Origin: a virus
DNA length: 41,190 nt
Reading direction: 5' to 3' (one strand)
IMG/VR virus record: IMGVR_UViG_3300001533_000361
Span: 1-41,190 of that record
Shown here: piece after piece, positions 1-41,190 of the stretch
Position numbering within the stretch: position 1 is the first letter of the stretch
How the letters are laid out: each line of letters opens with the position of its first letter
The notes under the pieces: generated by a model
Databases searched by the model: none
Told to the model about the DNA's origin: nothing
The model's input: the letters and a program-made list of their open reading frames with translations, nothing else
Position numbers and translations under genes: made by a program

Positions 1-1299
1 AAGTCTGGAGCCACCAACCAGCACACTGTTTTTGGTAGTAATAAGAGTCTGTACCACATGAACGCTGCCGGTACAGTAGTGGATATTACTCCTGTTGACG
101 CCGCAGAAAGCGCCAAGGATGCGATCATCTTGGCGGGGTTTGGCAACGGCCCTTATGGCTTTGGGCCGTATGGGATCACGTCTGCGTCCTACAACGCGCA
201 GCCTACTCCTGTTCTCCGTTGGGCTTTCGCGCCGTTCGGGCAGACGTTACTCGCGCAGCAACGCGGCACTGGTCCGCTTTACGAAGTCGATCCTGTTACG
301 CTGGAAACTACGCCTGTGTTGAACGCACCGGACGGGGCGCACGACATTATCGTGTCCGAAGAACGGCTTGTCATCGCAGTTGGCTTTGACGACGCGCCTC
401 GCCGCGTCGTGTGGTCGGATCAAGAGGATCGGAACGACTGGACCCCGAAAATCACCAATCAGGCCGGTGACTTCACTGTCAACGGTGACGGTGCCCTGCG
501 CCGCGCAGTCAACGTCATGGGCGAAACGCTGCTGCTTGGTGACACAGACGCGCACACAATGACCTATATCGGCCCGCCCTACGTTCACAGCTTCAATCTC
601 GTAGGTACTCAATGCGGGATCATCTGCCCTACTGCTGTCGCCACGACCAGCAAGCTCGCTGTCTGGTGGGGCGCAGGGCAGTTCTGGCTGTTTAGCGGCG
701 AGGTGGCTCCGCTGGAATGTTCCGTGATGGATTTCCTGAAAAAAGACGTTGACTTCGCGCAGGTCAGCAAAATCACTGCCTTCACTCTGTCCGAGTTTTC
801 CGAAGTCTGGTGGCTCTATCAGTCAAAAGAAAGCACAACGAATGAGTGCGATAGTTACGTTTACTGGTCCTATGCTAAAAACTACTGGACTACTGGCCGT
901 ATTGACCGCACCGCCGCCAGCGACAAAGGAACACTGCGCGCCCCTATCATGGTCGGGATTGACGGAGTTGTGCATAACCATGAAGTATCAGGGGTGCTGC
1001 CAGATGCAGAAGTATTCGTTGAGAGCGGCGGCATCGACATTAACAACGGTGCTAAAAACATGGCTGTTCGTGCTATTCTTCCTGATAGCGGCGAGTTTGC
1101 AGACTGTTCGTTTACGTTCAAGGGTCAGCAATTTCCTACAGGAAATGAAGTGTCGTTCGGGCCTTATACGTACAAGAACCCTACCCCCGTCAGGGTCATG
1201 GGACGAAGTGTTAAGATCAAAATCAACGCCTTATCACCCAAGTTTGCAGTTGGAGTTCACAGGCTGGACATTGCCCCGATTGGAGGCGGTAGCCGATGA
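1..1299 (+). CDS. Phage tail/virion structural protein, C-terminal part (5' truncated by window start)
   Basis: Open from the first base, with no start needed (first in-frame ATG at 58). It carries Gly/Pro/Tyr-rich GNGPYGFGPYG near residues 50-60 of the visible part, and a WWGAGQFWLFSG stretch followed by a Cys/Phe-rich region. This layout is familiar from a large virion protein encoded upstream of internal virion proteins in alphaproteobacterial podoviruses (recalled resemblance). The N-terminal 71 residues appear to be at 40977-41190, so one gene is split by the window ends. The stop overlaps the next start as ATGA. Probably a tail or head-tail structural component; exact role unknown. Confidence 0.65.
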   Translation, partial: KSGATNQHTVFGSNKSLYHMNAAGTVVDITPVDAAESAKDAIILAGFGNGPYGFGPYGITSASYNAQPTPVLRWAFAPFGQTLLAQQRGTGPLYEVDPVTLETTPVLNAPDGAHDIIVSEERLVIAVGFDDAPRRVVWSDQEDRNDWTPKITNQAGDFTVNGDGALRRAVNVMGETLLLGDTDAHTMTYIGPPYVHSFNLVGTQCGIICPTAVATTSKLAVWWGAGQFWLFSGEVAPLECSVMDFLKKDVDFAQVSKITAFTLSEFSEVWWLYQSKESTTNECDSYVYWSYAKNYWTTGRIDRTAASDKGTLRAPIMVGIDGVVHNHEVSGVLPDAEVFVESGGIDINNGAKNMAVRAILPDSGEFADCSFTFKGQQFPTGNEVSFGPYTYKNPTPVRVMGRSVKIKINALSPKFAVGVHRLDIAPIGGGSR

Positions 1300-1925
1300 C
1301 GGCTCCTATTAGAGACAGAAACGACCCGCGCCCTACGCTGCTGCCTCACCGAGTCGGCAGCGTAATGGCGCGCGCATCTACGCCGGGCGTCGTGATGTAC
1401 GATCCTGTTTACGCCTGCGTAGTTGTGGCAGACGGAACCCGCTGGATACCGCTATCTGCCGCTAGCGGCGTCATGTCGTTTACGTCTGCCGCAGACGGTG
1501 ACGCCATAGGTTCTGGACAGACAAAACTTCCCCTAAATGGGGGAAGTTCTACTGCGTTCTCCATTCTCGTTGACGACGCCACAGACACTTTCCATTTGCT
1601 AAGGGGGCTGTATGAAATCTCGGCGCAAGTTTCTCTTTCCAAGGCATCTGCGGACCCGGCAACTGCGGTGGTCTATTTGGCGAAGGCGTCTGACTTGACA
1701 ATCCCGGTGGCTGGTGCTATAAGTAATCCAGTCTATATCCAATCGTCCCAAGACAACGTGGCGGCTACGCTACAGGGCGTTATCGAGGTAGAAACGGCAG
1801 ACGATTACTGCCTTGTTCTCTCCACAGGATCGACAAACCTTTCCCTCGGCAAGCACACCGGCCTTTCTGGCATTGCGTCCACACTGGTATCGGTGTCCTT
1901 ATCCCTCAAAGGACTTCTAGAGTGA
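1296..1925 (+). CDS. Putative virion protein with C1q/jelly-roll-like C-terminal half
   Basis: 209 aa, start overlapping the upstream stop (ATGA). Residues about 60-209 are rich in Ser, Thr, Val and Ala, with alternating hydrophobic strands. The pattern GLYEISAQVSLS followed by strands ending in SVSLSLKGLL resembles C1q/TNF-like jelly-roll modules found in head fibres and tail spikes (inference from pattern only). A copy of the P18 palindrome is translated inside it as LPLNGG, just before the jelly-roll-like part. Sits between the tail protein and a GNAT-like gene, so a surface or fibre role is plausible. Confidence 0.6.
   Translation: MTAPIRDRNDPRPTLLPHRVGSVMARASTPGVVMYDPVYACVVVADGTRWIPLSAASGVMSFTSAADGDAIGSGQTKLPLNGGSSTAFSILVDDATDTFHLLRGLYEISAQVSLSKASADPATAVVYLAKASDLTIPVAGAISNPVYIQSSQDNVAATLQGVIEVETADDYCLVLSTGSTNLSLGKHTGLSGIASTLVSVSLSLKGLLE
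1528..1545. repeat. P18 palindrome copy 1
   Basis: TTCCCCTAAATGGGGGAA inside the 1296-1925 gene, read as LPLNGG. In this phase the consensus has no stop codon. Confidence 0.9.
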
Positions 1926-2341
1926 AGCACGATCCTGTCATCTCCGCAGAAACCTACGCCGAACGCTGCATCGCTGTCTTGCAGGTCATGCTAGTCTGGC
2001 GCGAGAAAATCCAGCTTGCGCTGGATAGCGCCAAGAACAGCCACACGTTCGACGACATTTGCTCAATGGTCATGTCGCAGCAAGTGCATATGTTTGAGTT
2101 CGACGGTTGCCTAGTGTTCATGCAGCATCTTACTATGCCGCAATTCAACACTTATCACTGCTTCATTGCCGTTGGTGACATGCAGGCGATCAAGGATGCA
2201 GAAGTCAAGATGATGGCGAACGCCAAAGCTCTAGGCTGCAAGTACATTTCTATCTGCGGGCGGGTTGGCTGGTCGCGGGAGCTTAAAAAGGGCGGGTGGG
2301 AGCATATCCTGTCAACGCTTTACAAGGAGGTCGGCCAATGA
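1922..2341 (+). CDS. GNAT-like small phage protein (T7 gp13-type internal protein position)
   Basis: 139 aa. Starts with GTG at 1922, overlapping the previous stop (GTGA), with AAAGGA eight bases upstream. The C-terminal part GRVGWSRELKKGGW followed by an alternating hydrophobic end resembles phage acetyltransferase-fold proteins, in which this RxGW...GW motif is common. These lie next to internal virion genes in podoviruses. No catalytic role can be read from the sequence. Its stop overlaps the start of the next gene, consistent with translational coupling. Confidence 0.55.
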   Translation: MKHDPVISAETYAERCIAVLQVMLVWREKIQLALDSAKNSHTFDDICSMVMSQQVHMFEFDGCLVFMQHLTMPQFNTYHCFIAVGDMQAIKDAEVKMMANAKALGCKYISICGRVGWSRELKKGGWEHILSTLYKEVGQ

Positions 2342-2901
2342 GCGGTGGCGGTGGCGGTAAAGGCACAACTACAACTAAGTCAGAAGTCAAGATTGATCCA
2401 AGGATGCAAGAGGCAGCCTTGGATTTGTTGGATTTGTCGTCCTCGGCAGCGGCTTTGCCATATTCCCCTAATAAGGGGATTACGCTAGCGGCCTTCACGC
2501 CGCAACAGCAAGCGGCTATGGGCGCGTCCAACTCGATGGCTGCGTCTCTTGGGATGCAAACCGGGGCTGTCAACCTGCCTACGCCGCAGACCAATAACAT
2601 GGGCGTTCAAGGCTACAGCACTGGTGGTCTGTACGATGAAATGAAAGACGCCTCAATGGGTAAGGGGTATCAAACCGCCCTCAACAGTCTGTTCGCTGAC
2701 AACCAGACTGGTACGCCCGCAAGCGGGAAATCGCCGCTGCTCAGCACCGCCTACGGCGGTGGAAAAGGCGCTGGAGGTAAAACTGGCGCGGTCAACAAAG
2801 CAGTCGCCTCGACCAAGAAAACTGGTGCCGACAAGGACGACGGCAAAGACAGCGACTACAACAGCAACAAGGCCAACGACTACAAAGATTGGAGCTGGTA
2901 A
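2338..2901 (+). CDS. Gly-rich virion protein of unknown function
   Basis: 187 aa from ATG 2338, which has a strong AAGGAGG eight bases upstream; an upstream in-frame start at 2296 is less likely. The N-terminus is a Gly run (SGGGGGKG), followed by a helical Ala/Ser-rich stretch, then a Lys/Gly/Asp-rich low-complexity C-terminus. A P18 copy is translated as SPNKG near residue 44. Position between GNAT-like and ejection-type genes suggests a virion or tail-tip component. Not recognised more precisely. Stop and next start share TAATG. Confidence 0.6.
   Translation: MSGGGGGKGTTTTKSEVKIDPRMQEAALDLLDLSSSAAALPYSPNKGITLAAFTPQQQAAMGASNSMAASLGMQTGAVNLPTPQTNNMGVQGYSTGGLYDEMKDASMGKGYQTALNSLFADNQTGTPASGKSPLLSTAYGGGKGAGGKTGAVNKAVASTKKTGADKDDGKDSDYNSNKANDYKDWSW
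2463..2480. repeat. P18 palindrome copy 2
   Basis: TTCCCCTAATAAGGGGAT in the 2338-2901 gene, read SPNKG. The in-phase TAG of the consensus is AAG here. Confidence 0.9.
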
Positions 2902-3602
2902 TGAGCGGCAGCGGTCAGGACATTTTCGGCGCCTCGTCCAACGCCATGCAGCAGGGTGCGCAGACTACCGCGAACATGACGGACCCCAATGCGTACATGA
3001 ACAGCATCAACAGCTTCATGAACCCGTATCAGTCTCAGGTTCTTGACCAGTCTTTGCAGCGCCTCGGTACTGACCGCAGCATGGCGATGAACGACATTAA
3101 GGCCAGCGCAGCGCAGCAGGGAGCCTACGGCGGCTCCCGACAAGGCGTTATCGAGGGAACCATGATGGGGCAATTCGACCAGAACGCTTCGGAAATGATT
3201 TCCGGCGTCAATCGTCAAGGCTATCTGGACGCCGCGGGGTTGGCCGGGAACAATGCTGCGATCATGGGCGGAGCCGCAAACAACCTGTTCGGGCAGGGCT
3301 TGCAGGGCTATGGTATGGGCCAGCAGTCAATGGAAAACCAAGCCTCTGTCGGTGCGCAACAGCAGCAGTTCTTGCAGCAGCTTCTTGGGCAGGCTGGCAA
3401 CCAGTACGAAGGCTACACGCAGCATCCTTATAACATGCTGCAACTCATGGCCGGAACACTCGCCGGGAACCCGCTGAACGCGCAGAACACTTCGACGCAG
3501 ACACAGCAGACCAACCAAGGACTTATGCCTTACCTTAGCCTCGCCGCAGGACTTGGCGGTGCGTACCTCGGAAGCCCGTTCGCAGCCGCTGCTGCTACGT
3601 AA
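2901..3602 (+). CDS. Internal virion / ejection-type protein
   Basis: 233 aa from ATG 2901, which overlaps the previous stop. Gln-, Asn-, Gly- and Met-rich. Contains FMNPYQSQVLDQSLQRL followed by a GAYGGSRQG motif. This combination recurs in small internal virion proteins of podoviruses encoded just before the large ejection proteins (recalled family pattern). The last 25 residues are hydrophobic and Ala/Gly-rich and could insert into membrane. Likely delivered with the genome to help build an ejection conduit (inference). Confidence 0.65.
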   Translation: MSGSGQDIFGASSNAMQQGAQTTANMTDPNAYMNSINSFMNPYQSQVLDQSLQRLGTDRSMAMNDIKASAAQQGAYGGSRQGVIEGTMMGQFDQNASEMISGVNRQGYLDAAGLAGNNAAIMGGAANNLFGQGLQGYGMGQQSMENQASVGAQQQQFLQQLLGQAGNQYEGYTQHPYNMLQLMAGTLAGNPLNAQNTSTQTQQTNQGLMPYLSLAAGLGGAYLGSPFAAAAAT

Positions 3603-3611
3603 GGATAGACC

Positions 3612-6600
3612 ATGAAACTGACGGCTCAACAACTGGCTAACGCTCAGCGCCTGAAAGAACAGTTTTTGGCTGCTGGGCTCAGCCCTGCGCTGACTTCTGC
3701 GTCTATTGGCAATATGTTCGCAGAGAGCGGACTTAACGTCAAAGCCTACAACCCTAACGACAAGGGTAAGCCGTCTGAGGGCCTGCTGCAATGGCGTGAC
3801 GACCGCCAGCGCAACCTGCACAGCTTCGCGGCTGACAGTGAACAATACTCCGACGAGCTTACCCGCCAAGCCGCGTTCTTCTTGCATGAGTTCAATCCGA
3901 ACGGCGCAGAACGAGCGTCCTATAACGCCTTGCAAGGTGTTGAAGACCCTCGCCAAGCTGGTGTAGCCTTGGCGCAGCGGATGATCCGCCCTGCTGCGGA
4001 GCACATTCCGGTGCGCGGCGACTACGCGGAGCAGATGCACCAAATTCTGTTCAACGGCCCTGACGCCGGTATCCAATTCGCTGGCGGACCTAGCGGTCAA
4101 TCCAGCACTGACATTGCTTTTGATCCGGTCAAACAAGCCTTCGGCCAGCAGGACAGCCGTGGGCAGGCCCCTAGCGAAATCATGGACATGATCCTGCGTA
4201 TGGGGCAGCTTGGTCAAACGGTTCCTGCCGCTTGTCCTCCGATGCCTAACCCGCTGAGTGAACAAGTACGCCCGCCGCAGCAGGATACTAGCCTGTGGAA
4301 CGCCTACATGGGCGACGGGCCTAAAATCGGCAATCCGCTGAGTGAACAAGCCCGCCCGCCGCAGCAGGACACTAGCCTGTGGAACGCCTATATGGGCGAC
4401 GGCCCGCAGATCGGCAACCCGCTCAGTGAACAAGCCCGCCCGCCGCAGCAGGATACGAGCCTTTGGCCCGCCTACATGGGCGACCAGTTTGGAGCTTCCC
4501 CTAATGAGGGGAAAGCGTCACTCGACGCTGAGGCTCTGATTGACGAAAATCTTCCTGCTGACGGCAACCGTAAGGCATCAACGGTACTCAATACCGGCTT
4601 CGCTGAGATGGCAGAAATGTCTGCCGGTTCGCTTGGTGTGCCGGTAGAGGACGCCCCTAGGAGCGTTAACGAGGTGGTAGCAGCCGCCGCGGACAAGTCG
4701 CCTGCGGCTACGCCGGAAGAAGAAGTGAAAAAGGGCAATCGCCGTCTGATCGCTGCCGACATGCTTCAAGCTCTTTCCACGGGGCTCGGGCAGATCGGCG
4801 CTGGTCAGGCTGTTGACCTGTCTGCTATCTTCCAGCGGCAGGCGGCTGTTCGCTCTGACATGCAGGTACAGCAACAGGCTGAGGCTGAGCGGCAAGCTGC
4901 CGCGCAAGAACGCCAAACTGCTATCGCCAACTTCCAAGCCAACGGGCAGCAAGGGCTCGCCGCGCTGGCTTCGACCGGCGAAGAAGGCTATAAGCAAGCC
5001 ATGCAAGCCGCTGGCTCTATCGCAGCGCAGCGCGCGAAAGACGGCGGGGCCGCGCCGCCGCCTACTCTCAAGAGCCTACCGTTTGACCAGCAGGTCGCGT
5101 ACTATCAGGACATGGGAGCCAGCCTACAGGCGGCGGAAGCCTACGCGCTTGACCCCAGCCTTGGCGGTAAGTTCTTGGAAAACATGGTAGGTACTGGTGA
5201 CAGCCCGCAGCCTGCGGAAGTTGCTACCCTGCTTGGCAACGCTATCAAATACCAAGACAGTCACCCCGCAGTGAAAGCTGCGGTCGAGCGCGTTCTGGTG
5301 AACCCTAACGACAAAGAGGCGTTCAGCAACCTGCAATCCACCATGAATGGAGTTTCCCCTAAAGAGGGGAATAGTGGCCCGCTGGACCTGTCGCCGGAAG
5401 ACATTGCGGCTATCCGAGAAGACGCGGTTAAGGAGGGCATGTCTCCTGCGCTCGCTGATATTATGGTCAAGAACCCTGACATGCTCAACGAGTATGTCAA
5501 CGGCTCCAACACTGCCTTGACCAAAGGTATCCAGAAGCGGTTCGAGACAGAGGCGGACGTAGGTGTGCGCGAAGCTGCCGCGACTGCTGCCAATAAGGAA
5601 AAGGCGGCGGTTCTGCAACAAGCTGGTGTATTCACTCCGACCGAGGCTCTTGTGTACAGCAGCGCAGGTGAAGAAGGCGTTAAGATGATGCAGGAGGACG
5701 AAAAAGCTAAACGCTCTGACTCCGCTGCGCAATCGCTGGCGCAGTCCATCGCGGCTGACGTTGATGACTTGGAAGTCAAGCAGATGCTGCTTGGCGTCAC
5801 GACGCAGGAGCAGTTGAAATCTGCACTAGACTACGCCAACTCGACCAATAAGGCGTTGCCTGATATGGTGCGGCAGTTCCAGTACGCTGAGAACAACCCG
5901 CAGTTTATGCAGTTCCTTACGCAGATGAAGCGGCTGGATACTGGCAACGAGCTTGTCGGCCCGCAGAAAGTGCTACTTGACACACAGATGGCAGGCTTCG
6001 CAGCGCGTTACGCTGAGATTGACGGGCAGCGAAACCTTATCACGTCGATGCGGACAATCAATAACTTGGTTACGAAGATTGACCCCGTTACCGGCAAGCT
6101 GGCGTATGATAGCGGCATGGTTACTGGCACGCTCGGCGCAGTGTCGCAGCGTGTCCTTAACGATCTATTCGGTGACGACGCTCCTGAGCTTGTTGACGAC
6201 TACTCGCTGTTTACTATGCGCGTCATGGAGCGGGACGCGGGGCAGTTCTTCGGTGACTTCCGCGCCGTTGGCTCCGGTTCATCGTCCGACATGGAAAGCA
6301 GGATGTTCTTGAAGGCTATGGCGGTGGCGTCTGACTCCCCGCTGCAAGCTGCTGGTGTTACGCAGCAGTTCATGCGGTATCAGCAACTCGCCAGTGCAGA
6401 GGTTGAAGCCGAACAACGCTGGTATCTCGACAACGCCAACAAGCCTGAGTTGCTGCTGGACAAGACGGCAATGAACAAGTATATCGACGACTCCGTTGCG
6501 TCTATGGGTGTTGAAATCTTCCCCGAAGTGGACTTCTCCGACCAGAAGAAGCTGGAAGCGGACTTCAAGTCGGGCAACATCACGGACAGCACTGTCGTCA

Positions 6601-6683
6601 TGTACATCGACCCTAAGACTCGGCAGCCGACTTACGGCGTGTTCGGGGAAGTCACAAACAAGTTCCTTGGAGGGCAACCATGA
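3612..6683 (+). CDS. Large internal virion protein with N-terminal phage tail lysozyme domain
   Basis: 1023 aa; ATG 3612 has AAGGATAG just upstream. Residues about 10-130 match the phage tail lysozyme/transglycosylase fold: FAESGLN with probable catalytic Glu38, and GLLQWRDDR at 57-65. Such domains cut peptidoglycan during DNA entry. Residues 213-291 are three tandem 28-residue repeats beginning NPLSEQ and containing QQDTSLW. Then comes a linker holding the translated P18 copy SPNEG near residue 296; a second copy reads SPKEG near 582. The rest is long, helical and Ala/Gln-rich, as in T7 gp16-like core proteins. Its stop overlaps the next start (ATGA). Confidence 0.8.
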   Translation: MKLTAQQLANAQRLKEQFLAAGLSPALTSASIGNMFAESGLNVKAYNPNDKGKPSEGLLQWRDDRQRNLHSFAADSEQYSDELTRQAAFFLHEFNPNGAERASYNALQGVEDPRQAGVALAQRMIRPAAEHIPVRGDYAEQMHQILFNGPDAGIQFAGGPSGQSSTDIAFDPVKQAFGQQDSRGQAPSEIMDMILRMGQLGQTVPAACPPMPNPLSEQVRPPQQDTSLWNAYMGDGPKIGNPLSEQARPPQQDTSLWNAYMGDGPQIGNPLSEQARPPQQDTSLWPAYMGDQFGASPNEGKASLDAEALIDENLPADGNRKASTVLNTGFAEMAEMSAGSLGVPVEDAPRSVNEVVAAAADKSPAATPEEEVKKGNRRLIAADMLQALSTGLGQIGAGQAVDLSAIFQRQAAVRSDMQVQQQAEAERQAAAQERQTAIANFQANGQQGLAALASTGEEGYKQAMQAAGSIAAQRAKDGGAAPPPTLKSLPFDQQVAYYQDMGASLQAAEAYALDPSLGGKFLENMVGTGDSPQPAEVATLLGNAIKYQDSHPAVKAAVERVLVNPNDKEAFSNLQSTMNGVSPKEGNSGPLDLSPEDIAAIREDAVKEGMSPALADIMVKNPDMLNEYVNGSNTALTKGIQKRFETEADVGVREAAATAANKEKAAVLQQAGVFTPTEALVYSSAGEEGVKMMQEDEKAKRSDSAAQSLAQSIAADVDDLEVKQMLLGVTTQEQLKSALDYANSTNKALPDMVRQFQYAENNPQFMQFLTQMKRLDTGNELVGPQKVLLDTQMAGFAARYAEIDGQRNLITSMRTINNLVTKIDPVTGKLAYDSGMVTGTLGAVSQRVLNDLFGDDAPELVDDYSLFTMRVMERDAGQFFGDFRAVGSGSSSDMESRMFLKAMAVASDSPLQAAGVTQQFMRYQQLASAEVEAEQRWYLDNANKPELLLDKTAMNKYIDDSVASMGVEIFPEVDFSDQKKLEADFKSGNITDSTVVMYIDPKTRQPTYGVFGEVTNKFLGGQP
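4248..4484 (+). repeat. Tandem 84-bp repeats (28 residues, about 2.8 copies)
   Basis: Units begin at 4248, 4332 and 4416 with nearly identical sequence. Each encodes NPLSEQ-x-RPPQQDTSLW-x-AYMGDG, and the third unit diverges at its end. They lie between the lysozyme domain and a P18 copy at 4496, probably forming a flexible or oligomerising linker. Confidence 0.95.
4496..4513. repeat. P18 palindrome copy 3
   Basis: TTCCCCTAATGAGGGGAA in the tail-lysozyme gene, directly after the 84-bp repeats. Read SPNEG, with GAG where the consensus has TAG. Confidence 0.95.
5354..5371. repeat. P18 palindrome copy 4
   Basis: TTCCCCTAAAGAGGGGAA in the tail-lysozyme gene, read SPKEG; the stop position is GAG. 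Confidence 0.9.
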
Positions 6684-8809
6684 CCCCGGCAGAAAAAGCT
6701 AAAGCTCTCGCGGACGCCTTCGCGGCGCACGAAGGCTCCGTTGAGGACTTTGTGAAAGTGGACGGCAAAGCTTCCCCTAATGAGGGGAACCCTGATCCCG
6801 AAAGTTCTTGGGCCACGCAGCTTGTCGGGCAAATGGGTTCTTCGCTGATGCGTACTGTTGGCGGTAGCAGCTTTGCGCTGGCGGCTGAGCAAGCCGAAGG
6901 CAAAGACATTGGTACGGTAGGGCGCACCGCTATGGGCGTTGGCAAAGGGCTCACAATGGGTGGCGCAGGCGTCATTGCCGGTGTCGCGGAGACGTTTGAA
7001 GACGCCGCACAAGGGCAGAAGACGAGCTTCGGGCAGAACATTGCGGACAACCGAGAGGTGTATGACGAGCAAAGCAACCTCGGCGGCGAGCTTATCGGTG
7101 GGTTGCTGCCGGGTGCTGTTGCCGCTAAAGCAGCGATGACGGGGGCTAAAGCCGCTGCGCCTACTATGTTTGAGTACCTGAACAAGATGCTCTTGGGGCG
7201 CGTAGCTATTGGCGCTACCGCCGCAGGCGCAGAAAGTGCGTTTTACGCAGCCGCAGAGGGCAAGGATTGGGATGAAGTCAAGGACGCAGCTAAGTGGGGC
7301 GCTATCCTCGGCGGCGGTTTTGTGGCGTTGTCTGATACTGGCATCAAGCTAGCGCAAGGACTTGGCTCCAACGTCAAGCGGAACGCAGCCAAAGAGCTTG
7401 TGGAGGCGTTGAAGCTTGCCAACGGCGAAGCAGACGGGCTTATTCGTCAAGGGCCAGACGGTGTTGCACTCTTGAATGAGGGGCCTATTCGCGGGCGCGC
7501 AGCGCGGTTCGGTCCTGACGCCACACTATATGACGCGGTTCCGACGCACCTACACGCACAGGTTGACAGTCTTTTGTCCACTGACAAGCGGTCGTTTTCC
7601 AATGTGCTGCCGCTTTACCGCTTTGTACAAAACCGCGCCATGTCTGCTAATAAGACGTTTAGCGAAGGCATCGACGCGGCTATTCAGAGTGACGCCGTTC
7701 GCTCGACTATGGAAGTCATCAGCAACGGAGCGGCTGCGCGACAGGCCCTGCAACCGCAGTACGACGACGTGCTGCAACAGGCTCTTAATGACGGCGTAAG
7801 CTACAAGGCTTCGACGCTGCACAAGATGGTTGACGACATTTTCCATGGCACTGACTTGCCGCAGAACACGCAATTGGTCAAGCACCTGAAAGCGATGATC
7901 GGCCCGACCTCGGTTCCCGGTAAGGGGGCGAACGCCAACAAGAGGTTTGCGCGCAGCCTTTCGCCGCGTGACGCGATGGAGCTTAAATGGCAGCTTGACA
8001 AAGCTGTCTATGGCAAGGGTCTGCCGCGTGTTGACAAGTTCGAGCAGATCAATTCTGTGGACAAGTCCATTGTCACGCAGCGGTTACAGCCGCTGCGCCA
8101 GCTTCTCGCCGGCTCCATTGACACGACTATCCCTGACATTGTGCCGCTTAACGCCAAGTACGCCGACGAAATTCTTGTCGGTAACGCTTACGATACTGGC
8201 CGTAAGTTGTTCTCTAACAAGCGTGTCACTGGCGACGACTTCGACATTTTCATGATGGACCCCAACAAGAACCCTACGCAGGTATCCGCGTTCGTGGAAG
8301 GCGTCAAAGCGGAAATCGGAGACATGCTATCGAACAAGGACACGGCTGCTTCTATCAAGCGGTATCTTGCCCCTGATAGCCCGCAGATGGAAAAGCTACG
8401 CGCAGTGCTGACGCCTAAGCAAGTGGACGAAATCGCCGCTAGCGTGGAGCGATACAGCGCCTCTGCTTCTACCGCCAAACTTGCCGCGAAAACGCCTCCT
8501 GCGTCCTTCGATCACAACGCCAACATTCTGCAACGTGGTGTTGACTTGATGACGGGCGGCGGTGCGCTCGCTGGTGTCACCAGTAAGGCTGCTGGTCTCG
8601 GTGCAGGTCGTCGGATGCTTAACGCTGTTACGCCTCCGGGTATCGGTGCTCTCGCTGCTGCACAGTCTGAGATGCTCATTAAGCCTGCGTTGCAAGGGGC
8701 CAAGGCGGTCAACAATTCGATCTTGGATAGTCTGCCTGACATTCTCAAGAACCTGAACCTTGGGGCAGTCAGTGCCGGGGCAGTAGCCGGAAAGGACTTG
8801 GCAGAATAG
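6680..8809 (+). CDS. Large internal virion / DNA-ejection protein
   Basis: 709 aa, start overlapping the upstream stop. The N-terminal 50 residues hold a translated P18 copy (ASPNEGNP). Residues about 55-220 are a chain of Gly/Ala-rich hydrophobic segments (AMGVGKGLTMGGAGVIAGVA; LIGGLLPGAVAAKAAM; WGAILGGGFVAL), typical of ejection proteins that form or cross membrane. The remainder is helical. It is the last gene of the rightward unit and is followed at once by a terminator. Equivalent in position to T7 gp15/gp16 or P22 ejection proteins; no enzymatic motif seen. Confidence 0.65.
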   Translation: MTPAEKAKALADAFAAHEGSVEDFVKVDGKASPNEGNPDPESSWATQLVGQMGSSLMRTVGGSSFALAAEQAEGKDIGTVGRTAMGVGKGLTMGGAGVIAGVAETFEDAAQGQKTSFGQNIADNREVYDEQSNLGGELIGGLLPGAVAAKAAMTGAKAAAPTMFEYLNKMLLGRVAIGATAAGAESAFYAAAEGKDWDEVKDAAKWGAILGGGFVALSDTGIKLAQGLGSNVKRNAAKELVEALKLANGEADGLIRQGPDGVALLNEGPIRGRAARFGPDATLYDAVPTHLHAQVDSLLSTDKRSFSNVLPLYRFVQNRAMSANKTFSEGIDAAIQSDAVRSTMEVISNGAAARQALQPQYDDVLQQALNDGVSYKASTLHKMVDDIFHGTDLPQNTQLVKHLKAMIGPTSVPGKGANANKRFARSLSPRDAMELKWQLDKAVYGKGLPRVDKFEQINSVDKSIVTQRLQPLRQLLAGSIDTTIPDIVPLNAKYADEILVGNAYDTGRKLFSNKRVTGDDFDIFMMDPNKNPTQVSAFVEGVKAEIGDMLSNKDTAASIKRYLAPDSPQMEKLRAVLTPKQVDEIAASVERYSASASTAKLAAKTPPASFDHNANILQRGVDLMTGGGALAGVTSKAAGLGAGRRMLNAVTPPGIGALAAAQSEMLIKPALQGAKAVNNSILDSLPDILKNLNLGAVSAGAVAGKDLAE
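6772..6789. repeat. P18 palindrome copy 5
   Basis: TTCCCCTAATGAGGGGAA near the 5' end of the 6680-8809 gene, read SPNEG. Confidence 0.95.
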
Positions 8810-8811
8810 AT

Positions 8812-8842
8812 AAAGGCCCGCGTTTAGCGGGCCTTTTCTTTT
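8812..8842 (+). terminator. Bidirectional Rho-independent terminator between convergent units
   Basis: AAAGGCCCGC (8812-8821), a five-base loop and GCGGGCCTTT (8827-8836) form a perfect 10-bp stem. It is followed by TCTTTT on the plus strand. On the minus strand the stem ends in the run CCTTTATCT, so it can stop both units. Two P18 copies follow directly. Confidence 0.9.
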
Positions 8843-8858
8843 CCCCTGACTAGGGGAA
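8841..8858. repeat. P18 palindrome copy 6
   Basis: TTCCCCTGACTAGGGGAA. Overlaps the T-run of the terminator between the convergent units. Confidence 0.9.
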
Positions 8859-8859
8859 G

Positions 8860-8877
8860 TTCCCCCAATTAGGGGAT
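8860..8877. repeat. P18 palindrome copy 7
   Basis: TTCCCCCAATTAGGGGAT, one base after copy 6. Its last base is the last base of the stop codon of the leftward primase-helicase gene. This is the only tandem pair of P18 in the window. Confidence 0.9.
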
Positions 8878-10898
8878 CATGTTTCTTCGGGAATTAACCC
8901 GGCAGAGACTATCAGTTCCTTGTAGCCATCTGCGTCCTTGACCGCCGTGACGATATGCCCGGAATAGGACACGCTATCGCTGCGGTCGAAGATCATATCC
9001 AACGGCTCTTTCAGCGCAGTCTTGCGGACCCGCCCGTTGATTATGCCTTCTGCCTTAAACTTCTCCAAGACTTTGCCTATGCCATGCGTCCCTACGCCAA
9101 GCGCAAGGATAGCTAGCATGAACGGCTTGAGCTTCATAGCTCTAGAGGCGTTTTCGCTTACCTCACCATGCGCAGATTGCTGCTGCTTTTCCATGATGAC
9201 GACTGGCGCTTTTTGCATGATGCCTTGGTCCGTAACGTCAAGATCAAAACTTTGAAGTCTAAACAAATATGTAGTATCATCGTCAATACTCCTAGCCATA
9301 TGCACATACATTACCGAAGTGCCATCGTCGTTCTTACGGACCTTTAGCACTACGTCAACTTCTGCCTCAATGTTACTAGAGCCGCGAGTTTTACCGTCTT
9401 TGCCTGTATGGTGGATAAATACGATTGTGGCGGTGACGCCGTGATTGCGTACCTCCGAAATAATAGAAAAGAGCTTGCTGGTGTCATCGACCGAGTTCTG
9501 GTCTGACCCCGGCATGGCCTTCGTTAATGTGTCAATGGCTATCAGCCCCAACTGTCTCCCTGTCTTGTTGAAGAACCATCTGTCAGCCGCCACAATCTTG
9601 GCGACTACTTCATCCTGCTTCTGCATGAAGTTCATGTGCCGTTCTACTACGAACAGCGGAATGTCGTCGGGCAGGGTTTCGCCTAGCGCGATGCGATGAC
9701 GCTTCTCTGCCTCAATACGCAGCTTTACTGCGCGCGTACCTTCTAGGGAGAAATACAGAACGCCGCGCGGTTCTGTGACTTTCATCCCGCCCAAGTCTTG
9801 TCCGATAGCGATTGCAAAAGCCATCTTCAAGCTGATAGCAGTCTTACCCGCCTTCGGGTCAGCCGCCATGACAACGCTTTCGTTCTCCGCGTAGAGCGGG
9901 TACATGACAAACTTCTGCGACTTAATGTCGATATGATCGTGCGCGAAGTAGCCTTCGCCCTCAAACGGCCATGCACCAGCATAGTCATCAGGGCTGGCCT
10001 GCTTCCCCTCATTAGGGGAAGTCTGTTCGGTGGGCGGCGGTGCGAAAATCCCCTTAGCAGCGTTATTCAGGCGTTCAGCAACGCTTTCTTCGACCGCGGC
10101 TTTTGCATCCGCAGTCTTAGACTTGGTGTCGTACTTGCTGCGCGCAGAGTTAATGATCCGCGAAAGCTCGCCGCTTTCGTCGGTAGCCAGCGACCGCCAG
10201 CGGTCATGCCTCGGGTGGTGAGGGCTCTTAGCCACGGACCCTTGCAGCGCATCACTGATCGCGTCCATGACTTCTGCCGCAGTGCGTCCCTGCCGAAACA
10301 TCTTGGCAGCTATGCTAGTGGCGGCTTCGTGGAAGCTATTGGCGGCGATAATGTCTTCTTGATGCTGGCCGGTAGTCCGGTCAGTGTACTGCCGCTTGGC
10401 CTTAACTAGCAGCTCGATCAGCGCGGTAGGCGCTTCTGCGAAGCCGCCGCCGTCCTCGACAGAATATCCCCTGCTTGGGGGAAGAATGATGTAGCCACCC
10501 TCGCCTTTGACTTCGACGCCATCGACGGGAACGCAGTTCGGCCAGCTATGTTCCGACGAGAAAATGACGTGCAAGCCGCCGCTCATCGTCTTGTGCTTCT
10601 GCGACTCAGGCAGCAGCCCCTTAGCCAATAGCTCCGCCATGAAGCGACGGGCGCTTTCCCCGGCTTCCCCGCTCTTGTAAATGTCGAAGTCACAGGCGAA
10701 CAGCCCGGCTTCGCTGCCCATACGGGCACCGATCATGCAGTCGTCGCCTGCTAACTTGAACATACGCTCCACTACTGCCGGGTCAGTAGAGGCGTCGTAC
10801 AGTCCGTTAGGGGTCATAGGACGTTTGTTGCTGGCGCACGGAAACACCGGGATACCAGCAGCCGCCCACTTCAACGCGCCTTCAAGCATTGTCGGCAT
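8877..10898 (-). CDS. Bifunctional primase (AEP-type) / RepA-like replicative helicase
   Basis: 673 aa from ATG 10898 (MPTMLEG), chosen because AAGGA lies seven bases upstream. The longer start at 10985 would add a basic tail made only of sequence overlapping RusA. The N-terminal prim-pol domain has GIPVFPC, ACDFDIY with two acidic residues near 70-72, and SGGLHVIF near 106-113. The RecA/RepA-like ATPase has Walker A DPKAGKT near 347-353 and Walker B LIAIDT with Asp near 456. A P18 copy (TSPNEGK, about 293-299) sits in the linker between the two domains; another reads LPPSRG in the primase part. It makes primers and unwinds DNA at the phage fork. Confidence 0.85.
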   Translation of the reverse strand: MPTMLEGALKWAAAGIPVFPCASNKRPMTPNGLYDASTDPAVVERMFKLAGDDCMIGARMGSEAGLFACDFDIYKSGEAGESARRFMAELLAKGLLPESQKHKTMSGGLHVIFSSEHSWPNCVPVDGVEVKGEGGYIILPPSRGYSVEDGGGFAEAPTALIELLVKAKRQYTDRTTGQHQEDIIAANSFHEAATSIAAKMFRQGRTAAEVMDAISDALQGSVAKSPHHPRHDRWRSLATDESGELSRIINSARSKYDTKSKTADAKAAVEESVAERLNNAAKGIFAPPPTEQTSPNEGKQASPDDYAGAWPFEGEGYFAHDHIDIKSQKFVMYPLYAENESVVMAADPKAGKTAISLKMAFAIAIGQDLGGMKVTEPRGVLYFSLEGTRAVKLRIEAEKRHRIALGETLPDDIPLFVVERHMNFMQKQDEVVAKIVAADRWFFNKTGRQLGLIAIDTLTKAMPGSDQNSVDDTSKLFSIISEVRNHGVTATIVFIHHTGKDGKTRGSSNIEAEVDVVLKVRKNDDGTSVMYVHMARSIDDDTTYLFRLQSFDLDVTDQGIMQKAPVVIMEKQQQSAHGEVSENASRAMKLKPFMLAILALGVGTHGIGKVLEKFKAEGIINGRVRKTALKEPLDMIFDRSDSVSYSGHIVTAVKDADGYKELIVSAGLIPEET
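10003..10020. repeat. P18 palindrome copy 8
   Basis: TTCCCCTCATTAGGGGAA (plus strand). In the minus-strand primase-helicase gene it reads SPNEG, in the interdomain linker. Confidence 0.95.
10466..10483. repeat. P18 palindrome copy 9 (degenerate)
   Basis: ATCCCCTGCTTGGGGGAA. Read on the minus strand as LPPSRG in the primase domain, where the native family often has a LPPS-type motif. It may therefore be chance resemblance or a site built into native sequence. Confidence 0.65.
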
Positions 10899-11376
10899 AC
10901 TTCCGTCCTTGCCAGTACGCCTGCGCTTCTTCGAGCGAGAGTCCGGTTCTGTAGATTGTGACTTTGATTGTGTGTCCACGTCCAAACGCCTTATCCCCGC
11001 GTTCCACAGCGACTAGCCTATCGTCCACATAGACAATGCCGTTCAGCGCATCGCATATAGCTTTGCGCTTGTTGTCTAGGTCTCCGCGAGTAGGGACAAT
11101 GTGCCCCGCCTCAGCCGCGTCTTTGCGCCACTTGGGCCAGCTAGGTGGAACCGGCTCCGTAATAGCAATGTCAACGCGGACAGGGTAGTCAGCAACTTCA
11201 TGCGTCACTACAAGACGCGCCATCGACTGAATATGCGCCTCAAATTCGCGGGTGCGCTTCGGGGTGAAGAAGTGTCCCGCTTTGCCAGACCGAGGGCGCT
11301 CTTTCGAGATAGCTTTGTCCTGTAGTGTCATCTGGAAGATCACTTCCCCTAATGAGGGGAACCTTGCGGAGGTCAT
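10882..11376 (-). CDS. rusA: RusA-like Holliday junction resolvase
   Basis: 164 aa from ATG 11376, which overlaps the polymerase stop (ATGA); in-frame starts further upstream lie inside the polymerase gene. Motifs of the RusA family: RGDLDNKRKAICDALNGI with the paired Asp residues, and VYVDDRLV near the C-terminal third. It resolves branched DNA during replication and recombination. A P18 copy near the N-terminus is read FPSLGE, in the phase that would give TAA in the consensus but is TCA here. It overlaps the primase start by 17 bp. Confidence 0.85.
   Translation of the reverse strand: MTSARFPSLGEVIFQMTLQDKAISKERPRSGKAGHFFTPKRTREFEAHIQSMARLVVTHEVADYPVRVDIAITEPVPPSWPKWRKDAAEAGHIVPTRGDLDNKRKAICDALNGIVYVDDRLVAVERGDKAFGRGHTIKVTIYRTGLSLEEAQAYWQGRKYADNA
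11344..11361. repeat. P18 palindrome copy 10
   Basis: TTCCCCTAATGAGGGGAA (plus). Near the RusA N-terminus it is read FPSLGE on the minus strand; the TAA position is TCA. Confidence 0.95.
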
Positions 11377-13217
11377 GGTTTGTCCGCCCATGATGTGCCG
11401 ATCTTCCAATCAGTGAGGTTGGCGGTGTCAGTGCCGGGGAAAATGTCAAGCCAGCCTTGTTCCATACCCAGCAGTTGCTGCTGCATACCGACTTCGGCGT
11501 ACTCGGGCGGGCTGTAGCTCAGAAGTTCGTCATGCACAGTCGCTGCAATGTAAGCAGGTATATCGTTATCCACAAAGTTTCTGCGGACGCGATACATGGC
11601 ACGATACATAACTGATGCAGCCGCGCCTTGAATTGGGTAGTTTGCTGCCACTGGCATAGTCTGGTCATCGCGGAACACCTTGATTGTGCGGCCATCGCAT
11701 ACCGGCAGATAGCCGCCGGTCGCCTTCATCTGGTCAAACATTTTGAAACGGTAGGCGTAGGCTTTGGGGTAACGAGCGGCCCACTTCGCAACGGCTTCGG
11801 ATGCTTCATCTACAGAGCAGTGTAGAGAGTCAGCAAGCGCAGCGTCACCTGCCCCGTAGGTGAGGCGGAACGTAAACACCTTGGCTTTAGTTCTCATAGC
11901 CTTAAAGGCGCGGTAGTGTTTGTTATTCTCGTCCTTCAAGATAGCACGAAATTCCTCAAGAGGAATGTTGTTGATCTGCGAAGCCCCGGCAGCGTGAACG
12001 TCACCATAGATCATGTCGTGACGCAGTTGCGGATCGTCGCTCAGTTCCGCCAGCACTCGGACTTCCACGCCGCTATAGTCGGCCAGCAGCATAAGCCGCC
12101 TGCTAGGATCAGAGGTGTAGAACGACGTGCGCACCCTAGGCTGCCGCGGAATGTTCTGCGTGTTGATGTTGGATGACGAATAGCGGCCCGTGGTCGCCTG
12201 CGCAATGTTATACCGCGAGTTGACAACGCCTGAAAGCATTGCCTTGGTGATGACAGTATCGCCGTAGGTTGACAGGTACTTGCCGTAATACTTGAAGCGG
12301 GCCAGCGCGAACAGCCAGCGGTTGAACGGATAGCCAAACTGCCGCGCGATGCTGCGAAGGTACTGACCCTCAAACTGCATCCGCTTAGTCTTGGCAGTCT
12401 TCGGCCACTTCTTCAACACGTCTTCTGGCAGTTGCGTCTGTAGAAATTTGCCAATCTGCTGGTCGCTGCCAAGATTGGCAATTAACTCGACAGGCGTGAA
12501 CCGCCGCAGATAGGCGGTGACAACCTTGTGCCGCCGCTCCCACATAGCAATGACCGTCGCGTGATAGTCAACGTCAAGCTCTAGGCCAGTGCGCTCTGCC
12601 TCGGTAGTGGCCCGCACTGCGTCGTTGAACACCTCAGCGCCTTTCAACTGCCCTGGTGTCAATTGGTCCAGCCAGAATTTCACTAGCTCCCAAGTCACAT
12701 GGCCGTCGAAGGCTGCGTAATCTAGCTGCGACTGCGACAGCAGCTTGCTACCCCAATTGCTGTTCTGCTCGTCCTTGTCCATCGTAACCTTGAGGTCACG
12801 CTTTGCCATCCACGCCAGCTTGCTAGGATGCCCGCCCATCTTGGCCTTTGCCAAGAAGTCCACGTCGAAAATGTCCAGTTCCACATTCTCGCCAAGCGCG
12901 GTGTCGTAAACGTAATCAGTCCAGCGGGTTTCAAACTTGGCATTATAGACCCAAAACCTAATTCCCCTCATTAGGGGAAGAAAGTCAGAGAGCGGGCCGA
13001 TCATGTAGTGATCCAGTACGTAATGATACTGGTCGTTGCAGACCGTGGTGATACGGACTTCGCCGCCGTCAGCCGGATCAAGACTCGTAGTCTCAAAATC
13101 CAGCGCGGCTTCTTCTATGCCCTTAAACATAGCAATGGCTTCCTCACGGGAAGCCAGTTTGTAGCGCGCAGTAGAGGCGTTGAAGTGGAACGCAGTCTTG
13201 TCTGTTTGGTCCAGCAT
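11373..13217 (-). CDS. DNA polymerase I-type (family A) with 3'-5' exonuclease domain
   Basis: 614 aa from ATG 13217 (MLDQTDK), preceded by GGGGATAACTACT, a leader shared with the 21081 gene; an upstream ATG at 13232 is possible. Exonuclease motif DFETTSLDP comes near the N-terminus, then NAKFETRW and YAAFDGH. Polymerase motif A is LLADYSGVEVR, motif B RTKAKVFTFRLTYG, motif C ATVHDELL. These are the complete signatures of a replicative family A enzyme without a 5' nuclease domain. A P18 copy is read LPLMRG between exonuclease motifs I and II. Next to RusA and the primase-helicase, this forms the replication core. Confidence 0.95.
   Translation of the reverse strand: MLDQTDKTAFHFNASTARYKLASREEAIAMFKGIEEAALDFETTSLDPADGGEVRITTVCNDQYHYVLDHYMIGPLSDFLPLMRGIRFWVYNAKFETRWTDYVYDTALGENVELDIFDVDFLAKAKMGGHPSKLAWMAKRDLKVTMDKDEQNSNWGSKLLSQSQLDYAAFDGHVTWELVKFWLDQLTPGQLKGAEVFNDAVRATTEAERTGLELDVDYHATVIAMWERRHKVVTAYLRRFTPVELIANLGSDQQIGKFLQTQLPEDVLKKWPKTAKTKRMQFEGQYLRSIARQFGYPFNRWLFALARFKYYGKYLSTYGDTVITKAMLSGVVNSRYNIAQATTGRYSSSNINTQNIPRQPRVRTSFYTSDPSRRLMLLADYSGVEVRVLAELSDDPQLRHDMIYGDVHAAGASQINNIPLEEFRAILKDENNKHYRAFKAMRTKAKVFTFRLTYGAGDAALADSLHCSVDEASEAVAKWAARYPKAYAYRFKMFDQMKATGGYLPVCDGRTIKVFRDDQTMPVAANYPIQGAAASVMYRAMYRVRRNFVDNDIPAYIAATVHDELLSYSPPEYAEVGMQQQLLGMEQGWLDIFPGTDTANLTDWKIGTSWADKP
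12962..12979. repeat. P18 palindrome copy 11
   Basis: TTCCCCTCATTAGGGGAA. In the exonuclease domain of the polymerase it is read LPLMRG on the minus strand. Confidence 0.95.
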
Positions 13218-13250
13218 AGTAGTTATCCCCATAACCTACTTATTCTTGTC

Positions 13251-13268
13251 CTCCCCTAATTAGGGGAA
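13251..13268. repeat. P18 palindrome copy 12
   Basis: CTCCCCTAATTAGGGGAA, upstream of the polymerase gene in the leftward unit. Confidence 0.95.
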
Positions 13269-13301
13269 CCGACCGTCAGCGTGTCTGCTGCCGGCCGGTT
13301 C

Positions 13302-13330
13302 CGTAGCTAGCCCTGTCCCGGCTAGCTACG
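13302..13330 (-). other. Strong hairpin between possible SSB gene and polymerase gene
   Basis: CGTAGCTAGCC (13302-13312) and GGCTAGCTACG (13320-13330) form a perfect 11-bp stem with a seven-base loop. It lies just after the stop at 13338. No T-run follows on the minus strand, so it is more likely an RNA-processing or stability hairpin than a simple terminator. A weaker inverted repeat (AACCG.../...CCGGTT) lies beside it. Confidence 0.7.
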
Positions 13331-13337
13331 CCGAAGA

Positions 13338-14072
13338 CTACGCGCTACGGCGGCGGCGAGAGGTTCCGCCCCCGGCGCTCTTGTCTTCGACTTTCGGAGG
13401 CTCCGCCACAGCAGCCGCGTCCGAAATCAGCGCGTCAATGTCGCAGTCAGGATCGTCCAGCAGACCAAGTTGATCGTCGCTCAGCCAGCCATAGACCTTG
13501 TACTGCGGCTTGAAGTTGGTGAAGCCCTGCGCTTGAAACTTCTCCATGTCGAGATAGATGACCGGCCAGCACGGCAGACCAGCAGCCGCCCGCTTGGAAA
13601 ACTCGCCAACAAGATCGGCCATCTCCGCGGTGCCGGAAATCGAGTTGATCTTGTGGTAGCCTTGCTGGTCGTTGTCCAGCGATTTGATGACCATCGCTTT
13701 CGCTTGGAACCAGCCGTCGCCGCGGTTGGTGTCGAACGGGCCAAGCTCGGACATGTCAGGAGCCGGAACCGGGATGCCGTTGTAGATATTCGCCATCCGG
13801 CTCGCGGCAGGCTTGCCGCCCTTCCAGCACACCCAACCGTCCTCGAACGAGGCGACGTTGACAACCCACAGTTCATCCGAGGTGATGACGCGGTTGTCCT
13901 GCCCGATGGTGTACTTGCCCTGCTTGCCGCTGAAATTCAGATAGTCGGAACCGTCAGGGGCGCCGCCGCGCGGGCTGTTCTGCGCGCTCTCCTGCGCTTT
14001 CTCAGCCATCGCCTTCATGTCCTTGATCACAACCGAACCACCGAAGACGGGTTTTGCAACTTCATTTGCCAT
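13338..14072 (-). CDS. Putative single-stranded DNA-binding or replication accessory protein
   Basis: 244 aa. Its pattern is a short charged N-terminus, a mixed alpha/beta core with many aromatic residues (WVVNVASFEDGWVCWKGG; GDGWFQAKAMVIKSL), then an acidic linker ending GGGTSRRRRSA. Proteins of this shape sit between the polymerase and the Cas4-like nuclease in phages and are suspected SSBs. That role is inferred from position and the aromatic-rich core plus disordered tail, not from a recognised OB fold. The long conserved-looking core makes it a real gene. Confidence 0.5.
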   Translation of the reverse strand: MANEVAKPVFGGSVVIKDMKAMAEKAQESAQNSPRGGAPDGSDYLNFSGKQGKYTIGQDNRVITSDELWVVNVASFEDGWVCWKGGKPAASRMANIYNGIPVPAPDMSELGPFDTNRGDGWFQAKAMVIKSLDNDQQGYHKINSISGTAEMADLVGEFSKRAAAGLPCWPVIYLDMEKFQAQGFTNFKPQYKVYGWLSDDQLGLLDDPDCDIDALISDAAAVAEPPKVEDKSAGGGTSRRRRSA

Positions 14073-14140
14073 TTTGTAGTCTCACTTCTTGCTGAAAATG
14101 ACGGGACCGATTTAAGTGACTCCCGCCTGCCACTCCTTAC

Positions 14141-14158
14141 TTCCCCTAACTAGGGGAA
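14141..14158. repeat. P18 palindrome copy 13
   Basis: TTCCCCTAACTAGGGGAA in the intergenic gap between the 14165-14479 and 13338-14072 genes. Confidence 0.95.
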
Positions 14159-14164
14159 GATCGC

Positions 14165-14479
14165 TTAGGCTTGCGTCACTTCCTCAATCTTCAAGGTCGT
14201 GAACGGTGCGCCTACTTTCTTGTACTTGTCAACGTCGATCCCGTCAGCCGTCATCGCCTTGTAGTCGTAGGTCGTGCGGCCTGCCGACAGGGTGCAGTTG
14301 AACACGAAACCGTTGTGCATGACCTTGCCCTTGTCAGCGAGAACAGGGCGGACTTCTTCGCCCAGCGCCTTGATGCGGGCGTCAATCTCTTTCTTCTGCT
14401 TGGTCAGCGCGGCAAGTTCGTCAAGCGCGGGCTTGTGGTTGTCCAAAGACGGCTGCTGCTGCGTTGCTACGTTGCTCAT
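14165..14479 (-). CDS. Small protein coupled to the Cas4-like nuclease, unknown function
   Basis: 104 aa from ATG 14479 with GAGGAAAG just upstream. The start lies 59 bp inside the 3' end of the nuclease gene, a real-looking overlap since both reading frames are well supported. Residues about 15-50 form a predicted amphipathic helix or coiled coil (ELAALTKQKKEIDARIKALG). The C-terminal half is small and beta-rich. The overlap suggests coupled expression and perhaps a partner of the nuclease (inference). Family not recognised. Confidence 0.65.
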   Translation of the reverse strand: MSNVATQQQPSLDNHKPALDELAALTKQKKEIDARIKALGEEVRPVLADKGKVMHNGFVFNCTLSAGRTTYDYKAMTADGIDVDKYKKVGAPFTTLKIEEVTQA

Positions 14480-15245
14480 TTTCTTTCCTCTCGCTTTTCG
14501 ATTTCACTACTGCGGCAGAGCACTCACTGCCAAAGGCGCAGGTCTTACACGCGCCTGTGTAAAGCCCTTCGGGCTCTACGTCTTCGGGACCGGCTGCGTC
14601 CATGATAGCGTTGGCGCGGTCCCTAAGCTGATCCATCATATCGCCCACAGTGTCCTGTGTGCAGTCGATGTAAAATTCGGTGATGTTACTCACATCAGAG
14701 GCGTCGAAGTACACAAGGAAAATTCCCTCAATGTCTTCGCTCAAGTTCTGCTCCATCAGATCGACGTTCTGGATGCACTGCGGGACGTGGTTGTCCTTCG
14801 GCAGCGACGACTTCTTGAGTCGCGGATCAATGCTCTTAAACTCCAGCCCGTAGTTCTTGCCGTTGAGCCGCATCTTTCCGTCAGGAGTACCGGACTGCTG
14901 CCCGGCTACGAAGCTGCGCTGCTCGTCGCCTATGTACTCAAGCTCTACTACAGCGTCAGGACCGAGGCGACGCAGCGTCTCCACAATCCATGCTTCGATT
15001 GCATGGCCGCGCTCTGCGAAACCCCACGATCCTGTCCACTTCCCCGCATTAGGGGAAGTTTTGCCAAACTTGATCTTGCGGGCGCAGTCACCAACTTCGG
15101 ACGACGACACATGCAGCGAGCGGTCAAGCCCGCCCTCTGCACGACCGTACACCGGCCATGCTTGCTCTTTCAGCGCGAAGCCTTTGTTGACAAGCTCCGT
15201 GATAGTCTTGGAGGGTTGAAGGGCCACCTTAGCGGTAATTTTCAT
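14421..15245 (-). CDS. Cas4-like PD-(D/E)XK exonuclease with probable Fe-S cluster
   Basis: 274 aa. Nuclease core GTPDGKM with Asp122, LEFKSID with Glu135 and Lys137, and the downstream Gln in VPQCIQN. It has one Cys in DCARK (54) and three C-terminal Cys in GACKTCAFGSEC (233, 236, 242). This one-plus-three arrangement is that of Cas4/AddB-type 4Fe-4S nucleases. Likely processes DNA ends in phage recombination. A P18 copy is read TSPNAG directly after the first Cys helix (64-68) and looks like an insertion into the family pattern. A sigma70-like promoter lies upstream at 15340-15368. Confidence 0.8.
   Translation of the reverse strand: MKITAKVALQPSKTITELVNKGFALKEQAWPVYGRAEGGLDRSLHVSSSEVGDCARKIKFGKTSPNAGKWTGSWGFAERGHAIEAWIVETLRRLGPDAVVELEYIGDEQRSFVAGQQSGTPDGKMRLNGKNYGLEFKSIDPRLKKSSLPKDNHVPQCIQNVDLMEQNLSEDIEGIFLVYFDASDVSNITEFYIDCTQDTVGDMMDQLRDRANAIMDAAGPEDVEPEGLYTGACKTCAFGSECSAAVVKSKSERKENEQRSNAAAAVFGQPQARA
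15040..15057. repeat. P18 palindrome copy 14
   Basis: TTCCCCGCATTAGGGGAA, read SPNAG in the Cas4-like gene. The TAG position is GCG. Confidence 0.95.
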
Positions 15246-15339
15246 TTTTGTCTCGCTGTTCGATGATGGTTGCCGGGGGCAGGGGCGGTGTGGGAACCTC
15301 CCGTGCCCCCGTCAGTATCATAGTAGGTGGGGGAGTCTT

Positions 15340-15368
15340 ACAATAGCATAAGTGTGCTACGTTGTCAA
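15340..15368 (-). promoter_or_regulatory. Candidate sigma70-type promoter for the Cas4-like nuclease and replication genes
   Basis: On the minus strand a perfect TTGACA (15363-15368) is followed after 17 bases by TATTGT (15340-15345). The resulting leader (about 15246-15333) contains a GC-rich inverted repeat (CGGGGGCA / TGCCCCCG). The 119-bp gap before the nuclease start is one of the larger gaps in the leftward unit, consistent with an internal promoter. Confidence 0.55.
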
Positions 15369-15658
15369 GACTTACGAGGCTCTTTGCCCGGTCCCGTGTA
15401 GATCGTCTGCACCGAGAAGGCGTTTTCGCGGAGACACTCGACATAGCTGCTGTGCAACTTAAAGGCGAGGTGCGAGGAACCGGACACACCAGCGTCATTG
15501 ATTTCCATCAGGATCGTGGCGTAGAGCGAATGGATCATCGCCACTTCCACGTCAAACGTATTGATGTTGCGCAGCTTCGCTTCCTGTAACAGCGCCTGTA
15601 TGTGTTTCTTGATAAGCTCATGGATTTGAGTTACCTCTGCTTCTGTCGGTTCGGCCAT
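15365..15658 (-). CDS. Hypothetical small protein
   Basis: 97 aa, start supported by AAAGGAG eight bases upstream. Mostly helical (QIHELIKKHIQALLQEAKLR), with a short positively charged end. Family not recognised. Its stop lies inside the -35 of the candidate promoter for the next gene. Its leader is nearly identical to that of the 16191 gene: a P18 edge GGGTAACA, GGAG and AGAGAA before ATG. Confidence 0.65.
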   Translation of the reverse strand: MAEPTEAEVTQIHELIKKHIQALLQEAKLRNINTFDVEVAMIHSLYATILMEINDAGVSGSSHLAFKLHSSYVECLRENAFSVQTIYTGPGKEPRKS

Positions 15659-15674
15659 TTCTCTTTCTCCTTTG

Positions 15675-15692
15675 TTACCCTAATGAGGGGAT
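15675..15692. repeat. P18 palindrome copy 15
   Basis: TTACCCTAATGAGGGGAT. Its last T is part of the stop codon of the 15692-15889 gene, and its other side leads into the ribosome binding site of the 15658 gene. Confidence 0.9.
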
Positions 15693-15889
15693 TACTCTTT
15701 CTTGCCGTACTTTTTCAGCAGGGCGCTGTACGTAGCTTCTGTCACCAGCAGAACAGGGCCAGTAACAGCGTTGCTTGGTATGATTTTAACGCCCATCAGC
15801 ATTAAGTCGCGCAGCTTGTCTATGTGCTTGTCAGCTATGTTGTCGCTAACACCGACAGCGGTTTGAAGTTTGTTAAGATCAAACGTCAT
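15692..15889 (-). CDS. Hypothetical small protein
   Basis: 65 aa with AAGGAAG upstream of ATG 15889. Helical N-terminal half (DNIADKHIDKLRDLMLMG) and a basic C-terminus (SALLKKYGKKE). No recognised motif. The stop touches P18 copy 15. Confidence 0.6.
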   Translation of the reverse strand: MTFDLNKLQTAVGVSDNIADKHIDKLRDLMLMGVKIIPSNAVTGPVLLVTEATYSALLKKYGKKE

Positions 15890-15906
15890 GACGTTCTTCC
15901 TTTGCG

Positions 15907-16191
15907 TTATTCGTACAGTGCTTGCGCGTCAGGGTATTCCTTAGCCCGCGCTATCCAGTCGCTGCCGCTGCCGCCGTCGATGTAGAGCCAGCCGTGACCG
16001 TCGAACGAGTAGCGGTAGGCGACTGGTTCACGCTCCGGGATGGCGTCAAGCGCGGCGAGGGCGTCTAAGGCTGCGTCAATCTTCTGAGCGGTTTTGCCCC
16101 ATGTTTTCCCGCGATGGATATTGTCAGTTTGGTAGTGAGAGGTGCGCGCTTGTCTCAGCGCCTCATGCGCCAGCTTAATCGGGTCGGTCAT
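15907..16191 (-). CDS. Hypothetical protein
   Basis: 94 aa, start supported by AGGAG and the shared AGAGAAATG leader. An N-terminal helical region with DAALDALAALD is followed by a small beta-rich part containing PVAYRYSFDGHGWLYIDGG. C-terminal pieces of this type occur in phage early proteins of unknown function. Not identified further. Confidence 0.65.
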   Translation of the reverse strand: MTDPIKLAHEALRQARTSHYQTDNIHRGKTWGKTAQKIDAALDALAALDAIPEREPVAYRYSFDGHGWLYIDGGSGSDWIARAKEYPDAQALYE

Positions 16192-16207
16192 TTCTCTTTC
16201 TCCTATG

Positions 16208-16225
16208 TTACCCTAATTAGGGGAT
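16208..16225. repeat. P18 palindrome copy 16
   Basis: TTACCCTAATTAGGGGAT. Overlaps by one base the stop of the zinc-ribbon gene and leads into the ribosome binding site of the 16191 gene. Confidence 0.95.
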
Positions 16226-16404
16226 TACGTTCCTGCTAAGTGCCACATTCCGCAAACGCGACACTTGTACACTCGTATAGGCGGCAGTTTGCTTTTGCGC
16301 CGCTTTGAGGCAGCGCGTCTGCGCTCCAACACGTAAAGCGCCTCGGCTTTAGTGTCGTATGTCTGCTTTCCTGCGCAGGGCGCTGCGTCAGTTGCCGTCT
16401 CCAA
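16225..16404 (-). CDS. Small zinc-ribbon protein partner of the helicase
   Basis: About 59 aa if started at TTG 16404; the reading frame stays open upstream to 16542 but that part only shadows the helicase gene. Motifs: PCAGKQTY near the start, then a basic helix (LERRRAASKRRKSK) and YKCRVCGMWHL at the C-terminus. This GK...YxCxxCxxWHL pattern is a small zinc-ribbon protein often found beside phage helicases and nucleases (recalled). The non-ATG start is uncertain. Overlaps the helicase stop by 17 bp. Confidence 0.6.
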   Translation of the reverse strand: METATDAAPCAGKQTYDTKAEALYVLERRRAASKRRKSKLPPIRVYKCRVCGMWHLAGT

Positions 16405-17719
16405 GCACGGCTCTGTGCTCTTTTTCTTTTGTGAGTCTAATACGCTTGATTGCTGTGTCAACCGGCGTTTCACCCATGAGGAAATCGAGTGTGACTTGGT
16501 TTTGTTGTCCAAGGCGCTGCACCCTCTTGTAAAACTGTTCAATGACGGCAGGCGAATAGTGATCCTGCGCGATGATTACGTGCTGACAGACCTCTTGCAA
16601 GTTCCACGACACGCCCATTGCTCCCATCTGCCCGACCATTGCGTTAAACTCGCCAGCGTTGAAGCGGTCGCGCAGTTCCTCTTTCTTGTTGGCGGTCATC
16701 CCGCCCTTTACTCGCGCGACGTTCAAGCCTGCTTCCTTGAACATATCATAGTAGGCGTCACCTACAGGTGTATGCCAGTAGCCTATCAGCAGCGGACCAG
16801 CCAGCGAGCTATCAAGGACGTACTCCTTAGCGCCCTTCACCTTCGCCAGTGCTGCCGCGCGCCAGACTGCCTGCATGTCTGCGTCTTGCGCTTCCAGCTT
16901 GGCTTCAATCTGCGCATCTGTCAGCCCTACGAACAAGTCCCGCAGCATCCCTGCCATTGACTCCATCGTCGGGAAAAGTTCTCTTACCCTAATTGGGGGA
17001 AGTGACGTATTCTCCTGCCGCCGGATCGCGCCAATGTCTTCGTAGAGCATCTTGTGCAGGATAGGCAGGTTCTGCGACCGCACGACAGTCGGGCGCGGCT
17101 GCATCCGCGAGTTGAATTTCTTGACCTTGACGACACAGAAATTAAGCACAAAGGCTTCATAGCTGAGGCTGCGGTACTTGGCGAACACGTCTGGATAGAG
17201 GGCCACTAGCTGCCCCCACAGGTCATCGGCGTACCGAAAGATCGGGTTGCCGGACAGCGGCCAGACGTTATCAAACTTTTCCATCAGCCCCTTTTCGCCG
17301 TCATGGTTACGCCCGAAGATAGCAGCGTTACGCTTCGTGTCTTTACCGCGCGCGTTGTGCGCCTCGTCCAGTATCAGCGCGCCTTCGCTAAAGCGTCTAT
17401 AGAACATGGTCTGCATCATCGGGCTACCTACTACATCGTAGGTCGTGACCAGAATATCAGCCTTGCTAGCGGTTCCCCAATTAGACCCGGTAGCGATTGC
17501 CACGTCTGCGCCGAGCCACTCGGTTGTTACCTTCTGCCACATTTTCTGAGCAATAGGCGGGGCGATAATCAGCCCTTGCTTGTGACCGGCTTTCTTGAAC
17601 GCCTCTAGGGCGGTCAAGGTTTTTCCTGTTCCTGCCAAGGAATAGTTAGGCAGGTCGCCGCCTTCTGCCATTTTGGTTGAGTCTTCAACCTGCTCTGGCG
17701 TTAGAATAATCTTCGGCAT
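16388..17719 (-). CDS. SNF2/DEAD-like superfamily 2 helicase
   Basis: 443 aa. Walker A SLAGTGKT (27-34), DEAH box LILDEAHN (118-121), motif III-like PLSGNPI, and motif VI QFYKRVQRLGQQNQV near the C-terminus. This set matches SNF2-type SF2 ATPases of phage replication and recombination modules. A P18 copy in the linker between the two RecA-like lobes is read LPPIRV. The gene overlaps its neighbours on both sides, indicating a tight operon. Confidence 0.9.
   Translation of the reverse strand: MPKIILTPEQVEDSTKMAEGGDLPNYSLAGTGKTLTALEAFKKAGHKQGLIIAPPIAQKMWQKVTTEWLGADVAIATGSNWGTASKADILVTTYDVVGSPMMQTMFYRRFSEGALILDEAHNARGKDTKRNAAIFGRNHDGEKGLMEKFDNVWPLSGNPIFRYADDLWGQLVALYPDVFAKYRSLSYEAFVLNFCVVKVKKFNSRMQPRPTVVRSQNLPILHKMLYEDIGAIRRQENTSLPPIRVRELFPTMESMAGMLRDLFVGLTDAQIEAKLEAQDADMQAVWRAAALAKVKGAKEYVLDSSLAGPLLIGYWHTPVGDAYYDMFKEAGLNVARVKGGMTANKKEELRDRFNAGEFNAMVGQMGAMGVSWNLQEVCQHVIIAQDHYSPAVIEQFYKRVQRLGQQNQVTLDFLMGETPVDTAIKRIRLTKEKEHRAVLGDGN
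16984..17001. repeat. P18 palindrome copy 17
   Basis: TTACCCTAATTGGGGGAA inside the helicase gene, read LPPIRV on the minus strand. Confidence 0.85.
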
Positions 17720-17954
17720 CGACCATTTCCTTGTATTTCTCGGCTATCTCTATAGCCCGCTCCAACGTGACAGCAGTGTCAATCAGAGTATCATAGCGGC
17801 GGACCTTGTAATAGCCGCGAAGCATACTGTAGGGTATTTCCCACTTGTAAACCCGCTCGCCGTCGTTGTAGCCTAGATCAACGTGCTGGATGGTAAAGCC
17901 GCTGTCTTCCCCTAAGCAGGGGATTTTCTCTCCGAGCTTGGGCCAATCACTCAT
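17685..17954 (-). CDS. Hypothetical small protein
   Basis: 89 aa, overlapping the helicase start by 35 bp and joined to its upstream neighbour by an ATGA overlap. Short, aromatic-rich (VYKWEIPYSMLRGYYKVRRY) with a helical end. The P18 copy near the N-terminus is read IPCLGE, with TGC where the consensus would give TAA. Family not recognised. Confidence 0.65.
   Translation of the reverse strand: MSDWPKLGEKIPCLGEDSGFTIQHVDLGYNDGERVYKWEIPYSMLRGYYKVRRYDTLIDTAVTLERAIEIAEKYKEMVDAEDYSNARAG
17907..17924. repeat. P18 palindrome copy 18
   Basis: TTCCCCTAAGCAGGGGAT, read IPCLGE in the 17685-17954 gene. Confidence 0.85.
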
Positions 17955-18421
17955 GGCTCGCGCACCACTTCACGCGCCAACTTGGCAGTCAGCGAGGCAA
18001 GGTTGCTATAGACAACAGCCTGCGCCTGCGCCATCTCGTTGTAGTGGTCATCCTGCAACGCCACAAGTGCAGCGTTGTATTTGCGCAAGTAGGCGTTAAC
18101 GCCTGTCAGCAGCGTCTTGGCCCGCGCCGCCTTGTCCGCCGACTTACACTCAGCAGCGGCCGACTTGACGCCCTCAAGCATAGCGCCGTCAGGGATAGCC
18201 GCCCGGTTGCGCGTCGAGATAATCCCGCGCTTGTCGGCGTCCTTGAGCATCTTCTCCAACCGCTCGAAGCGAAGGATACTGCCGGTCAAGAACATCTCCG
18301 CAAGGTCGTCCTCATGGGCGAACAGCGTTGTCGTCTTGAAACCAAGCGCGCCCCACGTCTGGCGGTTCTGGCGTACTAGCTCTGCGCGGTTGGCGGAGCG
18401 TTCGATTGCGGTTTCTCTCAT
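17951..18421 (-). CDS. Hypothetical helical protein
   Basis: 156 aa from ATG 18421, with GGGAGAG directly upstream and a P18 copy just before that. Predicted almost entirely helical and Ala/Lys/Arg-rich. Contains NRQTWGALGFKTTTLFAHEDDLAEMF, followed by long helices. This shape occurs in phage nucleic-acid-associated accessory proteins, but no family is assigned. Confidence 0.65.
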   Translation of the reverse strand: MRETAIERSANRAELVRQNRQTWGALGFKTTTLFAHEDDLAEMFLTGSILRFERLEKMLKDADKRGIISTRNRAAIPDGAMLEGVKSAAAECKSADKAARAKTLLTGVNAYLRKYNAALVALQDDHYNEMAQAQAVVYSNLASLTAKLAREVVREP

Positions 18422-18433
18422 CTTACTCTCCCG

Positions 18434-18451
18434 TTCCCCTAACTAGGGGAA
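18434..18451. repeat. P18 palindrome copy 19
   Basis: TTCCCCTAACTAGGGGAA between genes: one base from the stop of the 18453 gene and 12 bases from the 18421 start. Confidence 0.95.
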
Positions 18452-18452
18452 G

Positions 18453-18743
18453 TTATTTATACTGCACTTCGGACAGGTCGTAGGTTATATTGCCCGTGCT
18501 ACCGTCTACGCTGTTGCCAGATGTGCCGTTCAGCAGAGACTCAAGCAACGCCAGCGCCTCCATAACGTCATTCATACCGTGATAGCCGTCTGCTGCTAAC
18601 ACTCGCGCCAGCCGCTCATGCGTCGGCTTGCCTCTGAACACTGCGACGAAATATTCACCGTACTGGTCATAGCTGTTATGGCTGCGCGTCAGCACCCACG
18701 GCGCTGTATCGACGGGCGGCGCTACTTTATTTTGCTTACCCAT
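18453..18743 (-). CDS. Hypothetical protein
   Basis: 96 aa with AGGAGG nine bases upstream of ATG 18743. Contains NSYDQYGEYFVAVFRGKPT and a later helical region (MNDVMEALALLESLLNG), then a Ser/Gly-rich end. No family recognised. Flanked on both sides by P18 copies (19 and 20). Confidence 0.65.
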   Translation of the reverse strand: MGKQNKVAPPVDTAPWVLTRSHNSYDQYGEYFVAVFRGKPTHERLARVLAADGYHGMNDVMEALALLESLLNGTSGNSVDGSTGNITYDLSEVQYK

Positions 18744-18757
18744 TTCTCTACCTCCTG

Positions 18758-18775
18758 TTCCCCTAATGAGGGGAA
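18758..18775. repeat. P18 palindrome copy 20
   Basis: TTCCCCTAATGAGGGGAA between the RHH gene ending at 18777 and the 18743 gene start. Confidence 0.95.
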
Positions 18776-18776
18776 G

Positions 18777-18995
18777 CTATTCTTCTGTGCTCTCAAGCCC
18801 GAGTTTGATAAGCCTGCGAACAGCCTCAGAAAACGGCAAGTCTTTCGCTTTGGCCCACTCTGTCACCTCTTGCCAAGTGTCATCATCAAGGTGCAGGTTT
18901 ACTTGGAAGGTTGGTCCGCGTTGGACTCCGTATGAGGCCCCACTCAATGAGTTCCCGAATTGCCTCTGCCCTAGAGACTTTTGAGCTAGTGGCAT
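18777..18995 (-). CDS. Ribbon-helix-helix (CopG/Arc-like) DNA-binding protein, second of an overlapping pair
   Basis: 72 aa from ATG 18995, supported by AAAGGAT nine bases upstream; a later TTG at 18947 is also possible. Residues about 27-67 follow the RHH plan: strand TFQVNLHL, helix DTWQEVTEWAKAK, then PFSEAVRRLIKLGL as the second helix. Such proteins form dimers that bind palindromic operators. It overlaps the 3' end of another RHH gene by 110 bp in a different frame. Good candidate regulator, possibly of P18 sites (inference). Confidence 0.65.
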   Translation of the reverse strand: MPLAQKSLGQRQFGNSLSGASYGVQRGPTFQVNLHLDDDTWQEVTEWAKAKDLPFSEAVRRLIKLGLESTEE

Positions 18996-19113
18996 GAGCC
19001 GCTATCCTTTCTGCGGTGTCTTTGGTTACAGTTACGCTGGTGTGTTTGCCGGCTTTACCGGGCTTGACGTACCCAGCGGCAGGCGTGTATCGAAACGTCT
19101 TGCTGCGCATCAT
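18886..19113 (-). CDS. Ribbon-helix-helix (CopG/Arc-like) DNA-binding protein, first of an overlapping pair
   Basis: 75 aa. Basic N-terminal tail (MRSKTFRYTPAAGYVKPGKAG), then an RHH fold: strand HTSVTVTKD, helix TAERIAAHATS, turn SKVSRAE, second helix AIRELIEWGL, and a short Pro/Arg tail. The start overlaps the upstream stop as ATGA. The basic arm plus RHH resembles MetJ/Arc-family repressors. Two dissimilar but related RHH genes overlapping out of frame is unusual; paralogy cannot be tested here. Confidence 0.7.
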   Translation of the reverse strand: MMRSKTFRYTPAAGYVKPGKAGKHTSVTVTKDTAERIAAHATSSKVSRAEAIRELIEWGLIRSPTRTNLPSKPAP

Positions 19114-19499
19114 TTCTGCCTGTCAAGCCACTCTGACGCGGCTTCTAGTTCTTCTTGATCGACATGCTCGACGCTGCCGTCAGCGGCTGTGACTATACCG
19201 GCGTCAGCGGTGAACCTGCCAGTGATCGTGCCGCCGTACTCCGCAGCCCCCCAGCCGCCAAGTGCGTGCGCCGCCTTGAGGTGCGAGATGAGTTCCGCGC
19301 AAAACTCGAACGCCCGACGCGCTTGCGACTCGGTGTCGTAGGGCCGGAACCCGGCTTGCGTAGCCAGCTTAGCCCAAGGCTCGTCGGCGTAGATTTTATC
19401 TTGCTCCCGCCGCTCGGCTTCGTGCTTGTTACAGTAGCCGTCCCAGCGCAGCGCCTCATTGTGGCATCCGGCCTTCTTGCATGTTCCGTTGTATCCCAT
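19110..19499 (-). CDS. Small zinc-binding-type protein of unknown function
   Basis: 129 aa. N-terminal Cys/His cluster (CKKAGCHNEALRWDGYCNKH) suggests a small zinc knuckle. The rest is acidic and helical. Start supported by GTGGAG and the shared AGAGAAATG leader. Next gene overlaps by ATGA. Family unknown; a nucleic-acid or protein-interaction role is possible. Confidence 0.65.
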   Translation of the reverse strand: MGYNGTCKKAGCHNEALRWDGYCNKHEAERREQDKIYADEPWAKLATQAGFRPYDTESQARRAFEFCAELISHLKAAHALGGWGAAEYGGTITGRFTADAGIVTAADGSVEHVDQEELEAASEWLDRQK

Positions 19500-19517
19500 T
19501 TCTCTATCTCCACCTTG

Positions 19518-19535
19518 TTCCCCTAATTGGGGGAA
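19518..19535. repeat. P18 palindrome copy 21
   Basis: TTCCCCTAATTGGGGGAA between the 19539 stop and the 19499 start. Confidence 0.9.
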
Positions 19536-19538
19536 GCG

Positions 19539-19862
19539 TTACAGGCCAAATTCGCGCTCGATGCGGCTCAACGCCGCCATCGCGCGGTACAGTTCTTGGT
19601 CGGTTTGCTGACAGCGCACCGCCAAGTCAGGGATGATACCAGACGACTTGCCAAAATCTTCGCGCGTTTCTTCTGCGCTGGCTCCGCACAGCGTTTCTGC
19701 CAGCCGCATGACGCGCAGTGCCACGTCGCCTGTCAGCGATAAGGTATCATGCACCTTAGTGATCGCTGGCTGGCGGTCAGGGTAATCTATTTCGACACGA
19801 GCCGACGGCCGCGGTCCTTCGCCACCCAAGCTGGCGCGTTGATTGTGCGCTGATTTGTCCAT
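19539..19862 (-). CDS. Hypothetical protein
   Basis: 107 aa. The N-terminus is disordered and charged; the remainder is helical (DVALRVMRLAETLCGASAEETREDF, then RCQQTDQELYRAMAALSRI). The leader has repeated GAGAGAGAGA between a P18 copy and the start. No recognised domain. Confidence 0.55.
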   Translation of the reverse strand: MDKSAHNQRASLGGEGPRPSARVEIDYPDRQPAITKVHDTLSLTGDVALRVMRLAETLCGASAEETREDFGKSSGIIPDLAVRCQQTDQELYRAMAALSRIEREFGL

Positions 19863-19886
19863 AGTCTAGGTCTCTCTCTCTCTATG

Positions 19887-19904
19887 TTCCCCTCATTAGG
19901 GGAG
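19887..19904. repeat. P18 palindrome copy 22
   Basis: TTCCCCTCATTAGGGGAG, two bases past the stop of the 19907-20068 gene in the leftward direction. Confidence 0.9.
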
Positions 19905-19906
19905 TT

Positions 19907-20068
19907 TCAGTGCGCTGCCTGCTGTACAGCGTAGTAAAAGACAACCATAGCAGTCAGCGTCAGCCCAACGGGCACGATCATCGTGAAGAAGATCGCCAGC
20001 AGCGGACGTATGAACGGCCCCACTAACAATAGAATAGCACAGGCCGCTACGATTGTCAAGAATAACAT
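19907..20068 (-). CDS. Small membrane protein
   Basis: 53 aa from ATG 20068, with AAGGGA nine bases upstream. It is almost wholly hydrophobic: an N-terminal helix MLFLTIVAACAILLLVG, a short PFIRP turn, then a second helix IFFTMIVPVGLTLTAMVVFYY. Predicted two membrane passes. It fills the gap between two well-supported genes. Function unknown; one of several small membrane proteins in this stretch. Confidence 0.7.
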   Translation of the reverse strand: MLFLTIVAACAILLLVGPFIRPLLAIFFTMIVPVGLTLTAMVVFYYAVQQAAH

Positions 20069-20090
20069 TGATCTTTTCCCTTATTACTTG

Positions 20091-20333
20091 TTAGTCTTGG
20101 TCACAGATGCACGGCATATAGTCGCCGTTCATCAGGTTGTGTTTGAACGCCTCCACCAGCCAGACCGCGTTCGCGCCGTCCTCTATGTCTTGCGTAGCAA
20201 AGACGCGCATCCTGCCTTCCTCGTCGTAGCCGACCAGCAGCAGTGTCTTGAAGATACCTTCGGCGTTCTTCAATACCCCGTCTGCTGTGTCCATCGAAAC
20301 GTCTGGTCGAAACGGGATCACTACACCAGTCAT
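20091..20333 (-). CDS. Hypothetical small protein
   Basis: 80 aa from ATG 20333 with AAAGGAAAG upstream. An N-terminal part with VVIPFRP is followed by a compact alpha/beta part (LLLVGYDEEGRMRVFATQDIE). This is a frequently seen early-phage pattern of unknown role. No motif for a specific activity. Confidence 0.6.
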   Translation of the reverse strand: MTGVVIPFRPDVSMDTADGVLKNAEGIFKTLLLVGYDEEGRMRVFATQDIEDGANAVWLVEAFKHNLMNGDYMPCICDQD

Positions 20334-20346
20334 CGTCTTTCCTTTC

Positions 20347-20364
20347 TTCCCCTCATTAGGGGAT
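20347..20364. repeat. P18 palindrome copy 23 (supplies a stop codon)
   Basis: TTCCCCTCATTAGGGGAT. Read on the minus strand, ATC CCC TAA ends the 20356-20580 gene inside the palindrome. Confidence 0.95.
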
Positions 20365-20580
20365 CATAAACATTATGCCCAACACGATCAGCCCGCCGTA
20401 TGCTATGACCGCAGCTATAAAAGCGATGGTCAAAAAGCAATCGCCTAGCATGTCTAGCGTTCGCTCTGTTGTAGGAGTGCTTTTACATAGCGCCCACACT
20501 AGCAAGCCACCGACGTGCATCCCGACCAACAGCACAATAAAGAGCGTTACCGCCCACAGGCAGAAAACTTGCTCCATCAT
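20356..20580 (-). CDS. Small membrane protein with two predicted passes
   Basis: 74 aa from ATG 20580, which overlaps the preceding stop (ATGATG). Hydrophobic segments run about 6-31 (LWAVTLFIVLLVGMHVGGLL) and 50-73 (FLTIAFIAAVIAYGGLIVLG). Its stop codon is the TAA inside P18 copy 23, so the palindrome ends the gene. Function unknown. Confidence 0.6.
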   Translation of the reverse strand: MMEQVFCLWAVTLFIVLLVGMHVGGLLVWALCKSTPTTERTLDMLGDCFLTIAFIAAVIAYGGLIVLGIMFMIP

Positions 20581-20774
20581 ACAGCCCATTCGTAAAGCAC
20601 TGCCGACAGCAACAAGAAACTCGCCGCTATCGCCAACGCTCCCAGCAACTGAAACCAACGAAACTCCGCTAGGTCGTCGTCACCAATTTCGGCGGCTGCT
20701 AGCAAGATCACCGCTACTACTATAGCGGCTAGCAGTGCAGCCCACACCGACGCTGCTATGAGTAGCAGCGACAT
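20577..20774 (-). CDS. Small membrane protein with two predicted passes
   Basis: 65 aa from ATG 20774, three bases after the upstream stop. Hydrophobic segments LLLIAASVWAALLAAIVVAV and LLGALAIAASFLLLSAVLY flank a short acidic loop (EIGDDDLAEF). Tightly linked to the next membrane gene by a 4-bp overlap, suggesting a pair. Function unknown; could alter the host envelope or act as an antiholin-like partner (speculative). Confidence 0.55.
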   Translation of the reverse strand: MSLLLIAASVWAALLAAIVVAVILLAAAEIGDDDLAEFRWFQLLGALAIAASFLLLSAVLYEWAV

Positions 20775-20775
20775 A

Positions 20776-21081
20776 TCAAAACTCGAAGATGCCGGAGCGC
20801 ACATGCGCGCGCATCCGGTCATAGAGGAACGGGTCAGACCCGATACCGTTGTTGCGTTGCAGCTTCGTGACCTGCTCCAACGCTGCCGTCTTGGTAGGCG
20901 AAGGAGCCAGCCGCCGCGCCGTGATCGCTTCCATCTCGGTGCGCGTCAAGTCCTTCTCGCCCTTCATCATCGACGGCATACAGTAACGCTTGGTGCCGTC
21001 GCTGAATGACTTGACCTTGCGTTTCGCGCCCTTGCCATAGACCTTGCGCGACCCGGCTTTCGCATTGACTGCTTTGTTCAT
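20776..21081 (-). CDS. Basic hypothetical protein
   Basis: 101 aa from ATG 21081, preceded by AGGGATAACTACC, the same leader as the polymerase gene. N-terminal half strongly basic (GSRKVYGKGAKRKVKSF); C-terminal half helical. The charge suggests nucleic-acid binding, but no family is recognised. Confidence 0.6.
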   Translation of the reverse strand: MNKAVNAKAGSRKVYGKGAKRKVKSFSDGTKRYCMPSMMKGEKDLTRTEMEAITARRLAPSPTKTAALEQVTKLQRNNGIGSDPFLYDRMRAHVRSGIFEF

Positions 21082-21121
21082 GGTAGTTATCCCTCTATAT
21101 GAAAAATCTTGTTCCGCATCT

Positions 21122-21139
21122 ATCCCCTAATTAGGGGAT
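21122..21139. repeat. P18 palindrome copy 24
   Basis: ATCCCCTAATTAGGGGAT. Overlaps by one base the TAA stop of the 21139-21774 gene. Confidence 0.95.
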
Positions 21140-21774
21140 TACTCCGCGTTCATGTCACGCATATGTTGCAGGTCTTCGGCCACCAGCAGAGCCACAGCAG
21201 CGATGTAGTTGATCGCGCCAAGAAACTCACGGATGCCAGCTTCATGCTGCCCGCGCTCCGCCATCGACAGCCCTTCGCGCAGCTTCTTGATCGCTTGGAA
21301 GGCTGGCCCGCTGGCGTCACCGAGTAGGCGCGCTATGCCAAGAATAGGTTGCTCCTCGAACGGCTCGCCGCTGCTATGGCGCTGCGCGCCTTTACCGGCG
21401 CTAGCCTGCGCGTAAGCGGCGCACAACGCTTCCTCTAGGGCGGCGTATCCCGGCACCCTGCAACCCGGCTGCAACAGCACGTCATGGTGCAGGAACGGCG
21501 CTAGGTAGGGTGCCCGTTCGCCGCGCATCTCAGCAAACCGGCGCTCCTCCCTGTCTTTCAAGGAGGCGTTGATCTGCGCCATCATCATGTCATCTGCCGC
21601 TGCCTTGCGGTCCTGCGTCTGCATCTTGTTCTCCTGTGCAATTCTGTCTTCTAGTTCTGTTACGGTGCGGTCCGCTATGATTGCAGCAACCCGCAAGTTA
21701 CTGTCACAGTTTTCTTCCTGCCGTTCTCTCCAGCGTTTCATGGATGACTCCGCGCCGACAGAAAAGTTGGTCAT
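21139..21774 (-). CDS. Hypothetical helical protein
   Basis: 211 aa from ATG 21774, one base after the upstream stop; an alternative ATG at 21741 exists. Mostly helical. The N-terminal third is highly charged (MKRWRERQEENCD; TELEDRIAQENKMQTQDRK), consistent with a coiled coil. The C-terminal part (AIKKLREGL...YIAAVALLVAEDL) resembles the ubiquitous phage proteins of unknown function with Acb2-like helical packing, but this is a loose impression. No catalytic motif. Confidence 0.6.
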   Translation of the reverse strand: MTNFSVGAESSMKRWRERQEENCDSNLRVAAIIADRTVTELEDRIAQENKMQTQDRKAAADDMMMAQINASLKDREERRFAEMRGERAPYLAPFLHHDVLLQPGCRVPGYAALEEALCAAYAQASAGKGAQRHSSGEPFEEQPILGIARLLGDASGPAFQAIKKLREGLSMAERGQHEAGIREFLGAINYIAAVALLVAEDLQHMRDMNAE

Positions 21775-21775
21775 G

Positions 21776-22141
21776 TCACCAAGCCCCTTGCGCAGCCACA
21801 GCGGCGATGTGGTCCCAATACTTCCAGCCGCACCATAGCAGGACAGCGCCGGCGACCAGCACGACAACGGCAGCGGCTATGGTGCCAAGCCCGTCATCGC
21901 TGCTATTGTATTCCGTCCACGGGTTATTGACAAACAGCCCTTCATCCGCAGACGGCAGCACCGGCTTGGTTTCTGACTTTGCGGCGAAGAACCCGTTAAG
22001 CTCTAGTTCTGCAATTTCCTTGAAGGCAATTTGACGGCCGTTATGAAAAGCTGCTTCGTTCTTCTGTCCGCGCTCCGCGAACATGTCGCCCATTGACCCA
22101 GCAGTTTCGGCGCGCTGCTTGCAATAACCGTACAGGCTCAT
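21776..22141 (-). CDS. Single-pass membrane protein, hypothetical
   Basis: 121 aa. Soluble helical N-terminal region, then a single predicted membrane segment (IAAAVVVLVAGAVLLWCGW) near residues 87-105 and a short tail. The start overlaps the previous stop (ATGA). Function unknown. Confidence 0.6.
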   Translation of the reverse strand: MSLYGYCKQRAETAGSMGDMFAERGQKNEAAFHNGRQIAFKEIAELELNGFFAAKSETKPVLPSADEGLFVNNPWTEYNSSDDGLGTIAAAVVVLVAGAVLLWCGWKYWDHIAAVAAQGAW

Positions 22142-22440
22142 GACTTCATCCTTTGTCTGCGCGCTACCACTGGCGCTGCTACTTCTGCTTCTTCCGTATT
22201 CCCCTCATTAGGGGAACATACCTTGGATATGCTAACCATTGTCAGCAGCGGCCAGAGGACAAAGCAACGCACAGTTTCCCCATCGAAGGTGCAAAAAGTG
22301 CGGTCTCTATTGTTCCACCAGTAGGCAACGCTTCTATCTAGGTTGCGTTTCTTGCAGAACGTCCCCCAGCGGATCGAGGCACGAATGTCAACCATCTTGC
22401 GCACTGAAAAGTACACTAGGGCGTGATGCTCCTCAGCCAT
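22138..22440 (-). CDS. Hypothetical protein
   Basis: 100 aa. Begins within an 8-bp overlap with the upstream stop. Trp/Arg/Cys-rich (WWNNRDRTFCTF), with a hydrophobic patch CFVLWPLLTMVSI. Then a P18 copy is read CSPNEG, followed by a charged tail. The palindrome lies at the junction between folded part and tail. Confidence 0.55.
   Translation of the reverse strand: MAEEHHALVYFSVRKMVDIRASIRWGTFCKKRNLDRSVAYWWNNRDRTFCTFDGETVRCFVLWPLLTMVSISKVCSPNEGNTEEAEVAAPVVARRQRMKS
22199..22216. repeat. P18 palindrome copy 25
   Basis: TTCCCCTCATTAGGGGAA, read SPNEG near the C-terminus of the 22138-22440 gene. Confidence 0.95.
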
Positions 22441-22699
22441 TGCTGCCGCCCTTTAGCTCAAGCTCTAACTGTTGGCGTTTCTTCTGCTCTGCGCTTACAG
22501 CGTTGGGCGCGTAAAGATAGTGCTGGTCAGTGCCTCTATAGAACACAGCGCAGTCATGATGCTGCATCAACCACTTAGGCATGTCCTTCATCTGCGGCCA
22601 TTTCTTGTGCAGATGCTTGCCTGTCCGTTCCAGCGTACCGCAGCCCGGAAACACAATCTTGCCGCAGCGGTAGCAGGTGCCTTGAAACGTATTCGGCAT
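22433..22699 (-). CDS. Small zinc-finger-like protein
   Basis: 88 aa from ATG 22699; a longer in-frame start at 22714 lies within the palindrome. Contains CYRCGKIVFPGCG, a probable zinc-binding Cys cluster, then KHLHKKWPQM and HHDCAVFY; the C-terminus is helical. AGGGGA from P18 copy 26 stands about nine bases before the ATG and may serve as its ribosome binding site. It lies within the extended 3' end of the 22575 gene. Confidence 0.65.
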   Translation of the reverse strand: MPNTFQGTCYRCGKIVFPGCGTLERTGKHLHKKWPQMKDMPKWLMQHHDCAVFYRGTDQHYLYAPNAVSAEQKKRQQLELELKGGSNG

Positions 22700-22913
22700 C
22701 GGTTTTCCCCTCATTAGGGGAAGGTAGTGCCTCTATCTCTGCCGCAGACAACAGCAGCGCCATACCGTCAACGTCACGCTTCATCCAGTACACATAAAGG
22801 TCATGGTGCGCATGGTCGGAAATTTCGCCGCGCCGGTCAGTCTCGCTAAGTAGCCAAGGCATCGCGCCAGCAGTCAAACGTACCTTTGTTCCAATCGGCA
22901 AAAGGTTAGTCAT
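22575..22913 (-). CDS. Hypothetical protein whose end runs through a P18 palindrome
   Basis: 112 aa, the ATG sharing 8 bp with the previous gene's end. The first 65 residues look like a compact beta-rich domain (PIGTKVRLTAGAMPWLL...DLYVYWMKRDVDG). A P18 copy is then read PSPNEGK, and the frame continues another 43 residues over the next gene. A consensus P18 in this phase would stop the protein at SPN, so the tail may be a late extension. Function unknown. Confidence 0.6.
   Translation of the reverse strand: MTNLLPIGTKVRLTAGAMPWLLSETDRRGEISDHAHHDLYVYWMKRDVDGMALLLSAAEIEALPSPNEGKTDAEYVSRHLLPLRQDCVSGLRYAGTDRQASAQEMAADEGHA
22705..22722. repeat. P18 palindrome copy 26
   Basis: TTCCCCTCATTAGGGGAA, read SPNEG near the end of the 22575-22913 gene. 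Its AGGGGA is also in ribosome-binding position for the 22699 start. Confidence 0.95.
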
Positions 22914-23088
22914 CGCTTTTCTCCACTATATCAATCGCTGGCCCTTCGCCAATGTGGAGGGTGAAGCAGCTATAGCCACCCCAATCACCCCAGCGTGTAT
23001 AGCCACGTACCCACGCTTGAAAGTCAGGGCGGCTATCGACTATGCCAAGCACTGTTGAGCCGTCGCCTTTAATAATCATATGCGCCAC
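22906..23088 (-). CDS. Hypothetical small protein
   Basis: About 60 aa from GTG 23088, chosen for a GGAGG eight bases upstream; ATG 23079 is three codons further in. A longer TTG start would include the P18 copy as LPLIRG. Small beta-rich protein (WGGYSCFTLHIGEGPAIDI). No family recognised. Confidence 0.5.
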   Translation of the reverse strand: MAHMIIKGDGSTVLGIVDSRPDFQAWVRGYTRWGDWGGYSCFTLHIGEGPAIDIVEKSDD

Positions 23089-23114
23089 GCTAGGCACCTC
23101 CGCTTGAATGTGGT

Positions 23115-23138
23115 GGCTTCCCCTAATTAGGGGAAGCC
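23115..23138. repeat. P18 palindrome copy 27 (24-bp perfect extended form)
   Basis: The 18-bp consensus core (23118-23135) is extended by GGC/GCC to a perfect 24-bp palindrome, identical to the one at 36499. Intergenic, between the 23146 stop and the 23088 start. Confidence 0.95.
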
Positions 23139-23145
23139 GCTTCAA

Positions 23146-23880
23146 TCATTTCCCCAGCAAGACGCGCCCGCCAGCCTCTACACCGCGCCCTAGGGCAGCA
23201 GCCTTGCCAGCAGCCGCGCCAGCAGCCGCGCCGGAACCTGTACCTTGTCCCCGTCCATTGACGTTGACGCCTTTGCCAAGGTTCAAGCCGCGCCGCGTCA
23301 TCTCAATCGCAACCGCGTCTTTTTTGAGGATGATAAGAGCCTTTGACCCTTTGTTTTCAGACGCGGCAACCGCGCCCAAAGACATAGCGTCTAGTCGCAC
23401 TTTGACAACTTCGCAAAAGGCACGGATGAACCCAATACGCTCCGCCTTCAAGCCTTCTGCGCTGCTATGGCCCATGACGAAACGCTTATGCACGTTCCAT
23501 TGATCATCCATGAACAGGCGCAGGGAGGCTAGCAGCCACGTTGCAAGCTCAACGTCGGCATCTAGGCCAAACATGATTATTGGGTCAGTCTTGCCGCCGC
23601 CGCGAATATAGACAGTCGCGCCAGTGAAGCGCGCAACCGCTGGCCCTACATAGCGCAACACAGGGCAATGCGCCGTGCGGCCTTTCGGAACCTGATACTC
23701 GTATTCGCGGAAATCTGCGGTTTCAGCGTTCCGCACGTCGTTCTCTGTAACGCCATACAACGCTGTAATCTTCTGCGCCGCGTTCATTGCCGCCTCAACT
23801 TCGGCAGGCGTTGACCCGGCATCGCGGGCTTTCAGTAGCAGTGCGGCAAGACGGCTTTTCAGCTTCCCAAGGTCAGCCAT
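23146..23880 (-). CDS. DUF2786-type hypothetical phage protein
   Basis: 244 aa from ATG 23880 with GGGGAGG upstream. N-terminal KLKSRLAALLLKARDAGSTPAEVEAAMNAA followed by a helical ITALYGV is the DUF2786-like pattern seen in many phage and bacterial proteins (recalled). The middle has beta strands with GATVYIRGGG. The end is Gly/Ala-rich and repeat-like (GAAAGAAAGKAAALGRG). Function in the family is not established. Confidence 0.65.
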   Translation of the reverse strand: MADLGKLKSRLAALLLKARDAGSTPAEVEAAMNAAQKITALYGVTENDVRNAETADFREYEYQVPKGRTAHCPVLRYVGPAVARFTGATVYIRGGGKTDPIIMFGLDADVELATWLLASLRLFMDDQWNVHKRFVMGHSSAEGLKAERIGFIRAFCEVVKVRLDAMSLGAVAASENKGSKALIILKKDAVAIEMTRRGLNLGKGVNVNGRGQGTGSGAAAGAAAGKAAALGRGVEAGGRVLLGK

Positions 23881-24064
23881 TGAAACCTCCCCCGCGAACG
23901 TGAAAGCGATGGTTCCCCGAATTAGGGGAAGGCGGCAGTACAAGGCCGCTTTCCGCAAGCAAGGCGTCAATCGCCTTGTCAGTCTCTTGTGAGGCACAAT
24001 CTAGAACGGAATGAAAACCCGTCCCCTCACATTCAAAACCCTTGGCCGCTAGTCTGTATTCCAT
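23873..24064 (-). CDS. Hypothetical small protein, first gene after a promoter
   Basis: 63 aa. Contains CEGTGFHSVLDCASQETDKAIDALLAESG, then a P18 copy read PSPNSGN (TCG replaces the consensus TAG), and a short tail. The stop overlaps the next start (ATGGCTGA). First gene downstream of the candidate promoter at 24111-24140. No family. Confidence 0.55.
   Translation of the reverse strand: MEYRLAAKGFECEGTGFHSVLDCASQETDKAIDALLAESGLVLPPSPNSGNHRFHVRGGGFNG
23913..23930. repeat. P18 palindrome copy 28
   Basis: TTCCCCGAATTAGGGGAA, read SPNSG in the 23873-24064 gene. Confidence 0.95.
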
Positions 24065-24093
24065 CGCGTTTCGCCTTTCTCAATGTGTGGCAA

Positions 24094-24106
24094 AAGTGCC
24101 GCACTT
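24094..24106. promoter_or_regulatory. Possible operator at the 24.1-kb promoter start
   Basis: AAGTGCCGCACTT is a perfect 6-1-6 palindrome placed where transcription from 24111-24140 should start. Possible repressor site (inference). Confidence 0.4.
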
Positions 24107-24110
24107 CTAC

Positions 24111-24140
24111 TTCATATCATGTTATTCTAGGCGGAGTCAA
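24111..24140 (-). promoter_or_regulatory. Candidate sigma70-type promoter for the 24064 gene and downstream
   Basis: Minus strand TTGACT (24135-24140), 18 bases, TATGAA (24111-24116), in an AT-rich 188-bp gap without a gene. Confidence 0.5.
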
Positions 24141-24157
24141 TGTTATTTTTCCGCTTT

Positions 24158-24200
24158 CATATCAGGCAATTAGCCGGTCTATACCGCGTTGCCTGATATG
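24158..24200. other. Long inverted repeat in the 24.1-24.25 kb gap
   Basis: CATATCAGGCAA (24158-24169) and TTGCCTGATATG (24189-24200) are perfect 12-bp arms around a 19-base loop. No T-run on either side, so not an obvious terminator. Lies between the large gene ending at 24253 and the promoter at 24111-24140. Confidence 0.8.
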
Positions 24201-24222
24201 GAAAAGGAAAGTGGGTTGCGGC

Positions 24223-24240
24223 TTCCCCGCATTAGGGGAA
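24223..24240. repeat. P18 palindrome copy 29 (extended stem)
   Basis: TTCCCCGCATTAGGGGAA, flanked by GCGGC/GCCGC so that 11-bp arms pair (24218-24245). Just after the stop of the 24253-25647 gene. Confidence 0.95.
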
Positions 24241-24252
24241 GCCGCTAGTTGC

Positions 24253-25647
24253 TTAGGCTTCGTCGTCGGCAGCCTGTTCCGCTTCGTCGCGGTTGTCAGC
24301 GGCGGCGGCTTCATCCACCTGCGCCTTGACCTGCGCCAGTGTCTCCGCCCACGTTGCGCCGCCGGTCACGCGGTCCGCCATGCCGATAAGCACGTCCAGC
24401 ACTTCGGACCAATCCCCGTGCGCTTGCAGAATGTTGCCAAGGTGCATGGCCGCTTCGGTCACGCTGTATTCCGCAAAGACACGCGGGCGCAGCACGTCAA
24501 CCGCAGCACGTTCCGCCGCCGCCGCTTCCTTGGCAGCAGTCTTGGGAGCTTCGGAAAGCTTGGCGGTAGCAGCGGCGCAGACAGCGGCGACAACTTCATT
24601 GGCGCGGTTGCCTCCGCCGAACATGGTTCCTGCCACGTATGCGCCGCCTTCATCCTTGGCAGGAGCATAGCGCCGCGCTTCACCTTCGGTCGCGGTCACG
24701 ATAGCAGCCTTGCCGGTCAAGGCTTCATAGGCCAGCCGCGCCAGCCGATGCTTTTGCGTCATGGTGCCGCCTTCGGCAACGTCGCCTTCTGCCGCAAGCG
24801 TCTCAAGCATGGCGCTATTGAGTGCAGCGGCATCCGGCACCGCGCCGTCAACAAAAGCGGAGATAACAACCGCTTCGGCAAGCTCCGCCTTTTGCACGTT
24901 AAAACGTTGCTGGAACGCCTTGGCAGAGGTAGTCGATTGCGGGGCAAGGTCAAAATAAGTGGCATCAAGTCGCCCCATGAAAACCAATTCCGCTTTGGCG
25001 TTCTTACTGCCGCCGACAAGGCTTTCTACGTCCTGCCCGGCATCCTTGAGCCAAGCCGCAAAGTGCTCTGCCTTTTCCAGCGTTGCCGACACACGGGCAA
25101 TGGCTTGGCCCAATTCGCGGTAGCCTTCGCGGGTCTGGCTTTCACCCTTGATAATGTAGCCAGCGCCCTCTTTGGCCGCGTCAATGGCTTCGGACAGGGC
25201 GGCGGCATCCTCATATTCGCGCCACGTCTTCGGGCCGGTGTCGGCTTCAACTTCGGGCCAGACGATAGCGGCAACCGCCGCCTTGACGCCATATTCTTCC
25301 GGCTTTTCTTCTGCTGAAGTCAGCGCGCCACGAATGGCAGCCTCAGCGTTGCTGGCAGAGGCTTCAAAGCCTTTTTCGTCGCCTTCCATCTGCGGCAGGA
25401 ATACAACCGCTTTCACGCGATCATTGCTGCGCTTGAGCTTGCCCCGGATCAATTCAACCCGGACAGTTGTATCGCCGCTATCGTCGCGCAGGTCGCGCAT
25501 CTCAACGCTTGCGGGCTCATTCTGCCACGTCACAGCCTCAAGCGAAGCGGGCTTGACGGCGGGCGCGGCGGCGGGCGCGGCGGTTTCTTCGGTCGCGCCA
25601 GCGGCAGTGTTTTCAGTCGCGGCGGTTGCTTTGGGTTTACGTGCCAT
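24253..25647 (-). CDS. Large Ala-rich early protein of unknown function
   Basis: 464 aa from ATG 25647 (MARKPKATAAT), with AAGGACAAGAGACA upstream. Ala/Glu-rich N-terminal linker, a beta-rich region (VTWQNEPASVEMRDLRDD; VRVELIRGKLK), a long helical middle, and an acidic end (AADNRDEAEQAADDEA). No catalytic motif seen. It has its own promoter (25694-25722) and is the largest gene of the early unit, so it may be an abundant early protein. A long antisense frame exists across it but lacks start support. Confidence 0.7.
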   Translation of the reverse strand: MARKPKATAATENTAAGATEETAAPAAAPAVKPASLEAVTWQNEPASVEMRDLRDDSGDTTVRVELIRGKLKRSNDRVKAVVFLPQMEGDEKGFEASASNAEAAIRGALTSAEEKPEEYGVKAAVAAIVWPEVEADTGPKTWREYEDAAALSEAIDAAKEGAGYIIKGESQTREGYRELGQAIARVSATLEKAEHFAAWLKDAGQDVESLVGGSKNAKAELVFMGRLDATYFDLAPQSTTSAKAFQQRFNVQKAELAEAVVISAFVDGAVPDAAALNSAMLETLAAEGDVAEGGTMTQKHRLARLAYEALTGKAAIVTATEGEARRYAPAKDEGGAYVAGTMFGGGNRANEVVAAVCAAATAKLSEAPKTAAKEAAAAERAAVDVLRPRVFAEYSVTEAAMHLGNILQAHGDWSEVLDVLIGMADRVTGGATWAETLAQVKAQVDEAAAADNRDEAEQAADDEA

Positions 25648-25664
25648 TGTCTCTTGTCCTTCGG

Positions 25665-25677
25665 TTTCAGTCTGAAA
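25665..25677. promoter_or_regulatory. Palindrome in the 5' leader of the 25647 gene
   Basis: TTTCAGTCTGAAA, a perfect 6-1-6 palindrome about 10-20 bases after the predicted start of transcription. The same half-sites recur at 26567-26581 (TTTCAG ACC CTGAAA). Possible operator. Confidence 0.35.
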
Positions 25678-25693
25678 AGCTATATGAAGCCCA

Positions 25694-25722
25694 AATATAG
25701 CGCGGCCAACAGGGGAAGGCAA
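25694..25722 (-). promoter_or_regulatory. Candidate sigma70-type promoter for the 464-aa early gene
   Basis: Minus strand TTGCCT (25717-25722), 17 bases, TATATT (25694-25699). A P18 half-site (AGGGGAA, 25711-25717) lies in the spacer, and full copy 30 is immediately upstream. Confidence 0.55.
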
Positions 25723-25739
25723 GTCCGACGCCTTCCCCT
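25711..25739. other. Extra P18 half-site forming an alternative hairpin
   Basis: AGGGGAAGGC (25711-25720) pairs perfectly with GCCTTCCCCT (25730-25739). The latter is also the left arm of P18 copy 30, so two hairpins are mutually exclusive. Confidence 0.7.
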
Positions 25740-25750
25740 AATTAGGGGAG
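25733..25750. repeat. P18 palindrome copy 30
   Basis: TTCCCCTAATTAGGGGAG. Abuts the TAG stop of the 25751-26248 gene and lies just upstream of the 25.7-kb promoter. Confidence 0.95.
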
Positions 25751-26248
25751 CTACTTGCGCGCGGTCACAACCGCAGGGCAGAGGTAGAGGTGACAGAGAT
25801 AGACGATATACGTCAACGCTTCGGTGCGGCTGCTACCGTGGAAGTGGGCGGAGTACTCAGGCACAACCGCGCCGTCCTTGTTGCGCAGCGCCACGTTGCA
25901 ACCTTCTGCGGTTGCTTCAACGTCAACGTGCGAGTGATCGCCTTCCAGCACAATGATCGTCACCGCGTTAAGCTCAACGGCGAGTGCGGCTTTGATTGCC
26001 TCCGCCGCTGCTGCCGCCTCCGCCGCAGCGTGCGCCGCTTGCCAACGCTTCGGAATTTCCAGCGCATCGCGGGTTGTCATCATGGCGGCGGCGGTGTCGT
26101 CATGAGTGATGACCTTGGCGATCTTGCAGTCATCCTTGTGCATCTGGCACTCCTCTTGCGCCTCCGCCTTGGAGTAGCTGCCAAACTCATCGTGCCATGC
26201 CAGCGTTGCGGGTTCAAAGACACAGACAGTGTGGTACTTGCGGGTCAT
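25751..26248 (-). CDS. First gene of the leftward unit, hypothetical
   Basis: 165 aa with GAGGAG eight bases before ATG 26248. An N-terminal part with TVCVFEPATLAWHDEF is followed by a His/Cys-containing stretch (ECQMHKDDCKIAKVITHDD), a long Ala-rich helix in the middle, and beta-rich HSHVDVEATAEGCNVALRN. Family not recognised. As the promoter-proximal early gene it could be a host-takeover protein (inference from position). Confidence 0.6.
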   Translation of the reverse strand: MTRKYHTVCVFEPATLAWHDEFGSYSKAEAQEECQMHKDDCKIAKVITHDDTAAAMMTTRDALEIPKRWQAAHAAAEAAAAAEAIKAALAVELNAVTIIVLEGDHSHVDVEATAEGCNVALRNKDGAVVPEYSAHFHGSSRTEALTYIVYLCHLYLCPAVVTARK

Positions 26249-26304
26249 GGTAGAGGCTCCTCAGAAGGGCCAGAAGCGGCCGGGGCGTTGTTTGTGACCC
26301 AATT

Positions 26305-26331
26305 CTTATAGACGCTCAGCGACCTTGTAAA
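26305..26331 (-). promoter_or_regulatory. Candidate promoter of the leftward unit, overlapped by P18
   Basis: Minus strand TTTACA (26326-26331) and TATAAG (26305-26310), spacing 15, shorter than ideal. The -35 overlaps the edge of P18 copy 31. Confidence 0.4.
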
Positions 26332-26347
26332 CCCCTAATTAGGGGAA
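26330..26347. repeat. P18 palindrome copy 31
   Basis: AACCCCTAATTAGGGGAA overlapping the -35 box of the candidate leftward promoter. Last copy before a 1.4-kb gap free of P18. Confidence 0.95.
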
Positions 26348-26438
26348 GAACAGAGAGAGAACGTCACATAAAATCCAACAAGAACAAGAGTTTACTGTTA
26401 TTGACTAAAGAATCTTTGTGCAAAAACTTAGTGAGAAT

Positions 26439-26470
26439 CTTTGTTATCTTGTAAGTCGTTGATAACAAAG
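26439..26470. other. Inverted repeat in the control region
   Basis: CTTTGTTATC (26439-26448) and GATAACAAAG (26461-26470), perfect 10-bp arms with a 12-base loop. Possible operator or origin hairpin. Confidence 0.7.
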
Positions 26471-26523
26471 GATATTTAAGGGTAAAGTGCCTTGTTAGGG
26501 GGATTTTATCTTTGTGATAGAGC

Positions 26524-26543
26524 TAAGTGCATGATTTCATTAG
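26524..26543 (+). repeat. TAAGTGC motif, inward-facing partner of 27813-27832
   Basis: TAAGTGCATGATTTCATTAG. The reverse complement of 27813-27832 matches at 17 of 20 positions. The 13-mer GCTAAGTGCATGA recurs exactly at 29805. Confidence 0.65.
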
Positions 26544-26631
26544 ATAAGGGTGCCGATCGGGCGCAGTTTCAGACCCTGAAAACCCGTTGTATACCTTTGT
26601 ATACTCTAAAGACCGTTGTGATCGTAGTCGG

Positions 26632-26643
26632 TAAGTGCTTGAT
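26632..26643 (+). repeat. TAAGTGC motif copy
   Basis: TAAGTGCTTGAT, identical to the minus-strand copy at 27821-27832. Confidence 0.6.
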
Positions 26644-26890
26644 ATTGTTAGAGAAACAGACGTTGTGTGTCGCCGTTGTTAAGTTATTGAAATCGCAATA
26701 TAGCAAAAAGCCCGAAAAAGCCCATAAAATCAAGGGTTTACCGGCAATGTCGTTTGGCCGCCGTTGCCCCCCCTTCGGGGGGAGGGCATTACGGCGACGG
26801 CCTGCACTTGCGGCATTGGGTCGGACCCGTCGGCAGTGCGCCCGCCCGCCCTCTGTGGTAGAGCTTAGGGGAACCTAGGAGCGTTGAAGC

Positions 26891-27319
26891 ATGAGACAGA
26901 CCCGCCGCCGCCGCACTGCCGCCGCCGCGCCAGACGCCGCCCCGCAGCCCGCCAAGCCCGCCGCCGCCATAACTCCGCCGCCGCAGGACGTGCTGCCGCC
27001 TAGCCCGCCTCCTGCCGCCGCTGAGACCCTGCCCAAGCCCGCCGCCATTCCACCTCGGACATGGCAGGTGCTGCAAGAGGCTGGGGAGAAGGCTGCCGAA
27101 CGGTTGCGCGACCTGCTGGCATCCCAAGCCTTCGCCAAGATGAAGCCGACCGACCAAGCCCGCTTGATCGAATTGGCCCTGACCCGCGCCTATGGCGCAC
27201 CTGTCAGCCGCTCAATCGCGGTCACTGCCACCAGTGACAGTGCCGACGCTGTGGCTGCCGTGCTGGCCCGCATGGCGTCTGCCCCTCTCCCTGAGATGAC
27301 CCGCCGCAAGCCCGCCTGA
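26891..27319 (+). CDS. Putative terminase small subunit-like protein
   Basis: 142 aa with TAGGAG nine bases before ATG. The N-terminal third is Arg/Ala/Pro low complexity (RQTRRRRTAAAAPDAAP). The C-terminal part is helical, with KMKPTDQARLIELALTRAYGAP, a segment reminiscent of small proteins upstream of phage large terminases. Assignment rests mainly on position before TerL and beside a repeat array suitable for a packaging site. Its composition is far more GC-rich than the flanking control DNA. Could instead be an unrelated structural or regulatory protein. Confidence 0.5.
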   Translation: MRQTRRRRTAAAAPDAAPQPAKPAAAITPPPQDVLPPSPPPAAAETLPKPAAIPPRTWQVLQEAGEKAAERLRDLLASQAFAKMKPTDQARLIELALTRAYGAPVSRSIAVTATSDSADAVAAVLARMASAPLPEMTRRKPA

Positions 27320-27429
27320 AACCGACAAATGCCCGTTGGCGACCCCTCGGCTACCCCTATGCCCGAGACAGCCAGCGGGCGCGTAGGGTGCCTCCCACGC
27401 ACTCTCAGAGGCATGTGGCATATATGTCA

Positions 27430-27612
27430 CAGTTTAGCATACAATCACATGTTATAACCTAACGTCGAGAGTAGTTTAACATTAAACTATATCTCAATCA
27501 CATGGTTTAATACTGAACCATCTCGCCAAAGTAGTTGAACGATCAAACTACTTTGGCTTGAGATAGTTTAATGCTGAACAACCCACACAGAAAATGGTTG
27601 AGCGGTGAATGA
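27430..27612. repeat. Array of about six imperfect palindromes with near-31-bp period
   Basis: Left half-sites TRGTTKARY start at 27472, 27503, 27532, 27564 and 27595, i.e. steps of 31, 29, 32 and 31 bp. A weaker site starts at 27430 (42 bp before the first). The best site, TAGTTTAACATTAAACTA (27472-27489), is a perfect 8-2-8 palindrome. Others include TGGTTTAATACTGAACCA and TAGTTTAATGCTGAACAA. Three-turn spacing puts all sites on one DNA face, suggesting cooperative binding. Location suits a terminase packaging site or a replication origin. Confidence 0.8.
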
Positions 27613-27618
27613 CCCCCC

Positions 27619-27650
27619 GCCCCCGGGGCCTGACGGGGGCCGGTTTATTT
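27619..27650 (+). terminator. GC hairpin followed by T-rich tract
   Basis: GCCCCCG (27619-27625), eight-base loop, CGGGGGC (27634-27640), then CGG and TTTATTT. Possible terminator of the small gene or part of the packaging/origin site. Confidence 0.5.
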
Positions 27651-27671
27651 CGACCTGCCCCCGCGCTCGAC

Positions 27672-27713
27672 GGGATGTTTTCTGGAAAAAATTTTGGGAT
27701 GTTTTTCTAGAAA
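27672..27713. repeat. Direct repeat with A/T tracts
   Basis: GGGATGTTTTCTGGAAA (27672-27688) and GGGATGTTTTTCTAGAAA (27696-27713), 24 bp apart, separated by an A-tract/T-tract that should bend DNA. Runs straight into P18 copy 32. Confidence 0.75.
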
Positions 27714-27731
27714 TTCCCCTCGTTAGGGGAA
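27714..27731. repeat. P18 palindrome copy 32
   Basis: TTCCCCTCGTTAGGGGAA, non-coding, adjoining the direct repeat. Confidence 0.95.
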
Positions 27732-27812
27732 CCTCTATGGGACTAAAATTTGGATAATTATGCTACTGTTATAAAGTCATCTAAGGAATAACAAGAAACA
27801 GTTGCTAACTAT

Positions 27813-27832
27813 CCTTTGAAATCAAGCACTTA
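27813..27832 (-). repeat. TAAGTGC motif, minus-strand partner of 26524-26543
   Basis: Reverse complement reads TAAGTGCTTGATTTCAAAGG. It points leftward, toward the copy at 26524, so the pair brackets the control region as an inverted repeat. Confidence 0.65.
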
Positions 27833-27909
27833 ACTATTTTTGTTAAAAGTTTCGGAGGCTTCTAACAACTAACTTAGTGGAAACGACATGTGATCTATGT
27901 TTTCAGACC

Positions 27910-27927
27910 TTCCCCTAATGAGGGGAA
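27910..27927. repeat. P18 palindrome copy 33
   Basis: TTCCCCTAATGAGGGGAA, upstream of TerL in non-coding DNA. Confidence 0.95.
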
Positions 27928-27950
27928 TAGTAATTTCTTGCCATTTTCGA

Positions 27951-27977
27951 GCGCATATGCGCATATTAGGGCCTAAT
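27951..27977. other. Two adjacent palindromes upstream of TerL
   Basis: GCGCATATGCGC (27951-27962) and ATTAGGGCCTAAT (27965-27977), the second made of P18-like half-sites in reversed order. The TerL ribosome binding site follows. Confidence 0.75.
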
Positions 27978-27991
27978 CAGCGAGGCGACCA

Positions 27992-29437
27992 ATGGACCTA
28001 TCAACCCTGCTCCCGGCGCAACGTGTACTTGCCGAAGAAGTAATCTACAAATGCGCCGTGTCGCGCGAGTATTTCGTTCGTGAAGTCCTCGGCGTCAAAT
28101 TTATCGAGAAGTGGCAGCTAAAGGTTCTGCGCCAACTCGACAAAGGCGAGACAAAGATTAGCATCCGGTCCGGTCACGGCGTCGGTAAGACGACGCTATG
28201 TTCGTGGTTGGCGCTGCACTTCCTGTTGTTCCGCGACGATGTGAAAATCATTGTCACGTCGCCGTCTGCGAAACAGATGACGGACGGCCTGATCCCCGAA
28301 GTGCAGAAGTGGATCAAGCGACTGCCCGGCTGGATGCAGGACCAGCTTGATAGCACGTCAGAACGTGTGACGCGCAGCCCGAACAACGCCAATAACTTCA
28401 TCTCCTATCGTACTGCGCGGAAAGAGAACCCGGAAGCTCTTGCCGGTGTTCACGCCACGCATGTCATGATTATTGTCGATGAAGCATCAGGCGTTGACGA
28501 GGTAATCTACGAGACCGGGCAGGGCTCGCTTTCGACCGAAGGTGCTATTGCGGTGCTGATCGGGAACCCGACTAAGCCGACTGGCTTCTTCTTCAAGACG
28601 CACAATTCGCTGAAAGACCTTTGGTGGAATATGAAGGTCAGTTGCTTTGATAGCTCGCGGGTTGACGAAAGCTACATCGCTGGTCAGCGCCGGACCTACG
28701 GTGAGGACAGCCGCGAATGGAAAGTGCGTGTGCTAGGCGAGTTTCCTGATAGCGGGGCTAGCTCTGTCATTCCGCGGAGTTTCGTGGAAAGCGCAGTCGG
28801 GCGTGACATTGATATTATCCGCGACGAGATTTATTGGGGTGTCGATCCGGGCCGCGGCGGCGACCCTAGCGGCTTTGTGGAGCGGACGCCAAACGGCGTG
28901 ACCTTTGCGACTATGCTGCGCTATGACGACGTGATGCGGCTGGTTGGCTGGGTCAAGAGGCGGTGGGACGAAACAGCGCCTCATGCGCGGCCTAAGCATG
29001 TGTTCGTTGACAGCATCGGGCTAGGTGCTGGCGTGGCTGACCGCTTGCAGGAGCTTGGGCTGCCGGTCGTGCATGTGAATGTGTCGGAGTCTGCTTCCCT
29101 GAGTGATCGGTTTGTACGGCTACGGGCTGAAATCTGGTACGCTACCCGCACTTGGTTTGAGGGCATGAACGTCTGGATAGACCCCCAATTAGGGGAACTT
29201 GAGCGCCTGATTACAGAGCTTGTGACTATCGAGGAACGCGAGCGGTCTGACGGCAAGATTGACGTGGAAAGCAAGCGGGAAATGAAGACTCGCGGCGTCG
29301 GCTCGCCAAACTTGGCTGACGCGCTGGTGATGACCTTTGCCAAGGAAGGCGCTGTTGCGAACGGCTCTTTCCGCAGCGGGGGCTGGGGCAAAGTAGATAC
29401 GTCTTTGTACAGAGCGCCGGGGCTGCGGCGCAACTGA
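27992..29437 (+). CDS. terL: Terminase large subunit (packaging ATPase and nuclease)
   Basis: 481 aa, GAGG seven bases before ATG. ATPase: Walker A GHGVGKTT (61-68), Walker B VMIIVDEAS with Asp163/Glu164. RNase H-like nuclease: YWGVDPGRGGDPSG with Asp285, VFVDSIG with Asp340, SPNLADALV with Asp443. All catalytic positions are intact. It pumps DNA into proheads at the portal and cuts it. A P18 copy is read DPQLGE near 397-402, with CAA where the consensus would give TAA. Confidence 0.95.
   Translation: MDLSTLLPAQRVLAEEVIYKCAVSREYFVREVLGVKFIEKWQLKVLRQLDKGETKISIRSGHGVGKTTLCSWLALHFLLFRDDVKIIVTSPSAKQMTDGLIPEVQKWIKRLPGWMQDQLDSTSERVTRSPNNANNFISYRTARKENPEALAGVHATHVMIIVDEASGVDEVIYETGQGSLSTEGAIAVLIGNPTKPTGFFFKTHNSLKDLWWNMKVSCFDSSRVDESYIAGQRRTYGEDSREWKVRVLGEFPDSGASSVIPRSFVESAVGRDIDIIRDEIYWGVDPGRGGDPSGFVERTPNGVTFATMLRYDDVMRLVGWVKRRWDETAPHARPKHVFVDSIGLGAGVADRLQELGLPVVHVNVSESASLSDRFVRLRAEIWYATRTWFEGMNVWIDPQLGELERLITELVTIEERERSDGKIDVESKREMKTRGVGSPNLADALVMTFAKEGAVANGSFRSGGWGKVDTSLYRAPGLRRN
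29180..29197. repeat. P18 palindrome copy 34
   Basis: GACCCCCAATTAGGGGAA inside terL, read DPQLGE. Confidence 0.85.
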
Positions 29438-29438
29438 G

Positions 29439-29456
29439 ATACCCTAATTAGGGGAA
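29439..29456. repeat. P18 palindrome copy 35
   Basis: ATACCCTAATTAGGGGAA, one base after the terL stop. The identical 18-mer occurs at 39109 and 40697. Confidence 0.95.
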
Positions 29457-29492
29457 GTTAACTACCCACCGCCATGTAAAGGAGAAACTATT

Positions 29493-29732
29493 ATGGCAAA
29501 GAAACCGAAACCCGGCTCCCGAATGAGCCAAGCGCGCGTTGACGCTGCGGCACGCGGGCGGGACGCTAAAGCCGCTGGGTTGAAACGGACTGAGACTGAC
29601 AAGGCGACCGGCAGCAAGGTGTACAAAACCTCTGAGTACAATGCCTACGTAAAGGCCGACCGGGCTGCTGGCAAGGCGCGGATTGAGCACCTCACTCCTA
29701 AGCAGCGGGCTGCTATGAAGGCGAAGAAGTAA
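29493..29732 (+). CDS. Small basic protein, unknown function
   Basis: 79 aa with AAAGGAG before ATG. Lys/Arg/Ala-rich throughout (MAKKPKPGSRMSQ; HLTPKQRAAMKAKK), no hydrophobic core apparent. Sits between terL and the late-unit terminator/promoter, so possibly a DNA-binding or head-associated protein (inference). Confidence 0.7.
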   Translation: MAKKPKPGSRMSQARVDAAARGRDAKAAGLKRTETDKATGSKVYKTSEYNAYVKADRAAGKARIEHLTPKQRAAMKAKK

Positions 29733-29735
29733 GTC

Positions 29736-29761
29736 AGAAGGGCCGAAAGGCCCTTCTTTCT
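29736..29761 (+). terminator. Rho-independent terminator after the terL operon
   Basis: AGAAGGGCC (29736-29744), GAAA loop, GGCCCTTCT (29749-29757), followed by TTCT. Perfect 9-bp stem. Confidence 0.85.
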
Positions 29762-29763
29762 GC

Positions 29764-29801
29764 TTGACAAAGGTTGCATTATTTGGTAATCTTGGTATAG
29801 T
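29764..29801 (+). promoter_or_regulatory. Late promoter for the structural genes
   Basis: TTGACA (29764-29769), 17 bases, TAATCT (29787-29792). A better -10, TATAGT (29796-29801), pairs with a poorer -35 TTGCAT (29774-29779, spacing 16). Directly follows the terminator. Confidence 0.65.
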
Positions 29802-29804
29802 AAG

Positions 29805-29817
29805 GCTAAGTGCATGA
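29805..29817 (+). repeat. TAAGTGC motif copy at the late promoter
   Basis: GCTAAGTGCATGA, identical 13-mer to 26522-26534, placed at the expected transcription start. Confidence 0.7.
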
Positions 29818-29887
29818 ACAAACTGGCGTCTATCGTTTGACAGCTAGCTTCTGCTTAGGCTTTTTCCCATTTCATAAGGATACTGCT

Positions 29888-30127
29888 ATGTCTGTGGACA
29901 TTCGCCCTATCGTCAACGCTGCTGCGGTTGTCCCTAGCGACACTGTGGACCTTGGTGTGGTTACTCGCCGCCTTTATATCGGCGGAGGCGGCGACTTGAA
30001 AGTTACCCTAATTGGGGGAAATGTCGTCACGTATGTTGGTCTGCCTGCTGGCGGGCTTTTGGTCATTGCAGCTAAGCGCGTGTGGGCCGCTGGCACCACG
30101 GCGACCAACGTACTGGCGGAGTGGTAA
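29888..30127 (+). CDS. Small phage virion-type protein
   Basis: 79 aa from ATG 29888, with AAGGA eight bases upstream; an upstream GTG at 29810 adds unlikely sequence. Beta-rich: RRLYIGGGGDLKVTL, VVTYVGLPAGGLLVIAAKRV, ending in GTTATNVLAEW. Small proteins with this Gly-rich strand plan and TTATN ending are widespread next to phage structural genes; the role is not established. A P18 copy is read TLIGGN in a beta turn. Confidence 0.7.
   Translation: MSVDIRPIVNAAAVVPSDTVDLGVVTRRLYIGGGGDLKVTLIGGNVVTYVGLPAGGLLVIAAKRVWAAGTTATNVLAEW
30003..30020. repeat. P18 palindrome copy 36
   Basis: TTACCCTAATTGGGGGAA in the 29888-30127 gene, read TLIGG. Confidence 0.85.
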
Positions 30128-30131
30128 TCCT

Positions 30132-31766
30132 ATGATCGGTGTAGCAGCGTCTATTCATCAACGGTTGCGGGTTGACGCTGCTGGCGGCGGGTGGAACCCG
30201 TCGATGCTCGCTGGGGTGGCCGCTTGGTATGACCCCTCGGACCTTACCACGATGTTTGAGGATGCAGCCGGGACGGTGCCCGTAACGGGGCCGGGGCAGC
30301 CCGTGGGGCTTATGCTGGATAAGTCGAAGGGGCTTGGCCCCGAGTTGGCAGATAGCGGGGGAGACGTGTCCAAATGGGGGGGGGCCAGAGGAAACGAAAC
30401 CCTTCAGCAATCCGGGAATAAAGTCCGCGCTGTGGCATTAAGCGCCGCAGCTTTCGGGGTTCGCCAACAATTTAATGGGCTAGTGGTTGGTGCCACTTAC
30501 ACTGTTCAATACACCAGTATCATAGGAACACCTACCAGCGCGCTTTTTAGGGCAAGCTCGACTGTCGGTCTAACTTCGTTGTTCGCCATCGCAGGCGGCG
30601 CAGTGCCACAAGGTCGATACGCCTTTGTCGCCATAGCTACAACTATGTATATTGGGTTAATAGCGAACGCGAGCGCACCGGGTGACTACGTAGAGATTGG
30701 GGAATTTTCCCTCCGCCACACCCCCGGCAATCACCTCTCCCAAGCGGTTGCCGCAGCGCGTCCGGTCTATGGGCGCGAACCTGTAACCGGGCGGCGGAAC
30801 CTCCTAGTCTACTCGGAAGACCTTCAAAACTCCGCGTGGCCGAAAGGACTGTCGGTAGCTTCTGCCCCCACTCGTATCACCTTCGATGGAACCACGAACG
30901 GCAGAGTCGCACAGATCATGACTGCGGCAGTCTCAACCAGCTATACCTTCTCCGGTCGGGTGCGTCGGGTGTCGGGCGTCCTCGCTGCCGACAACAAGGT
31001 GTCTGCCTCAATTTATGGCGCGGGGGCAGTTGCTACTGCTGCTCAGACATTAGGCAACGCGCTCAATGGCACAGATTGGGTGCCCTTCTCAGTTACCTGT
31101 CTTTCCACTTCTTCTGGTGGTGCCATCGCTGCGCAAATTCGCTGTGACAACGCCGCGGTGCTGGAATTTGCTGGGCTCCAAGTGGAAGTCGGTGCAGTTA
31201 AAACTGCTTACCAGAAAGTCAGCTCGGTCTATGACGTGACCGAAGCCGGTGTGGCCTCTCGGCATTACCTACAATTCGACGGTGTGGATGACTTTCTGAC
31301 TGGTGGTCCGGTGCATGGTGCAGATCGCACTGTCGTGGGTGGTTTCACTCGGTTGGGGCCATCGACCTCTTTCTATGGCGCGTGGTCTGGCACCAACCGG
31401 CGATCCTACTTGGGCACCCTCACTGCCAACGGTCGGTTCGGGCTGGGTATTGGTGACTCCAACGCTGCAAACACGCTGGTGGATGTAGCAGGCGACGTGA
31501 CCAACAAACCCATTGTCGGTCTCATGTTCCATTCTAGCGACGGTAGTTTCCTTGCACGGGTTAACGCCACCATGCAGAACTCCGGTGCATACGCGGGTTC
31601 CCCGTCCCCCGGCTATAGCGCGGCCATGGGTGGCTTGGGTGCCCCTACCATTAACAACTTTTCACCGTGTCGTGTTGGTCCGGTTCTGGACTTCAACGTG
31701 GGCCTGTCTCCCGCAGAACGCGCCCAATGTGAGGCATGGGTCAACAGCCAATGGGGGGCCTACTGA
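30132..31766 (+). CDS. Tail fibre / spike-like protein with LamG-like end
   Basis: 544 aa from ATG 30132. An N-terminal LAGVAAWYDPSDLTTMFED segment is typical of phage fibre and spike proteins. The middle is beta-rich with a carbohydrate-binding-like pattern (NLLVYSEDLQNSAWPKG...GRVRRVSG). The C-terminal HYLQFDGVDDFL plus later strands resembles LamG/concanavalin-like modules. Probable receptor-binding role. Stop overlaps the next start (TGATG). Confidence 0.65.
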   Translation: MIGVAASIHQRLRVDAAGGGWNPSMLAGVAAWYDPSDLTTMFEDAAGTVPVTGPGQPVGLMLDKSKGLGPELADSGGDVSKWGGARGNETLQQSGNKVRAVALSAAAFGVRQQFNGLVVGATYTVQYTSIIGTPTSALFRASSTVGLTSLFAIAGGAVPQGRYAFVAIATTMYIGLIANASAPGDYVEIGEFSLRHTPGNHLSQAVAAARPVYGREPVTGRRNLLVYSEDLQNSAWPKGLSVASAPTRITFDGTTNGRVAQIMTAAVSTSYTFSGRVRRVSGVLAADNKVSASIYGAGAVATAAQTLGNALNGTDWVPFSVTCLSTSSGGAIAAQIRCDNAAVLEFAGLQVEVGAVKTAYQKVSSVYDVTEAGVASRHYLQFDGVDDFLTGGPVHGADRTVVGGFTRLGPSTSFYGAWSGTNRRSYLGTLTANGRFGLGIGDSNAANTLVDVAGDVTNKPIVGLMFHSSDGSFLARVNATMQNSGAYAGSPSPGYSAAMGGLGAPTINNFSPCRVGPVLDFNVGLSPAERAQCEAWVNSQWGAY

Positions 31767-32129
31767 TGCGCCTTACAATAGCATGTCCCGAGGCGCATAT
31801 CCCTGACGGGCGGAACCTCGCAATGATACTCGGCTACGGCACAGCGGACGCAGACACCTACCGCACAGCCGATTGGCAGGATGCCGAGGGCAACCGCTAC
31901 GCCTGCGCCAGCACACTGGTGTTCGGGGAGTTCGTCGGCAAGGCCACCTCGCCACTGGAACGGCCGGAGTGGGACGAGGAGCCATACCGGGTGAACATGG
32001 CTGGCGCTGCTCGCGCGCTTGGCCGACGGCATGGTGATCGAGCCCGGCGTGTACGACCTGGCCGGGGATGACGCGATGGCCTCCCTCGCGCTGATGGGGT
32101 TGACCCGCATCGAAATCGACTTCCCCTAA
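31766..32129 (+). pseudogene. Small fibre-associated protein gene interrupted by an apparent +1 frameshift
   Basis: ATG 31766 overlaps the fibre stop. The first frame encodes MRLTIACPEAHIPDGRNLAM, continues to about VNMAGAARAL, then gives an Arg-rich tail and stops at 32071. From 32019 the +1 frame reads LADGMVIEPGVYDLAG... ending EIDFP, and stops at the TAA inside P18 copy 37 (32127-32129). The two parts join naturally near 32018 (about 120 aa). Could be a sequencing indel, a mutation or recoding; no classical slippery site is obvious. Confidence 0.65.
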
Positions 32130-32138
32130 TTAGGGTAA
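32121..32138. repeat. P18 palindrome copy 37 (supplies a stop codon)
   Basis: TTCCCCTAATTAGGGTAA. Its TTC CCC TAA ends the frameshifted gene, and the GGGTAACA side leads into the portal ribosome binding site AAGGAT. Confidence 0.95.
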
Positions 32139-32151
32139 CAAGGATAAAACT

Positions 32152-34323
32152 ATGACCGGCTCCCGCCTCGATCTATTCAAAAGTGAAATCTCTGCTGCTG
32201 TTGTTGAGGCGGTGCAGCATATGTCTTCCACGTACTCCGCTGCGTGGGACAAAGCTGAACGCTACAACGACGGCGAGTGCGATTTGGAGACTTCTCCGAA
32301 CCGCTCCGACGCGGTGAAGACAGTAGTGCGCGACATGGTACGGGCGATCAAGCCCAACATCATGCGCGTACTTTACCAGTCGAAAAAGCCGGTGTCATAC
32401 CTGCCTACGACTACGAAACACGCCGCCTTTATCGAGCAGCAGTCGCTGTTCATTCACCAGTTGTTCATGAAAACTGGTGGCTACTCCACGTTCTCGGACT
32501 CGGTTGCGCACTCTGCCCTGTTGAAAAGCGGGCCGGTCAAGGTGTTCTGGTATCCCGACGCCTCGCCTGAGCGCATCATCTACACCGGCGTGACCCAAGA
32601 CGTAGTGGATATGCTCGAAATCGACCCGCAGATTGAGGTCGAAAGTGTCAAGAAGGTTAAGCCGAAGTCCCCCCAATTAGGGGAAGTTCCGACTTATGAC
32701 GTGACTGGCACGAAACACTACGTCAACGGCAAAATCGTCATTGAGGCGTTCCCGATTTACGAGCTTTTCGTCAGCGATGACGGCTTGAAGCTCGAAGATA
32801 CCAAAGTGCATGGGCACTACCGGCACGTTACCGTCGAAGAAGCCATTGAAATGGGGCTAGACGCGGATTGGGACGCCCTGATTGGCGATGACAAGTCCAC
32901 TCAAGACAATATGTCGGCCATTACAGCCGCCAAGGGCTTCACGCCGTCCACAAGCGGCGAGAGCGATGACCCGTTGTCTCGGAAACTCATGCTTTACGAG
33001 GCGTATTGCAAATATGACCTTGACGACAGCGGCTACAGAAAGCGTTATCGGGTGTTCTTCGGCGGCACCGGCTGCGAGTATATCGACCATGAAGAAATCG
33101 AAGATTACTGCATCGACCTTATCAATCTGGACCCTGTTCCTTTCGCCGCAATCGGTAAATCTGTTGCGGATATTGCCATTCCGATGCAAGAAGACGCGAC
33201 TTCTATTCTGCGGGCTGTCATCGACAACGCGCATATGTCGAACAACCCGCGGAATTACGGCGACCCGAACATGGTTGACTTCAATGACCTGATGAACAAC
33301 GGGATCGGTGCTCCTATCAAGGTGCGTAACGGCGGGCAAATCGGCACCATTGACGTTCCGTTCACTGGCGGGACGCTTGTTCCGTTCTTGGAGTACCTTG
33401 ACAAAGACACACAGGAGCGGATCGGGGTCACGAAGGCAGCTACCGGCCTTGATCCTGACGCCCTACAATCGACTGACAAGGCCGCAGTGCAGAATACCAT
33501 TGCACTGAGCCAAGGACAGGTTGAGTTGATGGTGCGTAACGTAGTGGAAACCGGCCTTGTGCCGCTATTCCGCAAGGTGCTGCGCATCTCCATCCGGCAT
33601 ATGGACCGCTGGCAGATCATCCACACCAAGGGCGAGTTTGTCGAAGTTGATATTTACAACTTCGATCCTGACTTGGCGGCAACGCCTGCGGTTGGGCTGG
33701 GGACCGCTAACGCTATGGTCAAGGGTCAGACCCTTGGCTTTATCTATGCGGAGCAGAAAGCCCTGCTGGATAAAATGGGCTATGACAACCCGTTTACGTC
33801 GCTTTCGATGATGTACAACACGCTTGAGGATATGCTTGAGCTTGGGGGCATCGAAAATCCGGGGCGGTACTTCAAGGTCATCGACAAGGTGGCAGAAGCC
33901 AAAATCGCGGAATACTTCGCCAAGCAGAAAGAAGCCGAAGCGAAAGCCGCTGCCGAAAACGCGCCTATGGACCCGTCCAAGGCTGCAATGCAGATTGAAG
34001 ACGCTAAGCGCAAGATTGACGCCCTGCGGATCACTGCTGAGGCGCGTGATAAGGAACGCGAACGGGCCTTTAAGGCTCTGGTCGCGTCTGAGGAAGCCGA
34101 CCGCAAGCGGGACGAGCTTGACCAAGAGCGTATTATCCAGCTTCGTGAGGCTGGCATATCGCAGATTAACGACTTGATTGAGAGAAAGCAGAGAGCCAAT
34201 GACCCAGCCGCAGCAGCAATTTCGCAACCCATTCCAAGTGAGCCCGGAAGTCCGAGCGGCGGCGGCGTCGATCCCGCAGGAGGCACTCAAAATCCTCTTG
34301 ACAGCCCTGCGGGAGCAATGTAA
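32152..34323 (+). CDS. Portal protein
   Basis: 723 aa with AAGGAT upstream of ATG. The pattern matches P22/SU10-type podoviral portals: YNDGECDLETSPNRSDAVKTVVRD, then KPNIMRVLY, VKVFWYPD, LNLDPVPF-type core (LINLDPVPFAAIGKSV), and ERIGVTKAATGLDPDAL near the crown/stem transition. The C-terminus is helical and charged (a probable barrel or disordered end). A P18 copy is read SPQLGE in a loop near residues 173-178. Forms the dodecameric gate for DNA entry and tail attachment. Confidence 0.9.
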   Translation: MTGSRLDLFKSEISAAVVEAVQHMSSTYSAAWDKAERYNDGECDLETSPNRSDAVKTVVRDMVRAIKPNIMRVLYQSKKPVSYLPTTTKHAAFIEQQSLFIHQLFMKTGGYSTFSDSVAHSALLKSGPVKVFWYPDASPERIIYTGVTQDVVDMLEIDPQIEVESVKKVKPKSPQLGEVPTYDVTGTKHYVNGKIVIEAFPIYELFVSDDGLKLEDTKVHGHYRHVTVEEAIEMGLDADWDALIGDDKSTQDNMSAITAAKGFTPSTSGESDDPLSRKLMLYEAYCKYDLDDSGYRKRYRVFFGGTGCEYIDHEEIEDYCIDLINLDPVPFAAIGKSVADIAIPMQEDATSILRAVIDNAHMSNNPRNYGDPNMVDFNDLMNNGIGAPIKVRNGGQIGTIDVPFTGGTLVPFLEYLDKDTQERIGVTKAATGLDPDALQSTDKAAVQNTIALSQGQVELMVRNVVETGLVPLFRKVLRISIRHMDRWQIIHTKGEFVEVDIYNFDPDLAATPAVGLGTANAMVKGQTLGFIYAEQKALLDKMGYDNPFTSLSMMYNTLEDMLELGGIENPGRYFKVIDKVAEAKIAEYFAKQKEAEAKAAAENAPMDPSKAAMQIEDAKRKIDALRITAEARDKERERAFKALVASEEADRKRDELDQERIIQLREAGISQINDLIERKQRANDPAAAAISQPIPSEPGSPSGGGVDPAGGTQNPLDSPAGAM
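32668..32685. repeat. P18 palindrome copy 38
   Basis: TCCCCCCAATTAGGGGAA in the portal gene, read SPQLGE (CAA in place of TAA). Confidence 0.85.
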
Positions 34324-34432
34324 GGATGGTGTTATGGCTACCCCTATCGCGGACACTCACGCGCGGGAGCGGCTTTACATGACATTCCAGACCATTGAGG
34401 ACATAGAAAGGTTCATCAACAATGCCCGGTGA
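34199..34432 (+). CDS. Small protein between portal and scaffold
   Basis: 77 aa from ATG 34199, overlapping the portal 3' end by 125 bp; a shorter start at ATG 34334 (AAGGAT upstream) is possible. The C-terminal part has the pattern TPIADTHARERLYMTFQTIEDIE, recurrent in small proteins at this location in podoviral late operons (recalled). Overlaps the scaffold start by 11 bp. Role unknown. Confidence 0.55.
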   Translation: MTQPQQQFRNPFQVSPEVRAAAASIPQEALKILLTALREQCKDGVMATPIADTHARERLYMTFQTIEDIERFINNAR

Positions 34433-35465
34433 CAACTCTATCAGCGCACTCGCTGCGAGCTTGCTCCAAACTTCCCCTAACGAGGGGAATGAGGAGAATA
34501 ACGAAACGGTTGTCGAGGAAGAAGACGACGTTGTTGATGACCAAGGGGTTGACGGCGAGGAAGAAGAAGGGGAGGACATTGATGGCGACGAGCTTGAAGA
34601 TGACGAACCGGAGGGAGGTGATCCTGATCTAGAAGATGACGACCAGCCCGCAGGGCTGGACGTTGCCGACGACGACATGATCGAAGTGAAGGTTGATGGT
34701 AAGGTGAAAACCTTTACCATCGCCCAAGCTAAGAAGGCGTTGTCGGGTGAGGGCGCCATTGAGGCGCGCTTGAAGGAGGCGACCGAGACGCGGAAGGCTG
34801 CACATGCTGAGAGGACTATGTTCCTCGACCAGTTTGCAATGGCCCAAAGCAGCTTGGTCAACACGCTTACGTCGGTGGAAGACGTGATGTTCCAGCCTGC
34901 GGTCAAACGACCGGACGCTGCACTTCGCCAATCCAACCCTACTGCATACCTGCAACATCTTGAGGCTTACGAAGCCGACCAAGCGCGGGTGAACGAGGGC
35001 AAGAAGCAGTTCAAAGCTGTTATGACGAAACAACAGGAAGCCTTGCAAAAGGACGTTGCGGCCTATCGCGCGGACCAAGCGGCCAAGATCGTGGAGGCAA
35101 TCCCCCAATTAGGGGAACCGACTACGGCACAACCGCTTATGTCTGAAATGGCGCGGCTTGCGATTGAGCACTACGGATATTCGCAAAACGAAATCCAGAT
35201 GGCATCCGATCACCGCATGTATCGTATGATGTACGATGCACTGCAATACCGCAAACTTCTGGCAGGTGGAAAGAAAGTGGACAAAGAACGCGACTTCGAC
35301 GCTGGAAAGCAGAAGGACAAGCGCCCGCGGGTGCTGCGTTCCGGGACTACTTCGACTGCCCGCAAGACAAGCGCGGTGAAACAAGCCGAGCGCGCCAAAG
35401 AAGTCACCACCAACGCCCGCAAGACGGGTAAGGTGGCGGACGTGGCGCAGACCCTTCTCAGATAA
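34422..35465 (+). CDS. Capsid scaffolding protein
   Basis: 347 aa. A long acidic low-complexity N-terminal third (many Glu/Asp runs), a helical coiled-coil middle (KQFKAVMTKQQEALQKDVAAY) and a basic C-terminus (KDKRPRVLRSGTTSTARKT) give the classic scaffold architecture. Directly upstream of the major capsid gene. Two P18 copies are translated: SPNEG at the disordered N-terminus and IPQLGE before the last helical part. Directs prohead assembly and is then removed. Confidence 0.85.
   Translation: MPGDNSISALAASLLQTSPNEGNEENNETVVEEEDDVVDDQGVDGEEEEGEDIDGDELEDDEPEGGDPDLEDDDQPAGLDVADDDMIEVKVDGKVKTFTIAQAKKALSGEGAIEARLKEATETRKAAHAERTMFLDQFAMAQSSLVNTLTSVEDVMFQPAVKRPDAALRQSNPTAYLQHLEAYEADQARVNEGKKQFKAVMTKQQEALQKDVAAYRADQAAKIVEAIPQLGEPTTAQPLMSEMARLAIEHYGYSQNEIQMASDHRMYRMMYDALQYRKLLAGGKKVDKERDFDAGKQKDKRPRVLRSGTTSTARKTSAVKQAERAKEVTTNARKTGKVADVAQTLLR
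34472..34489. repeat. P18 palindrome copy 39
   Basis: TTCCCCTAACGAGGGGAA in the scaffold gene, read SPNEG. Confidence 0.95.
35100..35117. repeat. P18 palindrome copy 40
   Basis: ATCCCCCAATTAGGGGAA in the scaffold gene, read IPQLGE. Confidence 0.85.
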
Positions 35466-35480
35466 TCGGAGCGAAGAAAA

Positions 35481-36491
35481 ATGGCCGTTCACGCCAATAC
35501 CGTTGAGACGTATGACAACAGTGTCATCCGTGAAGACCTGCAAGACAGCTACCGGATGATTTCCCCGGAAGAAACGCCGTTCCAGACGGCGGCGCGGGAA
35601 ACCGAAGCCAGCAACACGCTGTTTGAGTGGCCCGTTGTGGAGCTTGCCGCTCCTGACGCCTCGAACCGCGTTGCGGAAGGCGAAGACGCTCCCGGCGTCG
35701 ATGCCGGCAACATGGCGAAGCGCCTGTCCAACTACACGCAGATTTCGGACAAAGTGGCGAAAGTGTCGCACACCTCCGAAGCTGTGGACGCGGCTGCGAA
35801 GAACCTGCAAAAGCTCGCCATGCAGATCGTGATGAAGCAGAAGGAAATGAAGCGTGACATGGAAGTCATGCTTCTGTCGAACGTTGCCGCCTCCGCTGCG
35901 TCGTCCGGCTCGCCTCGCCAGACTGCTGGCCTGCCTGCGTTCCTGAAAACGAACGTGGACTTTGTGACCGGCGGCGCGAACCCGACGCTTTCCGGCACTA
36001 CGGAAGGCTACCCGAACGCTGCTGCGACCGCTGGCACTACGCCGCTTGTGTTCGCAGAAGCGAAGCTGAACGCCGTGATCGAAAAGTGTTGGAACGAGGG
36101 CGCTTCGCCTTCGCTCATCATGGTCAACGGCGGCAACAAGCGCCGTATCTCGCAAGCCTTTGTTGGCAACGCGACCGGCCGCGATGTGCAGAGCACGTCG
36201 AAACGCGTCACCAACGCGATCGACGTGTACGACAGCGACTTCGGCGTTCTGACCGTCATGGCGAACCGCTTCATGCCGACGAACAACCCGGCCGGAGCGA
36301 ACAACAGCTTCAACGTCTTCGTACTTGACCCCGAGTACATCGCGGTCGCGTTCCTTGACGAGATGAAGCAGCGCGATCTTGCGAAAACCGGTCACTCGGA
36401 CAGCAAGCTGATCTGGTGTGAGTACGGGTTGCAGGTTGACAACGAAAAGGCCCACGGCCTGATCCGCGACACGACCAACGCAATCGCCTGA
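35481..36491 (+). CDS. Major capsid protein (DUF5309/SU10-type)
   Basis: 336 aa with CGGAGCGAAG before ATG. An N-terminal DLQDSYRMISPEETPFQTA, then SEAVDAAAKNLQKLAMQIV and PSLIMVNGGNKRRISQAF, with DVYDSDFGVLTVMANRFMP and VFVLDPEYIAVAFLDEM near the end. This is the DUF5309 major capsid family of SU10-like phages (recalled pattern). Contains no P18 copy, though its neighbours do. A 24-bp palindrome follows its stop. Confidence 0.9.
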   Translation: MAVHANTVETYDNSVIREDLQDSYRMISPEETPFQTAARETEASNTLFEWPVVELAAPDASNRVAEGEDAPGVDAGNMAKRLSNYTQISDKVAKVSHTSEAVDAAAKNLQKLAMQIVMKQKEMKRDMEVMLLSNVAASAASSGSPRQTAGLPAFLKTNVDFVTGGANPTLSGTTEGYPNAAATAGTTPLVFAEAKLNAVIEKCWNEGASPSLIMVNGGNKRRISQAFVGNATGRDVQSTSKRVTNAIDVYDSDFGVLTVMANRFMPTNNPAGANNSFNVFVLDPEYIAVAFLDEMKQRDLAKTGHSDSKLIWCEYGLQVDNEKAHGLIRDTTNAIA

Positions 36492-36498
36492 TAAGAAC

Positions 36499-36527
36499 GG
36501 CTTCCCCTAATTAGGGGAAGCCATTTT
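36499..36527 (+). terminator. P18 copy 41 extended to a terminator-like hairpin after the capsid gene
   Basis: The P18 core (36502-36519) is extended by GGC/GCC into a perfect 24-bp palindrome (36499-36522), followed by ATTTTCCCTTTT. Here, unlike most copies, a T-rich tract follows, so it may lower transcription past the capsid gene. Confidence 0.65.
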
Positions 36528-36551
36528 CCCTTTTCCCCGGAGGACTACTCG

Positions 36552-36954
36552 ATGGCTACCCTGAAAAAGTTCAAGGTTCGGACCACCGAAATCAAGGATA
36601 ACCGCGACGAAATCGTCAAGCCCGGCGAGATTGCGCACCTTGATGAGAAAACTGCATGTTGACGTTGGAGACTTCGATGACGACGCAAGTGAGCGGAAAA
36701 CCGGCACCGGGACCGCTGTTCCCAATCCCGGCAAAACGAACGTCGTCCCGTCTGACGCCAGTGCAACCGCCGCAGCCCTCAAGCCCCTCGAAGCCGAAAC
36801 CGTCGTTCCTGTCCAGCCCGAGCCCAATCTCGGCGTTGGAGAAGATGACGAAGGCGAAGCAGGCGACGATGCTGAAAATGACGCTGGAAATGATCCGGCT
36901 GAAACGGCATCAGGGGGTGCCTCTGTCTCCCGCCGAAGACGAGCTACTAGCTGA
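36552..36954 (+). pseudogene. Head-tail region protein gene needing a +1 frameshift
   Basis: ATG 36552 has GGAGG eight bases upstream. The first frame reads MATLKKFKVRTTEIKD, continues through IVKPGEIAHLDEKTAC and stops with TGA at 36660-36662. The +1 frame then continues as VDVGDFDDDASERKTG... to ASVSRRRRATS (stop 36954). The short first part and the acidic second part together look like one 133-residue protein. The site TGT TGA C resembles a stop-coupled +1 shift, as in release factor 2, but a sequencing indel is equally possible. Confidence 0.55.
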
Positions 36955-37264
36955 GTGCCATCGCCGTTACTACTCGAAGCCGACTGAGCGCGTCTCGTTC
37001 GGTTCCGATGGTTCGGTATCGTTTCATAAGCAAGTTGACGTTGAGCCGCTTATGGACGTTATGAAGCACTACGGCGACGTAATTCGCCCCCATCAGAAGA
37101 CCGCCGCCGGTGCCAAAATGGTTGGTGCCATTGATCCGATTACCGCTGCTATCTGGCAGAAAGAAACGGGACTTCGGATCGGTACGAAAGAGTTCGGGCA
37201 GTACGCTAGGAAAAAGCTGCTGCATGACACTGATTATAGGCGCTTTCGCGTCGGAGGTATCTGA
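36845..37264 (+). CDS. Head-completion/adaptor-region protein, unknown
   Basis: 139 aa if begun at ATG 36845; other in-frame starts are 36677 (with GGAG seven bases upstream) and 36869. The conserved-looking part is RLKRHQGVPLSPAEDELLAECHRRYY through HKQVDVEPLMDVMKHYGDVIRP to a C-terminal WQKETGLRIGTKEFGQYARKKL. It overlaps the preceding gene in another frame by at least 110 bp. Position between capsid and adaptor suggests a head-tail joining role. Confidence 0.65.
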   Translation: MTKAKQATMLKMTLEMIRLKRHQGVPLSPAEDELLAECHRRYYSKPTERVSFGSDGSVSFHKQVDVEPLMDVMKHYGDVIRPHQKTAAGAKMVGAIDPITAAIWQKETGLRIGTKEFGQYARKKLLHDTDYRRFRVGGI

Positions 37265-37894
37265 ATGGACTACGCAGCTTTCAAGAGCTTTGTCGCTACC
37301 CATCTCTGGAAACAGGATGATGCTGTCTTGATTGAAAATCTCGACAACCTCATTAAGATGGCTGACAGCGAGCTTGAAGTAAAGCTGGACCTAGAGCGGC
37401 GCAATGTCATCATTGACATTGCGCCAATCGTGCTTGACCACCCCCTGCCCGACGATTTCAAGTCGGTTTCCTCTCTGTCTGGCTACGGTACGGTGTTCAG
37501 CCAAACTACCAAAGCCGACATTTTCGCCCTTCGCGGTATTCGCGCGGAAGGTGTCTGCAACAAATATTACGCCGCAAACAACATTCTTTATCTTGCAGGT
37601 AATGGCATTGGTGTCACTACTCCTGCTGCATTGACACTGGCTTACCGCCAGAAAATTCCTGATTTTCAAGCAACAAACGAGAGTTATATTGCAGATGATT
37701 ATTTGGCTTTATATGTTTATACTGTTCTCAGTCACGCAGCGCCCTTCCTCAGAGAAGACGAGCGACTGCAACAGTGGCAACAACTCAAAGCGGACGCCTT
37801 CGCGTCCACGGTCAGCGATGACAAGTGGTCAACGGGCAGCCCAATGCATACGCGCCCGGCGCGGTCGGCGCCGAACAGAAGCAAGAGACGGTAA
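37265..37894 (+). CDS. Head-tail adaptor protein
   Basis: 209 aa with GGAGG upstream, ATG directly after the previous stop. The N-terminal helical FVATHLWKQDDAVLIENLDNLIKMADSEL, followed by DIAPIVLDHPLPDDFKSVSSL, is the pattern of phage adaptor proteins of the SU10 type that sit below the portal (recalled). The C-terminal tail is basic (RPARSAPNRSKRR). Connects portal and tail. Confidence 0.7.
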   Translation: MDYAAFKSFVATHLWKQDDAVLIENLDNLIKMADSELEVKLDLERRNVIIDIAPIVLDHPLPDDFKSVSSLSGYGTVFSQTTKADIFALRGIRAEGVCNKYYAANNILYLAGNGIGVTTPAALTLAYRQKIPDFQATNESYIADDYLALYVYTVLSHAAPFLREDERLQQWQQLKADAFASTVSDDKWSTGSPMHTRPARSAPNRSKRR

Positions 37895-37896
37895 CA

Positions 37897-41190: not shown

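Follow-up and report, generated by a model that had tools for sequence, protein, structure and literature searches.

A helically phased array of operator-like palindromes in phage genomes as a possible decoy for a host MarR-type repressor

Between a small gene and the gene for the terminase large subunit (terL), the virus record IMGVR_UViG_3300001533_000361 carries a row of evenly spaced palindromes, and the question is which protein binds them and to what end. The window considered here is the whole stretch of DNA analysed, 41,190 bp, and comprises the entire virus record. The original prediction took the array to be a candidate packaging site or replication origin, to be bound by an oligomer such as a small-terminase ring. 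Comparison with other phage and bacterial sequences instead points to a co-facial operator array for a host MarR-type repressor, which would mainly titrate that repressor as phage DNA accumulates. The probability of this reading is put at roughly 0.45.

The array and its genome setting

The window has a LUZ24-like structural module, and its major capsid protein and TerL match those of Sinorhizobium phage phiM5 and related phages at 45% and about 41%, respectively. Late genes run rightward, starting at the small gene and terL (Table 1), and replication genes run leftward, those for a DNA polymerase A, a Prim-Pol/AAA protein and a SNF2-type helicase among them. A DNA-similarity search of annotated phages gave no match to the window, and a scan with the single TerL protein gave no close relatives. 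An alignment-based TerL scan recovered closer ones. Related phages had been named as a place to look for the array, and it is present in the nearest relative (L008; TerL 65%), which has four palindrome copies in the same gap, and in L107, L117, L126 and L145, which have the array plus one or both neighbouring genes in common with the window. No array was found in phiM5 and the other TerL relatives tested. The major capsid protein of the window phage had no close match in 295 Rhodobacteraceae genomes; the phage presumably infects a Rhodobacteraceae-like host.

The five palindromes of the original prediction (sites 2 to 6) were confirmed at their positions, with steps of 31, 29, 32 and 31 bp, as was the weaker sixth site ahead of them (site 1). 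The consensus of the 18-bp palindrome is TAGTTYARYRYTRAACTA. Exact TRGTTKARY half-sites are concentrated in this stretch, which holds six of the seven found in the whole window. Scored with a weight matrix derived solely from other phages, sites 2, 3 and 5 exceeded the best site (21.5 bits) obtained when the whole window was simulated 200 times under a first-order Markov model, and none of these runs brought a pair of sites scoring above 8 bits to within 200 bp of each other. Because site 4 is an insertion variant and sites 1 and 6 are half-sites, the array consists of three strong sites, one variant and two weak sites. Site 4 is also the centre of a longer dyad (27525-27557), and its variant form with the central insertion also occurs in L008.

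Table 1. Features of the array region in the window (positions in bp of the window)
Feature	Position	Strand	Sequence	Remarks
Small gene ahead of terL	26891..27319	+		assigned as terS from position alone; lineage-conserved at 44-53% identity
Site 1	27430..27447	.		weak half-site with degenerate right half; 42 bp (four turns) before site 2; 3.5 bits
Site 2	27472..27489	.	TAGTTTAACATTAAACTA	complete match to host operator consensus; 32.6 bits
Site 3	27503..27520	.	TGGTTTAATACTGAACCA	24.2 bits
Site 4	27532..27550	.	TAGTTGAACGATCAAACTA	19-bp variant with 1-bp central insertion
Site 5	27564..27581	.	TAGTTTAATGCTGAACAA	25.1 bits
Site 6	27595..27612	.	TGGTTGAGCGGTGAATGA	weak; left half good, right half degenerate; 3.1 bits
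Element separate from the array	27642..27662	+	GGTTTATTTCGACCTGCCCCC	lineage consensus TTTTATTTCGACCACCCTCTGTG; follows C-tract
terL	27992..29437	+		first gene downstream of array; PHROG terminase large subunit, 1.4e-48

Other palindromes were also seen in the window. A lone operator-like stray, TGGTTGAGTCTTCAACCT (17674-17691; 7 bits), lies distant from the array, and a near-perfect CRP/FNR-like palindrome, TGTGGCATATATGTCACA, is found immediately upstream of it at 27414-27431. The palindrome TTCCCCTNNTNAGGGGAA, termed P18 in the original prediction, occurs with two or fewer mismatches at about 44 places in the window compared with 0.01 expected. Copies are located, for example, at 4496, 10003, 16208, 21122, 27714, 27910 and 36502, and many stand directly ahead of start codons on both strands.

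Arrays in other phages and the packaging and origin readings

A search pattern of two sites about three helical turns apart recovered 68 loci in viral contigs, against only 21 from bacterial and archaeal genomes totalling 257 Gb. The viral loci carry 2-6 palindrome copies and belong to at least four phage lineages, unrelated marine phages included, namely the window's lineage, HMO-2011-type podoviruses, CRP-6-like siphoviruses and a larger genome type. In the 24 records checked, strict sites form one cluster per genome and strays are rare. The original prediction had also proposed that the spacing keeps the sites on one face of the helix, and this geometry held up in 45 non-redundant arrays, in which the steps peak at 22, 29-33, 42 and 53 bp, equivalent to about 2, 3, 4 and 5 helical turns. 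A phase test on the same arrays, confined to steps outside the searched range, gave a Rayleigh p of ~1e-5. Roseobacter phage CRP-13, isolated on the Rhodobacteraceae strain FZCC0023, bears an array several kb from terS/terL, and none was found in the isolates CRP-1, CRP-345, CRP-603, CRP-3, CRP-6 and HMO-2011. Since CRP-1 has been reported on the host strain of CRP-13, the array is not essential in that host. Several HMO-2011-type genomes (L181, L182, L183, L185 and L179) carry other repeated palindromes in the homologous intergenic gap, including TTTGTGATCACAAA (2-4 copies, CRP phages) and ACACTTAAGTGT-like repeats, which are possibly further host-operator arrays.

Packaging, the first of the two roles originally proposed, draws on the position of the array. 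It does sit between a terS-like gene and terL. The identity of the small terminase is positional only, as the terS-like protein has no match in phages, PHROGs, Pfam or PDB and matches no family; its predicted structure was unusable (pLDDT 61). In phiM5, which is also LUZ24-like, the syntenic interval separating the small gene from terL carries annotated terminal repeats and has a C-tract and a TATWTCG...CACCC-like element in common with the window. Across the window's lineage, a C-tract and TTTTATTTCGACCACCCTCTGTG come after the array (27610-27662 in the window); they align with the right end of the direct terminal repeat of phiM5, and the element at 27642-27662, 30 bp downstream of the array, is a plausible candidate for a terminase cut or genome end. 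If the repeat extends as in phiM5, the array might, speculatively, lie inside the terminal repeat and so be present twice per virion. That the array itself is the pac or cosB site recognized by a small terminase is nevertheless very improbable. It accompanies unrelated TerS and TerL proteins, lies kilobases from the terminase genes in HMO-2011-type phages, and is absent from phiM5 and other TerL relatives, and the same palindrome serves as a chromosomal operator in bacterial promoters next to metabolic and MarR genes.

The origin reading takes the palindromes to be iterons or accessory sites of a replication origin. In eight of nine genomes the cumulative GC-skew minimum does coincide with the array or fall close to it, the palindromes are phased, and the region has a strong single-strand structure (z -5.9). 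However, the skew minimum of HMO-2011 falls in the same gap with no array, skew in these genomes follows transcription polarity, which confounds the coincidence, and the folding stems from the palindromes themselves. Related phages also lack the array, and this role is quite improbable. Overall, the array is probably neither a packaging site nor a replication origin in itself.

The chromosomal operator and its candidate repressor

The palindrome was found in 9 of 289 Alphaproteobacteria sampled and in 47 of 100 Rhodobacteraceae genomes, compared with 0 for a reversed control. Gene content and the hosts of Roseobacter phages agree in pointing to Rhodobacteraceae as the family of these 100 genomes. 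In 30 of 33 sampled loci the site lies -2 to 54 bp ahead of the start codon of a gene which, by Pfam, is pdhA (18 loci), malic enzyme (7), lpd (4) or an aceE-type E1 (1). The metabolic-gene copies in Rhodobacteraceae are all solitary, and the location of the operator within about 50 bp of the start codon suggests repression. Flank preferences, which lay outside the search pattern and were hence unconstrained, agree between host and phage sites, with A at position -2 at frequencies of 0.68 and 0.69, respectively, and no C at -1. The phage palindrome therefore appears to be the same operator as the chromosomal consensus TAGTTYARYRYTRAACTA, flanks included. Paired AGTTTAACGTTAAACT sites were also observed in Enterococcus/Vagococcus chromosomes (L162, L164 and L172), adjoining a gene for a LacI-type regulator or sugar-binding protein in L162 and L172. 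These pairs belong to a different system with a similar palindrome.

Elsewhere, in Alphaproteobacteria and Firmicutes, operators of this type occur in pairs near MarR genes whose recognition helix is of the TKGAMT type. Each of the six alphaproteobacterial nitroreductase loci that contain the palindrome also has an adjoining MarR gene, in the order palindrome (usually two copies 22 bp apart), nitroreductase and MarR, and the recognition helix is VTKGAMTNTL or VTKGAMTHTL in the five loci that extend that far. A MarR open reading frame lies within 1.2 kb in ten of the 21 chromosomal loci with paired sites, most with helices of the form TKG[AS][MI][TS]; these ten include SDR-MarR operons of Bacillaceae (YTKGAMTNIATKL), Natronincola and Acetobacterium. 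The MarR-family operators, twin palindromes ahead of nitroreductase-MarR or SDR-MarR operons, resemble the phage array in having the same 18-bp palindrome and paired copies at whole-turn spacing (22 bp in most alphaproteobacterial operons), and they are associated with TKGAMT-type MarR genes. They differ in number and setting: chromosomal sites occur once or twice, across a promoter next to the gene for the regulator, whereas the 2-6 copies in the phages are accompanied by neither a regulator gene nor any obvious promoter overlap. Of 100 Rhodobacteraceae genomes, 83 encode a MarR, nearly universal in the family, whose helix is [VL]T[KR]GAMTNTL, and the motif is present in 44 of these 83 and in 3 of the 17 genomes that lack this MarR (Fisher p=0.008, phylogeny not corrected). 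A host MarR-type repressor is accordingly the likely binder of the array, as far as sequence can tell, and in Rhodobacteraceae the TKGAMT-type MarR probably controls pdhA, lpd, malic enzyme and aceE. No Rhodobacteraceae MarR gene preceded by its own operator was found, and the candidate gene is not beside the pdh sites; because it lies away from these sites and its own promoter has no motif, the binder may be a different regulator with similar specificity. One genome (G346) has the motif and no MarR candidate.

Other host regulators have been considered. Gammaproteobacterial PdhR was set aside on account of its site. No published regulator of this specificity was found for the Rhodobacteraceae regulon of pdhA, malic enzyme, lpd and aceE. 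PhaR/AniA was rejected as the binder of the pdh operators because its motif is GC-centred (YGCRNYGCR), unlike the palindrome (PMC12542648). In R. sphaeroides, the LacI-type RSP_1663 has been predicted to regulate malic enzyme and PdhAB (PMC4344238), from which it follows that a second regulator of these genes may exist.

A protein encoded by the phages has also been weighed as the binder, one convergent on MarR specificity or diverged from it beyond recognition, which would serve either as a replication initiator or as a late switch. Arrays are characteristic of phages and occur once per genome at the early/late boundary or ahead of the terminase operon, as expected for such a protein. However, apart from DNA polymerase, the window's lineage has no protein family in common with most of the other lineages that carry arrays, a match to the MarR or HTH_3 families is not shared among them either, and the motif is identical to the chromosomal operator, flanks included. 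Searches of the array-bearing phages by Pfam and tblastn also found no MarR gene, and a phage-encoded binder is improbable. An operator or stoperator array for a prophage repressor, which would go with a cI-type repressor of the phage and with sites dispersed along its genome, is not supported: each genome has a single cluster, and no common HTH_3 or MarR gene was found.

Titration, promoter control and the biology of infection

If the host repressor is the binder, MarR dimers would occupy neighbouring sites on one face of the helix, and binding would probably be cooperative because the sites are spaced by whole helical turns. Replication of the phage would then multiply strong operators, whose number in a single phage genome is about equal to that in the host chromosome or higher (2-6 sites per phage versus 0-3 exact sites per Rhodobacteraceae genome). 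Given that the repressor binds and replication multiplies the copies, titration would follow almost automatically. The flux from pyruvate and malate into acetyl-CoA would thereby be derepressed, as would the adjoining late promoter, should that be under repression as well. The further proposal that a non-coding "sponge" in several unrelated lineages turns on the host's pyruvate dehydrogenase and malic enzyme in the course of infection is put forward tentatively, at less than even odds.

The main rival retains the same host MarR-type repressor and gives the array a role in cis, in which it would control phage promoters, those of the late operon in the window's and CRP-6-like lineages and early and/or late ones in HMO-2011-type phages. 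Control of this kind would tie the infection programme to the metabolic state of the host or, via self-titration, to phage copy number. Arrays occupy 27 tandem, 15 divergent and 0 convergent gaps, so that all lie in gaps which must hold promoters, and the lack of convergent-gap arrays favours a role in cis, which it fits at least as well as it fits titration. In addition, whole-turn spacing suggests an ordered nucleoprotein complex, and the chromosomal versions are promoter-proximal operators. Against this, the distance from array to next real gene varies among phages from <100 to ~780 bp, which favours titration, and no convincing promoter overlapping the array was found in the window. Control in cis is considered somewhat unlikely as the main role.

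Titration of the host repressor by the array would have precedents in kind. The datA locus of E. coli, which binds DnaA, and the incA iterons of P1 are titration loci, and resemble the proposed array in that a cluster of sites away from the regulated gene can lower the level of free DNA-binding protein. Their targets are initiators that start replication within the same replicon or cell cycle, whereas the target proposed here is a host metabolic repressor and the carrier is a lytic phage. LexA on CTX phage is an example of host-repressor control of a phage, in which, as here, a phage regulatory region has operators for a host transcription factor; the present case differs in the absence of a detected cI-type repressor, in a MarR-type metabolic regulator in place of the SOS repressor, and in a phased multi-copy array. 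Operator arrays with several copies, and phage operators for host repressors, are already known. No paper on this motif or on a phage decoy array for a host repressor was found among the open-access papers searched, and the occurrence in unrelated phages of host metabolic operators in phased arrays looks like a novel variation on these known kinds.

Auxiliary metabolic genes are the accepted route by which marine phages steer host metabolism. If the titration reading is true, the operator sponge would be a cis-acting counterpart of these genes, steering metabolism without any gene, and annotation based on genes would miss such arrays. The array reading further predicts the host genes that infection should induce and the phages that should induce them. 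By tying at least four phage lineages to a small and tight Rhodobacteraceae regulon, the motif aids both the prediction of hosts and the naming of the regulator.
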